Assembly: GCF_038957035.1 (NCBI RefSeq) | Contig: NZ_CP152412.1 | Location: 558,001 to 622,000, forward strand | Reading direction: 5' to 3' | DNA length: 64,000 nucleotides | Origin: Bradyrhizobium sp. B097 | GTDB taxonomy: Bacteria > Pseudomonadota > Alphaproteobacteria > Rhizobiales > Xanthobacteraceae | In this document: piece after piece, positions 1 through 64,000 of the stretch | Position numbering within the stretch: position 1 is the first letter of the stretch | Layout of the letters: each line of letters begins with the position of its first letter | Position numbers and translations under genes: made by a program | Notes under the pieces: generated by a model | Databases searched by the model: none | Seen by the model: the letters and a program-made list of their open reading frames with translations, nothing else | Told to the model about the DNA's origin: nothing

Positions 1-482
1 CTGTCCGCCGGAGAACTGATGCGGAAAGTTCTTCATCTGGTCGGGCCGGAGACCGACCTGCTGGAACAGTTCCGCGACGCGCTCCTGCTTCTTCGCGCCG
101 GTCGCGAGCCCATGCACGATCAGGGGCTCACCGACGATATCGCCGGCCGTCATGCGTGGATTGAGCGAGGCGAACGGGTCCTGGAACACGATCTGCATCG
201 AGCGACGGTACGGCCGCAGTGCACTCTTGCTGAGCGGTGCGATGTCCTCGCCATCCAGCTTGATGGCGCCGCTGGTCGGCTCGACCAGCCGCAGCACGGT
301 GCGCGCCACCGTCGACTTGCCGCAGCCGGATTCGCCGACCAGCCCGAGCGTCTCGCCGGCGCCGAGCGAAAAGCTGACGCCGTCGACCGCATGCACGGTG
401 CCGACCTGCCGGCGCAGCACGCCGCCGCGCACGGCGTAGTGCTTGACGAGATCGGTCACCTCGAGGAGCGGGCGTTGCTCGG

Positions 483-486
<4 letters not shown>
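1..486 (-). CDS. Oligopeptide-type ABC transporter ATP-binding protein (DppF/OppF-like), partial
   Basis: Energises import of peptides or similar solutes together with the permeases and second ATPase transcribed just before it. The N-terminal 162 codons are present; the gene runs off the left edge. The Walker A motif GESGCGKST lies near residue 50, the Q-loop region reads [15 protein letters not shown], and the sequence stops just inside the signature motif (HQFSGGQ), so Walker B and the C-terminal peptide-transporter extension are missing. The start ATG overlaps the stop of the preceding ATPase gene as ATGA, which indicates translational coupling in a five-gene operon. Family assignment is secure; the substrate is unknown. 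Confidence 0.93.
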
Positions 487-1495
<1,009 letters not shown>

Positions 1496-1496
<1 letters not shown>

Positions 1497-2389
1497 CAGC
1501 CGCGCTGCCTCGGATCGAGGATGTCGCGCAGCGCGTCGCCGAACAGGTTGGTGCCGAACACCGCGAGACTGATCGCGATACCAGGGAAGATCACCAGCCA
1601 CGGCGCGGTACGGACATATTCAGCGGCGGATTCCGACAGCATGCGGCCCCAGGACGGATACGGCTCGGGAATGCCGAGGCCGAGGAACGACAGCGACGCC
1701 TCGGTCAGGATGGTCGAGCCGAGCTGCGCGGTGGCCAGCACGATCAGCGGCGCCATCGTGTTCGGCAGCACGTGGCGCAGCGCGATGCGCGTCTCGCTCA
1801 TGCCGATCGATTTGGCGGCCTCCACGAACGGTTGCTCGCGCAGCGCCAGCGTGTTGGCGCGGATTACGCGGGCAACCGTCGGGATCAGGGGAATCGCGAT
1901 CGCAAGGATCACGTTCGGCAGCGACGGGCCGAGCGCCGCGGTCATGACAAGCGCGAGCACCAGCAGCGGCAGCGATTGCAGGATGTCGGTCACGCGCTGG
2001 AACACGAGGTCGACCCAGCCGGAGAGATAGCCTGAGGTGAGACCCACAATGACGCCGAGCGTGGCGCCAAGCGTCGTTGAGCCGATGCCGACCGCAAGCG
2101 AGATCCGCGCGCCATGGACGATACGGCTCCAGACGTCGCGGCCGAACGAATCGGTGCCGAACCAGTGCAGCATGGAGGGCGCGGCCAGCCGGTGCGCGGA
2201 ATCGACGGTGAGCGGATCGTAGCGGCTGATCAGGTCGGCAAAGATCGCGGTCAGCAGGAACAGCAGCATGATGATCAGGCCGATGGTGCCGAGCACATGG
2301 CGCTGCGCGAGGAACGCGAACCGCCCCCAGCCGCTGGTGGCGTTGGCCCCGGCGCGTCGCAGTTCGCTGTCGAAATTGATCGTCGCCAT
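1496..2389 (-). CDS. Oligopeptide-type ABC transporter permease (DppC/OppC-like)
   Basis: Inner-membrane permease of 297 residues, BPD_transp_1 type. One transmembrane segment lies near residues 30-55 ([20 protein letters not shown]). It is followed by the periplasmic loop [23 protein letters not shown], a hallmark of DppC/OppC proteins, then five more membrane segments and an EAA-type cytoplasmic loop around [20 protein letters not shown]. The stop codon overlaps the start of the DppD-like gene. It pairs with the DppB-like permease encoded upstream; a palindromic repeat separates the two genes. Confidence 0.94.
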
Positions 2390-2405
2390 CGGGCCTCTTT
2401 AGTTG

Positions 2406-2452
2406 AGCATGATCTTATCGGAAAACCGGTTCCCACTTTTCCGGATCATGCT
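2406..2452. repeat. Palindromic intergenic element, AGCATGATC family (copy 1)
   Basis: Imperfect inverted repeat with arms AGCATGATC and GATCATGCT around a centre containing GGAAAACCGGTTCCC. A near-identical copy sits at 42848-42894. The outer end supplies part of the TAG stop codon of the DppB-like permease. Similar elements are very common between genes of Bradyrhizobium and relatives; this copy could also act as an RNA hairpin inside the operon. Confidence 0.85.
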
Positions 2453-3398
2453 AGTCCCCAAACCGGATACGTGGGTCGATGGCCGCATAGAGCATGTCGA
2501 CGATAAAATTCACGACCACGACGACGACCGCGATGAACATCACGAGGTTCTGCACGATCGGGTAGTCGCGCCAGCGCAGCGCCTCGACCAGGAAGCGCGC
2601 GATGCCGGGGATGTTGAACACAGTCTCCGTCACGATAAGGCCGCCGATCAGGAATGCGGCCTCGATGCCGATCACGGTGATGACCGGCAGCACGGCGTTC
2701 TTCAGCGCGTGGTGGTAGTTCACCGAGGCTTCGGAGGCGCCCTTGGCGCGCGCGGTGCGGATGTAGTCCTGGCGCAGGATCTCCAGCATCGAGGAGCGGG
2801 TGATGCGCATGGTCAGCGCCGCGCTGCGGAAGCCGACCGCCATCGCCGGCACCGCATAGATGGTCAGCGCCTCGAGCCAGGTCTTCGGGTTCGGATTGAA
2901 GATCGGCATGGTGCCGAACAGCGAGACCGAGGCCATCAGGATCAAGAGGCCGAGCCAGAATGACGGCAGCGACAGGCCGCTGAGGCTGACGACGCGCAGC
3001 GCATAGTCGAGCTTCGATCCCTGATGCACGGCGCTGATGACGCCGAGCGGGATGCCGATCGAGGCGGAGAACAGCAGCGCCAATGCCGCAAGCCGCGCGG
3101 TGATCGGAATCCGCGGCAGGATCTCCTCCAGCGCCGGCTTCTCGGAGACATAGGAATAGCCGAGGTCGCCGTGCAGCAGGCCGCCGATCCAGTGCAGATA
3201 CTGGATCACGATCGGCTGGCTGAGGCCGAGCTCGCGCTCGAGATTGGCCTTGTCGGCGGGATCGACGAACCCTGCGGCGTCGAACAGGATGTCAACGATG
3301 TTGCCCGGAACGACGCGCAGCAGCACGAAGATGATGACCGAGATCCCGAACAGGGTCACGAGCATCAGGAACAGCCGCCGCACGATATAGGCAAACAC
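2451..3398 (-). CDS. Oligopeptide-type ABC transporter permease (DppB/OppB-like)
   Basis: Inner-membrane permease of 315 residues that should heterodimerise with the DppC-like subunit. The N-terminus (VFAYIVRRLFLMLVTLFGISVIIFVLLRVVP, positions 1-31) is the typical OppB first helix. The EAA loop reads IRTARAKGASEASVNYHHALKN. I place the start at a GTG preceded by GGGAGAAAG. The open frame continues upstream, but it reads through a repeat element and has no family resemblance there. The stop TAG is embedded in a palindromic repeat. Confidence 0.93.
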   Translation of the reverse strand: MFAYIVRRLFLMLVTLFGISVIIFVLLRVVPGNIVDILFDAAGFVDPADKANLERELGLSQPIVIQYLHWIGGLLHGDLGYSYVSEKPALEEILPRIPITARLAALALLFSASIGIPLGVISAVHQGSKLDYALRVVSLSGLSLPSFWLGLLILMASVSLFGTMPIFNPNPKTWLEALTIYAVPAMAVGFRSAALTMRITRSSMLEILRQDYIRTARAKGASEASVNYHHALKNAVLPVITVIGIEAAFLIGGLIVTETVFNIPGIARFLVEALRWRDYPIVQNLVMFIAVVVVVVNFIVDMLYAAIDPRIRFGD

Positions 3399-3463
3399 CC
3401 TGGCTTTCTCCCTTCGCCGATGTGCTACGGAACGATGCTTGCGATGAGTTGCATAGGCGAGGT

Positions 3464-3588
3464 CTTCACCTCTCCCCAGCGGGGAGAGGTCGGCGCGAAG
3501 CGCCGGGTGAGGGGGCACAGGTCCCACGATAGGGCATGACCCCTCACCCGCGCCTTCGGCGCGACCTCTCCCGATGGGAGAGGTGAAG
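3464..3588. repeat. Palindromic intergenic element, CTTCACCTCTCCC family (copy 1)
   Basis: Long inverted repeat with outer arms CTTCACCTCTCCC and GGGAGAGGTGAAG and an inner GGGTGAGGGG/CCCCTCACCC pair. Related copies lie at 30045, 35705, 47445, 53868 and 55558. It sits between the binding-protein gene and the DppB-like permease and keeps the permease frame open upstream, which invites an over-long start call. Confidence 0.85.
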
Positions 3589-3625
3589 TTCTGGGTACGC
3601 CAGCGCTCATCCGATCTGTACCTTC

Positions 3626-5221
3626 TTACTTGTCCAGCCAGACGTCTTCGTAGCGATAGCCGTTATAGGAGCTGTTGGACATGATCGTGACATTCTTCAC
3701 GTAAGGCTTCCAGCAGGTGCCGGTCCGGGCATGGAAGATGATCGGGCGCGCGACGTCTTCCTGCAGCTTCTTGTCGATCTCCCAGACCAGCTTCTTGCGC
3801 TTGGCGAGGTTGGTCTCCTCGGACTGCTGGTCGAACAGCTTCTCGATGTCCTTGTTGCAATAGTTGGTGTAGTTGCGTTCCGAGCCGCAGGCATAGTTTT
3901 CGTAGAAGGACTGATCGGGCTCATCGACGGCGTTGCCGGTGAGGTTGAGGCCGAGCGAATAGTCCTTGCGTGCGACCTTCGGGAACCACTGCGCGGTATC
4001 GACAACGTCGAGTTCGGCGTCGATGTAGATGCTCTTGATCTGGTCGATCAGGATGATCGCGGGATCGCGGTAGACCGCGATGTTGCGGGTCGACACCTTG
4101 ATCTGCAGGTGCTTGTCCGGGCCATAACCTGCTTTCTGCATCAGCTTGCGGGCTTCCTCGCGGTTCTTCTCGATGTCGGGACCGTAGCCGGGAATCTGCT
4201 CCAGCATCTCCTTCGGCATCGCCCACAGGCCGTCGGGTGCCGGCTCCATGGTGCCGCCGATGTCGCCCTGGCCCTCGAACATGATCTGGATGAACGCCTT
4301 GCGGTCCAACGCCAGCGCCAGCGCGCGGCGGATGTCGAGATTGTCGAACGGCGGTCCGCTCGAATTGATGATGATGTTGGTGGAGACGTTGTTCGGTTCC
4401 ACCACACAGACCGCATTAGGGTCCTGCGACTTGACGTCCTTGAGCAGCGGGATCGAGACCTCGGTCGGGAACGTCATGTCGAACTTGCCCGAGACGAATC
4501 CGAGGATCGCCGTCGAGCGGTTGGTGATAATGGTGAACTCGATGCCGTCGAGATAGGGCAGGCCCTTCTTGAAGTAGTCAGGGTTCTTGGTGAGCTTGAT
4601 CGATTCGTTGGCCTTGAACTCGACGAACTTGAACGGGCCGGTACCAACAGGCTTGGTGCGCATCTCCGCCGGCGACACATGGCAGGGATAGACCGGCGAA
4701 TAGCCCGAGGCGAGCAGCGACAAGAGCGCGGGCTGCGGCCGCTTCAGCTTGAACGATGCTTCATAGTCACCGTTGGTGGTGACCTCGTCGACCTGGTCGT
4801 ACCAGGACTTGCGCGGGTTCTGCCGGAACTTCTGCTGCGACTTGCCCATCAGCATGTCGAAAGTGCATTTGACGTCAGCCGCGGTGAACGGCTTGCCGTC
4901 ATGCCACTTCACGTCCTTGCGCAGCTTGAAGGTCAGCGTCTTGTTGTCGCCGCTCCAGGCCCAGCTCTCCGCAAGCTCGGGCCGGATCGTGCTGGCGCTG
5001 TTCTGCGCGATGTGCTGATCGAAGATGACGAGATTGTTGAAGATCGGCATGAACGGAATGTTCACCGAATAGGTCGCGCCCTCATGGATCGAGGCGCTGC
5101 CGGGGCTGTCGCGGTGATAGATCCTGAAGATGCCGCCGGATTTCGGCTCGGCTGCGCGCGAAACGTCGCTGATGGTCAGCACAGACAACACCGCGACGGC
5201 CAGCGCTTGCACGCTCCGCAT
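3626..5221 (-). CDS. ABC transporter substrate-binding protein, peptide/nickel family 5
   Basis: Periplasmic solute-binding protein of 531 residues, first gene of the importer operon. The start giving MRSVQALAVAVLSVLTISDVSRA provides a clean Sec signal peptide with cleavage near AAEPKSGG; the 53 upstream in-frame codons look non-coding. Family features include LAESWAWSGDNKTLTFKLRKDVKWHDGKPFTAADV near residues 85-125 and the GTGPFKFVEF stretch. The ligand could be a peptide, opine or other small solute; nothing in the neighbourhood decides it. A roughly 230-bp gap holding a repeat separates it from the permease genes. Confidence 0.93.
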   Translation of the reverse strand: MRSVQALAVAVLSVLTISDVSRAAEPKSGGIFRIYHRDSPGSASIHEGATYSVNIPFMPIFNNLVIFDQHIAQNSASTIRPELAESWAWSGDNKTLTFKLRKDVKWHDGKPFTAADVKCTFDMLMGKSQQKFRQNPRKSWYDQVDEVTTNGDYEASFKLKRPQPALLSLLASGYSPVYPCHVSPAEMRTKPVGTGPFKFVEFKANESIKLTKNPDYFKKGLPYLDGIEFTIITNRSTAILGFVSGKFDMTFPTEVSIPLLKDVKSQDPNAVCVVEPNNVSTNIIINSSGPPFDNLDIRRALALALDRKAFIQIMFEGQGDIGGTMEPAPDGLWAMPKEMLEQIPGYGPDIEKNREEARKLMQKAGYGPDKHLQIKVSTRNIAVYRDPAIILIDQIKSIYIDAELDVVDTAQWFPKVARKDYSLGLNLTGNAVDEPDQSFYENYACGSERNYTNYCNKDIEKLFDQQSEETNLAKRKKLVWEIDKKLQEDVARPIIFHARTGTCWKPYVKNVTIMSNSSYNGYRYEDVWLDK

Positions 5222-5510
5222 GGTCCCCTCCACGAATTTCGGTCTCAATGGCCGATTGGCATCGACGATACCACGGTGAGGCTGTCGGGCAACCAGCGAG
5301 GGCGGTGCGGGGATTGGCAATTCGGATGACGTGGCAGCATTAAGATTTCCACGGACGGGGAATAATGACCGTGATTGCACGGAACTCAGTCTGTTTTGCT
5401 ATGAAGCTACGAATCTTCGTTCGAATTCGATTGCTGGCGTCGATGCGTGCGATGTACGACCTTCGGCAATCAGCGACAGTTTGTCGCCGATATGATCGCG
5501 GTTCTGCTCC

Positions 5511-5630
5511 GTCATCCTGAGATGCGAGCCTTGCGGCGCAATTGCGCCGCTGGGCGAGCCTCGAAGGATGCACGGCCACCTGTCGGGCCGTCCATCCTTC
5601 GAGACGCGCTTCGCGCTCCTCAGGATGACG
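5511..5630. repeat. Palindromic intergenic element, GTCATCCTGAG family (copy 1), within a 426-bp gap
   Basis: Inverted repeat with ends GTCATCCTGAG and CTCAGGATGAC and inner arms CCTTCGAG. Other copies are at 26805, 48500, 56742 and 59286. The rest of the gap (5222-5510) is less GC-rich than its surroundings and probably holds the promoter of the binding-protein gene. I see no gene or convincing promoter hexamers there. Confidence 0.85.
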
Positions 5631-5647
5631 GGGAGGGAGTATTCGCT

Positions 5648-6535
5648 TCACTCCGCCGCCTGCGTTGAGGGCGGCCGCATGTTCGCGACGCCGTCGGCCT
5701 CGGTTGCCGAGATCGTGGTGCGGATCATCAGGCGGCCCTCATGCGCCGGCCAGGGGCGGCCGCGATGCATGGTGGCGCGGTTGTCCCACATCACGACATC
5801 GCCCTGCTTCCATTGATGCAGATAGCTGACGCCGGGCGCGGTCGCAGCTTCGGTCAATTGCTCGATCAGCGTCTTGCCGGCATCGGCATCCATGCCCTCG
5901 ACGCCAAAGGCATGGGAGGCGAGATACAGCGCGCCGCGGCCATTGACGGGATTGCGCCAGACCATGCGCCAGCACACCGGCGGCAGCGCATCGACCTCCT
6001 CAGTCGTTGCGAGCCCAGTGGCGACCTTGCTGCGCGAATGCGCGTAGGAGTGCCAGGCGAACGAGTTCTCCAGCCGCGTCGCCACATCCTTGTCGAGCCG
6101 CTCGAAGGCCAGCCGCATCGAGACATACTCGGTCTCGCCGCCATGTTCGGGGATGATGCGCGCGGACAGGATCGAGGTCAGCGCCGGTACGCGCTTGAAG
6201 GAGGAGTCGGTGTGCCAGAGCTGGTTGGCCTTGGCGCGCAGCTGCTGCCGATGGTCAGACGGAACCACCTTGCCGTCGGGGCCGAAGGTCGAGAGGATCA
6301 CGAAATGCGAGCCGGTGCCCATCGAGCCGACCTTGGTCGTCTCGGGCGGGCCGAAGCGGCGCGAGAAGGCGAGCTGGATGTCGTCGCTGACCTCCTGGCC
6401 GCGGAACACCAGCACCGAATGTTCCTCGAACGCCGCGCGCACCGCGGCATAGGCGGCATCGCTGGCGGCAACATCCGAAAGCGTGACGCCGCGCAGTTCG
6501 GCTCCGAATCCCTCGCGCAGTGGGATCACTTCCAT
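5648..6535 (-). CDS. TauD/TfdA-family Fe(II)/2-oxoglutarate-dependent dioxygenase
   Basis: Cytoplasmic oxygenase of 295 residues, close to the usual family length. It should couple decarboxylation of 2-oxoglutarate to hydroxylation of a small substrate, often one bearing a sulfonate or aryloxy group. The iron-binding HxD is visible in WHTDSSFKRVPAL. The distal histidine lies in MWDNRATMHRGRPW and the 2OG-binding arginine in the C-terminal RLMIRTT stretch. I chose the ATG opening MEVIPLREGFGAEL, where family similarity starts; the extra upstream codons have none. There is no adjacent ssu or tau transporter, so the substrate stays open. Confidence 0.92.
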   Translation of the reverse strand: MEVIPLREGFGAELRGVTLSDVAASDAAYAAVRAAFEEHSVLVFRGQEVSDDIQLAFSRRFGPPETTKVGSMGTGSHFVILSTFGPDGKVVPSDHRQQLRAKANQLWHTDSSFKRVPALTSILSARIIPEHGGETEYVSMRLAFERLDKDVATRLENSFAWHSYAHSRSKVATGLATTEEVDALPPVCWRMVWRNPVNGRGALYLASHAFGVEGMDADAGKTLIEQLTEAATAPGVSYLHQWKQGDVVMWDNRATMHRGRPWPAHEGRLMIRTTISATEADGVANMRPPSTQAAE

Positions 6536-6614
6536 CGGCAAATCCTCCCTGACTTTTCTTGTTGAGGCGAGGTTAGGGGAAAAGCCCGCCAGCGGCAACG
6601 CGGCTCGCGCCGCC

Positions 6615-7313
6615 TCACCCCATCGCGATCAGATTGTGCCGCGTGCGCCGGTCGGCGGCCTCCATGCGCTGCGTGACGAAGGCGAACAGCGCCCAGCTGG
6701 AATGGAAGGCGACGCCGGCCAGAACCACGATGGCTCCGGGGATCGGGCCGATCGAGGCGCGGTCCCAGATCTCGCTGATCGTGGTCAGCGGCAGCGGATG
6801 GATCGCCAGCTTGCCGTAATAGGCGATGGCCTGGATCGCGAAGATCCAGCCATAGGTTCGTCGTAGCCGCCGGCCGATCGCCCGGGCAAGGCTGATGTGA
6901 TAGCTCGGGTGGCGGTAGTCGTTGGCGAGCAGCTCGGTCCAGGCCGAGCCCGGCGAGGGACCTTCGCCGCGGATCATCGGCGCGTAGAAATCGGTTTCGA
7001 GCAACCGCGCGCGGGCACGCCAGACGTTGAAGTAGCGATAGCGCCGCGCCTCGAACAGTAGGAAGACCGTGACCAGCAGCCCGACCAGCACCATCGGCAA
7101 AGGCGAGGCCTCCGCGCTGCTGTAGGTCGCCGACAGCGCGATGCCGGTCGTGACCACCGCCCAGTTGGTGGAGCTGTCCAGGCGGGTGCGCCAGACCGTG
7201 CTGCGGTAGACCTCGCCACGATAGAGATGGGCGAGCGCACCGATCTCGGCGGCGGTGAATTCGAGCCGTCCAGCCTGTACCGGCTCGGGCTCGCGCGGTT
7301 GGGGCGACGGCAT
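6615..7313 (-). CDS. DUF2270 integral membrane protein
   Basis: A 232-residue membrane protein resembling the uncharacterised DUF2270 family. Segments that can span the membrane are near residues 55-72 (WAVVTTGIALSATYSS), 76-94 (LPMVLVGLLVTVFLLF), 160-176 (IFAIQAIAYYGKLAI) and 195-220 (PGAIVVLAGVAFHSSWALFAFV). A conserved-looking arginine-rich cytoplasmic loop, EARRYRYFNVWRARARLLETDFYAP, lies between the second and third. The start could be 13 codons further upstream. No function is known to me. It lies between the dioxygenase and acyl-CoA synthetase genes on the same strand, with gaps of 79 and 122 bp. Confidence 0.8.
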   Translation of the reverse strand: MPSPQPREPEPVQAGRLEFTAAEIGALAHLYRGEVYRSTVWRTRLDSSTNWAVVTTGIALSATYSSAEASPLPMVLVGLLVTVFLLFEARRYRYFNVWRARARLLETDFYAPMIRGEGPSPGSAWTELLANDYRHPSYHISLARAIGRRLRRTYGWIFAIQAIAYYGKLAIHPLPLTTISEIWDRASIGPIPGAIVVLAGVAFHSSWALFAFVTQRMEAADRRTRHNLIAMG

Positions 7314-7435
7314 GGCGGCCTCCGGCGAAGCGGGCTTGCGATCCCGGAGCATAGCGCGAAATCCGCGCGAGGAGCGAGTCTGTTACGCCGTGCGGCGTCC
7401 TTGGCTGCGACGGCCCGGCTCGCCGCATCGCCTGT

Positions 7436-8986
7436 TCACACGATCCGCGAGGTCTTGTTGCCCCAATAGCGATCGCGCAGCAGGCGCTTGTAGAGTTTTC
7501 CGGTCGGCAGCCGCGGCAGCTCGGCCTCGAAATCCACCGAGCGCGGCACCTTCTGGCGCGACAGCGAGCTTGCGCAGAACGCGATCAGCTCCTCGGCGAG
7601 ATCAGGCCCCGGTGCGATGCCGTCGACCGGCTGCACCACCGCTTTCACCTCCTCGCCGAGATCGACATTGGGCACGCCGAACACTGCGGCGTCGGCGACC
7701 TTGGGATGGGTGATCAGGAGGTTCTCGCATTCCTGCGGGTAGATGTTCACGCCGCCGGAGATGATCATGAAGGTGGCGCGATCGGTCAGATAGAGGAAAT
7801 TGTCGTCGTCGACATAGCCGACGTCGCCGACCGTGCTCATGCTGCCGTCCGCCGAGCGGGCCTCGCTGGTCTTGGCCGGATCGTTGAAATACTCGAACGG
7901 CGTTGCGGTCTTGAACCACACCGTGCCCGGTGTGCCCTTCGGACAGGGCTGCATGTTCTCGTCGAGGATATGCAGGTCGCCGAGCAGCACCTTGCCGACG
8001 GTGCCGCGATGCGCGAGCCATTCCTCGCTGTTGCAGGCGGTGAAGCCGAGGCCCTCGGTCGCACCGTAATATTCGTGGATGATCGGGCCCCACCATTTGA
8101 TCATGTCGTCCTTGACCAGCGCCGGGCAGGGCGCCGCGGCATGGATCGCGATCTCGAGCGTCGACAGATCGTAGCGGGCGCGAACCTCCTCGGGCAGTTT
8201 CAGCAGGCGCGAGAACATCGTCGGCACCAGTTGGCTGTGAGTGATGCCCCATTTTTCGACGAGCTGGAGATAGCGCTCCGGATCGAAGCTCTCCATGATG
8301 ACGACGGTGCCGCCCATCCGGATGGTGAGATTGACCGCGGCCTGCGGCGCCGAGTGATAGAGCGGTGCCGGCGACAGATAGACCATGCCCTCGCGGTAGT
8401 GCCAGAGCTTGGTCAGGAAATCGAACAGCGGCAGGTTTTGCGACGGCGGCTGCTCGGGCAGCGGCCGCACGATGCCCTTCGGCCGGCCGGTCGTGCCGGA
8501 GGAATAGAGCATCGCGGTGCCCGCATATTCGTCCGCGATCGGCGTCGCCGGCAGCCCCGCGGTCGCCTGTTGCAGTCCGACGATGCGATCGCTCTCGCTG
8601 TCGCCGTCGACCACGATGCAGAGCTCGACCTGCGGGCACTCCTTCAGCGCCTCGCGCGCGATGTCGAGCTTCAGCTTCGAGGTGATCAGGATCCGCGACT
8701 GGCTGTTGGTCAGGATGTAGGCGAGCTCACTGGGCGTGAGGTAGGAATTGACGCAGGTGAAGTAGAGGCCGGACCGTTCACCGGCGCCGCAGGCCTCGAG
8801 GTAGCGGTTGTTGTTCTCCATGAAGATCGAATAGTGATCGAGCCGCTTCATGCCGCGGTTGCGGAACAGATGCGCGAGACGGTTGTTGCGCGCCTCGAGC
8901 TCGCGATAGGTGACGATCTCGCCGGTCCCGGCCATGATGAAGGCCGGTTGCAGCGGGCGCAGGTAAGCATGCTTGCCGGTGTACAT
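7436..8986 (-). CDS. Acyl-CoA synthetase / AMP-dependent ligase
   Basis: A 516-residue ANL-superfamily enzyme that should activate a carboxylic acid with ATP to an acyl-adenylate and then form the CoA thioester. The phosphate-binding loop reads YSSGTTGRPKG near residue 165. The adenine-binding motif is HEYYGATEGLG, the aspartate hinge region is VGDVGYVDDDNFLYLTDR, and the C-terminal catalytic lysine lies in LPRLPTGKLYKR. The pattern of SQLVPTMFSRLLKLPEEVR and IISGGVNIYPQECE resembles the fatty- or aromatic-acid CoA ligases of Bradyrhizobium. The alcohol dehydrogenase gene starts upstream in the same direction, so both may serve one catabolic route. Confidence 0.92.
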   Translation of the reverse strand: MYTGKHAYLRPLQPAFIMAGTGEIVTYRELEARNNRLAHLFRNRGMKRLDHYSIFMENNNRYLEACGAGERSGLYFTCVNSYLTPSELAYILTNSQSRILITSKLKLDIAREALKECPQVELCIVVDGDSESDRIVGLQQATAGLPATPIADEYAGTAMLYSSGTTGRPKGIVRPLPEQPPSQNLPLFDFLTKLWHYREGMVYLSPAPLYHSAPQAAVNLTIRMGGTVVIMESFDPERYLQLVEKWGITHSQLVPTMFSRLLKLPEEVRARYDLSTLEIAIHAAAPCPALVKDDMIKWWGPIIHEYYGATEGLGFTACNSEEWLAHRGTVGKVLLGDLHILDENMQPCPKGTPGTVWFKTATPFEYFNDPAKTSEARSADGSMSTVGDVGYVDDDNFLYLTDRATFMIISGGVNIYPQECENLLITHPKVADAAVFGVPNVDLGEEVKAVVQPVDGIAPGPDLAEELIAFCASSLSRQKVPRSVDFEAELPRLPTGKLYKRLLRDRYWGNKTSRIV

Positions 8987-9015
8987 CGAAGCTCAGATCT
9001 CCCCTCAGTGTTGTT

Positions 9016-10170
9016 TTAAGCGGCCATCACCAGAATCTCGCGGACCTGGGATGGACCGTCGATCTTGCGCGGGTTGCGCGGCACCCAGGGCGTGCGCATC
9101 GCACCCGCCGCGATGCGGTCGAAATGCTCGGGTCCGACGTGGACCTCTTGCAAACTGCGCGGCATGCCGAGGTCGCGGATGAAGCGGTCGAGCACGTCGC
9201 CGGCGTCCGCGCCCGGATGTCCCATCGCGGCCGCGACCAGCGCCTGCCGGTCGGCATTGTCGCGTTTGTTCCAGCGCATCACCGCCGGCAGCATTACGCA
9301 TGAGGTGTAGCCGTGCGGCACGTCGAACTCGGCGCCGAGCACGTAGCCGATGCCGTGGCTCGCGCCCATCGGCACGCCGGAGGCGAGCGGGCCGGTCGAG
9401 AGCCAGGTGCCGATCTGGCAATCCATCCGCGCCGATATGTCGTTCGGATCGGCCTTCACCCGCGGCAGGCCCTGCGCCAGCATCTCCAGCCCCTTCAAGG
9501 CTTGCGCATCGCCGTAGGGATGCGCCTCGCGCGAGCAGATGCCCTCGACGCAATGATCGACGGCGCGGATGCCGGTCGACAGGAACAGCCAGTTCGGCGT
9601 GTGCACCGACAGCTCCGGATCGAGGATGGTGGCGCGCGGCATCACCAGGGGATGGCGCAGCATCTCCTTCTGCCGCTTGGTTTCGTTGGTGACGCCTGCG
9701 ATCGACGAGAACTCGCCGCCGGCGATCGTGGTCGGCACGCTGATCTGGCGCACGGTGGGGGGATTCATCTCGGGCGAGACGCCGCCACGGGTGCGGATCG
9801 TGTCGATGCCGTCGGATGTCGTGACGTTGTTGGCGAGGCAAAGCTGCACCGCCTTGGCGCCGTCGGTGATCGAACCGCCGCCGATGGTGACGATCAGATC
9901 GGCCTTCGCATCACGTGCCTGTTGCGTCGCCGCGATCACCGCGGCGCGCGGCGTATGCGCCGGCATCTGGTCGAAGGTGCCGACACAGCGGGCGCCGAGC
10001 TTCTCGCGGACTTTTTCGATCTCGTCGGTCTCGCGGTTCAGCGTACCCGACACCATCAGGAAGGCGCGCTGGGCGCCAAGCCGGTCCAGTTGCTCGACGA
10101 CGGCCTCACGGGCGGGCCGCCCGAACACGACCTCGTCCATGGCGCCGAATACGACACGGCCTCGATGCAC
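9016..10170 (-). CDS. Iron-containing alcohol dehydrogenase / maleylacetate reductase-type enzyme
   Basis: A 384-residue group III dehydrogenase. The nucleotide-binding glycine stretch is VTIGGGSITDGAKA near residue 95. The metal ligands are expected in AVDHCVEG and in GASHGIGYVLGAEFDVPHGYTS, the usual two-histidine segment. I place the start at a GTG because AGGGAGG sits at optimal spacing in front of it; the TTG six codons upstream would place that ribosome site inside the gene. Maleylacetate reductases and general alcohol dehydrogenases share this fold, and the sequence does not separate them. It lies 29 bp upstream of the acyl-CoA synthetase gene. Confidence 0.9.
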   Translation of the reverse strand: MHRGRVVFGAMDEVVFGRPAREAVVEQLDRLGAQRAFLMVSGTLNRETDEIEKVREKLGARCVGTFDQMPAHTPRAAVIAATQQARDAKADLIVTIGGGSITDGAKAVQLCLANNVTTSDGIDTIRTRGGVSPEMNPPTVRQISVPTTIAGGEFSSIAGVTNETKRQKEMLRHPLVMPRATILDPELSVHTPNWLFLSTGIRAVDHCVEGICSREAHPYGDAQALKGLEMLAQGLPRVKADPNDISARMDCQIGTWLSTGPLASGVPMGASHGIGYVLGAEFDVPHGYTSCVMLPAVMRWNKRDNADRQALVAAAMGHPGADAGDVLDRFIRDLGMPRSLQEVHVGPEHFDRIAAGAMRTPWVPRNPRKIDGPSQVREILVMAA

Positions 10171-10293
10171 GCGGCTGTCCTCCCTCAAGATAGCCCGCCT
10201 TGCTGGCGGCCCTTTGCGGGGAGGTTAGCGGAGGAAATCGGGGCCGTCATCAGGGGTCTGGGTTGCACGTTCAGAGGCTCCGCGTTCACCGCA

Positions 10294-10414
10294 GTCGTCC
10301 CGGCGAAGGCCGGGACCTATAACCACCGGGCTCGGTGGTGAACGGGATCGCGGCTCCAGCGTCGCGCAGCAATCGAAATCTGGGGTAATGGGTCCTGGCC
10401 TTCGCCAGGACGAC
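10294..10414. repeat. Intergenic element, GTCGTCCCGGCGAA..ATAACCACCG family (copy 1)
   Basis: Inverted repeat with ends GTCGTCCCGGCGAAGGCC and GGCCTTCGCCAGGACGAC. A conserved ATAACCACC tract lies near the left arm and GGGTAATGGGTCC near the right arm. Copies occur at 28279, 42403 and 49831. It lies in the 617-bp gap between the dehydrogenase and the small DUF gene. Confidence 0.85.
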
Positions 10415-10557
10415 ACCGAGGATGCTGCGCGGCTTGCGAGTCATACATCCGCATCCTCGCGGCGCCACGCGTCCGAGTCTTGCGTTTACTTGCCTTCCTC
10501 TTGAGCAGAGGGCGCAGGGAAATCCGGGTGCGCTTGGGGGCTCCGCTCCATCCACCC

Positions 10558-10660
10558 GTCATTCCGGGCGGCCCGCAGGGCCGAGCCCGGAATCCATTGA
10601 GCCGCCGAACAAGTGGATGAATGGATTCCGGGTTCTCGCTTCGCGAGCCCCGGAATGACG
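10558..10660. repeat. Palindromic intergenic element, GTCATTCCGGG family
   Basis: Inverted repeat with ends GTCATTCCGGG and CCGGAATGAC and inner arms GGAATCCATT/AATGGATTCC. This is the only copy of this variant in the window. The remaining DNA of the gap (10171-10787) shows no open frame with protein-like character. Confidence 0.8.
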
Positions 10661-10787
10661 GTCGACAACAGGTACTCACCGAAATGACAGCGGCGAGCGC
10701 TTCAGATCGAAGAAAAGATGCCCGGCAGAAATCTTGACGGCGACATCGCGGCGTGTGTTACACCTCGAAAGCAACAGGGACGTGCGC

Positions 10788-11090
10788 ATGACATCCACCG
10801 TCGATCTGGCGAAACTGCATATTGACGACTTCAGGCCGCATCAGGGCGCGGAGTTCGAGATGCAGACCGCGGAAGGCGCAGTGGCGCTGAAACTCGCCAA
10901 GGTCGAGCCCGCGGGCAACAGCGGCCGGCCGAGGGGCGCGTTCTCGCTGTTGTTCGCGGGGCCGAAGGGGGCGTGGTTGCCGCAGGCGATCTATCCAGTG
11001 CGGCATCCGGCGCTGGGCGTGATCGAGATCTTCCTGGTGCCGATCGGCCCGCTCGGAGACGGCAACGGCTATCAGGCGATCTTCACCTGA
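10788..11090 (+). CDS. Small soluble protein, DUF6916-like
   Basis: A 100-residue protein with no signal peptide or membrane segment. The ATG opening MTSTVDLAKLHIDDF has AGGGA at suitable spacing; codons upstream of it lack coding character. The body alternates hydrophobic and charged residues and looks like a small beta-rich fold: FEMQTAEGAVALKLAKVEP, then FSLLFAGPKGAWLPQAIYPV, then IEIFLVPIGPLGDGNGYQAIF. This resembles small proteins I know as DUF6916, which often lie beside tail-collar genes, as here: three such genes follow on the opposite strand. It converges on the acetyltransferase gene with only 3 bp between the stops. Function unknown. Confidence 0.72.
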   Translation: MTSTVDLAKLHIDDFRPHQGAEFEMQTAEGAVALKLAKVEPAGNSGRPRGAFSLLFAGPKGAWLPQAIYPVRHPALGVIEIFLVPIGPLGDGNGYQAIFT

Positions 11091-11093
11091 CGC

Positions 11094-11636
11094 TCATGCG
11101 GCGCGGGGGCCGGGCCTGATCCAGCGCATCAGGTCGTAGACGCCCTTGTCTTCCTCGGTGACGAAACCGAGCCGGCGGTAGAGCCGCATCGCCGGATTGA
11201 ACTTCTCGACATGGATCGAGACGTCCTTGCCGGCATCAGCCGCCTCGTCCATTGCATCGCGCAGCAGCGCTTCGCCATATCCCTTGCCGCGATGTTCGGG
11301 AAGGAAGGCGATGTCGATGATGCGGTGCTGGCTCGGCCAGCGCTCGATATAGAACCGGCCGATGTTCTCGCCGCCATGCGTGATTACCAGCCAGTCGGTG
11401 TTCGGATAGTATTGCTGATAGTGCGCGTGCTGGGCGCGGAATTGCTGATCGAGGAAGGCGGCCTTGTCCGCCTCGCTCCACGGCACCGGCGCCAGCTCCT
11501 CGGCGCGCGTCGAGGCGTAGAGCCGGCCGAGGAACGGCAGATCAGCCTCCGCCTGCCGGCGAAAGCGGCAACCGGATTCGGCGGCGCGCGCCCAGCCGAA
11601 CGCAGGACTGATGCTGTCCGACGTATCGAGAACCAA
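11094..11636 (-). CDS. GNAT-family N-acetyltransferase
   Basis: A 180-residue acetyltransferase. The acetyl-CoA pyrophosphate loop is visible as PEHRGKGYGEALL near residues 113-125, followed by the C-terminal NPAMRLYRRLGFV motif common to GNATs. The acceptor is unknown. The start is a TTG with GAGG five bases in front, and that ribosome site overlaps the stop of the preceding tail-collar gene. Translation is therefore likely coupled to the tail-collar trio, so the enzyme may modify one of those proteins or simply share their expression. Confidence 0.86.
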   Translation of the reverse strand: MVLDTSDSISPAFGWARAAESGCRFRRQAEADLPFLGRLYASTRAEELAPVPWSEADKAAFLDQQFRAQHAHYQQYYPNTDWLVITHGGENIGRFYIERWPSQHRIIDIAFLPEHRGKGYGEALLRDAMDEAADAGKDVSIHVEKFNPAMRLYRRLGFVTEEDKGVYDLMRWIRPGPRAA

Positions 11637-11643
11637 AGCGACC

Positions 11644-12177
11644 TCAGCTTCGTGGCGGGAATACGCCCTGCAGCGCGATGCAGAAATTCAAGGTGAGATA
11701 CGGCTGCATGTTGTTGTGCGGCTGGTTGCCGCCGGTCATGCCGATCATGGCGGCGTTCATCTGGATCAACGTCGGCGCCGGGTTTCCGGGCACATAGGCG
11801 AAGGCACTCGCCGATTTGCCCAGGATGCGGGTCGGGCTGGGGACTTGGACGTCGGCCGTGTCCTGCGTATCGACATTCACGAGGTGGTTGTGAAGCGGTA
11901 TCTGGGTTTGCAGCAGGGTGACCGAGGTCGAGCCGCCAGTCTCTCCGAGGTCATACAGCGACAGCCCGGGGCCCTGTCCAGGCGCCAGCGGCGCGTTGCC
12001 CTGCATGTTGGGCAGCTGGAAGTTCGACGTGCCGTTGCCGCCATAGGTGGTGCCAAGCAGCGAGAACAGCGCCGTATTCTGCGAGATCGGCAAGAGCTGA
12101 CCGCTGCAGAAGGCCCAGCCCTTGGGCGCGAAGTTGAAGGGAAAGATGCGGATCTCGGCGACAAAGGGATCGGACAT
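11644..12177 (-). CDS. Tail-collar (microcystin-dependent / MdpB-like) protein, third of three
   Basis: A 177-residue protein with the phage tail-collar domain (PF07484 type) at its N-terminus: FPFNFAPKGWAFCSGQ, LLPISQNTALFSLLGTTYGG, then FQLPNMQGNAPL. The C-terminal half is glycine- and asparagine-rich and ends with QPHNNMQPYLTLNFCIALQG, a pattern shared by all three copies. AGGAG lies nine bases before the ATG. There is no signal peptide. Family members occur in phage tail fibres and as stand-alone bacterial proteins; no other phage genes are present here, so a stand-alone role is more likely. Confidence 0.9.
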   Translation of the reverse strand: MSDPFVAEIRIFPFNFAPKGWAFCSGQLLPISQNTALFSLLGTTYGGNGTSNFQLPNMQGNAPLAPGQGPGLSLYDLGETGGSTSVTLLQTQIPLHNHLVNVDTQDTADVQVPSPTRILGKSASAFAYVPGNPAPTLIQMNAAMIGMTGGNQPHNNMQPYLTLNFCIALQGVFPPRS

Positions 12178-12189
12178 GCTGTCGCGCTC

Positions 12190-12714
12190 CTAGCTCTGGC
12201 TCGGGAAAATGCCGAACAGCGAAATGATGAAGCCGACGCAAAGCAGCGGCTGCAAATTGTTGTGCGGCTGGCTTCCGCCCGCGTTCGTCAGCATTCCGCT
12301 TGCCATCGGGCCATCGGGCGGCTGACCGTCGACGTACATGGCGATCGTGCCGGACACCTGATCAAGGATATTTCCTTGCGGGTTCGCCCCGGTGCCGGTC
12401 TGCGTCGAGGCGATGAAGGCGTGCGAATGCTGCGGGATCGTCTGTACCGTGAGCGTTACGTTTTCGACGCCGCCATTCTGGCCGATGACATAGCTCGTCC
12501 CGCTACTGGCGGTGCCCATGTGGAGCGGCAGGCGGCCGCGCAGATCGGGGACTGCGAAGGTGGATTGGCCATCGCCGCCATAGGTGGTGCCGATCAGATT
12601 GAACAGCGTGTCGTACTGGGAAATCGCCAGTAGGCTGCCGTCACAGAAATTCCATCCCGCCGGGGCAAAGTTGCCGCCGAACATACGGATTTCGCCTACA
12701 AAAGGTTGTGACAT
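12190..12714 (-). CDS. Tail-collar (MdpB-like) protein, second of three
   Basis: A 174-residue paralogue of its neighbours, with EIRMFGGNFAPAGWNFCDGS, YDTLFNLIGTTYGGDGQSTFAVPDLRGRLP and the closing QPHNNLQPLLCVGFIISLFG. The middle part (residues about 75-140) is the most divergent of the three copies, including a PQHSHAF segment and a gly/asn-rich stretch. The gaps to the flanking copies are only 12 bp, so one transcript is likely. Tandem divergence with conserved ends suggests subunits that assemble through shared surfaces, but that is inference. Confidence 0.9.
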   Translation of the reverse strand: MSQPFVGEIRMFGGNFAPAGWNFCDGSLLAISQYDTLFNLIGTTYGGDGQSTFAVPDLRGRLPLHMGTASSGTSYVIGQNGGVENVTLTVQTIPQHSHAFIASTQTGTGANPQGNILDQVSGTIAMYVDGQPPDGPMASGMLTNAGGSQPHNNLQPLLCVGFIISLFGIFPSQS

Positions 12715-12726
12715 CGGCGCTTCTCA

Positions 12727-13227
12727 TCAGTTCGGCGAGGGGAAAACGCCCTGAAGGGCAATGCTGAAATTGATCGTCAGGAACGGCTGCATGTTCTGAT
12801 GGGCCTGGCTGCCGCCGACATTGCCCACGGTCGCGGGATTGAGCGTCGTGATGTTGGTCATCGACGTGCTGTAGCCGTTGTTGAAGGCACCGAGATAGCT
12901 GCCCGCATCGATCGGCGTGGTGCCGTTGCTGTTGGTGGCGTTTGCCAAATGATTGTGCTGCGCCATCTCGCTGATCGTGAGCGTATGGCCCTCCTCGCCG
13001 GCCCGTTGGCCAAGCGCGTAGCCCGCGCCCATACTGATCGGCACCCGGCCGCGGAGGTCGGGCAGGCCAAACGTGACGCGCCCGTCCCCGCCATAGGTCG
13101 TGCCCAGCAACGAGAACAGCGCCTGGTTCTGATTGATCGGCATCAACTGGCCGTTGCAGAGCGCCCAGCCCTTCGGAGCAAAGTTGAACGACATCATGCG
13201 GATTTCGGAAAGATATGGATCGGCCAT
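12727..13227 (-). CDS. Tail-collar (MdpB-like) protein, first of three
   Basis: A 166-residue protein opening MADPYLSEIRMMSFNFAPKGWALCNGQ, then the collar core ALFSLLGTTYGGDGRVTFGLPDLRGRVP and the shared C-terminal QAHQNMQPFLTINFSIALQG. I chose this ATG because family similarity begins at its first residue and GGAGG precedes it; 33 additional upstream codons read as non-coding. It is the promoter-proximal gene of the trio, downstream of the giant repeat-protein gene on the same strand with a 328-bp gap. Confidence 0.9.
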   Translation of the reverse strand: MADPYLSEIRMMSFNFAPKGWALCNGQLMPINQNQALFSLLGTTYGGDGRVTFGLPDLRGRVPISMGAGYALGQRAGEEGHTLTISEMAQHNHLANATNSNGTTPIDAGSYLGAFNNGYSTSMTNITTLNPATVGNVGGSQAHQNMQPFLTINFSIALQGVFPSPN

Positions 13228-13555
13228 AGGTCCTCCGCGAATACGTCGTAAGATTTGCAATAAATACGAGACAATGATGCCGCGTCGACAACCTGTGCAC
13301 GATAGCGTGTTTTTTATGAAGTGCAACCTAAACGATTGTGCCGTGTTGGCAATTCTTTTTCAATCGCCGGTTGAGCGTGGCATCGGCGAGCCGCGATCGC
13401 TGGCTGCGGAGCTCACGTCAAGAAACGGACGTCCGCAAGCGCTTCCTGCGCGACGGTCGGAGTTCTCCGCTGCGGGCAATTCGGATTCGATTGCGCCGAG
13501 CGAACAACGCCTGCCGAAGCGATCCGGCTGGCGTTGTGGTTGATGCGGTACCCGT
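13228..13555. other. Intergenic region between giant gene and tail-collar operon
   Basis: A 328-bp gap, more AT-rich than the window average on the side nearest the tail-collar genes (AATAAATACG, TTTTTTATG). It probably carries the promoter of the trio. I see no coding frame, no repeat of the families listed here and no T-run terminator directly behind the giant gene. Confidence 0.5.
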
Positions 13556-16500
13556 TCAGACGATCAGGTCATGATGGACCAGGGTATGGGTGTGATCGTC
13601 GGTCGGCGTGCCGCCCATGGCGGCGAACGCCGCCTCGTGGCCGACCCACCATGAGGGCGCGGCATTGGAATGCCCGCTGAACAGATTGGACAAGGTCTGG
13701 CTGTGCGTGGCCAGGTCCGCATGGCTTGTGTTGGACTGCGACTGCGTCGGCGTGAACGACGAGAAATCGAAGCCGTTGGTCGCCTGCTGATTCGAGGATG
13801 TGTCGCTTTGCATGGGCATCGCCTTCTGCGATCCCACGTTGGCTTGAACGACATCTGCGGCAGTCGGGAGCCGGCGCTCGCCATCGGCGAGATCGATATA
13901 CATCAGGTCGTTGGCATCGGATGACGACGTCAAATCGGGGAGACCGAGCACGTGTCCCAACTCGTGGACCACCGCGGTCAGCAGATCGAGATGACCCGCT
14001 GCTGCCGTCGACGGATCCGTCTGCAGGCTGGTGCCGGAAGCATTGAGCGCGTGCGTGAACTCAAAATTGTCCGACGGTGTCGGATCGACGAACCAGCCGT
14101 GGCCGGCGGCATCGGTATCGATCGTGATGTGGCCGGCGCTTTCCAGGCCGACGATTTGGCCGGCGAGGTCGGCGACGCTGAAAGTGACGGCATGCAGCGC
14201 GGCGAGTTGATCCGAGTCGGCGCCTGCCTTCGCCCATTGGGTAATGGCCGCCGAGACGACCGAGTCGAGCTCGCCTTGTGTCAGGTGGGTTTCACCCGGG
14301 GTCGCGACAGCGGCCTGCACGCCGCCGTCTGCGGCGAGCATTGGCGATGCGCCGAACCCGTTGGTGCTGGCCGCCACGACGCTGATTGTCGGCGCCGTGG
14401 TGACCGTATTGTGCGCCAGCACATAGGCCGCAATCGCGGCGGTATCGGTCGCGCCGCCGCCATAGGACGAACCATCGCCCGCATGCAGACCGACGGTGGT
14501 GTTGTCGCGATCGCGCAGCCGGATATCGGTGCCGCCACCCGAGCCCGAACCCAGGAACTGATTTTCCTGGGCGCCGGTGCCGCCCAGCGTCAGCGAGACG
14601 CTCTGCGCGTCGCCCGCAACCGTACCGGCGTTGAGCTCAAAGCCATGATTGCCGAATGTGCCGGGGTTGGACGCCGTGTTGCCCATGACGATCGCGGTCA
14701 ATCGTGCGTTGCCGCCGTCGACCGCATCACCGGTCTGCAACAGGATGCCGTCGCCGTTGCCATATTGAAAGAGATGGTTGTTGGTGATCGTGACGCTGGA
14801 ATTGGCGCCGCCGTCGGTGATGAAGCCGATGTCGGAGCCCTGGACGGAACCGCTGTTGGCGATAGCCGCCACGCCGATGGTGTTGGAATCGATCGTGCCG
14901 GTAAACGAACCCGCGCCCGATCCGGTGCTGATGCCGAGCGCCGTGCCGAGCGCATCGCGCATGGTATTGTTCGCGATGTCGAAGGTCAGGTTGGCGTGAT
15001 CGCCGGCTCCGCCGGAGCTGATGGTGATGCCGCCGCCGCCCGAGACGATGTTCTGGTTGTTGTTCGAGAAGCTGTTGCCAAGTCCGGCGGTCGCGCCGCC
15101 CAGCACGAGATCCGAGCTGACACCGCCGTGCAGATCGAGCTGGAACAGGTCACCGCGCGCCGACGTGAACGTCGAGCTTTGAACCGTCGCGTTGAACGTT
15201 CCGTCGGTGGCCTGGAACACCAGTGCATCGCCCGACGAGTTGCTGGCCACCGAATTGGTGGCGAAGGTCGAGCCGGTGATGGTGATGCGGTTGAGCGTCT
15301 GACCACTGTTGTTGAAGACGTGGAACGCATCGAGCGCCGCGCCCGTGAAGGTCGAGTTCGTCACCGTCGCCGCGCCCGACAGGCCGGTGAAGTAGACGTC
15401 GCCTTCGCCGATGCCGCCGACATTGTCGCCGTTGGTGCCGGTCACCGTGGTATTGCCGAGGGCAAAGCCGGTGACGTTGGTGCCGACGATGCCGTAGTTC
15501 TGGAAGTCGTGCATCGTCAGATAGGAGAGCTCAACGTCCTTGGTGTTGTTGAGGTAGACGCCGCTGCCTTGCGTGGTGCTGGCGTCGGCGCCGGTCTTGC
15601 TGGCGATGGTGCCGCCGCTGCCCGCCGTCGAGCCGTCGCCGGTGACATGCAGGCCGCCATTGCCGGCGGCCGTGCCGGTGTTCGACAGAATGATGCCGTT
15701 GTTGGACCCGCCGCTCGAGGTGATGCTCTTGAGGATGAGGTTGGCTGAGCCGATCTGGGTGTTCTCGACATCGAGCGCGGTGCCGGTGCCTGATGTGATG
15801 GAGTTGGCGCTGCCGGTCAGCGTGATGGTGCCGCCATGGGTGAAGCTCAAGCCGGTGCCGCTGGCGGTCTTGACCGTGATGTCGGACATCGTGACGGTGC
15901 CGACATTGTTGCCGTCGTCGCTGATGCCGATGCCGGTCGAGGCCGAGGTGTCGATGCTGACGCCGGTGATGGTGTGACCCGTGGTGCCGAGCAGGTCGAT
16001 GCCGTTGTCGGCGCCGGTGACATGGATGACCGGATCGGTGCCGGAGCCGACATTCGCGGTCACCGTGGCGTTGGTCACCGGATTGGTGAACGTCAGGGTA
16101 TGGCTGCCGCCGATCAGGTTGACGCCGCTGGCGAGGTTGATGCCGTTGGCTTCGCTGTAGGTGCCGGTGCCGTGCTCGAGCACGACATAGTCGCCGGAGC
16201 CGGCCGGATTCGCCGCGTTGAAGGCCGCGATCGAGGTGTAGGGATCGTGCTGGGTACCGAGGTTGAGGCTGGTGCCTGTCGTCGAGTTGTCGATGTAGAA
16301 CACCTGCGGCACGACGCCGACATGGAAGGTCTGCGCGCCGGAGGTTTGCGCGCCGGGTGTACCGGTGTTGCCGTTGTCGTTGACGTTGAGCGTGACGGTA
16401 TCCGAGCCGGTGAAGCCGTCGTCGCTGTTGTAGGTCAGCGTCGCCAGCCCGGTATTGACCTGCGCGATGGTGCCGGTGAGCGTGACGGTGTGGCTGGCGT

Positions 16501-19500
16501 TGTTGGTGAAGCTCGCGAGCCCCGTGGTGTCGAAGCTCAGGGCGGCGTGGCCTGAGCTGATCGTCGCCGTGACGTTCCCGCTGCTGGCGTCGACGTCGGC
16601 GACCGACAGGCCGGAGATCGTAAGATTGGTGTGCGAGAAGGCAGTGCCGATCGAATTGTCCGCCGGCACCGTTGCGGTGGGCGCATCGTTGACGGCGGTC
16701 ACGCTTCCCGTCGTCGATGCCGTCCCGGTGTTGTTGCCGCCATTCGCGGTGCCGCCGTCATCGTGCACGGTCAGGGTATAGGAACGCGCGGTGGTATCGG
16801 GGTTTTCGCTGGTGTTGTTGAACTGGATCAGGTCGAGCGCCGCATTGTAGTGCGCCAGCGTGTCGGTGCCGGTGAAGCTGATCGTTTCGGTGCCGGCGGT
16901 GCTGCTGATGTCGAAGTGGATGCCGCCGATGTCGCCGCTCGCGCCGGCGTGCCCCGCGATCGAAAGCGCGTCCGACGGCTTCAGGTCGTTCAGCACGAAG
17001 GTCGCATCGGTCAGGTTGTTGCCTTCGGCGTCAGTGATTGTCAGGTTTGGCGTGATCGTGACCGGCGTCGAGTTGGCCGCCGGCGTGCCGTTCGGCGGTT
17101 CGGTGAATCCGGCGATGGCGCCGAAGCTGATCACCGGCGCGTCGTTGACCGGCGTGACATGGATGGTCGAGGTCGAGGTGTTGCTGTCCAGCGAGCCGTC
17201 ATTGACCGTAAAGCTGACGGTACGATCCGCCTCGGACGGATTGTCGCTGGTGTTGAAATAGGTGATGGAGTCGAGGGCGGCCTTGTAGTTCGCGACGCTG
17301 GAGGAGCCGGTCAAGGTCAAAACGCCGGTCAGAGCGTTGTACGATCCGACGATGCCGTTCTGGGGGTTGAAGCCGAGCACATCCTGGCCGGCGGCGAAGC
17401 CGCCGGTAATGGCAACCGTAGCGCTGGCCATGTTGGCGCTGTCGACGTCGGACACGTTGACCGACGTGTCGATCGCGGTCGCGGCCTGGTTCTCGATGTA
17501 GTTCAGCGTGCCGCCGGCTGACGTGACCGGCGGATCGTTGACCGGCGTGACGTTGATGGTGTCGGTGACTGCCGTGGAATTCGCGGCGCCGTCATTGGCT
17601 GTTATCGTGACGGTGCGCGCGAGGCCCGATGGGTTGTCGCTGGTGTTGAAATAGGTCACCGAGGCCAGCGCGGCCTGGTAGTTGGCGACCGTGTCGGTGC
17701 CGGTCAACGTCAGTTTGCCGGTCGCGGCATCAAACGTGCCGGTGATGTTGCCGATGGTGGTGAAGCCCAGGACATCCTGGCCGTTGGCATAGTTGCCGGT
17801 GATCTGCATCGTCGCGCCGGCCAGCGTGGTGTTGTCGACGTCGGTTACCGTGATCGCCGGATCGAACGCCGTCGCGACCTGATTCTCGGTGTAGTTCAGC
17901 GTGTGGCCGGCGGTGACGACGGCCGGGTCGTTGACCGGAGTGACGTTGATGGTGTCGGTGACCGGCGTGCTGTCGAGCGTGCCGTCATTGGCTGTGATCG
18001 TGACGGTGCGCGCCAGCCCGGACGGATTGTCGCTGGTGTTGAAATAGGTCACCGACGCGAGCGCGGCCTGATAGTTGGCGACACTGGAGGTGCCGGTCAG
18101 CGTCAGCGTACCCGTTGCGGCGTCGAACGATCCGCTGATGCCGTTCTGGGTGACAAAGCCGAGGACGTCCTCGCCGACGACGTAGTTGCCGGTGATCTGA
18201 ACCGTCGCGGACGCCAGATTGGCGTCGTCGCCGTCGGTCACGGTGATCGTCGAATCGATCACAGTCGCGGCCTGGTTTTCCGTGTAGCCAAGGGTGTGGC
18301 CGGCGGTGACGACCGGTGCCTGGTCGATGACGACGGCGATGGTAAAGGTCTGCTGGCTGTGCAGCGTGCCGTCGGAGGAATCGACCGTGATGTCGTAGGA
18401 CGGATCGGCGGCGTGGATCTTGGTGGGATCGGCGACCATGACCTTGCCGGTGGCCGCATTGATGGTGAAGGCGCCGCCGGAGGTGTCGCCGACCAGCGAA
18501 TAGGTCACGGCCGGGCCGTTGACGTCGGTCGAGGATGCCGTCACGCCGGCTCCCGAGCCGACCGGAGCGCCGACCGCGACGCGGTTGATGGCGCCGTCGC
18601 TGTCGACCGGGGTCGATGGCGCGACGTCGGTAACGGCGATGGTGAAGGTCTGCGAGCTCGCCAGCGTACCGTCGCTCGCCTGGGCGGTGACGGTGTAGGC
18701 GTGCCCGGCCGCGCTTTCGTAATCGATCTTGGTCGAGTCCGCGACGCTGATGACGCCCGTTGTCGCGTTGATGGTGAAGCCGCCGCCGGAGGTGTCGCCG
18801 ATCAGCGAATAGGTCACGGCCGGGCCGTTGACGTCGACCGACGATGCGGTGATGCCGACGGTCGAGCCGTTGGCCGCGCCTTCGGTGATCGAGTTGGGAT
18901 TGGCGTCGGCATCGACCGGGGTCGACGGCGGAGCGTCGGCGACAGCGATGGTGAAGGTCTGCGAGCTCGTGAGCGTGCCGTCGCTGGCTTGCGCGGTCAC
19001 CGCGTAGGAATGGGTCGGGCCGCTGCTCTCGTAGTCGATCTTGGTGGGATCGGCGACGGTGACGACACCCGTTGTCGCGTTGATGGTGAAGCCGCCGCCC
19101 GAGGTGTCGCCGACCAGCGAATAGGTGACGGCCGGGCCATTGACGTCGGTCGACGACGCGGTGACGCCAACCGTGCTGCCGGCGGCGGCGCCTTCGACGA
19201 CACTGTTGGCGGCGGCATTGCTATCGACCGGAATCGACGGCGCAGCGTCGCTGACTGCGATGGTGAAGGTCTGTGAACTCGCCAGCGTACCGTCGCTCGC
19301 CTGTGCGGTGATGGTGTAGCTGTGACCCGCGCCGCTGCTCTCATAGTCGATCTTGGTGGGATCGGCGACGGTGACGACGCCGGTCGCGGCGTTGATGGTG
19401 AAGCCGCCACCCGAGGTGTCGCCGACCAGCGAATAGGTCACGGCCGGGCCGTTGACGTCGATCGCCGACGCGGTGATGCCGACCGTGCTGCCGGCGGCGG

Positions 19501-21583
19501 CGCCTTCGACGACGCTGTTGGCGCCGACGTCGCTGTCGACCGGGGTCGATGGCGCAACGTCCGTGACGGCGATGGTGAAGCTCTGCGTGCTGGTGCCGCC
19601 CAGGCCGTCGCTAGCCTGCGCGGTGATGGTGTAGCTGTGAGCCGCGCCGCTGGTTTCGTAATCGATCTTGGTGCCGTCGGCGACGGTAACGACACCCGTC
19701 GTCGCATCGATGGTGAAGCCGCCGCCGGAGGTGTCGCCGACCAGCGAATAGGTGACCGGCGGGCCGTTGACGTCGATCGCCGACGCGGTGACGCCGACGG
19801 TCGAGCCGTTGGCCGCGCCTTCGGCGATCGCATTGGGGTTGGCGTCGGCGTCGACCGGGGCCGACGGCGGGGCGTTGGTGACGCCGATGGTGAAGGTCTG
19901 CGAACTCGCGAGCGTGCCGTCGCTGGCGGTCGCCGTCACGGTGTAGGCGTGGCCGGGCGCGCTTTCATAGTTGATCTTGGTCGGGTCGGCGACGGTGACG
20001 ATGCCGGTTGCCGGATCGATCGCGAAGCCGCCGCCGGAGGTATCGCCGGTCAGCGAATAGGTCACGGCCGGGCCGTTGATGTCGACCGCATGCGCGGTGA
20101 TGCCGACCGCGGTGCCGGCGGTTGCGCCTTCGACCACGGTGTTGGCTGCAGCGTTGCTGTCGACCGGGGTCGACGGCGCCACGTCGGTGACGTTGATGGT
20201 GAAACTCTGGGTGCTGGTCAGCGTGCCGTCACTGGCCTGCGCGGTGATGGTGTAGGCGTGGCCGGGGGCGGTTTCGAAATCGATCTTGGTCGGATCGGCG
20301 ACGGTGACGATGCCGGTCGCGGCGTCGATGGTGAAGCCGTGCGCATCGCCGACCAGCGAATAGGTCACGGTGCCGCCATTGATGTCGGTGGCGTGGGCGG
20401 TGATCCCGACCGCGGTACCGATGGCCGCGCCTTCGACCACCGAATTGGCCGTGACGTCGGTATCGGTGGGCGCCGACGGCGGTGCGTCGGTGACGCCGAT
20501 GGTGAAGGTCTGGGTCGACGAGGTCGCGCCGGCGGTCGCGTGCACGGTGATGGTGTAGGCGTGGCCGGGCGCGCTCTCGTAGTCGAGCTTGGTCGGATCG
20601 GCGACGGTGACGACGCCGGTATTGGGATCGATCTTGAAGCCGCCGCCGGAGGTGTCGCCGGTCAGCGAGTAGGTGCTTGCCGGGCCGTTCGGATCGACCG
20701 CGGACGCCGTGATGCCGACCAGCGTGTTGACGGCGGCGCCTTCGACGACGCTGTTGGCGGCGGGATTGGTGTCGACCGGCGTAGAGACCGGAACGTCGTT
20801 GACGTTGATCGTGAAGCTCTGCGAGCTGAAGCCGCCGTGGCCGTCGCTGGCCTGCACGGTGATGGTGTAGGCGTGGCCCGGCGCGGTCTCGAAGTCGAGT
20901 TTGGTGGAATCGGCGACGGTGACGACGCCGGTGTTGGGATCGATCTTGAAGCCGCCGCCGGACGTATCGCCGGTCAGCGAATAGGTGACGCCGGGGCCGT
21001 TGACATCGGCCGACGATGCGGTGATGCCGACCAGGGTATTGACGGCGGCGCCCTCGTTGACGGCGTTGGCGGCGGCGTTGCTGTCGACCGGTGTCGATGG
21101 CGGCGCATTGCTGACCGCAATCACGAAACTCTGCGACGACGCGAAGATGCCGTCGGTCGCTTGCACATTGACGACGTAGCTGCCGCCGGAGCTCTCGAAG
21201 TCGACCTTGGTGGGATCGGCGACCGAGATCACGCCGGTGTTCGGATCGACCTTGAAGCCGCCGTAGGAGGAATCTGATGTCAGCGAATAGGTGACCGGAA
21301 GGCCGAGCAGGCTGCTCGACTGCGCAGTGATGCCGACCGAGGTGTTGGCTGCCGCGCCTTCAACGACCGTGTTGGTGCTGGAATTGGCATCGGTCGGCGG
21401 CGCCAGGAAGCCCTGGATCGGCGGCCAGAGCGTGCCGGGAGGGCAGCCGAGGTAGAGATATTGCAGACCATACGTGTCGGCGAACGCCTGCGCGGCCGGA
21501 TCAAGAATGATATGTCCGGTCGGATCGAGGTGAAGTTCGGGGCGCGTTAAACCACCGATTGAATAAGCAGGTATGGTCGTCAT
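13556..21583 (-). CDS. Giant repeat protein (2675 aa): cadherin-like repeats, beta-helix region, C-terminal metzincin-like domain
   Basis: Probable exported surface or matrix protein. The ATG is chosen because AGGAG lies five bases before it; the GTG two codons upstream is too close to that site. Order: a short N-terminus without signal peptide; ten cadherin-like repeats of about 100 residues (about 62-1091) with core YSLTGDTSGGGF, TGVVTVADPTK and HAYTITAQASDG; three longer repeats (about 1091-1483) with YTENQAAT and ALASVTYFNTSDNPS; two related modules; a Gly/Asn/Thr-rich parallel beta-helix-like region (about 1755-2380); and a final domain with HELGHVLGLPD (H2540, E2541, H2544, D2550) plus a methionine at 2561 in NDLMYID, matching HExxHxxGxxD with a Met-turn. 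Lack of a Sec signal suggests type I secretion, but no HlyB/HlyD-type genes lie nearby. Confidence 0.93.
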   Translation of the reverse strand: MTTIPAYSIGGLTRPELHLDPTGHIILDPAAQAFADTYGLQYLYLGCPPGTLWPPIQGFLAPPTDANSSTNTVVEGAAANTSVGITAQSSSLLGLPVTYSLTSDSSYGGFKVDPNTGVISVADPTKVDFESSGGSYVVNVQATDGIFASSQSFVIAVSNAPPSTPVDSNAAANAVNEGAAVNTLVGITASSADVNGPGVTYSLTGDTSGGGFKIDPNTGVVTVADSTKLDFETAPGHAYTITVQASDGHGGFSSQSFTINVNDVPVSTPVDTNPAANSVVEGAAVNTLVGITASAVDPNGPASTYSLTGDTSGGGFKIDPNTGVVTVADPTKLDYESAPGHAYTITVHATAGATSSTQTFTIGVTDAPPSAPTDTDVTANSVVEGAAIGTAVGITAHATDINGGTVTYSLVGDAHGFTIDAATGIVTVADPTKIDFETAPGHAYTITAQASDGTLTSTQSFTINVTDVAPSTPVDSNAAANTVVEGATAGTAVGITAHAVDINGPAVTYSLTGDTSGGGFAIDPATGIVTVADPTKINYESAPGHAYTVTATASDGTLASSQTFTIGVTNAPPSAPVDADANPNAIAEGAANGSTVGVTASAIDVNGPPVTYSLVGDTSGGGFTIDATTGVVTVADGTKIDYETSGAAHSYTITAQASDGLGGTSTQSFTIAVTDVAPSTPVDSDVGANSVVEGAAAGSTVGITASAIDVNGPAVTYSLVGDTSGGGFTINAATGVVTVADPTKIDYESSGAGHSYTITAQASDGTLASSQTFTIAVSDAAPSIPVDSNAAANSVVEGAAAGSTVGVTASSTDVNGPAVTYSLVGDTSGGGFTINATTGVVTVADPTKIDYESSGPTHSYAVTAQASDGTLTSSQTFTIAVADAPPSTPVDADANPNSITEGAANGSTVGITASSVDVNGPAVTYSLIGDTSGGGFTINATTGVISVADSTKIDYESAAGHAYTVTAQASDGTLASSQTFTIAVTDVAPSTPVDSDGAINRVAVGAPVGSGAGVTASSTDVNGPAVTYSLVGDTSGGAFTINAATGKVMVADPTKIHAADPSYDITVDSSDGTLHSQQTFTIAVVIDQAPVVTAGHTLGYTENQAATVIDSTITVTDGDDANLASATVQITGNYVVGEDVLGFVTQNGISGSFDAATGTLTLTGTSSVANYQAALASVTYFNTSDNPSGLARTVTITANDGTLDSTPVTDTINVTPVNDPAVVTAGHTLNYTENQVATAFDPAITVTDVDNTTLAGATMQITGNYANGQDVLGFTTIGNITGTFDAATGKLTLTGTDTVANYQAALASVTYFNTSDNPSGLARTVTITANDGAANSTAVTDTINVTPVNDPPVTSAGGTLNYIENQAATAIDTSVNVSDVDSANMASATVAITGGFAAGQDVLGFNPQNGIVGSYNALTGVLTLTGSSSVANYKAALDSITYFNTSDNPSEADRTVSFTVNDGSLDSNTSTSTIHVTPVNDAPVISFGAIAGFTEPPNGTPAANSTPVTITPNLTITDAEGNNLTDATFVLNDLKPSDALSIAGHAGASGDIGGIHFDISSTAGTETISFTGTDTLAHYNAALDLIQFNNTSENPDTTARSYTLTVHDDGGTANGGNNTGTASTTGSVTAVNDAPTATVPADNSIGTAFSHTNLTISGLSVADVDASSGNVTATISSGHAALSFDTTGLASFTNNASHTVTLTGTIAQVNTGLATLTYNSDDGFTGSDTVTLNVNDNGNTGTPGAQTSGAQTFHVGVVPQVFYIDNSTTGTSLNLGTQHDPYTSIAAFNAANPAGSGDYVVLEHGTGTYSEANGINLASGVNLIGGSHTLTFTNPVTNATVTANVGSGTDPVIHVTGADNGIDLLGTTGHTITGVSIDTSASTGIGISDDGNNVGTVTMSDITVKTASGTGLSFTHGGTITLTGSANSITSGTGTALDVENTQIGSANLILKSITSSGGSNNGIILSNTGTAAGNGGLHVTGDGSTAGSGGTIASKTGADASTTQGSGVYLNNTKDVELSYLTMHDFQNYGIVGTNVTGFALGNTTVTGTNGDNVGGIGEGDVYFTGLSGAATVTNSTFTGAALDAFHVFNNSGQTLNRITITGSTFATNSVASNSSGDALVFQATDGTFNATVQSSTFTSARGDLFQLDLHGGVSSDLVLGGATAGLGNSFSNNNQNIVSGGGGITISSGGAGDHANLTFDIANNTMRDALGTALGISTGSGAGSFTGTIDSNTIGVAAIANSGSVQGSDIGFITDGGANSSVTITNNHLFQYGNGDGILLQTGDAVDGGNARLTAIVMGNTASNPGTFGNHGFELNAGTVAGDAQSVSLTLGGTGAQENQFLGSGSGGGTDIRLRDRDNTTVGLHAGDGSSYGGGATDTAAIAAYVLAHNTVTTAPTISVVAASTNGFGASPMLAADGGVQAAVATPGETHLTQGELDSVVSAAITQWAKAGADSDQLAALHAVTFSVADLAGQIVGLESAGHITIDTDAAGHGWFVDPTPSDNFEFTHALNASGTSLQTDPSTAAAGHLDLLTAVVHELGHVLGLPDLTSSSDANDLMYIDLADGERRLPTAADVVQANVGSQKAMPMQSDTSSNQQATNGFDFSSFTPTQSQSNTSHADLATHSQTLSNLFSGHSNAAPSWWVGHEAAFAAMGGTPTDDHTHTLVHHDLIV
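17135..18310 (-). repeat. Three ~390-bp coding repeats of the giant gene
   Basis: Second repeat type in the giant gene. Each unit encodes YTENQAAT-like, DVLGF, LTLTGTSSVANYQAAL and TYFNTSDNPS segments. The three copies are about 124-130 residues long, clearly homologous to each other and different from the cadherin-like array beside them. Confidence 0.8.
18310..21400 (-). repeat. Tandem array of ten ~300-bp coding repeats
   Basis: DNA encoding the ten cadherin-like units. Blocks such as GAGGTGTCGCCGACCAGCGA (reading the plus strand) recur about every 300-310 bp with very few changes, most strongly between about 18450 and 20060. The first and tenth units are the most diverged. High identity between neighbours makes unit gain or loss by recombination likely and makes assembly collapse possible. 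Confidence 0.85.
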
Positions 21584-22338
21584 GCGCACTCCTGCGACCG
21601 GCGTGGAAGCCGATCAATATTTACAATTGTTGGGGACGATGACGTGTGAAGCCGTTCACACGTTGAAGTTGATCGCCCGCGACCGGCGATCGCGCCAAGC
21701 CGCCTGCAATTCGAGAAAGCCGCGATGTTCGCGGAGCCGCGGCATCAGCAAGATCAAATGCGCTTGCCATTTACGTCGTCGCTTTCACACACTCGCGCCG
21801 CGACAAAACACTATGAATGTTCGAGAAAAATGCGGCCGGCCAAGAATATTCATGCTTTGGCAACCATGACCGTATTGGCGATACTACCGGGTGTCAATGT
21901 GTGTCCGGATGACAACCTCGCCGTTAACGACGATTTCGCCGTGCAGCGGGAGGTAGAGTATGGGAGCTTGGCTGGTCGTGACGAAAGGTTCCTGTGCCAA
22001 AAGTAGAATCGGGGGCGGTGTGACGAATCTGTGAAACGAACTCGCGTTGTGATTGATTCGCGACGATCCGTCTGTGACCTTGCGCCCTCGATAGGCCAGC
22101 CAAACTGCCCCTTTTCGTCGTCCCGGTTTCGCGCGCGTGTCGTAAGGCTTTCAGACTACGAAACTATTTGCTTGATCCGGCGGCCATCTTGAACAGACTG
22201 TGGTGCGGCTACATCTGTGACGTCCGCTGCCGCGACATTGCGGTGGTGAGTCCGTGTTGAATCACCGCAAGTTTCAATTGCGACTTTCGTAGCCCTGCTT
22301 TGGTCGGCGTGCTTCGTAGTCTTCGGGGGAGTAAGGAA
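21584..22338. other. Divergent intergenic region, giant gene / RND efflux operon
   Basis: A 755-bp gap between divergent genes, one of the least GC-rich parts of the window. It must contain the promoter of the giant gene (minus) and of the efflux genes (plus). Short open frames occur on both strands but none has family features or a good ribosome site. None of the listed palindromic repeats is present. No regulator gene lies here, although RND operons often have one. Confidence 0.5.
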
Positions 22339-23595
22339 TTGAGTTCGATTGACAGAACGGAGCGTCCGGCTCCGGTGACCGGCGTCGAGCGTCATTCGCT
22401 TCGCCGCCAGGGATTCGTCAGGGCGTGCTGGCGCGGCCTCGCGCCGATTGGGCTGTTGGCCACGCTGACGCTCGGCGGCTGCGACGACAAGAGCGCGCAA
22501 TCGCAGGCCGCGCCTCCGGCGCCGCCCGTGACCGTCGCGCAGCCGGTCAAGCGCACCGTCACCGACTGGGACGAATTCACCGGCCGCTTCGAGGCGATCG
22601 AGGAGGTTCAGGTCCGCGCCCGCGTCGGCGGCTTCGTCAACAGTGTCGAGTTCAAGGATGGTGCGATCGTCCACGCCGGCGATCTGCTTTACACCATCGA
22701 TCCGCGACCGTTCGAGGCGGTCGTGCTGCAGGCCGAAGGTCAGCTCGCGGACGCGCGTGCCAAGGGCGAGCTTGCCAAGCGCGATCTCGAGCGCGGGCTC
22801 AATCTGGTGCAGACCAGCGCGGTCTCGGAGCAGGTCGTCGACCAGCGCCGCCAGGCGTTGCAGGCGGCGCGCGCTGCCGAAACGCAGGCCGAGGGTACGC
22901 TGAAGGCCGCGCAGCTCAACGTCGAATTCAGCCATGTGCTGGCGCCGATCGCCGGCCGCGTCAGCCGGCATCTGGTGACGCCGGGCAATCTGGTGCAGGG
23001 CAGCGAGAGCGGAGCGACGCTGCTCACCTCGATCGTGTCGCTCGATCCGATCTACATCTATTTCGACGTCGACGAGGCGACCTATCAGCGCAACAGCAAG
23101 CTGTGGTTCGAAGGCCGGCGGCCGAGCTCGCGCGATACGGCGAACCCGGTGCAGGTGACCCTGACCGGCGAGACCAAGCCCTCGCATGAGGGCAAGATGG
23201 ACTTCCTCGACAACCGCCTCGACGTCTCCACCGCAACGCTGCGCAGCCGCGCGGTGATCCCGAACAAGGACCTCTCGATCCTGCCCGGCCAGTTCGGCCG
23301 CGTCCGCCTGATCGGCTCCTCGCCCTATGAGGCGCTGCTGATCCCGGATACCGCCATCGCCACCGACCAGTCGCGCAAGATCGTGTTCGTGGTCAAGGAC
23401 GACAACACGGTGGAAGCACGAACGGTCACGCTCGGACCGCTGGATGAGGGCCTGCGCGTGATCCGCGAAGGCCTCAAGCCGGAGGACCATGTGATCGTCG
23501 ACGGGCTGCAACGCGCCCGCGTCGGCGCCAAGGTGACGCCGAAAATGGCCCAGGCTCCGGCAGGAGACAAGCCGGCGGCAGGTGCCAAGCCATGA
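22339..23595 (+). CDS. RND efflux membrane-fusion (periplasmic adaptor) protein
   Basis: A 418-residue adaptor linking an inner-membrane RND pump to an outer-membrane channel. The start is a TTG seven bases after GGGGGAG; the open frame extends 13 codons further but without a ribosome site. A lipoprotein-type signal is visible (GLLATLTLGGC, cysteine at about residue 42). Biotinyl-lipoyl halves flank an alpha-hairpin: VRARVGGFVNSVEFKDGAIVHAGDLLYTIDPRPFEAVV, then the coiled region LADARAKGELAKRDLERGLNLV, then LNVEFSHVLAPIAGRVSRHLVTPGNLV. The C-terminal proline/alanine tail overlaps the pump gene start as ATGA. It resembles MexE/AcrA adaptors. Confidence 0.92.
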   Translation: MSSIDRTERPAPVTGVERHSLRRQGFVRACWRGLAPIGLLATLTLGGCDDKSAQSQAAPPAPPVTVAQPVKRTVTDWDEFTGRFEAIEEVQVRARVGGFVNSVEFKDGAIVHAGDLLYTIDPRPFEAVVLQAEGQLADARAKGELAKRDLERGLNLVQTSAVSEQVVDQRRQALQAARAAETQAEGTLKAAQLNVEFSHVLAPIAGRVSRHLVTPGNLVQGSESGATLLTSIVSLDPIYIYFDVDEATYQRNSKLWFEGRRPSSRDTANPVQVTLTGETKPSHEGKMDFLDNRLDVSTATLRSRAVIPNKDLSILPGQFGRVRLIGSSPYEALLIPDTAIATDQSRKIVFVVKDDNTVEARTVTLGPLDEGLRVIREGLKPEDHVIVDGLQRARVGAKVTPKMAQAPAGDKPAAGAKP

Positions 23596-26500
23596 ATCTC
23601 GGCAGGCTCTCCATCAACCAGCCCATCCTCGCGATGGTGCTGTCGATCGTGCTGCTGATCGTCGGCGCGATTGCCTATCCGACGCTGCCGGTCTCGGAAT
23701 ATCCGCAGGTCGTGCCGCCGACCGTCACGGTGACCACGCAGTACCCGGGCGCCTCGGCGCAGACCGTGTCCGACACCGTCGCCGCTCCGATCGAGCAGGA
23801 GATCAACGGCGTCGAGGACATGCTCTATCTCTACAGCCAGGCGACCTCGAACGGCCAGCTCACCATCACCGCGACCTTCAAGCTCGGCACCGACCTCGAC
23901 AAGGCCCAGGTGCTGGTGCAGAACCGCGTCGCGATCGCGCAGCCGCGGCTGCCTGAAGAAGTCCAGCGCAACGGCGTCGTCACCCGCAAGAACTCGCCCG
24001 ACATCCTGATGGTCGTGTTCATGCTGTCGCCCGACGACACGTTCGACCAGCTCTACATCTCCAACTACGCGCTGCTGCAGGTCCGTGACCAGCTGTTGCG
24101 GCTCGACGGCGTCGGCGACATCCAGATGTTCGGCGCGCGCGATTACTCGATGCGGCTGTGGCTCGATCCCGACCGCATCGCCAATCTCGGCCTGACCTCG
24201 GGCGAGGTGCTGGCGGCGATCCGGGCGCAGAACCTGCAGATCGCGGGCGGCCAGATCGCCGAGCCGCCGATCGCCGATCGCGCCTTCCAGCCGAATCTCG
24301 TGTTCACCGGCCGTCTCAAGGACATCAGGCAGTTCGAGGACATCGTGGTGAAGGCCGGCTCCGACGGCCGTACCGTGCGCCTGCGCGACGTCGCCCGTGT
24401 CGAGCTCGGTGCGCTGTCCTACGCGACCAACAGCTTCCTGCTGCGCAAATCGGCGGTCGCCCTGCTGGTGACGCAGCGGCCGGGATCGAACGCGCTCGCC
24501 ACTGCCAAGAGCATCTCCGACACGATGGAGCACATGAAGGCGAGTTTCCCGAAGGGGCTCGACTACAACATCGGCTACAACCCGACCGAGTTCATCGCCC
24601 AGTCGGTTCATGAGCTGATCAAGACGATCTACGAGGCGATGGCGCTCGTCGTCATCGTGGTGCTGGTGTTCCTGCAGGGCTGGCGGCCTGCGATCATCCC
24701 GATCATCGCGATCCCGGTGTCGCTGGTCGGCACCTTTGCGGTGATGGCCGCGCTCGGCTTCTCGATCAACAATCTGACCTTGTTCGGCCTGGTTCTCGCG
24801 GTCGGCATCGTGGTCGACGACGCCATCGTGGTGGTCGAGAATGTCGAACGCCATCTCGAGCACGGCATGAGCCGGCGCGAGGCCGCGCTCAAGACCATGG
24901 AGGAGGTCGGCGGCGCGCTGGTCTCGATCGCGCTAGTGCTGTGCGCGGTGTTCGTGCCGACCGCCTTCCTCGGCGGCATCTCCGGGCAGTTCTTCCAGCA
25001 ATTCGCGGTCACGATCGCGGTCGCGACCGCGATCTCCTGCTTCTGCTCGCTGACGCTGTCGCCGGCGCTGGCCTCGCAGATCCTGGTCCCGCACGAGGAG
25101 AAGCGCCCGCCGGCGCGCTGGAACATCATCGCGCGCGGCTGGGACAGCTTCACCGCGCTGTTCAACCGCGTGTTCGACCGGCTGGCGCATGGCTATGCGG
25201 CGGTTGCCGACTTCGTGATCCGGCACACGGTGGTGATGGTCGCGATCTACCTCGTGTTGATCGGCAGCGCCGGCTGGCTGCTCGCGACCACCTCGCAGGG
25301 CTTCATCCCGGCGCAGGATCGCGGCTACGTCATCATCTCGGCACAGCTGCCGGGCGCCGCGTCGCTGGCGCGGACCACGGCTGTCGTGCGCGAGATCGAG
25401 CGGATCGCGCTGGATACGCCCGGCATCGTTCGCGTCGCGGCGTTCGCCGGCTTCTCCGGCGCGACGCGCACGCAGGCGGGTAATGCCGCGGCGTTGTTCC
25501 CGGTGTTCGACGAGCCGGAGGCGCGCCTGAAGAAGGGACAGACGGCGACCGCGATCACGGCCGACCTGCGCAAGCGTCTGTCGGTGATCCAAGGCGCCTT
25601 CATCATCGTCATTCCGCCGCCGGCCGTGCCCGGTATCGGCACCGGCGGTGGTTTCACCATCCGCGTCCAGGATCGACAGGGACGCGGGCCCGAATTGCTG
25701 GCGTCCGCGACCGACGAACTGGTGTTGGCCGCGCGCAAGTCGCCGAGCCTCACATCGGTGTTCTCGCCGTATTCTGCGAACACCCCGCAGCTGTTCGTCG
25801 ATATCGATCGCGTCAAGGCGCAGAAGCTCGGCGTTCCCATCGCCAACATCACCGACACGATCGAGACCTATTTCGGCTCGACCTATGTCAACGACTTCAA
25901 CCTGTTCGGACGCACCTATCACGTCACGGCGCAGGCTGACCTGCCGTTCCGCAAGGAGACCACCGATCTTTCGCGGCTACGCACCCGCAACGGTGCCGGC
26001 GACATGGTGATGCTCGGCAGCGTCGTGGACTTCAAGGACATCTCGGGACCCGACCGTGTCGCACGCTACAATCTCTACTCGGCGTCCGAACTGCAGGGTG
26101 AGCCGGCGCCGGGCGTCAGCTCGACGACAGCGCTCAACACCATCAAGAAGCTCGCCGACGAAACCCTGCCGAGCGGCTTCTCGTTCGAATGGACCGACCT
26201 GTCCTACCAGCAGATCAACGGCGCCAATGCGGGCCTCTACGTGTTCCCGGTCTGCGTGCTGTTCGTCTATCTGGTGCTGGCCGCGCAATATGGCAGCTGG
26301 ACGCTGCCGTTCGCGGTGATCCTGATCGTGCCGATGTGCCTGTTCGCGGCCACCATCGGCGTGCGCATCATGGGCCAGGACGTCAACATCCTGACCCAGA
26401 TCGGCTTCGTGGTGCTGGTGGGGCTCGCCGCCAAGAACGCGATCCTGATCGTCGAGTTTGCGCGCGATATCGAGCTCGAGGGCCGGCCACGGCTGGAGGC

Positions 26501-26765
26501 GGTCATCGAGGCCTGCCGGCTCCGCCTGCGGCCGATCCTGATGACGTCGTTCGCCTTCATCCTCGGCGTGCTGCCGCTGGTGCTGTCGACCGGCTCGGGC
26601 TCGGAGATGCGGCAGGCGGTTGGTGTCGCCGTGTTCTTCGGCATGCTCGGCGTCACCTTGTTCGGCCTCGTCTTCACGCCGATCTTCTACATGGTGGTGC
26701 GCAACCTCGCGGAAGGAAAGAACGAGGGCAAGCCGAAGGAACCCGCAGCGAACATGGCGGGGTAG
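23592..26765 (+). CDS. RND multidrug efflux transporter (AcrB/MexF-like, HAE1 family)
   Basis: A 1057-residue inner-membrane proton-drug antiporter of full family length. The N-terminus, FINQP-like SINQPILAMVLSIVLLIVG, and the porter motif GVEDMLYLYSQATSNGQLTITATF are typical. Transmembrane helix 4 carries the proton-relay pair D409-D410 in GIVVDDAIVVVENVERH, and helix 10 has a conserved lysine in VGLAAKNAILIVEFARD. Substrates of such pumps include antibiotics and plant phenolics; the sequence does not tell which. No outer-membrane channel gene follows, so the pump must use one encoded elsewhere. Confidence 0.95.
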   Translation: MNLGRLSINQPILAMVLSIVLLIVGAIAYPTLPVSEYPQVVPPTVTVTTQYPGASAQTVSDTVAAPIEQEINGVEDMLYLYSQATSNGQLTITATFKLGTDLDKAQVLVQNRVAIAQPRLPEEVQRNGVVTRKNSPDILMVVFMLSPDDTFDQLYISNYALLQVRDQLLRLDGVGDIQMFGARDYSMRLWLDPDRIANLGLTSGEVLAAIRAQNLQIAGGQIAEPPIADRAFQPNLVFTGRLKDIRQFEDIVVKAGSDGRTVRLRDVARVELGALSYATNSFLLRKSAVALLVTQRPGSNALATAKSISDTMEHMKASFPKGLDYNIGYNPTEFIAQSVHELIKTIYEAMALVVIVVLVFLQGWRPAIIPIIAIPVSLVGTFAVMAALGFSINNLTLFGLVLAVGIVVDDAIVVVENVERHLEHGMSRREAALKTMEEVGGALVSIALVLCAVFVPTAFLGGISGQFFQQFAVTIAVATAISCFCSLTLSPALASQILVPHEEKRPPARWNIIARGWDSFTALFNRVFDRLAHGYAAVADFVIRHTVVMVAIYLVLIGSAGWLLATTSQGFIPAQDRGYVIISAQLPGAASLARTTAVVREIERIALDTPGIVRVAAFAGFSGATRTQAGNAAALFPVFDEPEARLKKGQTATAITADLRKRLSVIQGAFIIVIPPPAVPGIGTGGGFTIRVQDRQGRGPELLASATDELVLAARKSPSLTSVFSPYSANTPQLFVDIDRVKAQKLGVPIANITDTIETYFGSTYVNDFNLFGRTYHVTAQADLPFRKETTDLSRLRTRNGAGDMVMLGSVVDFKDISGPDRVARYNLYSASELQGEPAPGVSSTTALNTIKKLADETLPSGFSFEWTDLSYQQINGANAGLYVFPVCVLFVYLVLAAQYGSWTLPFAVILIVPMCLFAATIGVRIMGQDVNILTQIGFVVLVGLAAKNAILIVEFARDIELEGRPRLEAVIEACRLRLRPILMTSFAFILGVLPLVLSTGSGSEMRQAVGVAVFFGMLGVTLFGLVFTPIFYMVVRNLAEGKNEGKPKEPAANMAG

Positions 26766-26804
26766 CGGCGGCATTCGCCGTACCGCGGCAGCAAGTCCTT
26801 CCCC

Positions 26805-26926
26805 GTCATCCTGAGGTGCGAGCCCTTGCGAGCCTCGAAGGATGCACGGCCACCAGCCGGGCCATCGACCCTTCGAGGCTCGCCCAGCGGCGCAATTGCG
26901 CCGCAAGGCTCGCACCTCAGGGTGAC
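26805..26926. repeat. Palindromic intergenic element, GTCATCCTGAG family (copy 2)
   Basis: Inverted repeat beginning GTCATCCTGAGGTGCGAG and ending CGCACCTCAGGGTGACGG, with internal CCTTCGAGG arms. It lies between the efflux operon and the next binding-protein gene and may separate their transcripts. Confidence 0.85.
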
Positions 26927-27060
26927 GGAGCAGATATTGTGCGGACTTGCGTCGACAAGCCCATACTAACGGCTGAGCGGAAAGAGATGGGCAGGCGCGG
27001 GGTTATAAAATAATGTCGCGCCGATTTTTCCTGATGAGAGACTGCTGGGAGAGCACAAAA

Positions 27061-28251
27061 ATGAAGTCGGGATTTTTGGCTGCGGTCGCGGCTTGCAGCT
27101 TGATGCTTGCGGCGCCGGCGTCGGCACAAGGTGTCAAGATCGGCATCCTGAACGACCAGTCGGGCGTCTACGCCGACTACGGCGGAAAGTATTCGCTCGA
27201 GGCGGCGCGGATGGCGGTCGAGGATTTCGGCGGCGAGGTGCTGGGCCAGAAGATCGAGATCGTCACCGCCGACCATCAGAACAAGCCGGACCTCGCGACC
27301 GCGATCGCGCGGCGCTGGTACGACACCGAGGGTGTCGACATGATCACCGAGCTGACGACGTCTTCGGTCGCGCTCGCGGTGCAGGAGCTGTCCAACGAGA
27401 AGAAGAAGATCGACATCGTGGTGGGCGCGGCGACCTCGCGCATCACCGGCGATGCCTGCACGCCCTATGGCTTCCATTGGGCGTTTGACACCCGTGCGCT
27501 AGCCGTCGGTACCGGCAGCGCACTGGTGAAGGCGGGCGGCGACAGCTGGTTCTTCCTCACCGCCGACTATGCCTTCGGCTATGCGCTGGAAAAAGACACC
27601 AGCGAGATCGTGAAGGAGAGCGGCGGTAAGGTATTGGGCTCCGTTCGCGTGCCGCTCAATTCGTCGGACTTCTCCTCTTTCCTGCTGCAGGCACAGAGCT
27701 CGAAGGCCAAAGTCATCGGGCTCGCCAATGCCGGTCTCGACACGGTCAATTCGATCAAGCAGGCGGCCGAATTCGGCATCGTGAAGGGCGGTCAAAAGCT
27801 CGCCGGTCTACTCATGGTGCTTTCGGACGTGCACGGTCTCGGGCTTGAGACCGCACAGGGCCTGGTGCTGACCGAGGGCTTCTACTGGGATCGCGATGAC
27901 AAGACGCGCGGCTTTTCCGAACGCTTCTTCAAGCGCACCGGACGGATGCCGAACATGATCCAGGCGGGTACCTATTCAGCAACGTTGAGCTATCTCAAGG
28001 CGGTCAAGGCCGCCGGCACGAAGGACTCCGATGCGGTGACGAAGAAGCTGAAGGAGCTGCCGGTCGACGACGCCTTCGCGCAGGGCAAGGTGCTCGCGAA
28101 CGGACGCATGGTGCATGACATGTATCTGTTCGAGGTCAAGAAACCCTCGGAATCGAAGAAGCCGTGGGACTATTACAAGCAGCTCGCCGTGGTGTCGGGC
28201 GACAAGGCGTTCTTCACCGCCAAGGACAGCGGCTGCCCGCTGACCAAGTGA
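27061..28251 (+). CDS. ABC transporter substrate-binding protein, branched-chain amino acid (LivJ-like) family
   Basis: Periplasmic binding protein of 396 residues, type 1 fold. The start giving MKSGFLAAVAACSLMLAAPASAQG is preceded by GGGAGAG at seven bases and provides a Sec signal cleaved near ASAQ. Family features: VKIGILNDQSGVYADYGG at the mature N-terminus, AARMAVEDFGGEVLGQKIEIV, and SWFFLTADYAFGYALEKDT. In rhizobia this family binds amino acids but also aromatic acids and amides. No permease or ATPase gene is adjacent, so it is an orphan that must work with a remote transporter or act as a sensor component. Confidence 0.91.
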   Translation: MKSGFLAAVAACSLMLAAPASAQGVKIGILNDQSGVYADYGGKYSLEAARMAVEDFGGEVLGQKIEIVTADHQNKPDLATAIARRWYDTEGVDMITELTTSSVALAVQELSNEKKKIDIVVGAATSRITGDACTPYGFHWAFDTRALAVGTGSALVKAGGDSWFFLTADYAFGYALEKDTSEIVKESGGKVLGSVRVPLNSSDFSSFLLQAQSSKAKVIGLANAGLDTVNSIKQAAEFGIVKGGQKLAGLLMVLSDVHGLGLETAQGLVLTEGFYWDRDDKTRGFSERFFKRTGRMPNMIQAGTYSATLSYLKAVKAAGTKDSDAVTKKLKELPVDDAFAQGKVLANGRMVHDMYLFEVKKPSESKKPWDYYKQLAVVSGDKAFFTAKDSGCPLTK

Positions 28252-28278
28252 CGCCTAGCTAGGGCAACAAATATCGGT

Positions 28279-28399
28279 GTCGTCCCGGCGAAAGCCGGGA
28301 TCCATAACCACCGATGTTAGCTATTCTGCCGCGCTGGGGCCCCAGCCATCGCAAAACTCGACCCCATGGTTATGGGTCCCGGGTCAAGCCCGGGACGAC
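28279..28399. repeat. Intergenic element, GTCGTCCCGGCGAA..ATAACCACCG family (copy 2)
   Basis: Inverted repeat with arms GTCGTCCCGGCGAAAGCCGG and CCGGGACGAC, containing CCATAACCACCGATG. It separates two convergent genes and could serve as a bidirectional hairpin. Confidence 0.85.
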
Positions 28400-28426
28400 A
28401 GCGGCGTGTGTGGCGCGATCGCGCCT

Positions 28427-28816
28427 TCAATGCACCAGCCGCCACACCGCGCCGCCGAGCGCGCCGATCCACAGGATGATGCACGCGGTGGCCTGAATGG
28501 CAAAACCCCGGCTGCGCTTTGTCACCGCCTCGCGATAGCCGATGAAGTAGACGATGCGGCCGATCACCCAGAGCGCGCCGAGCGCGGCCGCCGCGGCATC
28601 GCCGACATAGATCGCGAACAGCCACAGCGACGGCAGGAAGATCGGCATCCATTCCAGCGTGTTCATTTGGATGCGGAACACGCGCTCGAAATCCGGATGG
28701 CCCGAGATCGCCGGCAGCTTGACGCCATAGGCGACGCGGGCGCGCGAAACCTCGATCGAAGTGTAGAAATAGAACGCGACGGCAAGGCAGGTGACGATGG
28801 CCGTGTAGTGGTACAT
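28427..28816 (-). CDS. MAPEG-family membrane protein
   Basis: A 129-residue membrane protein with four hydrophobic segments: residues about 2-20 (IVTCLAVAFYFYTS), 57-74, 80-97 and 107-127. The linker FERVFRIQMNTLEWMPIFLPSLWLFA contains the glutamate and asparagine pattern typical of MAPEG proteins, the family of microsomal glutathione transferases and relatives. I start at MYHYTAIV because the first membrane helix begins there; two other ATGs lie 8 and 13 codons upstream. The bacterial members are mostly uncharacterised, and no glutathione enzyme is adjacent. Confidence 0.85.
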   Translation of the reverse strand: MYHYTAIVTCLAVAFYFYTSIEVSRARVAYGVKLPAISGHPDFERVFRIQMNTLEWMPIFLPSLWLFAIYVGDAAAAALGALWVIGRIVYFIGYREAVTKRSRGFAIQATACIILWIGALGGAVWRLVH

Positions 28817-28922
28817 GTCGGGCGTGTCCTCTTGTTTCATTGGCCCCGATGTCATGACGGGGCGGCAGCGACCGGTGTGACAGGCTGGACGATTTTGGGC
28901 GCGTCGATCTTCTGTCGGCGTT

Positions 28923-30032
28923 TCAGTACCCGGTCATCTCAAGATAGCCGATTCCCGCATGGCTGCCTGCAAAGCGGATCGGGCCTTCCCAATAGGGGAA
29001 GCTGGTCCCCATCCAGGCCTTCGGATTGACCGGCGTGGTCTCGATGGCAAGGCCGCGCGCCGGAAGGGCGACGCGCCATGACGTCGGCAGCTTGCGGCCG
29101 TCGATCTCGGTGATCGCAATCGGCGTGATGTTGTTGCCGGGGCCGGCGATCGCGGCCGAGCGGCCGTCCGGCGTGAACCAGTTGCCGAACAGGTTCTCGC
29201 GGCCGTCCTTCTGGCGCAGCCGGTACAGCATCAGTTTCTCGTCGCCGGGCAGATGCAGCGAGAACCAGTCCCAGCCGGTCTGGTCCGCCGCCAATGGCTG
29301 GCTGCTCCATTCGCGATCCATCCAGGCCATGCCCGTGACGTCGACCGCGCTATCGTCGATCACGATGCGGCCGGACGCCTGGTAGAACGGCTGGCTGTAG
29401 TAATAGGAGGCCTGTCCGCGATCCGACTTGCGGCTGTAGCCGTGGTCGCCCTGCAGCACCAGCGGGCGATTGGCGTCGAGGCGGAGCGCGGTGCTGAAGT
29501 CGGCAGCCGAAGCCTTCAGCTCGAGCGGCGCGACGCGCTGCGCATCGAATGGGTCGAGCCCGTGCATCTCCCAGGCGTCGACCCAGGCACGGAACGGCGT
29601 GGCTTCGACACCGGCCTGACCGATGCCGCCGCGCGCAAACGTCTCGCTGAAACGATGCGTGGTGGCGGTGATCACGGCGGCGTGGCCCATCCAGACCTGT
29701 TGGTTGGCCCAGCCCTCGCTGGGGCCGCCCGGCTTCATCGCCTGGCGGAACAGCGTCCATTGCGCGCCATAGGCTGCACCATTCGCGCCGGCGAGATTCG
29801 CCGTCACGTACCACCATTCGATCCGGAACTCCGGATGCGGGCCGTGATCGATTGGGAATGCGAATGGCTTGCCCAGCGTGACGGCGGCAAAACCTTCGGC
29901 ATTCTCGCCGAGCCCGGCAAAGCCCTGCGCACGGCTCTTGCCGCCGAGCGCAAGCGCCAGCGCGCCGCCGGCAAAGGCGCGGCGAGTGATGATCGCGCGA
30001 GCGGCGACCGTATGTCGTATGGACCGGCGCAT
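28923..30032 (-). CDS. AttH/CrtC-like lipocalin-fold exported protein
   Basis: A 369-residue protein of the family that includes AttH and hydroxyneurosporene synthase. A twin-arginine signal lies at residues 15-35 (ITRRAFAGGALALALGG). The mature part begins with FPIDHGPHPEFRIEWWYVTANL, the family signature, followed by YGAQWTLFRQA and GMAWMDREWSSQPLAADQTGWDWFSLHL. I reject the longer open frame, which reads through a repeat element. It follows an FtsX-type permease and an ATPase gene in the same direction, the arrangement of attEFGH operons. Function is likely tied to export or processing of a lipophilic molecule; no carotenoid genes are nearby. Confidence 0.87.
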   Translation of the reverse strand: MRRSIRHTVAARAIITRRAFAGGALALALGGKSRAQGFAGLGENAEGFAAVTLGKPFAFPIDHGPHPEFRIEWWYVTANLAGANGAAYGAQWTLFRQAMKPGGPSEGWANQQVWMGHAAVITATTHRFSETFARGGIGQAGVEATPFRAWVDAWEMHGLDPFDAQRVAPLELKASAADFSTALRLDANRPLVLQGDHGYSRKSDRGQASYYYSQPFYQASGRIVIDDSAVDVTGMAWMDREWSSQPLAADQTGWDWFSLHLPGDEKLMLYRLRQKDGRENLFGNWFTPDGRSAAIAGPGNNITPIAITEIDGRKLPTSWRVALPARGLAIETTPVNPKAWMGTSFPYWEGPIRFAGSHAGIGYLEMTGY

Positions 30033-30044
30033 CCGCAACCTCAC

Positions 30045-30169
30045 TTCACCTCTCGCGCTTGCGGGGGAGGTCGCCGCGCGCAGCGCGGCGGGTGGGGGCT
30101 CTTTCCGACATGTGACTCGTGGAGATACCCCCACCCTGACCCTCCCCCGCAAGCGGGAGAGGGAACGCA
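30045..30169. repeat. Palindromic intergenic element, CTTCACCTCTCGC family (copy 2)
   Basis: Starts CTTCACCTCTCGCGCTTGCG and ends CGCAAGCGGGAGAGGG, with central GGGTGGGGGCTCT and CCCCACCCTGACC tracts. It sits between the permease and AttH-like genes and leaves the minus-strand frame open. Confidence 0.85.
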
Positions 30170-30208
30170 ATCCCTGCGTGGCCGTAGTATAACTCCGTCC
30201 CTTCGCAG

Positions 30209-32668
30209 TCAGCGCTCATTGACGAAGATCCTGATCAGGCTGGCCGGCTGCATGCGCGCCAGTCTAGCGACCGGCAGCGCCGCTGCACAGAACGCGGCGG
30301 CGAGCGCCACCGCGAGCAGCTCGATCAGCTGCAACGGGAAGACGTGGAACGGCAGCCGCCAGCCGAACGCCTTTACATTGACGATCGCAAGCAGGCACCA
30401 GGCGACCAGAAGGCCGAGCGGCAGCGCGAACAGCGCGGTGATCAATGCGACCGCCATGGTCTTCAACAGTTCGAGCGCCGCGAGCCGCCGCCGCGTCAGG
30501 CCGATCGCCCACAATGGCGCAAGCTGCGGCAGCCGCGAATTGGCCAGCGTGAGCAGGCTGGTCAGGAGCGCGATGCCGGCGACGCCGAGCGTGAAGGCGT
30601 TGAGCGCCGCGGTCACCGAGAAGGTGCGGTTGAACACCCGCCTGGATTCCCGCTTCATCGTCGCCTGGTCGGCGATACTGCGGTCGTCGAGGCCGAACTT
30701 CTGCTGCAGCGCCGTGATCAGCGGCGCGATATGATCGGGCGCGACGCGCAGCCCGATCCGGGTCTGCGGCGTCAGCGGAAAGCGCCGGGTCAGCGCGGCG
30801 AAGTTGACCGCGATCTGGCTTTTGGGGTTGCCGTAATCGGCATAGATGCCGACGATCTCGAGCGGCCAGTTGCCGCCCGGGGCAGGCACCTTGATATGAT
30901 CACCAATCGCAAGCTTCATCCGCCGCGACAGCTGCTCGCTGATCAGACAAGTGTCGCCGGGACGCAAGCGCACCCAGGCATTTGCCGCGCTTTCCAGCAA
31001 TGGCCAGTTGTCGCGATAGGTGACGTGGTCGGGCAGGCCGAGCACCTCGATCGGCGCGCCGCCGAATTGTGTATCGGCGCGGCCGCCGGGCAGGATCGCC
31101 TCGACTTCGGGCCGATCGCGCAGCCACGCCTTGATCTCTTTCGCCTGCTGATCGCTGGCGGCGCTGATGTAGACGTCGGCGGCGAGGCGGCCGTCGAGCC
31201 ACACCAGGAAGGTGCGGCTGAAACTTTCCACCATGGTGCTGACGCCGATATTGACCGCGAGCGCGAGCAACAGCGCCATCAGCGCCAGCGACAGGCCTGA
31301 GAGCTGCTGGCGGCTGTCGGCCCAGAACCAGATGCCGACCGGCGCCCGCGCGCTGCGCTGGCCGAACGCGAGCGCGATCTGTAGCACCATCGGCAAAATC
31401 AGCGCCGCGCCGAGCATCAGCGCGGCCAATACCGCAAAGCCCGCGATCAGGGAATCGCCGAACTGAATGAGAGCCGCCGCCACCGCAAATACCGCGAGCG
31501 CCGCGGCACTCTGGAACATCAGCCAGCGCCGTTGTGCCTGCTGCCAGGCCTGCGGCTGCGCCGTCGCCAGCACCGGTATCCGGATCGCCTTGGCAAGGCT
31601 CGCGGCGGCGGCTGCGAGCGCGCCCAGGATGCTGATGGCGATGCCGGCGAACCACCAGGCGGGCTTGAGCGAAAGCTGTCCCGGGATCTGCGCGCCATAG
31701 AGCCCGCGCAGAGAGGCCGCGACATCGGGCAGCAAGGCTGCCGCAATGAAATAGCCGCAGACCAGGCCAATCAGGCCGGCGACCAGCGCCAGCGACACCA
31801 GCTCGATCACCAGCACGGTGTTGAGCAGCCGCGCCGAGACGCCGCAGGCGCGCAAGGTGCGTAGCATCGGCAGCCGCTGCTCGAAGGCGAGGCCGATCGC
31901 GGAGTTGACGATGAACAGGCCGACGAAGAACGACAGCAGGCCGAATGCGGTGAGGTTGAGATGGAAACTGTCGGTCAGCCGTTCGAGGTCGCTCTCGGCG
32001 CTCGGCTCGACCAGGCGGAGTTTTTCGCCTGCAACGCTTTCCAGCGTTGCATGCGGTGCTTTGGACTTGCCGACCAGCAGGCGCGACACCTGGCCGGGCA
32101 TCTTCAGGATCTCCTGCGCGATGCCGATATCGACGACGAGCGCGCCGGGTGCGAGCTCCGCCTGCACGCGCAGCGGCGGCAAGCTCGTGCCGTTGGCCTG
32201 CGGCCGTTCGCCCTCCTTGAGGCCGAGATCGCGCAGCGTCTCGCCCGCAACCAGCATCTCGCCGGGCGGCGTGACGAAGGATAGCAGGCTGCCGCGCCCG
32301 ACCGCCGGCGCGTTGCCCACCTCGGACGGCAGCGTCACCGGCTCGACGCCGAGCAGGCGGAAGCTGCGCCCGTCGATCTGGACCCGGCCCTCCAGTGTCG
32401 GCGACACCGGCCAACCGGCGCGGCGCAGATCGACGAACAGTTGTTGCGGGAAGGTCGCGCTGTCGCGGCTCACCAGCATGGCGGTGCGCGAGCCGCCGAA
32501 GGTCGCGGCGGCGCGGTCATAGGCGATGCGGGCCTGCTGGTTCAGCGCCTGCACGCCGCTCCACAGCGCGGTGGCCGAGATCAGCCCGATCAGCAGCGTC
32601 GCAAGCTGCATCGGATGCCGCCGCCAATGGCTGAGCAGCACGGCGAGGATCCAGAGCGCCCGCCTCAT
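30209..32668 (-). CDS. FtsX-type ABC transporter permease (AttF/AttG-like)
   Basis: An 819-residue inner-membrane protein of the MacB/LolE class. It starts MRRALWILAVLLSHWRRHPMQLATLLIGLI, with a first membrane helix near residues 20-40. A large extracytoplasmic domain follows, then three helices around residues 245-345, then a second half with the same layout (helices near 375-465 and 690-810). The duplicated FtsX layout means one polypeptide may do the work of separate AttF and AttG subunits. The start overlaps the ATPase stop (ATGA-type, 4 bp). It probably moves a lipid-like or hydrophobic substrate out of the membrane; the substrate is unknown. Confidence 0.88.
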   Translation of the reverse strand: MRRALWILAVLLSHWRRHPMQLATLLIGLISATALWSGVQALNQQARIAYDRAAATFGGSRTAMLVSRDSATFPQQLFVDLRRAGWPVSPTLEGRVQIDGRSFRLLGVEPVTLPSEVGNAPAVGRGSLLSFVTPPGEMLVAGETLRDLGLKEGERPQANGTSLPPLRVQAELAPGALVVDIGIAQEILKMPGQVSRLLVGKSKAPHATLESVAGEKLRLVEPSAESDLERLTDSFHLNLTAFGLLSFFVGLFIVNSAIGLAFEQRLPMLRTLRACGVSARLLNTVLVIELVSLALVAGLIGLVCGYFIAAALLPDVAASLRGLYGAQIPGQLSLKPAWWFAGIAISILGALAAAAASLAKAIRIPVLATAQPQAWQQAQRRWLMFQSAAALAVFAVAAALIQFGDSLIAGFAVLAALMLGAALILPMVLQIALAFGQRSARAPVGIWFWADSRQQLSGLSLALMALLLALAVNIGVSTMVESFSRTFLVWLDGRLAADVYISAASDQQAKEIKAWLRDRPEVEAILPGGRADTQFGGAPIEVLGLPDHVTYRDNWPLLESAANAWVRLRPGDTCLISEQLSRRMKLAIGDHIKVPAPGGNWPLEIVGIYADYGNPKSQIAVNFAALTRRFPLTPQTRIGLRVAPDHIAPLITALQQKFGLDDRSIADQATMKRESRRVFNRTFSVTAALNAFTLGVAGIALLTSLLTLANSRLPQLAPLWAIGLTRRRLAALELLKTMAVALITALFALPLGLLVAWCLLAIVNVKAFGWRLPFHVFPLQLIELLAVALAAAFCAAALPVARLARMQPASLIRIFVNER

Positions 32669-33318
32669 GCGATGACCCCGGCATGCAGGGTGACCTGGCG
32701 GTCGAGCGTCGCGGCGAGCCGCGCGCTGTGGGTGACCATCAGGAAGCCGCAGCCGGTGCGAGCGACCAGATCGCGTGCCAGTCGCAGCACCTCGTCGGCG
32801 GTGTCCTCGTCGAGATTGCCGGTCGGCTCGTCGGCGAGCAGCAGCAGCGGCTTCGGCGCCAGCGCGCGGCCGATCGCGACGCGTTGCTGCTGGCCGCCGG
32901 ACAATTGCTCGGGATAGCGCTTCAGCAGCGGCTTGAGCCCGAGCCGCTCGACCAGTTCGTCATTCCAGGCGGCATCGTGCCGGCCGGCGATGCGGGACTG
33001 GAACACGAGATTGTCCGCAACCGTCAGGCTCGGGATCAGGTTGAACTGCTGGAACACAAGGCCGAGCCGGTCGCGGCGCAGCTCGGCGCGGCCGGCATCG
33101 TTGAGAGCGGAGACCGTGATATCGGCAAGCCTGATCTCGCCGCTGTCGGCGGCGTCCAGCCCCGCGATCAGATGCAGCAGCGTGCTCTTGCCGCTGCCGG
33201 ATTCGCCTGACAGCGCCACGCTCTCGCCGGTCGTGACAGTGAGATCGACGCCGCGCAGCACTGCGACGTCTTCACCGGCAAAGCGGTAACTCTTGGTCAG
33301 GCCGGTGACGCGAAGCAC
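32665..33318 (-). CDS. ABC transporter ATP-binding protein (LolD/MacB/AttE-like)
   Basis: A 217-residue ATPase of the LolD subclass that powers FtsX-type permeases. Walker A is SGESGSGKSTLL near residue 37, the Q-loop region LGLVFQQFNLIPSLTV, the signature LSGGQQQRVAIGRAL, Walker B LLLADEPTGNLD and the H-loop MVTHS. The GTG start is the first available after an in-frame stop and has only a weak ribosome site; the gene lies 40 bp behind the methyltransferase-like gene. With the permease and AttH-like protein it forms a three-gene export cluster. Confidence 0.92.
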   Translation of the reverse strand: MLRVTGLTKSYRFAGEDVAVLRGVDLTVTTGESVALSGESGSGKSTLLHLIAGLDAADSGEIRLADITVSALNDAGRAELRRDRLGLVFQQFNLIPSLTVADNLVFQSRIAGRHDAAWNDELVERLGLKPLLKRYPEQLSGGQQQRVAIGRALAPKPLLLLADEPTGNLDEDTADEVLRLARDLVARTGCGFLMVTHSARLAATLDRQVTLHAGVIA

Positions 33319-33358
33319 CGCGGCGGTCTGGTCAGATGAAGCGATGGCCGTGCCTCAT

Positions 33359-34117
33359 TCAAGGCTTCTGGTATTTCAGGACGAACTCGTCGATCGGCAC
33401 CGGCGCCTTGAAGACGGGAATGTCCTTCGGGTCCTCTGCATGATGCAGGAAATCGGCCTCGGCCACCAGCTTGAAGCCGGCCGCCTCGATCTCCTGCTTC
33501 AGGGTGCTCTCCTCGATCCGGTGCAGCGTCTTGGCGACGCTTACGCCTTCGCCCGCCTTGGCCGAGTGGTCCGCGATCACGAGGAAGCCGCCGGGTTTGA
33601 GCGCGGCGAACATCTTCTTGTTCATCGCGGCGCGATCGACCGGCAGATAGCTGATGTCGTGATAGAAAAAGAACAAGGTGATCATGTCGAGGTTGCTGAC
33701 CTCGGGCGGGATCGGATCATCATAGTCGCGCACCACATGGACCACGTTCTTCATCGCCGGCGCCTTGGCGCGGGTGTCGAACTTGTCCTTGACGAAGCGC
33801 TCGAGCACGGTCGCCGAATCCTGCGCGTAGACCTTGCCCGAAGGGGCGACGGTGCGCGCCAAGAGTTCGGTGCTGTAGCCGGCGCTCGCCGCCATGTCGA
33901 GAATGGTCATGCCGGGCTTGACGCCGGCAAAGGCCAGCATCTTGGCCGGCTGGCGGCGCTGGTCGACCTGGCGATCCGCATCGCTGCGATCGGGCGCGGC
34001 AACGATCGCCGCGTAGTCGGGACCGGCGGCGTCCTCGGCGCGGACTTCAGGCACCGCGAGCAGCGTGGCGGACATAAGCGCAGCGCAGGCGGCCGCGCGA
34101 AGGATCGATCTGTTCAT
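33359..34117 (-). CDS. Exported class I SAM-methyltransferase-like protein
   Basis: A 252-residue protein that combines a Sec-type signal peptide (MNRSILRAAACAALMSATLLAVPEVRA at 1-27) with a Rossmann methyltransferase domain. Motif I region reads GMTILDMAASAGYSTELLA, without the usual GxGxG. Later motifs include GKVYAQDSA, VRDYDDPIPPEVSNLDMITLFFFYHD and ALKPGGFLVIADHSA. SAM is not known to be available in the periplasm, so either export fails or the fold has another job. It lies directly upstream of the Att-like export genes on the same strand and may be part of that transcript. Confidence 0.85.
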   Translation of the reverse strand: MNRSILRAAACAALMSATLLAVPEVRAEDAAGPDYAAIVAAPDRSDADRQVDQRRQPAKMLAFAGVKPGMTILDMAASAGYSTELLARTVAPSGKVYAQDSATVLERFVKDKFDTRAKAPAMKNVVHVVRDYDDPIPPEVSNLDMITLFFFYHDISYLPVDRAAMNKKMFAALKPGGFLVIADHSAKAGEGVSVAKTLHRIEESTLKQEIEAAGFKLVAEADFLHHAEDPKDIPVFKAPVPIDEFVLKYQKP

Positions 34118-34363
34118 GAAATAACCCAACCTTCAATAACCTCGGCTTTTGGTTGCCGCTAAGCATAGCAGCCGGCCCATGACAGATCACCGCTTCACTG
34201 GCCGCGACGACGCGATCGTGATCGGGGCGCGCTTGCCCGGCCATCGTGTCGCGCCGGCCACAGAACCCGAGGAAATGCGGGTTGCGTTGCGCGGCGAGGC
34301 GTGGCTAGCATCCCGGCGGGGCCGATCTTACGAGCCGAAAAACGAAACGACGGGGAGCCAGAC

Positions 34364-35692
34364 ATGACGACGCAACCGACGCCCAAGGGGATGTCAACGG
34401 GGATGTCGAAGGGGACGCCCAAAGGCGCCTGGCAAATCACCTTCCTTCTGTTCCTGTACATGGTGGTGAACTTTGCGGACAAGATCGTGGTCGGGCTTGC
34501 CGGCGTGCCGATCCGGAAGGAGATGGGTCTCACCCCGGAGCAGTTCGGCGATCTCGGCTCATCCTTCTTCTATCTGTTCTCGATCTCGGCGATCGTGGTC
34601 GGCTTCATCGTCAACCGCGTCGACACGCGTTGGGTGCTGCTGATCCTGGCGGTGATCTGGTCGCTGACGCAATTTCCGATGATCGGCACCGTCAGCCTCA
34701 CCACGCTCACGATCTGCCGCATCATCCTCGGCGCCGGCGAGGGACCGGCCTTCTCGGTCGCCGCGCACGCGATCTACAAATGGTTTCCGGACGAGAAGCG
34801 CACGCTGCCGACCGCGATCCTGTCGCAGGGTTCGGCGTTTGGCGTGATCCTCGCGGTGCCCGCGCTGAACTGGATCATCGTCAATCACAGCTGGCATCAC
34901 GCCTTCGGCGCGCTCGGCATCGTCGGCCTGCTCTGGACCGTCGCCTGGTTCGCGCTCGGCAAGGAAGGGCCGCTGGTGTCGACGGCTGCCGTTGTTGCCG
35001 ACGAACCACGGATTCCCTACTGGAAGCTGCTGACGTCGCGCACCTTCGTCGGCTGCGTGGTCGCGACCTTCGGCGCCTATTGGGCGTTGTCGTTGGGACT
35101 GACCTGGTTCACCTCCTTCATCATCGAGGGACTCGGCTTCTCGCAGCAGCAGGCCGGCTTCGTCTCGATCCTGCCCTGGATCTTCGGTGCGACGATCGTG
35201 CTCCTGACCGGCTGGATCTCGCAGCTGATGCTGGCGCGTGGCTTCACCACCCGCGGCGCGCGCGGCGTGCTCGGCTCGGTGCCTTTGATCGTCGGTGGCT
35301 GCATCCTCGCTGCGCTGCCCTATGCGCCGCCGGGCGCGCTGATGATCGCACTGCTGGTGATCGGCTCCGGCCTGTGCGGCTCGATCTATGTGGTGTGCCC
35401 GCCGATGCTCGGCGAGTTCACGCCGGTGTCGCAGCGTGGCGCGATCATCGCGATCTATGGCGCGCTGTACACCATCTCGGGCATCATGGCGCCGATGGTG
35501 ATGGGCAGTGTGATCCAGCACGCCGCCACGCCGATGGCCGGCTACATGAGCGGCTTCACCATCAACGCCGCGATCATGGCCGGCTCCGGCCTGCTCGGAT
35601 TGCTGCTGCTGTGGCCCAACACCGAGCGTGCGCGGCTGACCGGCACGTCGCAGCCGGCGGGCACGATCAAGGGCGCGATGTCGCCGACGTAA
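34364..35692 (+). CDS. MFS transporter (ACS-like anion:cation symporter type)
   Basis: A 442-residue secondary transporter with twelve predicted helices. The start has GGGGAG six bases upstream; the N-terminal 25 residues are polar (TPKGMSTGMSKGTPKG), then helix 1 reads ITFLLFLYMVVNFADKIVVGL. The motif between helices 2 and 3 is NRVDTRWVLLILAVIW, and RIILGAGEGPAFSVAAHAIYKWFPDEKR between helices 4 and 5 is typical of the anion:cation symporter group, which carries organic acids and sugar acids. Substrate not determinable. It converges on the amidohydrolase gene, with a large palindrome between. Confidence 0.9.
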   Translation: MTTQPTPKGMSTGMSKGTPKGAWQITFLLFLYMVVNFADKIVVGLAGVPIRKEMGLTPEQFGDLGSSFFYLFSISAIVVGFIVNRVDTRWVLLILAVIWSLTQFPMIGTVSLTTLTICRIILGAGEGPAFSVAAHAIYKWFPDEKRTLPTAILSQGSAFGVILAVPALNWIIVNHSWHHAFGALGIVGLLWTVAWFALGKEGPLVSTAAVVADEPRIPYWKLLTSRTFVGCVVATFGAYWALSLGLTWFTSFIIEGLGFSQQQAGFVSILPWIFGATIVLLTGWISQLMLARGFTTRGARGVLGSVPLIVGGCILAALPYAPPGALMIALLVIGSGLCGSIYVVCPPMLGEFTPVSQRGAIIAIYGALYTISGIMAPMVMGSVIQHAATPMAGYMSGFTINAAIMAGSGLLGLLLLWPNTERARLTGTSQPAGTIKGAMSPT

Positions 35693-35704
35693 GGGACGCG
35701 GCTT

Positions 35705-35874
35705 CCACCCTCCCCTGGAGGGGGAGGGTCGCTGAGCATGTAGCGAAGCGGAATGCACAGCGGGGTGGGGTGATCTCTCCATTCGGGCACTGCCCGTGTT
35801 GAGAGGTCACCCCACCCCGTCTCACATTTCGCTGCGCTCAATGTGAGCCGACCCTCCCCCTCCAGGGGAGGGTG
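35705..35874. repeat. Large palindrome between convergent genes, CCACCCTCCCCT family
   Basis: Perfect outer arms CCACCCTCCCCTGGAGGGGG / CCCCCTCCAGGGGAGGGTG with internal inverted CCCCACCCCG. It lies 12 bp beyond the MFS stop and 8 bp beyond the amidohydrolase stop, so it may form a two-way terminator hairpin, though without an obvious T-run. Confidence 0.85.
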
Positions 35875-35882
35875 TGTCTATC

Positions 35883-37601
35883 TCAATTCATCCCCTGCGC
35901 GCCGCGAACCAGCCTGCCCGGCCGTGCGCCGGTGGCCTTGCCTTCGCGCTGGGTCACCACGCCGGAGACGATAGTCGCGTCGTAGCCGTCGACCTGTTGC
36001 AGGAGGCGGCGGCCGCCGACCGGAAGGTCGTAATGCACCTTCGGCGGATGCAGGTGCAGCCTGTCGTAGTCGATTACGTTGACATCGGCCTTGAAGCCCG
36101 GCGCGATCACGCCGCGATCAGTGAGCCCGACCGACAGCGCGGTTTTGCGCGACTGCGCCGCGATCACGAACGGGATCGAGAGCTTCTCGCCGCGGCTGCG
36201 GTCGCGCGTCCAGTGCGTCAAGAGATAGGTCGGGAAGCTGGCATCGCAGATGATGCCGCAATGCGCGCCGCCGTCGGACAGGCCGGGCACGGCACTCGGT
36301 TCGCGCAGCATCTCATGCACGGCATCGAGATTGCCGTCGGCATAATTCAGGAACGGCACATAGAGCATGCCGCGGCCCTCGTCGGTGAGCATCGCGTCGT
36401 AGGCGAGCTCTTCCGGCTGGCGGCCCTGGCGGCGCGCCTGCGGGCCGAGCGCGTTCTCCGGCGGCTGCTCATAGTCCGGCGGATTACCCAAAAGATACAT
36501 CTTGTCGTAGTTGGGCCGGAAGAACAGCGGGTCATCGGTTGCCGTCGCGCTCTCGCTCAGGATCGCGGCGCGCACCTCGGGACGGCGCAGATGCGTCAGC
36601 TGCTCGGCCAGCGGCAGCCTGGCGATTTCGCGATAGCTCGGATGGGTCTGGAACGGGTTGCGCGACAATTCCAGCCCAAGCAGCAGCCCGACGGGGCGCG
36701 CGGCGATCTGGGTCGTGATCGACAGGCCGCGGGCGGCGGCTTCATTGATGGTGTCCATGGTCTGCCGCCAGCGCCGCGGCGCCTTGTCGGCCTGAGCGAC
36801 GGAGAACGAGATCGGGCACCTCGTGTTCTCGGCGACCCGCAGCATCATCGGCAGGTCTTCGTGGACGGTGCTCTGATCGAGCACGAATTGCAGCACGCTG
36901 CGGCCGACGCCGTGCATCGCGCCGGCGATCGCGGTCAATTCATCCTCGCCTGCCTTCAAGGTCGGCGTGTAGTCGCCGGTCGAGGTGCGGTGATTGAGCG
37001 TGCGCGAGGTCGAGAAGCCCAGCGCGCCGGATCGCACCGCGTCGCCGGCGAGCGCCGCCATCGCCTGGTTGTCCTCGGGCGTGGCGGGATCGCGGCGCGC
37101 GCCGCGCTCGCCCATCACATAGACGCGCAGCGCCGCGTGCGGCAGCTGCGCACCGATGTCCATGTCGAAGCTACGCTTCGACAGCCATTCCATGTAGTCG
37201 GGGAAGCTTTCCCACGCCCAGGGAATGCCGGCGGAGAGCACCGGCTCCGGAATGTCCTCGACGCCTTCCATCAGCTGGATCAGCCTGCCGTGATCGCTCG
37301 GCCGGCACGGTGCGAAGCCGACGCCGCAATTGCCCATGATCGCGGTGGTGACGCCGTTCTGCGACGACGGCGTGATGTCCTGGCTCCAGGTCACCTGGCC
37401 GTCGTAATGGGTGTGGACGTCAACGGAGCCTGGCGCCACCAGTCTGCCGCGGGCGTCGATCTCTTCCTTGCCCTTTGCGGAGACCTTGCCGACTTCGGTG
37501 ATCTTGCCGCCTGAGATCGCGACATCGGCTTCATAGAGATCGCCGCCCTTGCCGTCGGCGATGTTGCCGCCGCGGATCACGAGGTCTGGGGTCGAGGTCA
37601 T
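35883..37601 (-). CDS. N-acyl-D-amino-acid deacylase / D-aminoacylase-type amidohydrolase
   Basis: A 572-residue metal-dependent hydrolase of the amidohydrolase superfamily. The metal-binding HxH lies in PGSVDVHTHYDGQVTW near residue 63, a family cysteine segment in TTAIMGNCGVGFAPCRP, and the catalytic aspartate probably in GLSDGGAHCG near residue 450. The C-terminal beta-sandwich motif PGFKADVNVIDYDRL is typical. Family members deacylate N-acyl-D-amino acids; other amidohydrolases of similar length act on hydantoins or carbamoyl compounds. Start ATG is immediately before TSTPDLVIRGG, where family similarity begins. Confidence 0.9.
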   Translation of the reverse strand: MTSTPDLVIRGGNIADGKGGDLYEADVAISGGKITEVGKVSAKGKEEIDARGRLVAPGSVDVHTHYDGQVTWSQDITPSSQNGVTTAIMGNCGVGFAPCRPSDHGRLIQLMEGVEDIPEPVLSAGIPWAWESFPDYMEWLSKRSFDMDIGAQLPHAALRVYVMGERGARRDPATPEDNQAMAALAGDAVRSGALGFSTSRTLNHRTSTGDYTPTLKAGEDELTAIAGAMHGVGRSVLQFVLDQSTVHEDLPMMLRVAENTRCPISFSVAQADKAPRRWRQTMDTINEAAARGLSITTQIAARPVGLLLGLELSRNPFQTHPSYREIARLPLAEQLTHLRRPEVRAAILSESATATDDPLFFRPNYDKMYLLGNPPDYEQPPENALGPQARRQGRQPEELAYDAMLTDEGRGMLYVPFLNYADGNLDAVHEMLREPSAVPGLSDGGAHCGIICDASFPTYLLTHWTRDRSRGEKLSIPFVIAAQSRKTALSVGLTDRGVIAPGFKADVNVIDYDRLHLHPPKVHYDLPVGGRRLLQQVDGYDATIVSGVVTQREGKATGARPGRLVRGAQGMN

Positions 37602-37700
37602 GGCGTTTCATCCCGGGCTGTTCTTGGTTGCGGGCATCATGGGTGAGCCCTTGATGCTGTCAACCATCGCCGGTGAAGCTCTGGGATGCGCTGGCGATGA

Positions 37701-37877
37701 TTTGGCAGCGGGGATTGCGCGTTGCGGAAATTTGACCCCGCCGACCAGCGGCGGGTGCGGCTGAAGCTAACCGGCCTCGCGGCCGATCATCTCGCCGAAC
37801 TGTCTGCGGTTCATCTCGATGAGCTGTCGCCGATCGAGCCGCTCCTGAAGCAGGTGTTGCCGCGGCGATCGGAATGA
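37701..37877 (+). pseudogene. MarR-family regulator remnant (C-terminal part only)
   Basis: In-frame 58 codons between a TGA at 37698 and a TGA at 37875 read, in part, RKFDPADQRRVRLKLTGLAADHL and then LAELSAVHLDELSPIEPLLKQVL. This matches the wing and C-terminal helix of MarR regulators (the D-x-x-D-x-R-x-x-x-x-L-T pattern). The DNA-recognition helices and N-terminus are missing, and nothing resembling them lies in the other frames upstream. I read it as a decayed gene in the 460-bp gap between the amidohydrolase and CYTH-CHAD genes; the remainder of the gap shows nothing else. Confidence 0.6.
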
Positions 37878-38063
37878 ATTCCTGCTGCGCATAACGCTTC
37901 GCGCCCGCGCAGCGCGCTTTCTCGCGCTTGGATCGCGATGCGGCCAAATCCAACCTAAAGGCGCGATTCTAGATACAATTCGCGGCCAACGCAGCCTGCA
38001 ATGGCGCGATGTGCCTTGTCATTGTCATGAAACCTTCATAGACCATGCTTGGGGGCGATATCA

Positions 38064-39653
38064 TTGAATGGACGGCGGCCGGTCGTGACCGATGCGGGGA
38101 CTCCCATTGCCGTCAGGCATGGCGATCAGGCGGAAATCGAACTCAAGCTGCTTGCGCCGCAAGGAAGCCTCGAAAAACTGCGCGAGGCAGCCTGCATCGT
38201 GCAGCATGCGCGCAATCGCGGTGCATTTCACCGGCTGGAGACGGTTTATTACGACACGCCGGAGCGGCTGTTGTTTCAGCATGGCATGTCGCTGCGCGTG
38301 CGACGCAGCGGCAAGACCTTCGTCCAGACGCTGAAGCTTGCGCCCAATGGCGCGCAGCCTCTGATGCGACGCCAATGGGAGGCGGCGGTCGAAGGCATCG
38401 CCCCTGATCTGGCGCGGTTCCCCGCCGACGAGATCGGCGATCCCGTAGCGGCGCTGAGCAACATTGCGCTGGTGCCGGTGTTCGCGACAAAAGTGCGCCG
38501 CCACGCGCGGCAGCTCGATCTGCCCGATGCGTCGGTTGAGATCGCATTCGACGAGGGGACGATCGAGGCCGATGCGCGCCAGGAAGTGCTGTCGGAAATC
38601 GAGCTTGAATTGAAGAGCGGCAATGCCGGCGTCCTGTTCGATCTCGGAACCCAGTTGCTCGATGCAGCACCGCTGCAGATCGGCACGCGCAGCAAGGCAG
38701 AACGCGGCTATGCGCTGGCGTTCGATGTCGCGCCGTCGGCGGCGAAGGCCGAGTTGCCAGGCATCACCGCGGAGCTTGCGGTCGACGACGTCATCGCGCT
38801 GCTGGTGGGCTCCTGCTGGCACCATCTTTTGAGAAATCACGCGGTGGCCGAGCAGGGATCGGATCCCGAAGGCGTGCACCAGATGCGCGTGGCCTTGCGA
38901 CGCTTGCGGACGATCTGCGCGCTGTTCCGGCGCGACATTCCATCGCCGGCATTCCTGGCGATCAACAGCGAAGCAAAATGGCTGATGCGGCAACTCGGCA
39001 AGGCCCGGGATTGGGACGTCTTCGCCGAGACGACGATCAACCGTCTGGTCAGCGCGGTTCCGGATATCGATCTGGATGGCCTCCGCCAGGCGGTTCAACA
39101 GCAACGGAAGTCGAGCTACGGCACCTTGCAAAGCGTTCTGGCTGACCCTCGATGCAGCCGTTTCCTGCTCTCGCTGGGGCATCTGGTGGAACGCCGCGGC
39201 TGGCGCAACGAGATCGACAGCGAAGCGCTGGCTGTGCTGTCGCAGCCAATGCCGGTGCTCGCCGATCAAATTCTGGAACGATTGCATCGCAAGACATTGA
39301 AGCGTGGCGCGCGCTTCCGGCGGCTCGATATCCACGCGCAGCACAATCTCAGGATCAACCTCAAGAAGTTGCGCTATGCGGCGGAGTTCTTCCTGCCGCT
39401 TTATGCGTCCCACGCGCCGGCGAAGCGCTACGTGAAGCGGCTCGCCGGGCTGCAGACCACTCTCGGGCGGGTGTGCGACATCGGAAGCACGCGCGTGCTG
39501 CTCCATGCCATCCGGCAGGACGACCAGCCTGCGCTTCATCTCGGCATCGGCGCGATGGCCGGCTGGCTCGCCCGCGATCAGATCGCGGTGGCGAAAACGC
39601 TGCGCAAGAGTTGGCGGCGGTTCAAGACGACGCCGGCATTCTGGGGCCGGTGA
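38064..39653 (+). CDS. CYTH and CHAD domain protein
   Basis: A cytoplasmic protein of about 529 residues with an N-terminal CYTH triphosphate-tunnel domain and a C-terminal CHAD domain. CYTH features are the EIELKL strand near residue 24, TVYYDTPERLLFQHGMSLRVRRSG and EIELELKSGN. CHAD features are VHQMRVALRRLRTICALFRR, RDWDVFAETT and NLRINLKKLRYAAEFF, with many histidines and basic residues on helices. CYTH enzymes act on triphosphates or polyphosphate and CHAD domains bind polyphosphate, so a polyphosphate role is likely. The start is uncertain: TTG at 38049, TTG at 38064 (GGGGG eight bases upstream, chosen) or GTG at 38085. Confidence 0.9.
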   Translation: MNGRRPVVTDAGTPIAVRHGDQAEIELKLLAPQGSLEKLREAACIVQHARNRGAFHRLETVYYDTPERLLFQHGMSLRVRRSGKTFVQTLKLAPNGAQPLMRRQWEAAVEGIAPDLARFPADEIGDPVAALSNIALVPVFATKVRRHARQLDLPDASVEIAFDEGTIEADARQEVLSEIELELKSGNAGVLFDLGTQLLDAAPLQIGTRSKAERGYALAFDVAPSAAKAELPGITAELAVDDVIALLVGSCWHHLLRNHAVAEQGSDPEGVHQMRVALRRLRTICALFRRDIPSPAFLAINSEAKWLMRQLGKARDWDVFAETTINRLVSAVPDIDLDGLRQAVQQQRKSSYGTLQSVLADPRCSRFLLSLGHLVERRGWRNEIDSEALAVLSQPMPVLADQILERLHRKTLKRGARFRRLDIHAQHNLRINLKKLRYAAEFFLPLYASHAPAKRYVKRLAGLQTTLGRVCDIGSTRVLLHAIRQDDQPALHLGIGAMAGWLARDQIAVAKTLRKSWRRFKTTPAFWGR

Positions 39654-39686
39654 GTTTGGCAGCGGAAGGCGATCCGCGCGGGTTGC

Positions 39687-40919
39687 CTAACGGGGCTGCG
39701 CCTGGGTCGCAAGTGCGGAGGCCCGCGGCTTGCGCTCGGTGACCAGCGCAAGCAGCACCGTCAGCACCATGAAGACCGCCGAGGCGCCGAACACCCAGTG
39801 CGGCATGTGCTGATCCATGATCCAGCCGAACAGCAGCGGGCTCACGATGCCGCCGAAGTTGAAACCGGTGGAGACGATGCCGAAGGCGCGGCCCGCTGCG
39901 CCGGGAGGCGCGGCATTGCGCACCATCATGTCGCGGGACGGCGCGATCACGCCGCCAAGGAATCCGGCAAGCCCCATCGCAAGCGTGAGCGCGACGGGCG
40001 GCAGGTTCACCAGTGCGACCAGCACGACCAGCACGGCATTGACCGCGAAGCAGCCTGCGGCGAGCTGGCTGTGGCGATGGGTCCAGTCGGCGAGATAGCC
40101 GCCGGCGAGCACGCCGGCCGCGCTGGCGCCGAGGAACGCGGTCAGCGCGATGTTGGCGGTCGAGAACGACGCGCCGTAACCGCCCATCAGCGCGACCACG
40201 CCGAAATTGTTGATGCCTGAGGTCGAGAGGCTGAGCAGCGTGAAGAACGCTGTCAGCACCATCAGCGCCGGCGTGATCACGCTCGCCTTCGGGGTCGCAT
40301 CGTCCTTCGGCTTGTTCTTGTTGGCGCCGGCATCGGGAATGCCGAGCACGATCAGGAACAGCGCCACCAGCGGGCCGACCGCGCCGGCCACGATCAGCGC
40401 GCCGGGGCCGCCGATCGAGGCGACCAGCGCCGCCATGATCGCAGGCGCCACCGCGCCGCCGAGGAAGCCGGCAAAGGTGTGGATCGAGAAGGCGCGGCCC
40501 ATCCGCGCCTCGTCCATATGGGCCGAGAGGATCGCGTAGTCAGCCGGATGGTAGACGCTGTTGGCGAGGCCGAGCGCCACGGCACAGACGATCAGCGACG
40601 TATAGCTCAGATGCAGGCCGAGCCCGATCAGCGCGCAGCCGCCGATGGTCAGCCCGATCAGCAGGATCTTGCGCGCGCCGATATGGTCGGCGAGGTAGCC
40701 GATCGGCGCCTGGGTCAAGCCCGACACCACCGCAAACACCGTCAGCGCGAAACCGAGTTCGATATAGCCGACGCCGAGCTGTTGCTTCAGGAACGGGAAC
40801 AGCATCGGCAGCACGAAGATATGGAAATGGCTGACCCAATGGGCGACCGAAATTCCCGTCAGCGTGCGCAGCGCGCTGTCGGCCTTCGCTTGCTGCGGTG
40901 CGGCCAGAATGTCGACCAT
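39687..40919 (-). CDS. MFS transporter (fosmidomycin-resistance-like)
   Basis: A 410-residue twelve-helix carrier. The ATG before VDILAAPQQAKAD fits the family; 58 further in-frame codons upstream read through a repeat and are rejected. Helix 1 region ISVAHWVSHFHIFVLPMLFPFLKQQLGVGYIELG, then GYLADHIGARKILLIGLTIGG with the MFS motif A. Residues SVYHPADYAILSAHMDEARMGRAFSIHTFAG resemble Fsr-type efflux proteins. It converges on the CYTH-CHAD gene with only 33 bp between stops. Substrate unknown. Confidence 0.9.
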   Translation of the reverse strand: MVDILAAPQQAKADSALRTLTGISVAHWVSHFHIFVLPMLFPFLKQQLGVGYIELGFALTVFAVVSGLTQAPIGYLADHIGARKILLIGLTIGGCALIGLGLHLSYTSLIVCAVALGLANSVYHPADYAILSAHMDEARMGRAFSIHTFAGFLGGAVAPAIMAALVASIGGPGALIVAGAVGPLVALFLIVLGIPDAGANKNKPKDDATPKASVITPALMVLTAFFTLLSLSTSGINNFGVVALMGGYGASFSTANIALTAFLGASAAGVLAGGYLADWTHRHSQLAAGCFAVNAVLVVLVALVNLPPVALTLAMGLAGFLGGVIAPSRDMMVRNAAPPGAAGRAFGIVSTGFNFGGIVSPLLFGWIMDQHMPHWVFGASAVFMVLTVLLALVTERKPRASALATQAQPR

Positions 40920-40939
40920 GTCAGTGAAGCCCCAGTTCC

Positions 40940-40992
40940 AAAGCGTTTTCGAGCGAAGTGGGTACCGGTTCGCGTGACGAAAACGCGTCAAA
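40940..40992. repeat. Intergenic element, AAAGCGTTTTCGAGCG family
   Basis: Inverted repeat with AAAGCGTTTTCGAGCGAAGT on one side and GACGAAAACGCGTC on the other, centre GGTACCGGTTC. This sequence type is frequent upstream of Bradyrhizobium genes. It sits 20 bp before the MFS start codon, where it could affect its expression. Confidence 0.8.
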
Positions 40993-41142
40993 AAATGCCC
41001 GGCAGGGCCGGCAGAAAATAAGGGCTGGCCGCTAATTGTCCATGAACGCGGGCGCATGGCTGCCCCCGGCGCGGGCGTGCCGGATCGACACATGCGGCAT
41101 TAAAGGCGGCGACAAAGTGTGGTCCTGCGGTGATGATCAGCC

Positions 41143-42390
41143 ATGATCGACGCCAAAAAGCCGCTCCGGGTGCTTGTGTCAGAGGGCTCCAGCACCTCCG
41201 GCCGCGAGGCGATCACGATCCTGGGGCTGGCCGGCCATCACGTCGAGATCTGCGATCCTTCGCGCTGGTGCCTGGCGCGTTATTCCCGCTTTGTCCGCAA
41301 ATACCACCATTGTCCGCCGCTGCGGTCAGATCCGGCCGGCTTCCTCCGCTTCGTCGAGCGACTGTTGGCGTCGCGGCATTTCGATGTGCTGCTGCCGACC
41401 CACGAGCAGGGCTTTCTGTTCGCCCGCGCCGCGGCGCGGTTGACATCACGGACCGGTCTGGCGCTGCCGGATTTCGACAGCTATCGCGCCGTGCACAGCA
41501 AGGCCGGCTTCAGCCGGCTGCTCGACCGGCTCGGCCTGCCGCAGCCGCCGACCCGGATCGCGCGCTCGGCCGACGAGCTGCGCGAGGCGGTGCGGTTTCC
41601 ATCCGTGGTCAAGACGTCGGTCGGCACTGCCAGCCGCGGCGTCTGGTTCGTGCGCGATGCCGGCGATCTCAACCGCGCGCTCTATGATCTCGAATCCGCC
41701 GGCGATTTTGCCGGCGAGGTGCTGGCGCAGGATCTCATCACCGGCACGGTCGAGAAGGCCCAGTCGGTGTTCTGCCGCGGCAGGCTGGTCGGCTTTCACG
41801 CCTACCGGCAGATCGCGGCCGGCGTCGGCGGCGGCGAGGCAATCAAGGAGAGCGAGAGCCGGCCGGCGGTCCGTGCTGCGCTCGAGACCATCGGCGCGCA
41901 TCTCGGTTGGCACGGCGCGCTCTCGGTCGACGTCATCATGCCGCTCGACAGCGCAACGCCGCTGTTGATCGACTGCAACCCGCGGCTGGTCGAGCCCGTC
42001 AATGCGTACCGGTCCGGCACCGATCTGGTCGATCTGCTGCTGCGCGTCTCGCTCGGCGAGACGCCGGCGCCGCTGGCCGATGGTCGTGCCGGCGTGCGCA
42101 CACATCTGGCGATGCAGGCGTTGCTCGGTAGCGCATCGCGCGACGGCACCCGGCGTGACCTGATCAGGGAATGCGGCCGCATCGCCGCGGGCGAAGGTCT
42201 CTATCGGAGAAGCAGCGAGGAGTTGACGCCGGTGCGGCTCGATTGGCTCAGCGCCGTGCCGCTGGCGATGACGACAGCACTGCTGCTGGCATCGCCGCCG
42301 ATCGCCTCATCGCTGGCGCGCGGCGGCTTCGGTGCGCATCTGCTCGATCGCGCAAGTATCAAGAAGATCGAGGGTGAGGATTTCTGCTAG
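41143..42390 (+). CDS. ATP-grasp domain protein
   Basis: A 415-residue enzyme of the ATP-grasp superfamily, which ligates a carboxylate to an amine or thiol through an acyl-phosphate. The N-terminal pre-ATP-grasp domain (KPLRVLVSEGSSTSGREAITILGLAGHHVEICD) looks like a Rossmann-like fold. The ATP-grasp core includes FPSVVKTSVGTASRGVWFVRDAGDL, the glutamate region VLAQDLITGTVEKAQSVF and the metal-binding LLIDCNPRLVEPVNAY near residue 280. About 100 C-terminal residues are of unknown type. No biosynthetic neighbours are present, so substrates are unknown. The start has only a weak ribosome site. Confidence 0.87.
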   Translation: MIDAKKPLRVLVSEGSSTSGREAITILGLAGHHVEICDPSRWCLARYSRFVRKYHHCPPLRSDPAGFLRFVERLLASRHFDVLLPTHEQGFLFARAAARLTSRTGLALPDFDSYRAVHSKAGFSRLLDRLGLPQPPTRIARSADELREAVRFPSVVKTSVGTASRGVWFVRDAGDLNRALYDLESAGDFAGEVLAQDLITGTVEKAQSVFCRGRLVGFHAYRQIAAGVGGGEAIKESESRPAVRAALETIGAHLGWHGALSVDVIMPLDSATPLLIDCNPRLVEPVNAYRSGTDLVDLLLRVSLGETPAPLADGRAGVRTHLAMQALLGSASRDGTRRDLIRECGRIAAGEGLYRRSSEELTPVRLDWLSAVPLAMTTALLLASPPIASSLARGGFGAHLLDRASIKKIEGEDFC

Positions 42391-42402
42391 CCCCATCCCC
42401 AC

Positions 42403-42535
42403 GTCGTCCCGGGCAAGCGAAGCGCGACCCGGGACCCATAACCACCGAAGGTGATTGTTGTGCATCGCTGGGGCTACAGCTTGTCTCAACAACCCAACCC
42501 TGTGGTTATGGGTCCCGGCTTTCGCCGGGACGACG
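42403..42535. repeat. Intergenic element, GTCGTCCCGG..ATAACCACCG family (copy 3)
   Basis: Arms GTCGTCCCGGGC and GCCGGGACGAC, with CCATAACCACCGAAGG near the left end and TGGTTATGGGTCCCGG near the right end. It lies 12 bp after the ATP-grasp stop. Confidence 0.85.
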
Positions 42536-42558
42536 TGGGGATGGATATCGCTGATCCC

Positions 42559-42732
42559 TCACAACGGCTCGTCATCATTGCCGTAGCGATCGACCTTCGG
42601 CGTGGCGATGTCGCCGTCCTCGTAATAATCGTCGTCCTGTGGCGCCGCGGGCGGCGGAGGCTTTTTCGACTTGTCGTCGGTCTTGTCGTCGATCTTGCCG
42701 CCGCCCTTGCTCTTCTTTCCGGCCTTGGCCAT
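42559..42732 (-). CDS. Small charged low-complexity protein (57 aa)
   Basis: An open frame of 58 codons with AGGGGAAACGC directly before its ATG, a strong ribosome site. The product has a basic N-terminus (MAKAGKKSKGGGKIDDK), a KKPPPPAAPQ stretch and an acidic C-terminus (DDDYYEDGDIA, then YGNDDEPL). It has no membrane segment and is predicted to be disordered. Codon use is GC-rich and normal for the window. I do not recognise a family; the lysine-then-aspartate composition could suit a nucleic-acid or ribosome-associated small protein, which is only a guess. Confidence 0.65.
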   Translation of the reverse strand: MAKAGKKSKGGGKIDDKTDDKSKKPPPPAAPQDDDYYEDGDIATPKVDRYGNDDEPL

Positions 42733-42847
42733 GCGTTTCCCCTGCGCGGGTCAAATCAGCTGCCGGAATTCTACCCCAGTTCGCCGGGGTTTGTAACGTA
42801 AGGAGATGGGCGCGGCCGGGTCACACCCGCCGCGCCGGTTTTGCTGG

Positions 42848-42894
42848 AGCATGATCTTTTCGGAAAGCCGGTCCCCACTTTTCCGGATCATGCT
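42848..42894. repeat. Palindromic intergenic element, AGCATGATC family (copy 2)
   Basis: Second copy of the element at 2406, with arms AGCATGATC/GATCATGCT and centre GGAAAGCCGGTCCCC. It directly abuts the TAG stop of btuB, the same placement relative to the neighbouring minus-strand gene as copy 1. It may form the 3-prime hairpin of the btuB mRNA. Confidence 0.85.
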
Positions 42895-45165
42895 CTAAAA
42901 CGTCGCGCCCGCCCTGACCATGTAGGTGCGGCCGGGCAGCGGATAGGCCGAGAAGCGGCCGGCCGTGAACGAGCTCGCGATGGCGTAGTCGTAGTACAGC
43001 GCGTTGAACAGATTGTTCACGCTGAGCGACCAGAAGAAGCGGTCAACCTGCCCGCTGAGCTTGAGATCGGCAGTGGCGTTGGCGGGAATCCGGCTCTGGG
43101 TGTTGGCCTGGTCGTTGTCCATGATGCGCGAGCTCCAGGCCCGCACCGTGGCATCGAACACCAGATAGTTCTGCCAGATATTCCAGGTCACGCCGAGATT
43201 GCCGGTGTAGCGCGACACCAGCGGCACGTCGTTGCCGGCCCACATGCCTTCGCGGAACACGGCGCGGGTGATCGCCATGCCGCCGCGCAGGGTGACGGTG
43301 TCACTGACCTTCAGCGAGGCGCTGGTCTCGGAGCCGTAGCGGCGGGTGGGGTCGAGGTTGACGTTGTAGAATAGCACCGGGTTGAAATGGATCTCGTTCT
43401 CGAGATCCATCAGATAGACGCTGGTCTGCACCTGAAACAGGTTGGTCTTGACGCGCAAGCCGCCCTCGACGTCCTGCGACGTCTGGGTCTTGAGCTGGAA
43501 GTTCTGCGGGACCGGGGCGAAGGTCAGCGGGTCGAATGACGGACCCGATGCGACGCGTTCGTCGACATCGGGCGTGCGGAATGCGCGCGCGGCACGGCCG
43601 AACACCGAGAAGCTGTCGGTGAAGCGATGCTCGGCGCCGACATGCAGCGCGTATTGGGTCTCGTTGCTGTCGAGCGGCGCCGCCTGCGCGTCGAAGGCAA
43701 ACGGCGCATTCGGATCGTAGCGATCGCGTGCCGAGACGCTGGTGTTCTGGACGCGCGCGCCGTACGAGAAATCGGTGGTCGGCAGCAGGCCGATCGTGTG
43801 CTGCCAGTACCCGGCCACGGTCTGCTGCTCGATGTTGTAGATGTGGGTGGGATCGACGCCCTGATAGGCGCCGCGCGCCTCACGGAACGTCGAATCGTAA
43901 TAGTCGATACCGGTCAGGATCGTGGACGGCATTCCCAGCACGACGTTCTTGACGCTGAGGCGCGGCGTGATCGACCAGGTCTGCAGCGCGGCGTCATTGT
44001 AGGTCGAGGCGAAACTGATGGTCGGCACGGTGCCGAAGAAGCCGCTTTGCGTCTCGCGCTGGCGCCAGCCGCCGTCGACGATGAGGTCGACGCCGTTCAT
44101 CAGCGTCTTGGTGAATCCGGTGGTGACACTGGCGGTCTGCTGGTTGGCGTAGTCGAAGGGCGTGGTGGCGCCGCGGCGATCGGTGAGCAACTCGTTGACG
44201 CCGATCGACGGATCGACCAGCCGTCCGCCGGGCAGGCCGAGCTTCTGGTCGCTGCCGGTGACGGTGAGGAAGGCGGTCAAATCTGGTGTCGTGTAATTGA
44301 CGTTGCCGACGGCGTTGCGCTGGTCGAGCGCATTGTTGACGCGGTAGCCGTCGGACTTGATGCCGTTGCCGTAGAACGAGGTGGACCACGGGCCGGAGTT
44401 GAGTGCCGCGGACACCGCGGCCATGCGGGTGTTGAACGAGCCGAAGCCGCCTTCGGCCCGGATCGTGGCCGGCGGACCGCCGGCGCCGGTCTTGGTGATG
44501 ATGTTGACCACGCCGCCCACTGCGTTGTCGCCATAGAGCACCGCACCGCTGTTGCCGCGCGTGATCTCGATGCGTTCGATCGAATCGAGCGGGATCGTGG
44601 TGAGATCGAAGCCGGCCTTGTCGACGTCGTTGAGGCGGCGGCCATTGAGCAGGAACAGGGTGTTGTCCGAGGCGAACGCGCCGAAGCCGCGCAGGTCGAC
44701 CGCAGTCTTGGCGCCGTTCGGGCCACCATAGAGTGATTGCAGTTGGACTCCCGGCACCTGCGCGAGAATCTCGGGCAGCGACTGCACCGGCGAATGCGCG
44801 ATGTCGTCGGCGGTGATCACGGTCGAGGAAGAGCCGACAATGCCGGCGAACTGGCGGCCGCCGCTACCGGTGCCGCCCGTTCCGGTGGCCGGTCCGGTCC
44901 CTGTCGTGCTTGATCCTGCTCCACTGCCCACATTGTTGCCTTGCGCGGTGCCCGGCGCCGGGCGGCGCGGCGCCAGCGCTTCGTCAGCGGCCGGCTTGGC
45001 GCGCGTAAAATTCTGGTCGCCCGGCTGGGTGATTTCGATGGCCGGCAGCTGATTCGGAGAGGGCACCTGCTGCGCCCGTGCGGTTGAGATGATGATGGTC
45101 GGCGCGATCATCGTCGACGCGAGCAGAAGCGCACGGCGGCGCCGGGAGGAAGAGTTGGAGAACAT
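42895..45165 (-). CDS. btuB: TonB-dependent outer-membrane receptor, probable cobalamin receptor BtuB
   Basis: A 756-residue receptor that should take up vitamin B12 across the outer membrane using TonB energy. A signal peptide lies at 1-31 (ALLLASTMIAPTIIISTARAQ) and a TonB-box-like IEITQ follows near 43. The plug domain includes DDIAHSPVQSLPEILAQVPGVQLQ, VDLRGFGAFASDNTLFLLNGRR and IERIEITRGNSGAVLYGDNAVGGVVNIITKTG. The barrel ends in aromatic GRTYMVRAGATF. A Gly/Thr/Ser-rich stretch at about 73-107 separates TonB box and plug. The cobalamin riboswitch in its leader and the divergent btuCDF genes support B12 as substrate. Confidence 0.9.
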   Translation of the reverse strand: MFSNSSSRRRRALLLASTMIAPTIIISTARAQQVPSPNQLPAIEITQPGDQNFTRAKPAADEALAPRRPAPGTAQGNNVGSGAGSSTTGTGPATGTGGTGSGGRQFAGIVGSSSTVITADDIAHSPVQSLPEILAQVPGVQLQSLYGGPNGAKTAVDLRGFGAFASDNTLFLLNGRRLNDVDKAGFDLTTIPLDSIERIEITRGNSGAVLYGDNAVGGVVNIITKTGAGGPPATIRAEGGFGSFNTRMAAVSAALNSGPWSTSFYGNGIKSDGYRVNNALDQRNAVGNVNYTTPDLTAFLTVTGSDQKLGLPGGRLVDPSIGVNELLTDRRGATTPFDYANQQTASVTTGFTKTLMNGVDLIVDGGWRQRETQSGFFGTVPTISFASTYNDAALQTWSITPRLSVKNVVLGMPSTILTGIDYYDSTFREARGAYQGVDPTHIYNIEQQTVAGYWQHTIGLLPTTDFSYGARVQNTSVSARDRYDPNAPFAFDAQAAPLDSNETQYALHVGAEHRFTDSFSVFGRAARAFRTPDVDERVASGPSFDPLTFAPVPQNFQLKTQTSQDVEGGLRVKTNLFQVQTSVYLMDLENEIHFNPVLFYNVNLDPTRRYGSETSASLKVSDTVTLRGGMAITRAVFREGMWAGNDVPLVSRYTGNLGVTWNIWQNYLVFDATVRAWSSRIMDNDQANTQSRIPANATADLKLSGQVDRFFWSLSVNNLFNALYYDYAIASSFTAGRFSAYPLPGRTYMVRAGATF

Positions 45166-45305
45166 CTAAGTGAGACCTCGGTAACGTCAGTGGCACGTCA
45201 CCGCGAACCAGTCTCACCATCGTGCTCGCAGGCTCAGCTGCTTGCAGCCTCAGGTGAAGCTCATGCCTGTACTCCCCGACCGGCATCTTCGCGTGTGACC
45301 ACGGC

Positions 45306-45476
45306 TGACGGCAGGTCTCCTGGCTCGCGGGTCGTTACCCTTCGTCGCCTTCCCAGGACCGAGATTCCCAGTGGCATCTGACGAAGGATTCACCGCATAC
45401 AGTTGCGGGGGCAGCCGCGGCATTGGGGAAGTTTCCCCGCACCGCATTCCCTTTTCATCTCATAAAAGAACCGTCA
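45306..45476 (-). promoter_or_regulatory. Cobalamin (AdoCbl) riboswitch controlling btuB
   Basis: Read on the minus strand, the leader contains the conserved core GCCGCGGCTGCCCCCGCAAC (plus-strand 45401-45420), the GCCACTGG segment, GGGAAGG, and the B12 box AGCCAGGAGACCTGCC at 45310-45325. The closing stem P1 is formed by TGACGG (45471-45476) with CCGTCA (45306-45311). About 140 nt separate the aptamer from the btuB ATG, enough for an expression platform. When cobalamin binds, such switches lower expression of uptake genes. Confidence 0.93.
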
Positions 45477-45481
45477 TGTTC

Positions 45482-45511
45482 ATCTAGGGTTCGGCCCGGC
45501 AGCAATGTCAA
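45482..45511 (-). promoter_or_regulatory. Predicted housekeeping promoter of btuB
   Basis: On the minus strand, TTGACA (45506-45511) and CTAGAT (45482-45487) are spaced by 18 bp, close to the alphaproteobacterial CTTGAC/CTATAT pattern. A transcript starting six or seven bases downstream would begin at about 45475-45476, exactly where the riboswitch P1 stem starts. Confidence 0.65.
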
Positions 45512-45593
45512 CCCGGCGGACGTCGGGCAGTGGCCGCGCGGCTACGGTTTTTGGCGGGTGTCGCTTGCCTGCCACGGCGATCGCTGTAAGAGC

Positions 45594-46646
45594 ATGGATC
45601 CAATGAGCGTGCAGGATTTTGCCTTGGCGGCCGAGGTCGCGGCGCGGCGCCGGTGGAGCGCCACCGCGGCGCTGCTCGCGCTCGTGGTCCTGCTGCTGGT
45701 GCTCTCGCTCGGCATCGGGCCGGTGCGGCTGTCGCCGCTCGCGGTGATTGAGGCGCTGTTCGGCGGCGGCAGCGATGTGGCGCAGGTGATCGTGCGCGAG
45801 ATCCGGTTGCCGCGCACTATTCTGGCATTCGCGATCGGCGGTATTCTCGGGCTATCGGGCGCCGCGCTGCAGGGACTGCTGCGCAATCCGCTGGCCTCGC
45901 CGTCGCTGTTCGGCGCGCCGCAATCGGCGGCATTCGGTGCGGTGCTGGTGATCGCGCTGGGCCTCGCCGATGTGCGCTCCTACGCGCTGCCGGTGGTGGC
46001 GATCATCGCCGCGTTCGGCTCGGTGTTCGCGCTGCTTGCGATCGCCGGCCGCAATGCCGGGCTCTTGATCCTGATCCTCGCGGGACTCGCGATCTCGAGC
46101 TTTGCCGGGGCTGCGACCGCGCTGGTGATGAACCTCTCGAGCAATCCGTTCGTGGTGCTCGAGATCGCATTCTGGCTGCTCGGCTCGCTGGAGGACCGCA
46201 GCTTCCAGCACGTGGCGCTGGCGTTGCCCTTCATCATCGCGGGCGCCGCCGTCCTGCTCAGCCAGGCGAGCGCGTTCCGCGCGCTGACGCTTGGCGAGGA
46301 GGCGGCGCAGAGCCTTGGCGTCGATGTCGGACGGCTAAGGTTGCTCGTGATCGCGGGGGCTGCGCTCGGCGTCGGCGGTGCGGTCGCGGTGTCAGGCACG
46401 ATCGGCTTCATCGGTCTCGTCGCTCCGCATCTGATGCGCCCCCTGATCGGTCACGATCCGGCGCGGCTGCTGGTGCCGAGCGCGCTCACCGGTTCGGCGC
46501 TGCTGCTCGCCGCCGATATCGCGGTGCGCATCATCCCCTCGACCTCGGATATCAAGGTCGGCGTGCTGACCTCAATCATCGGCGTGCCGTTCTTCCTCTA
46601 TCTGATCATGCGCGAACGCCGCGCGCTCGGCGGAGGCGTGGCATGA
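45594..46646 (+). CDS. btuC: FecCD-family ABC permease, cobalamin uptake BtuC
   Basis: A 350-residue inner-membrane permease with about ten helices. The conserved FecCD segment IRLPRTILAFAIGGILGLSGAALQGLLRNPLASPSLFGAP lies near residues 67-105, and GTIGFIGLVAPHLMRPLIGHDPARLLVPSALTGS is the usual cytoplasmic coupling region. The family also carries siderophores and haem. The riboswitch-controlled btuB next door and the binding-protein gene two positions on make cobalamin the best call. The ATG at 45603 is an alternative start. The stop overlaps the ATPase start (ATGA). Confidence 0.9.
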   Translation: MDPMSVQDFALAAEVAARRRWSATAALLALVVLLLVLSLGIGPVRLSPLAVIEALFGGGSDVAQVIVREIRLPRTILAFAIGGILGLSGAALQGLLRNPLASPSLFGAPQSAAFGAVLVIALGLADVRSYALPVVAIIAAFGSVFALLAIAGRNAGLLILILAGLAISSFAGAATALVMNLSSNPFVVLEIAFWLLGSLEDRSFQHVALALPFIIAGAAVLLSQASAFRALTLGEEAAQSLGVDVGRLRLLVIAGAALGVGGAVAVSGTIGFIGLVAPHLMRPLIGHDPARLLVPSALTGSALLLAADIAVRIIPSTSDIKVGVLTSIIGVPFFLYLIMRERRALGGGVA

Positions 46647-47416
46647 CGCTGCTCTCCGCCACCGCGCTCAACGCTTCGCTCGGCAGCCGCAAGGTGCTGC
46701 GCGACGTTTCGCTGTCGCTGGAAGCGGGCCATCTGGTTGCGCTGGTCGGTCCGAACGGCGCCGGCAAGACCACGCTGCTGCGCGCGCTCGCCGGGCTGAT
46801 TCCATCCGACGGCGAGATCAGGATCGGCGGCGACGCGCTGGCGTCGCTTGCGCTGCGCGAGCGCGCGAAGCGTTTCGCCTATTTGCCGCAGGGGCACATG
46901 GTGCACTGGCCGCTGCCGGCGCGCGATATCGTGGCGCTCGGCCGCTATCCGCATGGCGCGACCGATCCTGCGCGGCTGTCGCCAAGGGATATCGAGGCGG
47001 TGCTGCGGGCGATGCAGGCGGTCGATGTCACCGAATTCAGCGATCGCCGCGTCACCGAGCTGTCCGGCGGCGAGCGCAGCCGCGTTGCACTGGCCCGGGT
47101 GCTGGCGGTGGAGGCGCCGGTGATCCTCGCCGACGAGCCGACCGCCTCGCTCGATCCGCGCCACCAGATCGACGTGATGCAGAAGCTGCGCAACGTCGCC
47201 GACACCGGCGTGCTGGTCATCCTGGTGACGCACGATCTCGGGCTCGCCGCGCGTTTTGCCGATCACGTGCTGGTGCTGTCGGACGGGCGGCTGGCGGCGC
47301 AAGGCGCGCCCGCTGAAGCGTTGTCCGAGAGCGTGCTGGCCAGCGTGTTCCGCGTCAGCGCCTACCGCGCCGAATTTCAGCGCGAGGCCGTCATCGTGCC
47401 ATGGGCGGACGTCTGA
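46643..47416 (+). CDS. btuD: ABC ATP-binding protein, cobalamin uptake BtuD
   Basis: A 257-residue ATPase of the FepC/BtuD group. Walker A GPNGAGKTT is at residues 36-44, the Q-loop at AYLPQGHMVHWPLPARDIVALGRYPHG, the signature LSGGERSRVALARVL, Walker B PVILADEPTASLD and the H-loop LVTHDLG. The residues after the Q-loop resemble importers of metal-chelate compounds. Start overlaps the btuC stop by 4 bp. A 260-bp spacer with a repeat element separates it from btuF. Confidence 0.9.
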   Translation: MTLLSATALNASLGSRKVLRDVSLSLEAGHLVALVGPNGAGKTTLLRALAGLIPSDGEIRIGGDALASLALRERAKRFAYLPQGHMVHWPLPARDIVALGRYPHGATDPARLSPRDIEAVLRAMQAVDVTEFSDRRVTELSGGERSRVALARVLAVEAPVILADEPTASLDPRHQIDVMQKLRNVADTGVLVILVTHDLGLAARFADHVLVLSDGRLAAQGAPAEALSESVLASVFRVSAYRAEFQREAVIVPWADV

Positions 47417-47444
47417 TGAGGCCGGGGCCTCTCCACGAACTCGG

Positions 47445-47627
47445 CTCACCTCTCCCGCTTGCGGGGGAGCATAGGCCGCCTTCGGCGGCCGTTCCTGAGA
47501 AACGCCGAAGCGAGGCTTCGGCTATGTCGCATCGCCAGATGCGATGCGGGTGGGGGCTCTCTCCGCAATATGATTCGCGGCGAAACCCCCACCCTGACCC
47601 TCCCCCGCAAGCGGGAGAGGGGGCGCA
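47445..47627. repeat. Palindromic intergenic element, CTCACCTCTCCCG family (copy 4), inside btu operon
   Basis: Arms CTCACCTCTCCCGCTTGCGG and CCGCAAGCGGGAGAGGG with an extended centre (GGGTGGGGGCTCTC and CCCCCACCCTGACCC). It leaves the plus-strand frame open from the end of btuD into btuF, so the open frame is 91 codons longer than the plausible gene. Confidence 0.85.
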
Positions 47628-47673
47628 CCTTTTCAATGGCCGCCAGCTTGCCTCACTTCATCTCGGAGCGGTG

Positions 47674-48486
47674 ATGGCGATTCTGCTGTGGCTGATCTCG
47701 TGCACTGCCGCGTCCTCCGCCGGACCGCGCATCGTCTCGATGAACGTCTGCAGCGACCAGCTCGTGCTGTCGCTGGCCGACCCGGACCAGATCCTCGGCC
47801 TCAGCCGCTTTTCGCGCGATGCCTGGCAATCCTGGGCCGCCGAGAAAGCCCAAAACTATCCGCTTCTGTCGGGCGGGGCCGAGGACGTGCTGCTGCTCAA
47901 GCCCGACCTTGTCGTCGTCAGCCTGTTCGACAAGCGCGCGACGCGCGATCTCTTGAAGGCGCAGGGGCTGCACCTCGTCGAGTTCACCGTGCCGCGCACG
48001 CTGGACGAGGTGAGGGACCAGATCCGCGCGATGGGCGACGTGGTGCAGCATCCGGATCGCGCGCGAGCCGAGATCGCGCGCCTCGATGCGGCGGTCGCGC
48101 GTGCGCGCGCGGTGGCTGATGGTCATCACTATCGCGTGCTGTCGGTGGAGCGCCGCGGCTTTGTCTCAGGCGACAGCAGCCTGATCAGCTCGCTGATGGC
48201 GGCGACCGGTCTGACCAATGCCGCGGGCGAACTCGGCTTCAGCGCGGGCGGATTTGCCTCGCTGGAGGCAATCGTAAAATTGCGGCCGGACTTCATCCTG
48301 GTGTCGGAGGCCGGCGATCGCGCCCAGGATGAGGGCCGCGCCTTCCTGCTGCATCCGGCGCTTGAACGTTTCTACCCGGAGAGCAAGCGCATCGTGCTGC
48401 CGGAGCGGCTCACGGTGTGCGGCGGCGTGATGCTGGCGGATGCGCTGGATCGGCTGACGGCGGAGTTGCAGCGGGTGGCGCGGTGA
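47674..48486 (+). CDS. btuF: Periplasmic cobalamin-binding protein BtuF-like
   Basis: A 270-residue type III binding protein. The ATG follows GGAG at five bases and gives a short signal peptide, MAILLWLISCTAASSAG. The mature N-terminus PRIVSMNVCSDQLVLSLADPDQILGLS is the canonical BtuF/FepB opening, then KPDLVVVSLFDKRATRDLLKAQG, and the C-terminal lobe has SGDSSLISSLMAATGLTNAAGELGFSAGGFASLEAIVKLRPDFILV. It should hand B12 to BtuCD. The cysteine in the signal region could alternatively mark a lipoprotein, but no clear lipobox is present. Confidence 0.87.
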   Translation: MAILLWLISCTAASSAGPRIVSMNVCSDQLVLSLADPDQILGLSRFSRDAWQSWAAEKAQNYPLLSGGAEDVLLLKPDLVVVSLFDKRATRDLLKAQGLHLVEFTVPRTLDEVRDQIRAMGDVVQHPDRARAEIARLDAAVARARAVADGHHYRVLSVERRGFVSGDSSLISSLMAATGLTNAAGELGFSAGGFASLEAIVKLRPDFILVSEAGDRAQDEGRAFLLHPALERFYPESKRIVLPERLTVCGGVMLADALDRLTAELQRVAR

Positions 48487-48499
48487 TCCCTCGTCATCC

Positions 48500-48648
48500 G
48501 TCATCCTGAGGAGCGCGTAGCGCGTCTCGAAGGATGTACGGCCCGGATGCTTCCAAATGTTTGCGGAGGGAGCGGGGCCGGCGCCCTTCGAGGCTCGCTT
48601 CGCTCGCACCTCCAGCGACAACGGCGAAGCCGTTGCGCGGGGGTGACG
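48500..48648. repeat. Palindromic intergenic element, GTCATCCTGAGGAG family (copy 3)
   Basis: Between the convergent btuF and persulfide dioxygenase genes. It begins GTCATCCTGAGGAGCGCGTA and ends GCGCGGGGGTGACGG, with inner GGCGCCCTTCGAGGCTCGCT. It may act as a two-way terminator. Confidence 0.8.
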
Positions 48649-48684
48649 GTCTCATATTTCCGTGTGGGCTAGACGGCTACGCGT

Positions 48685-49725
48685 TTACCCCATCACCACC
48701 GGCCCGCCGGCCTTCTTCCACGCATCGATGCCGCCCTCGATATGGGCGGTGTTCGCCAGTCCTGCCTTCTTCGCGGCGGCAACGGCCATCGCGGAGCGCT
48801 CGCCGAAGGCGCAGAAGAACACGACGCGGCGGCCGGTTGCTGCCGCGACTTCGCGCAGCATGCCGCCGGGCTGCAAGGTGGCGCAAATGCCGGGATAGGG
48901 CGCGTGCAGCGCACCGGGCAGCATGCCGTGCTTGGCGCGCTCGCCGCTCTCGCGCAGATCGACCAGCAGGATATCGGGCCGGCCGAGGCTCGCGATGGCG
49001 TCGCGCGCACTGAGAGAGAGGCCTTCCTTGGCGAGCTCGTCCTGGTGCAGGCCGACATGCATATTGGCGGGCAGCACGACATCCATCAGCTTCGGGTTCG
49101 GCAGGTTGAGGTTGTTCATCAGCTCGACATAGTCGTCGATCGATTTCACCTGCAGCCGCGGATTGTAGCGCTTCTCCTCGCCGATGGTGGAGACGGTGTC
49201 GCCCTTGTAGTCATGCGCGGGGAATACCATGGTCTCTTCCGGCAGCTTGAGCAGCCGGTTGAAGATCGAATCATACTGCGCCCGCGCGCTGCCGTTCTGG
49301 AAATCGGTGCGGCCGGTGCCGCGGATCAAGAGCGTGTCGCCGGTGAAGACGCGGTCGCCCATCAGATAGCTGTAGGAATCGTCGGTGTGGCCGGGCGTGT
49401 ACATCGCCTCGAGGCAAAGCCCCTCGATCGTCACTCTGTCGCCGTCGGAGACCCGCATCGACACCACGTCGGCCTTGCTCTGCTCGCCCATGATGGTGAT
49501 GCACTGGGTGCGGTCACGCAGCTCGCCGAGGCCGGTGACGTGATCGGCGTGCAGATGCGTATCGACCGCCTTGACCAGCCTGAGGTCGAGTTCCTGCAAC
49601 AGCTTGCAGTAGCGGTCGGCCTTCTCCAGCACCGGATCGAGGATCAGCGCCTCGCCACCGGCGCGGCTCGCGAGCAGATAGCTGTAGGTGCCGGATACGC
49701 TGTCGAAGAGCTGGCGAAAGATCAT
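48685..49725 (-). CDS. Persulfide dioxygenase (ETHE1/Blh-like) fused to rhodanese domain
   Basis: A 346-residue fusion. Residues 1-230 form a metallo-beta-lactamase domain with the metal motif THLHADHVTG near residue 58, PGHTDDSYSY near 110, TGDTLLIRGTGRTDFQ and the final histidine in VFPAHDYKG. Residues about 245-346 form a rhodanese domain with active-site cysteine in VVFFCAFGERS. Known relatives oxidise glutathione persulfide to sulfite and transfer sulfane sulfur, detoxifying sulfide. Placed downstream of the sox and dsrE-like genes on the same strand, it likely handles persulfides released by thiosulfate oxidation. It has its own promoter candidate. Confidence 0.93.
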   Translation of the reverse strand: MIFRQLFDSVSGTYSYLLASRAGGEALILDPVLEKADRYCKLLQELDLRLVKAVDTHLHADHVTGLGELRDRTQCITIMGEQSKADVVSMRVSDGDRVTIEGLCLEAMYTPGHTDDSYSYLMGDRVFTGDTLLIRGTGRTDFQNGSARAQYDSIFNRLLKLPEETMVFPAHDYKGDTVSTIGEEKRYNPRLQVKSIDDYVELMNNLNLPNPKLMDVVLPANMHVGLHQDELAKEGLSLSARDAIASLGRPDILLVDLRESGERAKHGMLPGALHAPYPGICATLQPGGMLREVAAATGRRVVFFCAFGERSAMAVAAAKKAGLANTAHIEGGIDAWKKAGGPVVMG

Positions 49726-49763
49726 GACGGCTTACCTGTTCTCCGGGTCGAGTCGTGAAGAGG

Positions 49764-49792
49764 ATATTATTCCATAGATAGGGGCGATTCAA
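49764..49792 (-). promoter_or_regulatory. Predicted promoter of the persulfide dioxygenase gene
   Basis: Minus-strand TTGAAT (49787-49792) and TAATAT (49764-49769) with a 17-bp spacer, an unusually good housekeeping match for this GC-rich window. A start about seven bases downstream would give a 30-nt leader containing GGAGAACAGG before the ATG. Confidence 0.6.
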
Positions 49793-49830
49793 AGCAAATC
49801 CATCCCCCGACAATCTGTCTCATCACCCCC

Positions 49831-49950
49831 GTCGTCCTGGCGAAAGCCAGGACCCATAACCACCGAGTCTGATTATGAGCACGATCGTGGCCCCAGCGCC
49901 GCGCAACACAAATGGCTGGGGTAATGGGTCCTGGCTTTCGCCAGGACGAC
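49831..49950. repeat. Intergenic element, GTCGTCCTGGCGAA..ATAACCACCG family (copy 4)
   Basis: Arms GTCGTCCTGGCGAAAGCCAG and CTGGCTTTCGCCAGGACGAC are almost perfectly complementary. It separates the dsrE-like gene from the dioxygenase gene and may end the sox transcript. Confidence 0.88.
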
Positions 49951-50022
49951 ACTGGATGCTTGGTGCCGCTCGAAAGGCTTGCGTTCGCAATGTCCTCCAT
50001 GGCGGGCCTCACAGGCCCCCCT

Positions 50023-50466
50023 CTACGGCCGAACGTAACTCCAGCCCTGCTCCTGCAGCTCCATCAGATGGACCACCCCTGACGGTACGATGGTGGCATC
50101 CGGGACGACGGAGATCGCGTGGCCCTCGGCCTTCTCCATGCCTTGCCGGGTGTTGTTGCAGGCGGAGAACTGGATCTTGCCCGGAAACACGAAATCCTTG
50201 AGCCGCCTGATGCGGTCCTGCACCGGCGAGGTATCGCTGCGCAGCATGTGCACGCCGGGACCGTAGGTGACGATGTCGACCTCCACGTCCTCGTTCCTGG
50301 CGCGGTAATATTCGATCACATTGGTCGCATTGTTGAGCGCGAGATTCATGATCTGCGGGTCGTTCTGGTCGACCTGGATCGCGATGCGGTGCGGCTTGTC
50401 GGCGGCGAGTGCGCTCGCTGTGAAGGCAAGCGAAAGCACGGCGGCGGCGGCGAGACGGCGAAGCAT
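50023..50466 (-). CDS. Periplasmic DsrE-family protein (copy A)
   Basis: A 147-residue protein with a Sec signal (MLRRLAAAAVLSLAFTASALAAD at 1-23) followed by a DsrE/DsrF-like domain: HRIAIQVDQNDPQIMNLALNNATNVIEYY, VDIVTYGPGVHMLRSD, and a cysteine in IQFSACNNTRQGME that corresponds to the sulfur-carrying position in this family. I start at MLRRLAA; an ATG five codons earlier is possible. DsrE-type proteins bind sulfur as persulfide or trisulfide, so this one may accept sulfane sulfur in the Sox pathway. The IS element lies directly upstream and may separate it from the operon promoter. Confidence 0.85.
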   Translation of the reverse strand: MLRRLAAAAVLSLAFTASALAADKPHRIAIQVDQNDPQIMNLALNNATNVIEYYRARNEDVEVDIVTYGPGVHMLRSDTSPVQDRIRRLKDFVFPGKIQFSACNNTRQGMEKAEGHAISVVPDATIVPSGVVHLMELQEQGWSYVRP

Positions 50467-50499
50467 GGCAGGGTCTCTCATGTGACTGCCGCTCTCTCC

Positions 50500-50579
50500 G
50501 TCATTGCGAGGAGCGAAGCGACGAAGCAATCCATTCTGTCCTTGCGACCAAGCATGGATTGCTTCGCTTCGCTCGCAAT
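50500..50579. repeat. Palindromic element GTCATTGCGAGGAGCG, interrupted by an IS
   Basis: Arms GTCATTGCGAGGAGCGAAGC and GCTTCGCTTCGCTCGCAAT, with inner GAAGCAATCCA/TGGATTGCTTC. The missing outer end of the right arm, GCAATGACGG, is found at 51631-51640 beyond the IS, showing that the insertion split the repeat. Confidence 0.88.
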
Positions 50580-51630
50580 TGTGCATGTTCACTAATTCGC
50601 TGATTGGATCGCGGTGGTCTTGGTAGCGGCGAAGGCCTTTGGCGTTTGTCCTGCTAGGGCTTGGTGAGGCCTGTGGTTGTTGTAGTAAATCAGATACTCG
50701 AACAGCTCATTGGCGAAGTGGTCGAGGTTGTCGAAGGTGGCGCCCTCGATCACGTCCTCGTCGAGGGTGCGCCAGAAGCGCTCGACCTTGCCATTGGTCT
50801 GCGGTCGATAGGGTCTGGTGTAGCGGTGCTTGATGCCAAGTTCGAGCAGCATGGCCTCGAAGGGATGTTCCTGAGGATTGTTGCGGGAGGCGAACTCGGC
50901 ACCGTTGTCGGACAGGATTTCCTGGAAGGCGAGCCCATAGGTGACGTTGAGGGTGTTGATCATCTTCAGCGTCTTGAACATGACTGGCAGTGCCTTCTTG
51001 GAGGCCAGGACCTCGGCCCAGGCCAGACGCGAGCAACTGTCGATCAAGCTGACGATGTAGGCCGTGACCGAGGGTGGCGCGAGGAACATATCGCGCGGCA
51101 ATTGATGCAGATCGACGTGGCCCAGTTCCCCGAGCTTGTCCTTGATAATGCGACGTTTCTCCTCACGCATCGCCGGCGTGCGGCGGTTTAGCTGATGGCG
51201 TCGCAGCACCCGGTAGATCGTCACCGGCGAAGGTACTGTGTCCCGCTGCTCGCGCAAGACCGCATGGATCTCGTAACGGTTCATCCCTCGCCTGCGGCAA
51301 GCGATGATCTCCGCCTCGATCCCTGCCGGCTCGCGCCGCTCCCGCCATTTGGGGCCGCGGCGGCGCGGCAACAAATCCGCTTCGTCGCCGCTCTGCAAAT
51401 AGCGATTGTAATACTTACGGAACGTCTGCGAGCAGGTCCCATGGTGGCGGTAGAAATCCCCCACCCGTTTGAACAGCTCCGATCGGCCAGCCTTTACTGC
51501 CTCATACTCCGGGATCAGAAATCGCCACTTCTGCAGATAGTTACGTTCGATCGTCCGGTCGTAGCTGTTATCGCGCATCGGATCATCCTCCAGTCGAGCG
51601 ATCCAATCAGCGAATTAGTGAACATCGACA
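50580..51630 (-). mobile_element. IS481-like insertion sequence, complete (1051 bp)
   Basis: Terminal inverted repeats of 32 bp (50580-50611 and 51599-51630) match except at positions 4 and 5 and begin TGT. The target duplication is GCAAT (50575-50579 and 51631-51635). One transposase gene fills the element, in the same direction as the sox genes. Intact ends, intact transposase and an exact duplication point to a recent insertion. I cannot name the ISfinder entry. Confidence 0.92.
50592..51578 (-). CDS. IS481-family transposase (DDE integrase core)
   Basis: A 328-residue transposase. The N-terminal third carries helix-turn-helix features (RYEIHAVLREQRDTVPSPVTIYRVLRRHQL). The catalytic triad is readable as D156 in GHVDLHQL, D224 in EILSDNGAEF and E266 in NGKVERFWR. 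The C-terminal NHRPHQALAGQTPKAF is typical of rve-type transposases. GGAGG lies nine bases before the ATG. The stop lies inside the left inverted repeat, as is common for compact IS elements. No frameshift is visible, so the enzyme may be active. Confidence 0.93.
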   Translation of the reverse strand: MRDNSYDRTIERNYLQKWRFLIPEYEAVKAGRSELFKRVGDFYRHHGTCSQTFRKYYNRYLQSGDEADLLPRRRGPKWRERREPAGIEAEIIACRRRGMNRYEIHAVLREQRDTVPSPVTIYRVLRRHQLNRRTPAMREEKRRIIKDKLGELGHVDLHQLPRDMFLAPPSVTAYIVSLIDSCSRLAWAEVLASKKALPVMFKTLKMINTLNVTYGLAFQEILSDNGAEFASRNNPQEHPFEAMLLELGIKHRYTRPYRPQTNGKVERFWRTLDEDVIEGATFDNLDHFANELFEYLIYYNNHRPHQALAGQTPKAFAATKTTAIQSAN

Positions 51631-51646
51631 GCAATGACGGCGGGGG

Positions 51647-52102
51647 TTAAGGCCGGACCAGCGTGTATCCGTTCTCGGTGAGAAGCAAAATCTGTGCGAC
51701 GCCGACCTGCACGGGGGTGGCGGCTGCGATGTAGTCGGGCCGCTTGCCGCTGTCGCGCTCGATGGTGTCGACGGTGTTGAGGCAGATATCGACCCGCGCG
51801 CCCTGCGCGACCAGGCTCTCGACCAGCTTGCGGTTGGCATTATCAGGCTTGAGCAGCTCGATGCCGGGGCCGAAGGCGACGATCTCGACCGCGACCTTGT
51901 CGGGGTCGTAGTGCTTCATCAGATTGCTCGCGACGCTGATGACGAGGCCCTGCTTCTTCGGATCGTTGTCGGAGAGCTGCAGCACGACCTTGTGCTCGGC
52001 GAACGGCTTGTCCTGCAGCGGCGCGAGCTGAGCGCGGGCCGGCGGCGCTGCCAGCGCGACCGCCGCAAGGCCGAGCGCCGCGATGAACGCGCGCCGCGTC
52101 AT
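51647..52102 (-). CDS. Periplasmic DsrE-family protein (copy B)
   Basis: A 151-residue paralogue of copy A. A signal peptide, MTRRAFIAALGLAAVALAAPPARA, opens the protein and has a twin-arginine-like TRRAFIA. The domain reads HKVVLQLSDNDPKKQGLVISVASNLMKHYD, VAVEIVAFGPGIELLKPDN and ARVDICLNTVDTIERD, with the family cysteine in the last segment. The ATG overlaps the soxB stop (ATGA), so it is coupled to soxB and is surely part of the sox operon. A role as periplasmic sulfur acceptor is likely but not shown by the sequence. Confidence 0.88.
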   Translation of the reverse strand: MTRRAFIAALGLAAVALAAPPARAQLAPLQDKPFAEHKVVLQLSDNDPKKQGLVISVASNLMKHYDPDKVAVEIVAFGPGIELLKPDNANRKLVESLVAQGARVDICLNTVDTIERDSGKRPDYIAAATPVQVGVAQILLLTENGYTLVRP

Positions 52103-53847
52103 CCGTGCCTCGCAATGCCCGGGTTGTCCTCGACGCCTTTCAGCGTCACCCCGGGTTCGTCGCGGTTCGGCGGCCGGCCGGAGCGCAGATGCTTGGCCAC
52201 GACATCCCAGATCGGCGCGCCGGTCTGCTGGTTGACCGAGGCCCAGCCCGCGACCTTGTAATGCTTGCCGGCTTCGAGATGCTTGCCGTTGCCGAGCTTC
52301 AGCTCGGAAATGCGCTTGCCGACGGATTCGCCCGGCGTGCAGGTGTAGGCGAGGCCGCCGACGCGGACCATGTCGCCGCCCTGCTGGTAGTAGGGATCGA
52401 CGTTGAACAAATTGTCGCAGACGTCTTCCAGCACATCCTTGATCTGGCTGCCGGTCATGCCAGCGACGTAGGTCTCGGGATAGGTGATCGCGGTCTCCGA
52501 CAGCACGTCGTCCATGGTCAGCGGCTGGCCGGCGAGCGTGGTGAGGCCCCAGCGGAAGCCGGGCGACAGCGCGATCTCGGCGTTGAGCTCGTTCAGCAGC
52601 GCATCGCAGATCAGCTGGTCGACGGTGCCGGAGAAATTACCGCGACGGTAAAGCAGGCGGTCGGCCGTGCCGAGCTTGTCGCTCCATTCGTCGGCATGCG
52701 GATCGCGCATCTTGTCGATCAGCGTCTGCATCGCCGGATCGGGCTTCAGCAGCTCGGCGAACACCGGCAGCAGGCGGTAACGGACATTGGCGACCTTGCC
52801 TTTGGCGAGGTCGAGATCGAGCACGCCGATGAACTTGCCGTTGGAGCCGGCATTGGTCACCAGCGTGACGCCGCCGGCATTGGTCACCGTGATCGGGATC
52901 GGGATCGCGTCATGGGTGTGGCCGCCGAGGATGACGTCGATGCCGGTGACGCGGCTGGCGAGCTTGAGGTCGACGTCCATGCCGTTATGCGACAGCAGGA
53001 TCACCGCCTCGACCTTGTCGTTGTTGCGATGGCCGTCGACGAGCTTTTGCAGCTCCTCGTCGCGGATGCCGAACTTCCAGTCCGGCGTGAAACGCTTGGG
53101 ATGCGCGATCGGCACGTAAGGAAAGGCCTGGCCGATGATCGCGACGCGGTGGCCGCCGATCTCCTTGATCGTGGACGGCTTGAACACCCGCCCGGAGGCC
53201 GGATCGAACGCCTTGGCGTCGTTGAACGCGGCTTCCTCGGTCAGGAACACGTTCTGCGCCAAAAACTCGCCCTTGAAGCGGGAGAGATTGTCGCGCAGCA
53301 CCTCTTCGCCATAGGTGAATTCCCAATGCCCGGTCATCGCCTCGATGCCGAGCAGGTTCGCGGCCTCCACCATGTCGGCGCCGTTCATGGCATTGGCGAG
53401 CCCGGTGCCCTGCCAGAGGTCGCCGCCGTCGAGCAGGATCGAGCGCTTTTCGCCGACATCGGCGCGCAGCTTGTCGATCAGCGTCTTCAGATGGGCAAAG
53501 CCGCCGAGCCGGCCGAAGCGGACGGCGGCCTTCTCGAACTCGACGCAGGTAAAGGCATAGGCATCGGCGCTATCGGGCCGGATGCCGAAACGGTCGAGGA
53601 ACGCCTTGCCGACCAGATGCGGCGGCTGGCCGGCCATCGCGCCGACGCCGATATTGACGCCGGGCTCGCGGAAGAACACCGGCTTCAGCTGCGCATGGGT
53701 GTCGGTCATGTGCAGGATGCGGGCGTTGCCGAAGCGTTCGAAGTCGTAGACGCTGGCGGTATCGGCACTGCGCGCGAGGCGGGGCAGGCCGGCCACAAGC
53801 GTTGCGGCGGCCGAAGCTCTCAGGAAATCCCGGCGGCGGATGATCAT
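52099..53847 (-). CDS. soxB: SoxB thiosulfohydrolase
   Basis: A 582-residue periplasmic dimanganese enzyme that hydrolyses sulfate from the thiosulfonate group on SoxY. The twin-arginine signal RRRDFLRASAAATLVAG is at residues 4-20. Metal-binding and active-site segments include ILHMTDTHAQLKPV, LLDGGDLWQGTGLANAMNG, LLSHNGMDVDLKLA and DVILGGHTHDAIP, then the 5-prime-nucleotidase-like C-terminal domain (RGNFSGTVDQLICDALLNEL). I start at MIIRRRDF; the GTG immediately before is an alternative, and the longer frame reads through a repeat. Confidence 0.96.
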   Translation of the reverse strand: MIIRRRDFLRASAAATLVAGLPRLARSADTASVYDFERFGNARILHMTDTHAQLKPVFFREPGVNIGVGAMAGQPPHLVGKAFLDRFGIRPDSADAYAFTCVEFEKAAVRFGRLGGFAHLKTLIDKLRADVGEKRSILLDGGDLWQGTGLANAMNGADMVEAANLLGIEAMTGHWEFTYGEEVLRDNLSRFKGEFLAQNVFLTEEAAFNDAKAFDPASGRVFKPSTIKEIGGHRVAIIGQAFPYVPIAHPKRFTPDWKFGIRDEELQKLVDGHRNNDKVEAVILLSHNGMDVDLKLASRVTGIDVILGGHTHDAIPIPITVTNAGGVTLVTNAGSNGKFIGVLDLDLAKGKVANVRYRLLPVFAELLKPDPAMQTLIDKMRDPHADEWSDKLGTADRLLYRRGNFSGTVDQLICDALLNELNAEIALSPGFRWGLTTLAGQPLTMDDVLSETAITYPETYVAGMTGSQIKDVLEDVCDNLFNVDPYYQQGGDMVRVGGLAYTCTPGESVGKRISELKLGNGKHLEAGKHYKVAGWASVNQQTGAPIWDVVAKHLRSGRPPNRDEPGVTLKGVEDNPGIARHG

Positions 53848-53867
53848 CACTCTCTCCGCGCCCCTCT

Positions 53868-54006
53868 TCACCTCTCCCGCTTGCGGGGGAGGTCGTATCG
53901 CATCGCAGATGCGACACGGGTGGGGGCTCTTTCCACACAATGAACGGGGTGAATCGCGGCGAAACCCCCACCCCGACCCTCCCCCGCAAGCGGGAGAGGG
54001 GGCGCA
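53868..54006. repeat. Palindromic intergenic element, TCACCTCTCCCG family (copy 5), inside sox operon
   Basis: Arms TCACCTCTCCCGCTTGCGGG and CCCGCAAGCGGGAGAGGG with inner CGGGTGGGGGCTCTTTCC and CCCCCACCCCGACC. It sits between soxK and soxB and leaves the soxB frame open upstream. A stable hairpin here could alter mRNA stability of the two operon halves. Confidence 0.86.
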
Positions 54007-54039
54007 GGGAGCTCGCGGCTCAACCTCATCCCAAACTCA

Positions 54040-54354
54040 TCAGCGAACTTCCATGTCCTTCCAGCGTTCCTTTTCGCTGGTGGCCTGGAAGATCGATGCC
54101 TTTGCCAGCGCCTCGGCCTCCTTGGCCTGGGCGACTGCGGTGTCGAAATCACCAGCCTCACCGGCCTTTTTTGCGGCGGATAGCGCCGAGGCTGTCGTAG
54201 TCCACTGGTTGCGCAGCAGGCCTGCTTCCTTGTTGGCGGCCTCAGCCGCGGCGTAGGCCGCCTTGTAGTCGGCCTCGGAGGCGGCGAGGGCTGCGGTCGT
54301 CGTCGCGATCAGCAGGGCCGACGCTGCGAAGATGGCTCTCATGGCCACACTCAT
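54040..54354 (-). CDS. soxK: SoxK-like SoxXA-binding protein
   Basis: A 104-residue periplasmic protein with signal peptide MSVAMRAIFAASALLIATTTAALA. The mature part is an alanine-rich helical protein (SEADYKAAYAAAEAANKEAGLLRNQW, then KKAGEAGDFDTAVAQAKEAEALAKASIFQA), the profile of SoxK, which binds the SoxAX cytochrome complex and raises its activity. The ATG overlaps the soxA stop, supporting joint assembly with SoxA. A second ATG four codons later could also serve. Identification rests on composition, length and position. Confidence 0.82.
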   Translation of the reverse strand: MSVAMRAIFAASALLIATTTAALAASEADYKAAYAAAEAANKEAGLLRNQWTTTASALSAAKKAGEAGDFDTAVAQAKEAEALAKASIFQATSEKERWKDMEVR

Positions 54355-55205
54355 GGCCTGGCTCCCGGCCCCGAGATCGGCAGGCCATTGCTGACATAGG
54401 ACAGGTAATATTCGAGGTTGCGGTACTCGTCGTCCTGCGGATTGAGCGGCACGCCGCGGATCTGGCTGTTGCAGGTGGTGAAGCGGCGGCTGGTCGTGCC
54501 CATGCCTGACCATTCCGAGCGGTAGATAGGCATCGCGTTCAGGATGCCCAGCGCCGGCGCCAGCACCTCGGCGCGGATCCGCTCGCCCGGGCTCTGGATG
54601 TGGCAGGTGGCGCAGGAGAAATTGAGCTGGCCGCGGCGGGTGTAGAAATACTCCTTGCCCTTCTGATAGGCCTCCAGCGCGCGCGGATCGTCCGGGATCT
54701 TGATGTCCATCGGCTTGCCGCGCGAGGTGAAGGCCATGTAGGCGGTGAGCGCGGCCATGTCGTCCTTCACATAGGAGAACGGCGCCTCGCCATTGGCCTC
54801 GCGGCAGCGGTTGAGCGCGAGCTCGAGCGTGACGACCTTGCCTTCCTTCTCGTCGAAATAAGGATAGTTCTGGCGGATGCCGATGCCCTGATTCGGGAAG
54901 CAGTCGGCGTAGGTCTTGCCGTTCTTGAACGGCGTCGAGAACATTTCCTTGCCGGCCTCGAGCGAGAACTCGTAGGGCGGAAACTGCTCCTTCTCCTCCC
55001 ACTGCTTGTGCAGGTCCTCATTCATCGAATAGGGACCGTTGACGAAATCCTCAAGCTTCAGCTTGGGGAATTTGCCGGTGAAGAATTTCTGGAACGCGGC
55101 CTTGTCGGCGGCGGGATCGACGGTGCCGGCTGCGTGCACGGCCGGCGCCAGCATGCCGAGCGCCAGCGTCGCGATTGCTGCGCGGATTGCCGAGCGCCGC
55201 GTCAT
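54351..55205 (-). CDS. soxA: SoxA cytochrome c (single CxxCH)
   Basis: A 284-residue subunit of the SoxAX c-type cytochrome that couples thiosulfate to SoxYZ. The signal peptide is MTRRSAIRAAIATLALGMLAPAVHA. Only one haem motif is present, SCATCH near residue 185. In the first half ADCFPNQG and LNRCREANG carry cysteines without CxxCH, as in monohaem SoxA proteins where a disulfide replaces the first haem. The cysteine in RFTTCNSQIRG near residue 240 matches the persulfide-bearing active-site ligand. Both ends overlap neighbours as ATGA. Confidence 0.94.
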   Translation of the reverse strand: MTRRSAIRAAIATLALGMLAPAVHAAGTVDPAADKAAFQKFFTGKFPKLKLEDFVNGPYSMNEDLHKQWEEKEQFPPYEFSLEAGKEMFSTPFKNGKTYADCFPNQGIGIRQNYPYFDEKEGKVVTLELALNRCREANGEAPFSYVKDDMAALTAYMAFTSRGKPMDIKIPDDPRALEAYQKGKEYFYTRRGQLNFSCATCHIQSPGERIRAEVLAPALGILNAMPIYRSEWSGMGTTSRRFTTCNSQIRGVPLNPQDDEYRNLEYYLSYVSNGLPISGPGARP

Positions 55206-55513
55206 TGAATCTTCGCCGTGGTGGTGTCGGTCGCGCCCTTGTTGTCGATCCAACTGACCGTCAGGTCGTCGCCTTTCTTGCCGCCCTTGAAGGCGAACTT
55301 GACGTAGGGATCCTTGGAGACGCCGCCGCCCCAGTCGGCGACGAACACCGGCTTGCCGTCATACTCGAAGGTTAGCACCTGGATGAAATGCGGCGGGATG
55401 ATCTCGCCCTTGGCGTCCTTGACGAAGCCGGAATCCATCGGATGCTGGATCAGCGCCTGCACCTCGGTGGTGTCGCCGTTTGACGTGGCGCGCACGCGAA
55501 TGCTCGATGCCAT
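55202..55513 (-). CDS. soxZ: SoxZ sulfur-carrier complex subunit
   Basis: A 103-residue immunoglobulin-like protein, partner of SoxY in the sulfur-carrying complex. Characteristic stretches: SIRVRATSNGDTTEVQALIQHPMDSG, IPPHFIQVLTFEYDGKPVFVADWGGGVSKDPY and GDDLTVSWIDNKG. It has no signal peptide and is expected to be co-exported with SoxY, which has one. AGAGGA lies nine bases before the ATG; the extension upstream reads through a repeat. The stop overlaps the soxA start. Confidence 0.95.
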   Translation of the reverse strand: MASSIRVRATSNGDTTEVQALIQHPMDSGFVKDAKGEIIPPHFIQVLTFEYDGKPVFVADWGGGVSKDPYVKFAFKGGKKGDDLTVSWIDNKGATDTTTAKIQ

Positions 55514-55557
55514 CTGGTTTATTCCTCTGTTATCGCAACGGCCCGTCCGCGGGCTCG

Positions 55558-55696
55558 CTTCACCTCTCCCGCTTGCGGAGGAGGTCGGATCGCATCGCAA
55601 GATGCGATCCGGGTGGGGGCTCTCTCCAAACGAAGAGCATCTATCGTGGCAAAACCCCCACCCCGACCCTCCCCCGCAAGCGGGAGAGGGGGCGCA
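55558..55696. repeat. Palindromic intergenic element, CTTCACCTCTCCCG family (copy 6), inside sox operon
   Basis: Arms CTTCACCTCTCCCGCTTGCG and CGCAAGCGGGAGAGGG with inner GGGTGGGGGCTCTCTCC and CCCCCACCCCGACC. It separates soxY from soxZ, two genes that are usually adjacent, and is closely similar to the copy before soxB. Confidence 0.86.
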
Positions 55697-55733
55697 GCGA
55701 GTTTGCGGGTTCGATCGATGCTCATCATGTGCA

Positions 55734-56228
55734 CTAGCCGCCGCAGCCGCCGACGGTGACCTTGATTTCCTTTTGGGCGCTGTACAGCTTGCCGCCGGCC
55801 TCGACGATCACGGTGACGTTGCTGGTCTTGGCCATCTTGATGCGGTTGGCGACGCTCGGCAGCGTGCCGGCCGGAATCCTGTACGAGGCGATCAGCGAGA
55901 TCGGGTTCTCGCTGACCAGGAACGAGATCGAGGTGACGTCTGATAGCGTCGTGGTGGCGGAGATCGGCACGACCGCGCCGTTCTCGGCGATCTCCGGTGC
56001 GTCCATCTTGACCTTGTCCGAGGGCTCGGCGGTCTTGCCGTAGAGCGCCTTGATCGCGTCGGCCTCGTTCTTCTGCTTGAACGCCTCTTCCGGATATTTG
56101 TCGTTGGCAGCGGCGAGCGCCTGCGGCACGTCGAACGGAATGACGCCAAGGCCGATCAGCGCGGCGACGCCCGCGCCCTTCAACACCAGGCGGCGCGTTC
56201 CGGAAAATTCGCTGGTCGTGATGTTCAT
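55734..56228 (-). CDS. soxY: SoxY sulfur-carrier protein
   Basis: A 164-residue periplasmic protein that carries pathway intermediates on a C-terminal cysteine. The last residues, VTVGGCGG, are the invariant swinging arm. A twin-arginine signal is at residues 10-35 (GTRRLVLKGAGVAALIGLG) and can take SoxZ along. GAGGAG lies nine bases before the ATG. The body contains ISATTTLSDVTSISFLVSENPISLIASY and TSNVTVIVEAGGKLYSAQKEIKV, typical of the SoxY fold. Confidence 0.96.
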   Translation of the reverse strand: MNITTSEFSGTRRLVLKGAGVAALIGLGVIPFDVPQALAAANDKYPEEAFKQKNEADAIKALYGKTAEPSDKVKMDAPEIAENGAVVPISATTTLSDVTSISFLVSENPISLIASYRIPAGTLPSVANRIKMAKTSNVTVIVEAGGKLYSAQKEIKVTVGGCGG

Positions 56229-56260
56229 CGAAAGAATCTCCTCAAGCGGATGTCGCCGCG

Positions 56261-56608
56261 TCACAGCGTCTGCAGGAAGTCCACCACCGCGCCGATTTCC
56301 TTCTCGCTCAAGATCCGGTTTCGGCCGAACGGCGGCATCACCGTCTGCGGGTTGCGCTTGGTCTCATCGGTCACGATCGCGATCAGCTCGTCGCGGCTGT
56401 ATTTCGCCTTGAGGCCGGTCAATTCGGGGCCGATCGTGCCGGGCAGCTCGCCGCCCTTGATGACATGGCAGGTCAGGCAATTGCCCTTGCCGCGGTCGAA
56501 GGCGAGCCTCTCACCCTCGGCGGCGGATTGGGCCTGTGCGGGCGCGGCCATGGCGGTGCCCGCCAGCAGCGCCAGGACAAGGGCTGGCTTGGAGAAAGTG
56601 GCGATCAA
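56261..56608 (-). CDS. soxX: SoxX cytochrome c
   Basis: A 115-residue monohaem cytochrome, the partner of SoxA. The haem motif is NCLTCH near residue 42, and the methionine ligand is in QTVMPPFGRNRIL. The start is a TTG giving LIATFSKPALVLALLAGTAMAAPAQAQ, a good signal peptide, with GGGA seven bases before it; no ATG or GTG gives a better one, and further upstream the frame enters a repeat. It is the first gene of the sox operon in the window; the promoter should lie in 56609-56741. Confidence 0.91.
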   Translation of the reverse strand: MIATFSKPALVLALLAGTAMAAPAQAQSAAEGERLAFDRGKGNCLTCHVIKGGELPGTIGPELTGLKAKYSRDELIAIVTDETKRNPQTVMPPFGRNRILSEKEIGAVVDFLQTL

Positions 56609-56741
56609 GGACGTTTCCCGGGCTTCAATCTCGATGATCCCATCGCAATATAAAGAGTGGAAAGCACAAAGGCCATCGGCTGGCAACTCGGAGAATAGGC
56701 GCGTTGCGACGGGGTTAATGCCAGAGCGAGGATATCTCTCC

Positions 56742-56870
56742 GTCACCCCCGCGCAACGGCTTTGCCGTTGTCGCTGGAGGTGCGAGCGGAGCGAGCCTCG
56801 AAGGGTGCGCGGCCCGGCCGGTGGCCGTGCATCCTTCGAGGCTCGCAAGCGCTCGCGCCTCAGGATGACG
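56742..56870. repeat. Palindromic intergenic element, GTCACCCCCGCGC family (copy 4 of GTCATCCTGAG type)
   Basis: Begins GTCACCCCCGCGCAACGGCT and ends CGCGCCTCAGGATGAC, with central CCTTCGAGG arms. It occupies much of the 343-bp gap between soxX and the DUF938 gene, which are divergent, and leaves about 130 bp next to soxX for its promoter. Confidence 0.84.
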
Positions 56871-56951
56871 GATCAGGCAGTGTCGGCATGCCGGTTCCGG
56901 CTTTGCCGATAGGAACAGTCTGATCTAGACACGGCTAACAGGAGAAGCGCG

Positions 56952-57635
56952 GTGGCGGAGTTTGTGGTGGAGTTCGGCAAGGACGGCAGGCCGGTCGAGG
57001 CGGACGGGCGGCTCGACGCGGCAGCGTTCCACCGCAATCACCAGCCGATCTGGGCGGTGCTGAAGGACTACCTTGCCGGCCGATCCGGCGACGTGCTGGA
57101 AGCCGGCAGCGGCACCGGCCAGCATGTCGTCCATTTCGCCGGTCGGACGCCCGACATCATTTGGTGGCCGAGCGACCTCCATGCCGCGCATCTGCGCAGC
57201 ATCGAGGCCTGGCGCGCGCATGCCGGCTTGCCCAACATCCGACCACCGCAGCCGATCGATCTGTCGGATCCGGCCTGGTCGCCGACGCCATCGGACGGCA
57301 AAGGTCCGGACAAACTGCTCGCGATCTTCTGCGCCAATGTGATCCACATCGCGCCGTGGCGCGTCGCCGAGGGCCTGTTCGCCGGTGCCACGCGGCATTT
57401 GCGTGCCGACGGCCGGCTGTTCCTCTACGGCCCGTTCAAGCGCGGCGGCAAGCACACCGCGCTGAGCAATGCCGTGTTCGACACCTCGTTGCGCGAACGC
57501 GACGCCGAATGGGGCGTCCGCGATATCACAGATGTCGAGGCGCTCGCGCAGAGCGTCGGGCTGAAGCTTGACGGCACCTTCGAGATGCCGGCCAACAACA
57601 TGATCCTGACGTTTGTCCGGAAGGGTGACCTGTAG
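56952..57635 (+). CDS. DUF938 SAM-dependent methyltransferase
   Basis: A 227-residue cytoplasmic protein of the DUF938 family. SAM-binding motif I is DVLEAGSGTGQHVVHFA near residue 50. WWPSDLHAAHLRSIEAW and ANVIHIAPWRVAEGLFAGA are family signatures, and LFLYGPFKRGGKHTALSNAVFD lies in the second half. The GTG start has AGGAGA six bases upstream. The substrate is unknown. The TAG stop is part of a following repeat element. Confidence 0.9.
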   Translation: MAEFVVEFGKDGRPVEADGRLDAAAFHRNHQPIWAVLKDYLAGRSGDVLEAGSGTGQHVVHFAGRTPDIIWWPSDLHAAHLRSIEAWRAHAGLPNIRPPQPIDLSDPAWSPTPSDGKGPDKLLAIFCANVIHIAPWRVAEGLFAGATRHLRADGRLFLYGPFKRGGKHTALSNAVFDTSLRERDAEWGVRDITDVEALAQSVGLKLDGTFEMPANNMILTFVRKGDL

Positions 57636-57786
57636 GGTGGATTAGCCGACTACGTCCGCCGTAGTTCAACGAGCGAAGGCGGAAGGCGTAATCCACCATT
57701 GTGACGTGCTGCGAACGAGGCGGGTTACGCGGAGCCTGTCATCGGGCCGCGCTTTGCGCGGACCCGTTGGCTAACCCGTCCTACAA
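57633..57786. repeat. Intergenic repeat, GTAGGGTGGATTAGC / GGCTAACCCGTCCTAC type
   Basis: Two nested pairs: TGGATTAGCC..GTAATCCACC and CGGGTTACGCGGAG..GGCTAACCCG, with outer GTAGG/CCTAC. The first TAG is the stop codon of the DUF938 gene. It ends about 18 bp before the stop of the convergent gene. Confidence 0.75.
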
Positions 57787-57803
57787 GACCGTGAACGATC
57801 AGC

Positions 57804-58676
57804 TCAGTCGTACGCCAGGCACCATCCATCCCCGCGCAGCCAGCAGCGTTCGTCGGGAATGTCGGCATCGCGGTAGAGCCGCGTCACCTTCTGCCAGCCA
57901 CCGCTGGCGAAGGCTTCGGCCAGCACCTTTTCCGACGCCTCGTCGCGGCCACCGTCGCAGGGAATGATCGCGACCGGTGAGATCCAGGTGGCTTGATACT
58001 GCGCGCCCTCGCGCCGGACACGGAACACCGCGCCGGAGCGCGCGATCTGCTCCGGCGCGCCGCCCTTGAATCCTTCGTCCGACGTCAACGGCAGGATCAG
58101 GCGGCCGCCGTCGGCAAGCCCGTCGAGCCATCGCGCGGCCGGCCGGGTACAGCCGGCATTGACATAGATCACGTCGGCCGGATCGAACGATGCGCGCGTG
58201 CCGTCGCCCGCAATAATCTCGACATTCGGATAGGGTGCAAGATTGGCGCGGGCGCGCGCGGCAAGCTCCGGGTCGTATTCGATGCCGGTGACGCGGCCGG
58301 TCGGTCCGGCCAGATGCGCGAGGAGCGCCGTGTAATATCCGGTGCCGGTTCCGATATGCACCACATGCTCGCCGGCCGCCGGTGCGGCGTGGTGCATGAG
58401 GTAGGCGTGCAGCGACGGCTGGCCGTTGTTGAGGCGCCGCTCCGGCAGCAAGGCGATCAGGTCGTTGGTGTAGAGATAGACCGGATCGGCTTCGGGTGTC
58501 GGCACGTAGTCGCGGGTCCACCATCGCAGTATCAACCACGGTCCCGGGCCGACGAAGTCCTCGCGGGGAACGGCGGCGAAGGCCTCCATCACCCGCGCAT
58601 CGGCGACGTTGGCGGCGGCCATGATCTGCTTGGAGTAGGCGGCTCGTACGATGCGAAGTTCGGCTTGCGGGTCCAT
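57804..58676 (-). CDS. Protein-L-isoaspartate O-methyltransferase-like protein
   Basis: A 290-residue methyltransferase. The N-terminal MEAFAAVPREDFVGPGPWL matches the start of isoaspartate methyltransferases, and motif I is HVVHIGTGTGYYTALLAHLAG near residue 112, followed by GRVTGIEYDPELAARARANL. It is longer than Pcm (about 210 residues), with an extra C-terminal part, so the substrate may differ. AGGGAG lies five bases before the ATG. It is divergent from the hicB-like gene, with 78 bp between. Confidence 0.84.
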   Translation of the reverse strand: MDPQAELRIVRAAYSKQIMAAANVADARVMEAFAAVPREDFVGPGPWLILRWWTRDYVPTPEADPVYLYTNDLIALLPERRLNNGQPSLHAYLMHHAAPAAGEHVVHIGTGTGYYTALLAHLAGPTGRVTGIEYDPELAARARANLAPYPNVEIIAGDGTRASFDPADVIYVNAGCTRPAARWLDGLADGGRLILPLTSDEGFKGGAPEQIARSGAVFRVRREGAQYQATWISPVAIIPCDGGRDEASEKVLAEAFASGGWQKVTRLYRDADIPDERCWLRGDGWCLAYD

Positions 58677-58696
58677 TGCCACTCCCTGCCTTGAGT

Positions 58697-58712
58697 TGTG
58701 TCATTTGACACA
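58697..58712. promoter_or_regulatory. Palindromic operator candidate upstream of hicB
   Basis: TGTGTCA-TT-TGACACA, a perfect 7-bp inverted repeat in the 78-bp divergent region, followed by TTGTGTGTGA, a partial third copy of the half-site. HicB proteins with ribbon-helix-helix domains repress their own promoters through such palindromes, so this is the likely site. Confidence 0.55.
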
Positions 58713-58754
58713 CTGTTGTGTGTGAAATAGCATACTCCAACGACGGAGGCCAGA

Positions 58755-59252
58755 ATGAAGAGACGGCTTTATCCGGCCGTGCTGGAGCGCGGGCCGCGCG
58801 GCGCGTTCGGGGCGTGGTTTCCCGACTTTCCCGGCTGCGTCGCCGGCGGCAAGTCGCAGGAAGAGGCGATCGAGCGTGCCGAGCATGCGCTGGCGCAGGC
58901 GGTGGACGGCTGGGTCGAGCAGGGCCACGCGCTGCCGGAGCCGACGCCGATCGAGCGGATCGTGCCGCCCAAGGGCTCCGACGTCGCCGCCTTCTTCATG
59001 GTCGGCGTCGATCCGCCCGATCCGTCCGAGCGGGTGAACGTCTATCTGCCGAAAAGCCTGATCGCGCGCATCGACAAGCGCGCCGCCGAGCTCGGCATGA
59101 GCCGTTCGAGCTTCTTCGGCTTTGCGAGCTCGCTCGCGCTCGAATGGCCGGGCGGATATCCGCGCGGCGCCCCGATCGCGCCGCGCTCCAAGGTGCACAA
59201 GACCGGCGCGCTGCGCGCCGAGAAGCGGCCGGGCAAGAAGCCTGCGCGGTAG
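58755..59252 (+). CDS. HicB-family antitoxin-like protein, no HicA partner visible
   Basis: A 165-residue protein. Residues 5-65 form the HicB partial RNase-H fold (LYPAVLERGPRGAFGAWFPDFPGCVAGGKSQEEAIERAEHAL). Residues about 95-125 form a ribbon-helix-helix DNA-binding part (RVNVYLPKSLIARIDKRAAELGMSRSSFF). The C-terminal tail is basic (KVHKTGALRAEKRPGKKPAR). GGAGG lies five bases before the ATG. HicA toxins, about 60 residues, normally precede or follow hicB; neither side has such a frame. It may act as a stand-alone regulator. Confidence 0.88.
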   Translation: MKRRLYPAVLERGPRGAFGAWFPDFPGCVAGGKSQEEAIERAEHALAQAVDGWVEQGHALPEPTPIERIVPPKGSDVAAFFMVGVDPPDPSERVNVYLPKSLIARIDKRAAELGMSRSSFFGFASSLALEWPGGYPRGAPIAPRSKVHKTGALRAEKRPGKKPAR

Positions 59253-59285
59253 AAGATTGATCATCAAGCGACAAGCTTTCTCACC

Positions 59286-59414
59286 GTCACCCTGAGGAGG
59301 CCGCGCAGCGGCCGTCTCGAAGGGTCGACGGCCCGGCTGGTGGCCGTGCATCCTTCGAGGCTCGCTGCGCTCGCACCTCCAGCGACAAAGGCGAAGCCTT
59401 TGCGCGGGGATGAC
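59286..59414. repeat. Palindromic intergenic element, GTCACCCTGAGGAGG family (copy 5)
   Basis: Begins GTCACCCTGAGGAGGCCGCG and ends GCGCGGGGATGACG, with internal TCGAAGGGTCGACGG and CATCCTTCGAGGC. It lies in the 326-bp gap between hicB and the next MFS gene; the rest of the gap shows no gene. Confidence 0.83.
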
Positions 59415-59578
59415 GGGACTAATTGAAGCGCCAAACTTGTACGACGGGAGAGCAGGGTTAACCCTCGTGCGCCTCCCGCATGGCCTACGTCCGTTTGCGC
59501 CGGTTGATCGGCCTGCACCCGCTCTCCATAGTGCGCGCGATTGGAGGCTCCCGCCGGGGCTTCAAGGCGGGACTTCAG

Positions 59579-60823
59579 ATGATCGACGTGACAGCTGCGG
59601 ATGAGGCGAGCGATGACGCGCGGGCGCGCAGCAACGTGTGGCGGCTTGCGGCGGCGCAGGCGCTGACTGGCGCCAATTCGGCCGTGATCTTCGCCACCGG
59701 CTCGATCGTCGGTGCGTCGCTGGCGCCCGACATCTCGCTCGCGACGGTGCCGCTCTCGATGTATGTGCTCGGGCTTGCCGCTGGCACGCTGCCGACCGGC
59801 GCGATCTCGCGCGCCTATGGCAGGCGGGTCGCCTTCATCGTCGGCACCCTCTGCGGCACGCTCACCGGTGCGCTCGGCGCCTGGGCGATCCTGCACTCGT
59901 CGTTCTGGCTGTTCTGCGGCGCGACCTTCCTCGGCGGGCTCTATGGCGCGGTCGCGCAGTCCTATCGTTTCGCGGCAGCCGACGGCGCCAGTGTCGCGTT
60001 CCGGCCCAAGGCGGTGTCCTGGGTGATGGCCGGCGGCGTATTCGCCGGCGTGCTCGGGCCGCAGCTCGTGCAATGGACCATGGACATCTGGCCGCCTTAT
60101 CTGTTTGCGTTCTCCTTCGTGATGCAGGCGCTAGTCGCACTGGTGGCGATGGCGGTGCTGTCGGGTGTCGACGCGCCGAAGCCCGCGGCGGCGGATCTGC
60201 ATGGCGGCCGTCCGCTGCTCGAGATCGCCAGGCAGCCGCGCTTCATCGCCGCCGCGCTGTGCGGCGTGATCGCCTATCCGATGATGAATCTGGTGATGAC
60301 CTCGGCGCCGCTCGCCATGAAGATGTGCGGGCTGTCGGTCAGCGATTCCAATTTCGGCATCCAGTGGCACATCGTGGCGATGTACGGCCCGAGCTTCTTC
60401 ACGGGCTCGCTGATCGCCCGCTTCGGTGCGCCCGTCATCGTCGCGCTCGGGCTGGCGCTGGAGGCTGTCGCCGCGATGATCGGGTTGTCAGGGATCACGG
60501 CGCCGCACTTCTGGGCGACGCTGTTCGTGCTCGGCATCGGCTGGAACTTCGCCTTCGTGGGCGCCTCCGCGCTGGTGCTGGAAACGCACCGGCCGCAGGA
60601 ACGCAACAAGGTGCAGGCGTTCAACGATTTCCTGGTGTTCGGCATGATGGCGATCGGCTCGTTCTCGTCGGGCCAATTGCTCGCCCATTACGGCTGGAAT
60701 GCCGTCAACATGGTGGTGTTTCCGCCGGTGCTGCTCGGGCTTGCCGTGCTGTCGCTCGCCTCATTCGCCAAGCGGCGGGCGAAATTGCGTGCGGTGGAAG
60801 AAATCCCGGATCCCAGCATCTGA
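59579..60823 (+). CDS. MFS transporter
   Basis: A 414-residue twelve-helix carrier. Family features: WRLAAAQALTGANSAVIFATGSIVGASLAP at helix 1, ISRAYGRRVAFIVGTLCGTLTGALGAWAI with motif A, and GIGWNFAFVGASALVLETHRPQERNKVQAFNDF late in the protein, a stretch common in a Bradyrhizobium MFS group. The ATG before IDVTAADEASDD is chosen; 33 upstream codons read as non-coding. Substrate unknown. A second MFS gene follows after 118 bp that contain a strong hairpin. Confidence 0.89.
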   Translation: MIDVTAADEASDDARARSNVWRLAAAQALTGANSAVIFATGSIVGASLAPDISLATVPLSMYVLGLAAGTLPTGAISRAYGRRVAFIVGTLCGTLTGALGAWAILHSSFWLFCGATFLGGLYGAVAQSYRFAAADGASVAFRPKAVSWVMAGGVFAGVLGPQLVQWTMDIWPPYLFAFSFVMQALVALVAMAVLSGVDAPKPAAADLHGGRPLLEIARQPRFIAAALCGVIAYPMMNLVMTSAPLAMKMCGLSVSDSNFGIQWHIVAMYGPSFFTGSLIARFGAPVIVALGLALEAVAAMIGLSGITAPHFWATLFVLGIGWNFAFVGASALVLETHRPQERNKVQAFNDFLVFGMMAIGSFSSGQLLAHYGWNAVNMVVFPPVLLGLAVLSLASFAKRRAKLRAVEEIPDPSI

Positions 60824-60883
60824 TTTCCTGCTGCCAATTGCTGACACTTCGATCAGCTTCGAAATGACCGGCTTGCAAGGCTG

Positions 60884-60926
60884 CTCACATCGTGGGAACG
60901 GATTGGTCCGGTCCTGACGATGTGAG
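60884..60926 (+). other. Inverted repeat (hairpin) between two MFS genes
   Basis: CTCACATCGT at 60884-60893 pairs with ACGATGTGAG at 60917-60926 around a 23-nt loop with further GGA/TCC pairing. No T-run follows. It ends 15 bp before the next ATG, so it could be an operator or a leader hairpin rather than a terminator. Confidence 0.5.
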
Positions 60927-60941
60927 AAGCAAGAGCAAGAA

Positions 60942-62159
60942 ATGGACGCATCATCACCCACGCTGCATGACGAATCCGCGCTCGGTTACGAGGGTTGGCG
61001 CATCGTCGTCGTCTGCTTCCTGCTTGCGACCTTCGGCTGGGGATTGGGCTTCTACGGCCAGAGCGTCTATGTCGCCGAGCTACACAAGCTGCACGGCTGG
61101 CCGGCGTCGCTGATCTCGTCGGGCACGACCTTCTTCTATTTGTTCGGCGCCGCGCTGGTGGCCTTCGTCAGCGAGGCGATCAAGGCGTTCGGTGCGCGCA
61201 GCTGCCTGATCGCGGGCACCCTCGCGATGGCGGTTGCCGCGGTTGCGATCGGCGAGGTGCGCGAGCCATGGCAGCTCTATCTCGCCGATGCGCTATTGGC
61301 GTTCGGCTGGGCCGGCACCAGCCTCGGCATTATCACCAACACGCTCGGCCTGTGGTTCGACAAGAAGCGCGGCATGGCGATCAGCCTGGCGCTGAACGGC
61401 GCCAGCTTCGGCGGCATCGTCGGCGTGCCGCTGCTGGTGGCGGGGATCGGCGCTTTCGGCTTCTCCGGCGCGATGATCGCAGCCGCGGTGGCGCTCGTCG
61501 TGGTCATGGTGCCTGTCATCCTGATCTTCGTCGGGCGGCCACCGGTGCATCTGCATGCGGTGACTTCAGCGGCGGCCGATGCGCCGTCGGCGATCCAGGT
61601 GCGTGCCCGGGCGCTGCGCGACATCCGTTTCCTCTCGGTGTCGATTGCCTTCGCGCTGGTGCTGTTCGCCCAGGTCGGCTTCATCGTGCATCTGATCGCC
61701 TATCTCGATCAGGTGATCGGCCGCGAGCGCGCCACGGTGGCGATGGCGCTGTTGACCGCGATGGCCGTGGTCGGCCGTGTGTCCTTCTCGTTCGTGATCG
61801 ACCGCCTCAACCAGCGGCTGGCGTCGGCGCTGTCCTTTGTCAGCCAGGCGATCGCGCTCGCCGTCATCATCAATGTGCACAACGACATCGCGCAGATCGC
61901 CGCCTGCGCGCTGTTCGGCTTCTCGGTCGGCAATCTGATCACGTTGCCGGCGCTGATCGTGCAGCGCGAGTTCGATCCGCGCGCGTTCGGCGTGCTGGTC
62001 AGCCTGATCACCGCGATCAACCAGATCACCTACGCGTTCGGCCCCGGCGTGATCGGGCTGTTGCATGATCTCTCCGGCAGCTACACGCTGCCGTTCTATG
62101 GCTGTATTGGCCTGGAGCTGATCGCGGCGGCGGCGATCATGACCCGCGGAAGACCGTAG
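60942..62159 (+). CDS. MFS transporter (monocarboxylate/oxalate-formate type)
   Basis: A 405-residue carrier with twelve helices. Helix 1 reads GWRIVVVCFLLATFGWGLGFYGQSVYVAEL and then LHGWPASLISSGTTFFYLFGAALVAFVSEAI. The segment GIITNTLGLWFDKKRGMAISLALNGASFGGIVGVPLLV is typical of MCT/OFA-type carriers of monocarboxylates. GCAAGAGCAAGAA precedes the ATG. The stop codon lies inside the following palindrome. Substrate not determinable; both MFS genes may come from one duplication-rich family. Confidence 0.9.
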   Translation: MDASSPTLHDESALGYEGWRIVVVCFLLATFGWGLGFYGQSVYVAELHKLHGWPASLISSGTTFFYLFGAALVAFVSEAIKAFGARSCLIAGTLAMAVAAVAIGEVREPWQLYLADALLAFGWAGTSLGIITNTLGLWFDKKRGMAISLALNGASFGGIVGVPLLVAGIGAFGFSGAMIAAAVALVVVMVPVILIFVGRPPVHLHAVTSAAADAPSAIQVRARALRDIRFLSVSIAFALVLFAQVGFIVHLIAYLDQVIGRERATVAMALLTAMAVVGRVSFSFVIDRLNQRLASALSFVSQAIALAVIINVHNDIAQIAACALFGFSVGNLITLPALIVQREFDPRAFGVLVSLITAINQITYAFGPGVIGLLHDLSGSYTLPFYGCIGLELIAAAAIMTRGRP

Positions 62160-62241
62160 CCCGGATGAGCGAAGCGTAATCCGGGGCAGGTCGACCCGCG
62201 GAGGGACTCCCCGGATTTCGCTGCGCTCATCCGGGCTACGA
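62156..62241. repeat. Palindrome GTAGCCCGGATGAGCG, shared terminus of two convergent genes
   Basis: Arms GTAGCCCGGATGAGCGAAGC and GCTGCGCTCATCCGGGCTAC, with inner AATCCGGGG/CCCCGGATT. The TAG in the left end is the stop of the MFS gene, and the TAG on the other strand at the right end is the stop of the MerR gene. Confidence 0.88.
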
Positions 62242-62673
62242 TTTCTTCCGCGGCCGCCGCTCCTTCTTCTTCTCACCGATCTTGCCGGCCGCTGCGACCC
62301 GCAGCAGGCGTCGGAAGGTCGGACATTCCATGTGGCTCGGCGCGGGACAGACGGCGGCGTGGCGCAGGCCGTCGCGCATCGCGTTGAGCCGGCGGATGGT
62401 GTGGTCGAGGTCGTCGGCCTTGGCTGCCAGCATTTTCCGGTCGATGCGTGGCCTGCCGTCGGGTGCGAACATTCTTGCGATCTCGTCGAGCGAGAAGCCG
62501 GAGGCGCGTCCGAGCGCGATCAGGGCCAGCCGGTCGAGCACGGCCGGATCGAACAGCCGGCGCAGCCCGCGCCGTCCATGCGAGGCGATCAGCCCTTTTT
62601 CCTCGTAGAAGCGCAAGGTCGAGGCGCGAACGCCCGACAATTGCGCCACCTCCGCGATGTCGATGTCCCGCAT
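62236..62673 (-). CDS. MerR-family transcriptional regulator
   Basis: A 145-residue regulator. The N-terminal winged helix reads DIDIAEVAQLSGVRASTLRFYEEKGLIASHGRRGLRRLFDP (residues 3-45), a typical MerR domain. A coiled coil follows (KMLAAKADDLDHTIRRLNAMRDGLRHAA), then cysteines in AAVCPAPSHMECPTFRRLLR, spaced unlike mercury MerR but similar to SoxR/CadR-like redox or metal sensors. The basic C-terminus is KKKERRPRKKS. It is divergent from a methyltransferase gene whose promoter has MerR-type geometry, so it probably controls that gene and perhaps itself. Confidence 0.91.
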   Translation of the reverse strand: MRDIDIAEVAQLSGVRASTLRFYEEKGLIASHGRRGLRRLFDPAVLDRLALIALGRASGFSLDEIARMFAPDGRPRIDRKMLAAKADDLDHTIRRLNAMRDGLRHAAVCPAPSHMECPTFRRLLRVAAAGKIGEKKKERRPRKKS

Positions 62674-62677
62674 GGCC

Positions 62678-62708
62678 TTGACCTCAAGTTCACTTGAACT
62701 GGCAGTGT
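62678..62708 (+). promoter_or_regulatory. MerR-type promoter and operator of the methyltransferase-DUF2938 pair
   Basis: TTGACC at 62678-62683 and a weak CAGTGT at 62703-62708 are separated by 19 bp instead of 17. The spacer contains the dyad AGTTCA-CT-TGAACT (62687-62700), centred on the spacer. This is the arrangement through which MerR proteins untwist promoters; the left part CCTCAAGTTCACTTGA resembles known MerR-family sites. Confidence 0.68.
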
Positions 62709-62768
62709 GCCGCCAGGCGCTTGCCTAAGGCAAGCATCAGGACAGGCAAATAGCAAAGGGACGAGATC

Positions 62769-63632
62769 ATGAGTATCGCATCGCCGGCCGAGGACGAGCA
62801 GGTCAAACTCTGGAACAGCGCTGCCGGGCGCGCCTGGGTCGAGACCCGCGACGTGCTCGAAGCGATGTTCAAGCCGCTCGAAGAGCTGCTCGTGCGGGCG
62901 GTGGTCGATGCCGCGGCGAGCCATGTGCTCGATATCGGCTGCGGCACGGGCGCCACGACATTCGCCGTCGCACACGTGCTCGGCCCGCAGGGGCGTTGCA
63001 CCGGCATCGACATCTCCGAACCGATGATCGCGGCGGCGCGTGACCGCGCGGAGCGGGAAGGGCGGCCGGCCGACTTCATCTGCGCCGACGCACAGACCCA
63101 TGGCTTTGCGCCGGCGAGCTTCGACATCGTTATCTCGCGTCTCGGCGTGATGTTCTTTGCCGATCCGGTGCAGGCTTTCGCCAATCTCCGGCGGGCGGCC
63201 CGGCCGGGTGCCGCGCTGCGCTTCATCGTGTGGCGCGCCGCCGCCGAGAACCCGTTCATGACGACGGCGGAGCGGGCGGCAAAGCCGCTGCTGCCGGATC
63301 TTCCGGCGCGGCGTCCCGATGCGCCGGGGCAGTTCGGCTTCGCGGACCGGAACCGGGTCGAAAGCATCCTGGAAGACAGCGGCTGGAGCGCGATCGCGAT
63401 CGAGCCAGTCGATGTCGCCTTGCGCTTTCCGGCATCGGTGCTGACCCGTTATGTGAGCTGGCTCGGCCCGGTCGGTACGATGCTGCAGGAGATGGAAGAG
63501 CCGCGCCGCACCCAGGTGATCGAAACCGTGCGCGACGCCTTCGACCGCTACATCCACGGCAGCGAAATTCGCTTCACCGCGGCCTGCTGGATGGTCACGG
63601 CGCGAGCGCCAGTGGAGGCTGCGAATGGTTGA
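62769..63632 (+). CDS. Class I SAM-dependent methyltransferase (UbiE/Coq5-like)
   Basis: A 287-residue methyltransferase. Motif I HVLDIGCGTGATTFAVAHVL is near residue 57, motif II region GRCTGIDISEPMIAAARDRA follows, then DFICADAQTHGF and FDIVISRLGVMFFADPVQAFANLRRAARPGAALRFIVW. The N-terminal EQVKLWNSAAGRAWVETRDVLEAMFKPLEELL is typical of a rhizobial family without known substrate. It is the first gene downstream of the MerR-type promoter and overlaps the next gene by 8 bp. Confidence 0.9.
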   Translation: MSIASPAEDEQVKLWNSAAGRAWVETRDVLEAMFKPLEELLVRAVVDAAASHVLDIGCGTGATTFAVAHVLGPQGRCTGIDISEPMIAAARDRAEREGRPADFICADAQTHGFAPASFDIVISRLGVMFFADPVQAFANLRRAARPGAALRFIVWRAAAENPFMTTAERAAKPLLPDLPARRPDAPGQFGFADRNRVESILEDSGWSAIAIEPVDVALRFPASVLTRYVSWLGPVGTMLQEMEEPRRTQVIETVRDAFDRYIHGSEIRFTAACWMVTARAPVEAANG

Positions 63633-64000
63633 CGCCATGGATTTTCTGGCGCGCGCGGTGCTGATCGGGACCGGCGCGACGGTCGTGATGGACATCTGGG
63701 GGATGGTCCGCAAGCGCCTGCTCGGCATCCCGTCGCTGGACTATGCCCTGGTTGGCCGCTGGCTCGACCATCTCGCATCCGGCCGCCTGCGCCACGACCG
63801 CATCGCCGCGTCGCCGCCGGTCGCGGGCGAACGGGTGATCGGATGGGCGGCGCATTATCTGATCGGGATCGGCTTTGCCGGCGTGCTGCTTGCGATCTTC
63901 GGCCTCGATTGGGCGCGGCAGCCCAGCATCGCTCCGGCTCTGATCGTCGGGATCGGCAGCGTGGCCGCGCCGTTCCTGGTGATGCAGCCCGCGATGGGCG
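63625..64000 (+). CDS. DUF2938 membrane protein, partial
   Basis: The first 125 codons are present; the gene runs off the right edge. It opens MVDAMDFLARAVLIGTGATVVMDIWGMVRKRLLG, then SLDYALVGRWLDHLASGRLRHD and GWAAHYLIGIGFAGVLLAIFGLDWARQPS, matching the DUF2938 family of small integral membrane proteins. Three hydrophobic segments are visible in the part present. The ATG lies inside the end of the methyltransferase gene (8-bp overlap), so both are one operon under the MerR-type promoter. Function unknown. Confidence 0.87.
   Translation, partial: MVDAMDFLARAVLIGTGATVVMDIWGMVRKRLLGIPSLDYALVGRWLDHLASGRLRHDRIAASPPVAGERVIGWAAHYLIGIGFAGVLLAIFGLDWARQPSIAPALIVGIGSVAAPFLVMQPAMG

What the first reader, a model, noticed from the sequence alone, without database searches (positions are those of the whole stretch)
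13556..21583. Giant adhesin-like protein ending in a metzincin-like zinc site
The 2675-residue product stacks ten cadherin-like repeats, a second repeat array and a beta-helix-like region onto a C-terminal domain with HELGHVLGLPD and a methionine 11 residues after the last ligand. HExxHxxGxxD plus a Met-turn is the zinc site of metzincin peptidases of the snapalysin sort. I recall this C-terminal module at the ends of other very large bacterial surface proteins, but I know of no shown activity. A self-processing or matrix-cutting adhesin would be new.
Basis: partly seen in the sequence, partly recalled or inferred. Interest (0 to 1): 0.72.

Follow-up and report, generated by a model that had tools for sequence, protein, structure and literature searches.

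The report
Giant bacterial protein with C-terminal metalloprotease
A soil bacterium, almost certainly a Bradyrhizobium, encodes a very long repeat-built protein, probably exported, whose far end looks like a zinc protein-cutting enzyme related to matrix metalloproteinases; the combination is widespread and little studied, but not wholly new.

The parts
13556..21583 (-). Giant repeat protein, 2675 aa plus stop
   Evidence: Open frame; Pfam cadherin x10, matrixin match below cut-off
21404..21583 (-). N-terminal leader, residues 1-60, no hydrophobic signal stretch by eye
   Evidence: Similar leader in many relatives whose N-terminus is present; no signal-peptide program was run
18416..21367 (-). 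Cadherin-like repeat array
   Evidence: TRF period 312 bp, two overlapping rows; PF00028 in ten stretches
17235..18315 (-). Second repeat array, unit about 131 aa
   Evidence: TRF period 393 bp x 2.8
14504..16261 (-). Beta-helix-like region, residues about 1775-2360
   Evidence: Strand-rich model, block pLDDT 58-93 over model residues 121-400; weak Foldseek matches to beta-helix lyases, tailspikes and pertactin
13826..14353 (-). Metzincin (matrixin-like) domain, residues about 2411-2586
13934..13966 (-). Zinc motif HELGHVLGLPD, residues 2540-2550
13901..13903 (-). Met-turn methionine M2561
   Evidence: Met in 212 of 216 ungapped rows and 118 of 124
13559..13825 (-). C-terminal tail, residues 2587-2675, weakly constrained
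   Evidence: dN/dS of residues 2591-2675 0.38-0.67, against 0.09-0.29 for residues 2413-2590
12727..13227 (-). Collar gene 1 (frame opens at TTG 13326; first ATG at 13227)
   Evidence: PF07484 E=2.8e-29; conserved neighbour
12190..12714 (-). Collar gene 2
   Evidence: PF07484 E=1.8e-28
11644..12177 (-). Collar gene 3
   Evidence: PF07484 E=6.4e-27
11094..11636 (-). GNAT acetyltransferase gene
   Evidence: PF00583 E=1.1e-13; conserved neighbour

Best explanation
The protein is a giant extracellular repeat protein of what is almost certainly a Bradyrhizobium. It is probably exported unfolded, C-terminus first, by a type I secretion system and folds outside. The cadherin-like and second arrays form a stalk, followed by a beta-helix-like region, and the C-terminal domain is an Asp-type, matrixin-like metzincin. 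It binds one zinc through H2540, H2544 and D2550, uses E2541 as general base above the M2561 turn, and most likely cuts proteins that it meets at the far end of the stalk (biofilm matrix, neighbouring cells, root surface). Shown here: architecture, predicted fold, conservation, selection, conserved neighbours. Inferred: zinc binding (about 0.9), peptidase activity (about 0.75), type I export (about 0.6), an external rather than a self substrate (about 0.55).
Against: No activity, zinc or secretion was measured. Foldseek alone gave no match at E<=0.001 (best MMP-12, 3.4e-3). The window protein falls under Pfam's matrixin cut-off (16.7 bits, 21.3 as a fragment, against 24). It has no RTX match of its own at E<=1, and no type I exporter gene is among the 12 neighbours scanned. 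In a longer model from 14 sequences the metzincin part was poorly predicted (block pLDDT 29-69). Some copies have lost zinc residues: HEMGEQ or HQMGDQ in P0019, P0020, P0061 and P0186 and seven rows of the second set; P0061 has no other HExxH by the pattern, so in some proteins the domain is not a zinc peptidase.
Confidence: 0.6

Rival explanations
1. Self-processing: the domain cuts the giant protein in cis or a neighbouring copy, releasing the stalk or trimming the tail, as CLCA proteins cleave themselves.
For: [quoted passage not shown] The domain is tethered to a possible substrate.
Against: I ran no dedicated search for a cleavage site, but the linker before the domain is very different in L008 and L009 (dN about 1) and the tail evolves fast. 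In several relatives the domain lies within about 50 residues of the C-terminus or far inside the protein.
Confidence: 0.15
2. The domain is a binding or structural module that inherited a zinc fold and no longer needs catalysis.
For: Degenerate copies exist: a fully supported clade of three (P0019 and P0020 second copies, and P0061), and seven rows of the second set, six of them with Arg for the first His.
Against: HExxH with its Glu is kept in most copies, and the third position is Asp or His in 220 of 222 and 117 of 124, which a mere scaffold would not require.
Confidence: 0.15
3. The peptidase acts on the products of the downstream genes: it trims or assembles the Collar proteins, and the GNAT enzyme modifies one of the partners.
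For: 29 of 30 fetched class A places carry Collar x3 plus GNAT directly downstream on the same strand.
Against: In G191 a giant protein without a match to the domain precedes a Collar trio (L068), and other Collar homologues occur in genomes without the domain, so Collars do not need it. Co-transcription is not shown: the 328-bp gap holds a promoter-like match.
Confidence: 0.1

Closest known systems
DvhA and DVU1545 adhesins of Desulfovibrio vulgaris (PMC13090378 and PMC5646257, passages seen)
   Same: Giant repeat proteins exported by a type I system, with a serralysin-like metalloprotease domain reported at the C termini from AF2 models
   Different: They have an N-terminal retention domain and RTX repeats. 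Whether their domain holds HExxH was not checked here; 'serralysin-like' could mean the RTX roll, and the word zinc is absent from the main text
Karilysin and matrix metalloproteinases (M10A, PF00413)
   Same: Fold, HExxHxxG, Met-turn; best sequence matches in the PDB
   Different: Third ligand is Asp in the window protein; no Cys for an MMP-type Cys switch (switch recalled, not from a call); carried on a giant repeat protein
Snapalysin (M7)
   Different: A small free protease; 1 of 62 relatives matches its Pfam model
Serralysins, RTX proteases
   Same: Metzincin joined to type I export in some relatives
   Different: No RTX match in the window protein; in RTX proteases the proteolytic domain is N-terminal (PMC3034196, passages)
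Cadherin-like and beta-helix PrsDE substrates of Rhizobium leguminosarum (PMC2275737)
   Same: Cadherin-like or beta-helix repeats, no predicted signal peptide, PrsD-dependent secretion
   Different: No metzincin domain is mentioned for them in the passages and section I saw
Database proteins named 'matrixin family metalloprotease' (P0148 Hyphomicrobium, P0201 Planctomycetaceae)
   Same: Same domain, already recognised by annotators
   Different: Both are partial proteins; no study is attached

Membership tests
Metzincin superfamily | HExxHxxGxxH/D zinc motif | tested here: met
   Residues 2540-2550; conserved in relatives
Metzincin superfamily | Met-turn | tested here: met
   M2561; Met in 212 of 216 ungapped rows
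Metzincin superfamily | Metzincin fold | tested here: met
Metzincin superfamily | Zinc-dependent proteolysis | not testable with these tools
   Needs the purified domain
Matrixin M10A (PF00413) | Reaches Pfam's gathering score of 24 bits | tested here: not met
   16.7 bits whole, 21.3 as fragment; the His-type relative P0105 scores 30.4
Matrixin M10A (PF00413) | His as third zinc ligand | tested here: not met
   Asp in the window protein; His in 28 of 222 and 27 of 124 relatives' rows
Matrixin M10A (PF00413) | Cys-switch propeptide (feature recalled) | tested here: not met
   No Cys in residues 2301-2675 as printed
Snapalysin M7 (PF02031) | Match to the family model | tested here: not met
   Window fragment not matched at E<=0.01; 1 of 62 relatives
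Snapalysin M7 (PF02031) | HExxHxxGxxD with Met about ten residues on | tested here: met
   definition from PMC3890501 passages
RTX type I substrates | RTX nonapeptides | tested here: not met
   No PF00353 match in the window protein at E<=1; 5 of 62 relatives have one
RTX type I substrates | Export by a type I system | not testable with these tools
   Indirect support only
LapA-type adhesins | N-terminal retention module with LapG site | tested here: inconclusive
   NCBIfam gave only a weak tandem-95 match; the module was not searched for directly

The most novel reading that the evidence does not exclude
The giant protein, its three phage-Collar neighbours and the GNAT enzyme form one surface machine: a type-I-exported fibre with a metzincin at its tip, on which phage-tail-like Collar proteins assemble or cap, and whose peptidase processes the fibre, the Collars or a target that they bind.
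Probability: 0.12. Interest if true: 0.8.

Novelty: new variant of a known kind. Interest (0 to 1): 0.48.

Why it matters
It shows a divergent matrixin branch as a recurrent end-piece of giant bacterial proteins, most of whose source names seen here are 'cadherin', 'VCBS repeat' or 'hypothetical'. Because Asp and His interchange as third ligand within one family, the family is a natural experiment on what that ligand does. If active, these would be long stalks with a built-in protein cutter, relevant to biofilm matrix and root colonisation. The conserved neighbours give a concrete handle on function.

Tried and rejected
Chance motif: rejected by conservation and fold. Snapalysin membership: fold and motif agree, but sequence models favour matrixins, so I file it as matrixin-like of Asp type and not as M7. 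Self-processing: judged only from the divergence of linker and tail; no dedicated site search was run. Beta-helix as a polysaccharide lyase: the best Foldseek match is a PL6 alginate lyase at 5.2e-4 with TM 0.14-0.16, too weak for more than 'beta-helix-like'. Viral library: no match at E<=0.001. Other metallopeptidase families (M66, reprolysin, a myxosortase-dependent family) matched some relatives weakly and were not pursued. Phylum-wide spread: 8 of 398 sampled genomes, four of them weak, so the sample shows little beyond patchiness. Undibacterium plasmid relative: the giant gene is followed by a hypothetical, an integrase and flagellar genes, neither of the two neighbour sets.

In print: ten searches of the PMC library. 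In their listings, and in the passages of seven papers (PMC2275737 with section 9 whole, PMC3890501, PMC3650047, PMC13090378, PMC3034196, PMC12077191, PMC5646257), I saw the Desulfovibrio sentence and nothing on this Bradyrhizobium family or the Collar association. Listings were cut at 10 to 20 papers each, and subscription papers and preprints are not held.

Full report
WHAT IS THERE. The frame at 13556-21583 lies on the minus strand: ATG at 21583, stop at 13556-13558, 2675 residues. The genome is one contig of 9.25 Mb with one match to the C-terminal 314 residues. The eight loci and the named hits above 49% identity are Bradyrhizobium, so the genus is inferred from relatives. Pfam finds ten cadherin stretches and, at residues 2519-2564, a matrixin match of 16.7 bits, under its cut-off of 24. 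TRF shows arrays of 312 bp x 8.7 and 393 bp x 2.8. Residues 1775-2611 modelled from 14 sequences give a strand-rich region (block pLDDT 58-93 over model residues 121-400) whose weak Foldseek matches are right-handed beta-helices: alginate lyases, phage tailspikes, pertactin.

CONSERVATION. First set: 234 domain rows from 225 proteins, the window's own among them, many of the short ones being pieces of assemblies (one search listed 120 of 144 hits and scored only the 7990 candidates sharing most words; one search gave 105). His1 is kept in 222 of 224 ungapped rows, Glu in 222 of 224, His2 in 218 of 224; the third ligand is Asp in 192, His in 28, Glu in 1, Arg in 1 of 222; Met in 212 of 216. Second set: 118 further proteins, 127 rows (one search listed 120 of 131 hits): HExxH kept in 117 of 124 ungapped rows; third ligand Asp 90, His 27, other 7 of 124. 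His-type rows tend to have a shorter stretch to the Met: at most 7 residues in 24 of 28, but only 15 of 26 in the second set; Asp-type rows have 8 or more in 180 of 185 and 79 of 86. A tree of 138 rows, out of 200 with enough coverage, was built without the ligand-to-Met columns; near-copies were dropped at 85% identity for Asp rows but 97% for the others, so His rows are over-represented. On it the label of 108 Asp and 25 His rows needs 13 changes by parsimony (shuffled mean 23.3), of which starred branches force at least 3; 74 of 135 inner branches are weak. Repeated exchange between two residues that can both bind zinc, and almost nothing else, is what a true ligand should show.

LOST SITES. 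P0019, P0020, P0061 and P0186 carry HEMGEQ or HQMGDQ. In P0019 and P0020 this is a second tandem copy beside an intact one. The copies of P0019, P0020 and P0061 form a clade with SH-aLRT 100 (P0186 was too short for the tree). P0061 has no other match to the HExxH pattern. Seven rows of the second set are degenerate, six with Arg at the first position. A minority of domains thus cannot be zinc peptidases of this kind.

SELECTION. Against seven of the eight loci (L004 left out, its frame being split), dN/dS is 0.09-0.29 in residues 2413-2590 and 0.38-0.67 in the tail; in the beta-helix it is 0.19-0.27 for five loci and 0.69-0.89 for L008 and L009, whose linker before the domain is also very different. 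The domain is constrained; a conserved cis cleavage site in linker or tail is not suggested.

EXPORT. A similar N-terminal leader occurs in many relatives and shows no hydrophobic signal stretch by eye (no signal program was run). The genome holds one PrtD-type exporter over its cut-off. A protein in the same position before Collar genes, without a match to the domain, has RTX-like repeats by eye near its C-terminus (L068), and many of the distant relatives list PF00353. In R. leguminosarum, signal-less cadherin-like proteins and a beta-helix-repeat protein depend on PrsD for secretion; a protease-RTX protein does too, by unpublished data cited there (PMC2275737, passages and section 9). The window protein has no RTX match of its own, and none of the 12 neighbours scanned is a type I exporter gene. 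Type I export is an inference.

NEIGHBOURS. In the window, 328 bp below the giant gene come three PF07484 Collar genes with 12-bp gaps, then, after 7 bp, a GNAT gene; the Collars match phage tail families. The gap holds one promoter-like match on the minus strand and no terminator-like match on that strand, so co-transcription is open. A survey found the domain in 42 of 195 genomes of the genus, at 46 places. I fetched 40 of the 46 (not G000 itself, G041, G100:C100, G125, G091, G081). Thirty lie in open frames of 387-3254 aa (class A): 29 of 30 have Collar x3 and GNAT downstream on the same strand; the exception is L041. The other ten lie in frames of 9.1-14.1 kaa (class B) and have no Collar match; in all eight whose gene end was fetched, SapC, HlyD-like and M50-like genes follow, and none of the 30 class A stretches gave a match to these. 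Similar sets stand beside giant genes on a Pseudosulfitobacter plasmid and, in part, on Mesorhizobium and Rhizobium plasmids; a fourth record, Undibacterium, shows neither set. Collar homologues occur in 63 of 195 genomes at E<=1e-10, some without the domain. So the Collar-GNAT set goes with the class A giant, and the L068 case suggests that the peptidase is an optional end-piece.

READING. I take it as an Asp-type matrixin-like endopeptidase on a probably exported giant repeat protein, acting away from the cell. Activity is inferred from conservation. Self-processing is possible but has nothing in its favour here. [quoted passage not shown] passages only). Asp as third ligand in a metzincin is known from snapalysin (PMC3890501 passages, for the Met spacing; the Asp ligand of snapalysin itself is recalled). 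Some database records already call the domain matrixin. Hence 'new variant of a known kind'.

Noticed in passing
window 11094-13227 (-): Three phage-type Collar genes and a GNAT gene directly below the giant gene, as at 29 of 30 fetched class A places.
   Followed up: partly
L047, L048, L050-L055; L080-L082: Relatives of 9-14 kaa have SapC, HlyD-like and M50 or site-2-protease-like genes downstream instead of Collars, perhaps another export or processing system for super-giant proteins.
   Followed up: partly
L056, L057: In two super-giant frames the domain reads HEEGHLLGF with a long insertion before the Met-turn; the usual third-ligand position is neither Asp nor His.
   Followed up: no
L070, L071, L073, L074, L077, L078: Collar homologues of another subtype lie near a long opposite-strand frame whose end looks, by eye, like an autotransporter barrel.
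   Followed up: no
P0126 and P0226 (protein search hits): Domain proteins filed under a shark (Chiloscyllium punctatum) and a dinoflagellate (Cladocopium goreaui), the latter with a longest contig of 7.4 Mb; probably bacterial contamination.
   Followed up: no
window 22300-26765 (+): Divergent RND efflux adaptor and permease genes, above NCBIfam subfamily cut-offs; ordinary.
   Followed up: no
L067: G167 has a Collar trio without a clear giant gene in the about 10 kb upstream that was fetched.
   Followed up: no
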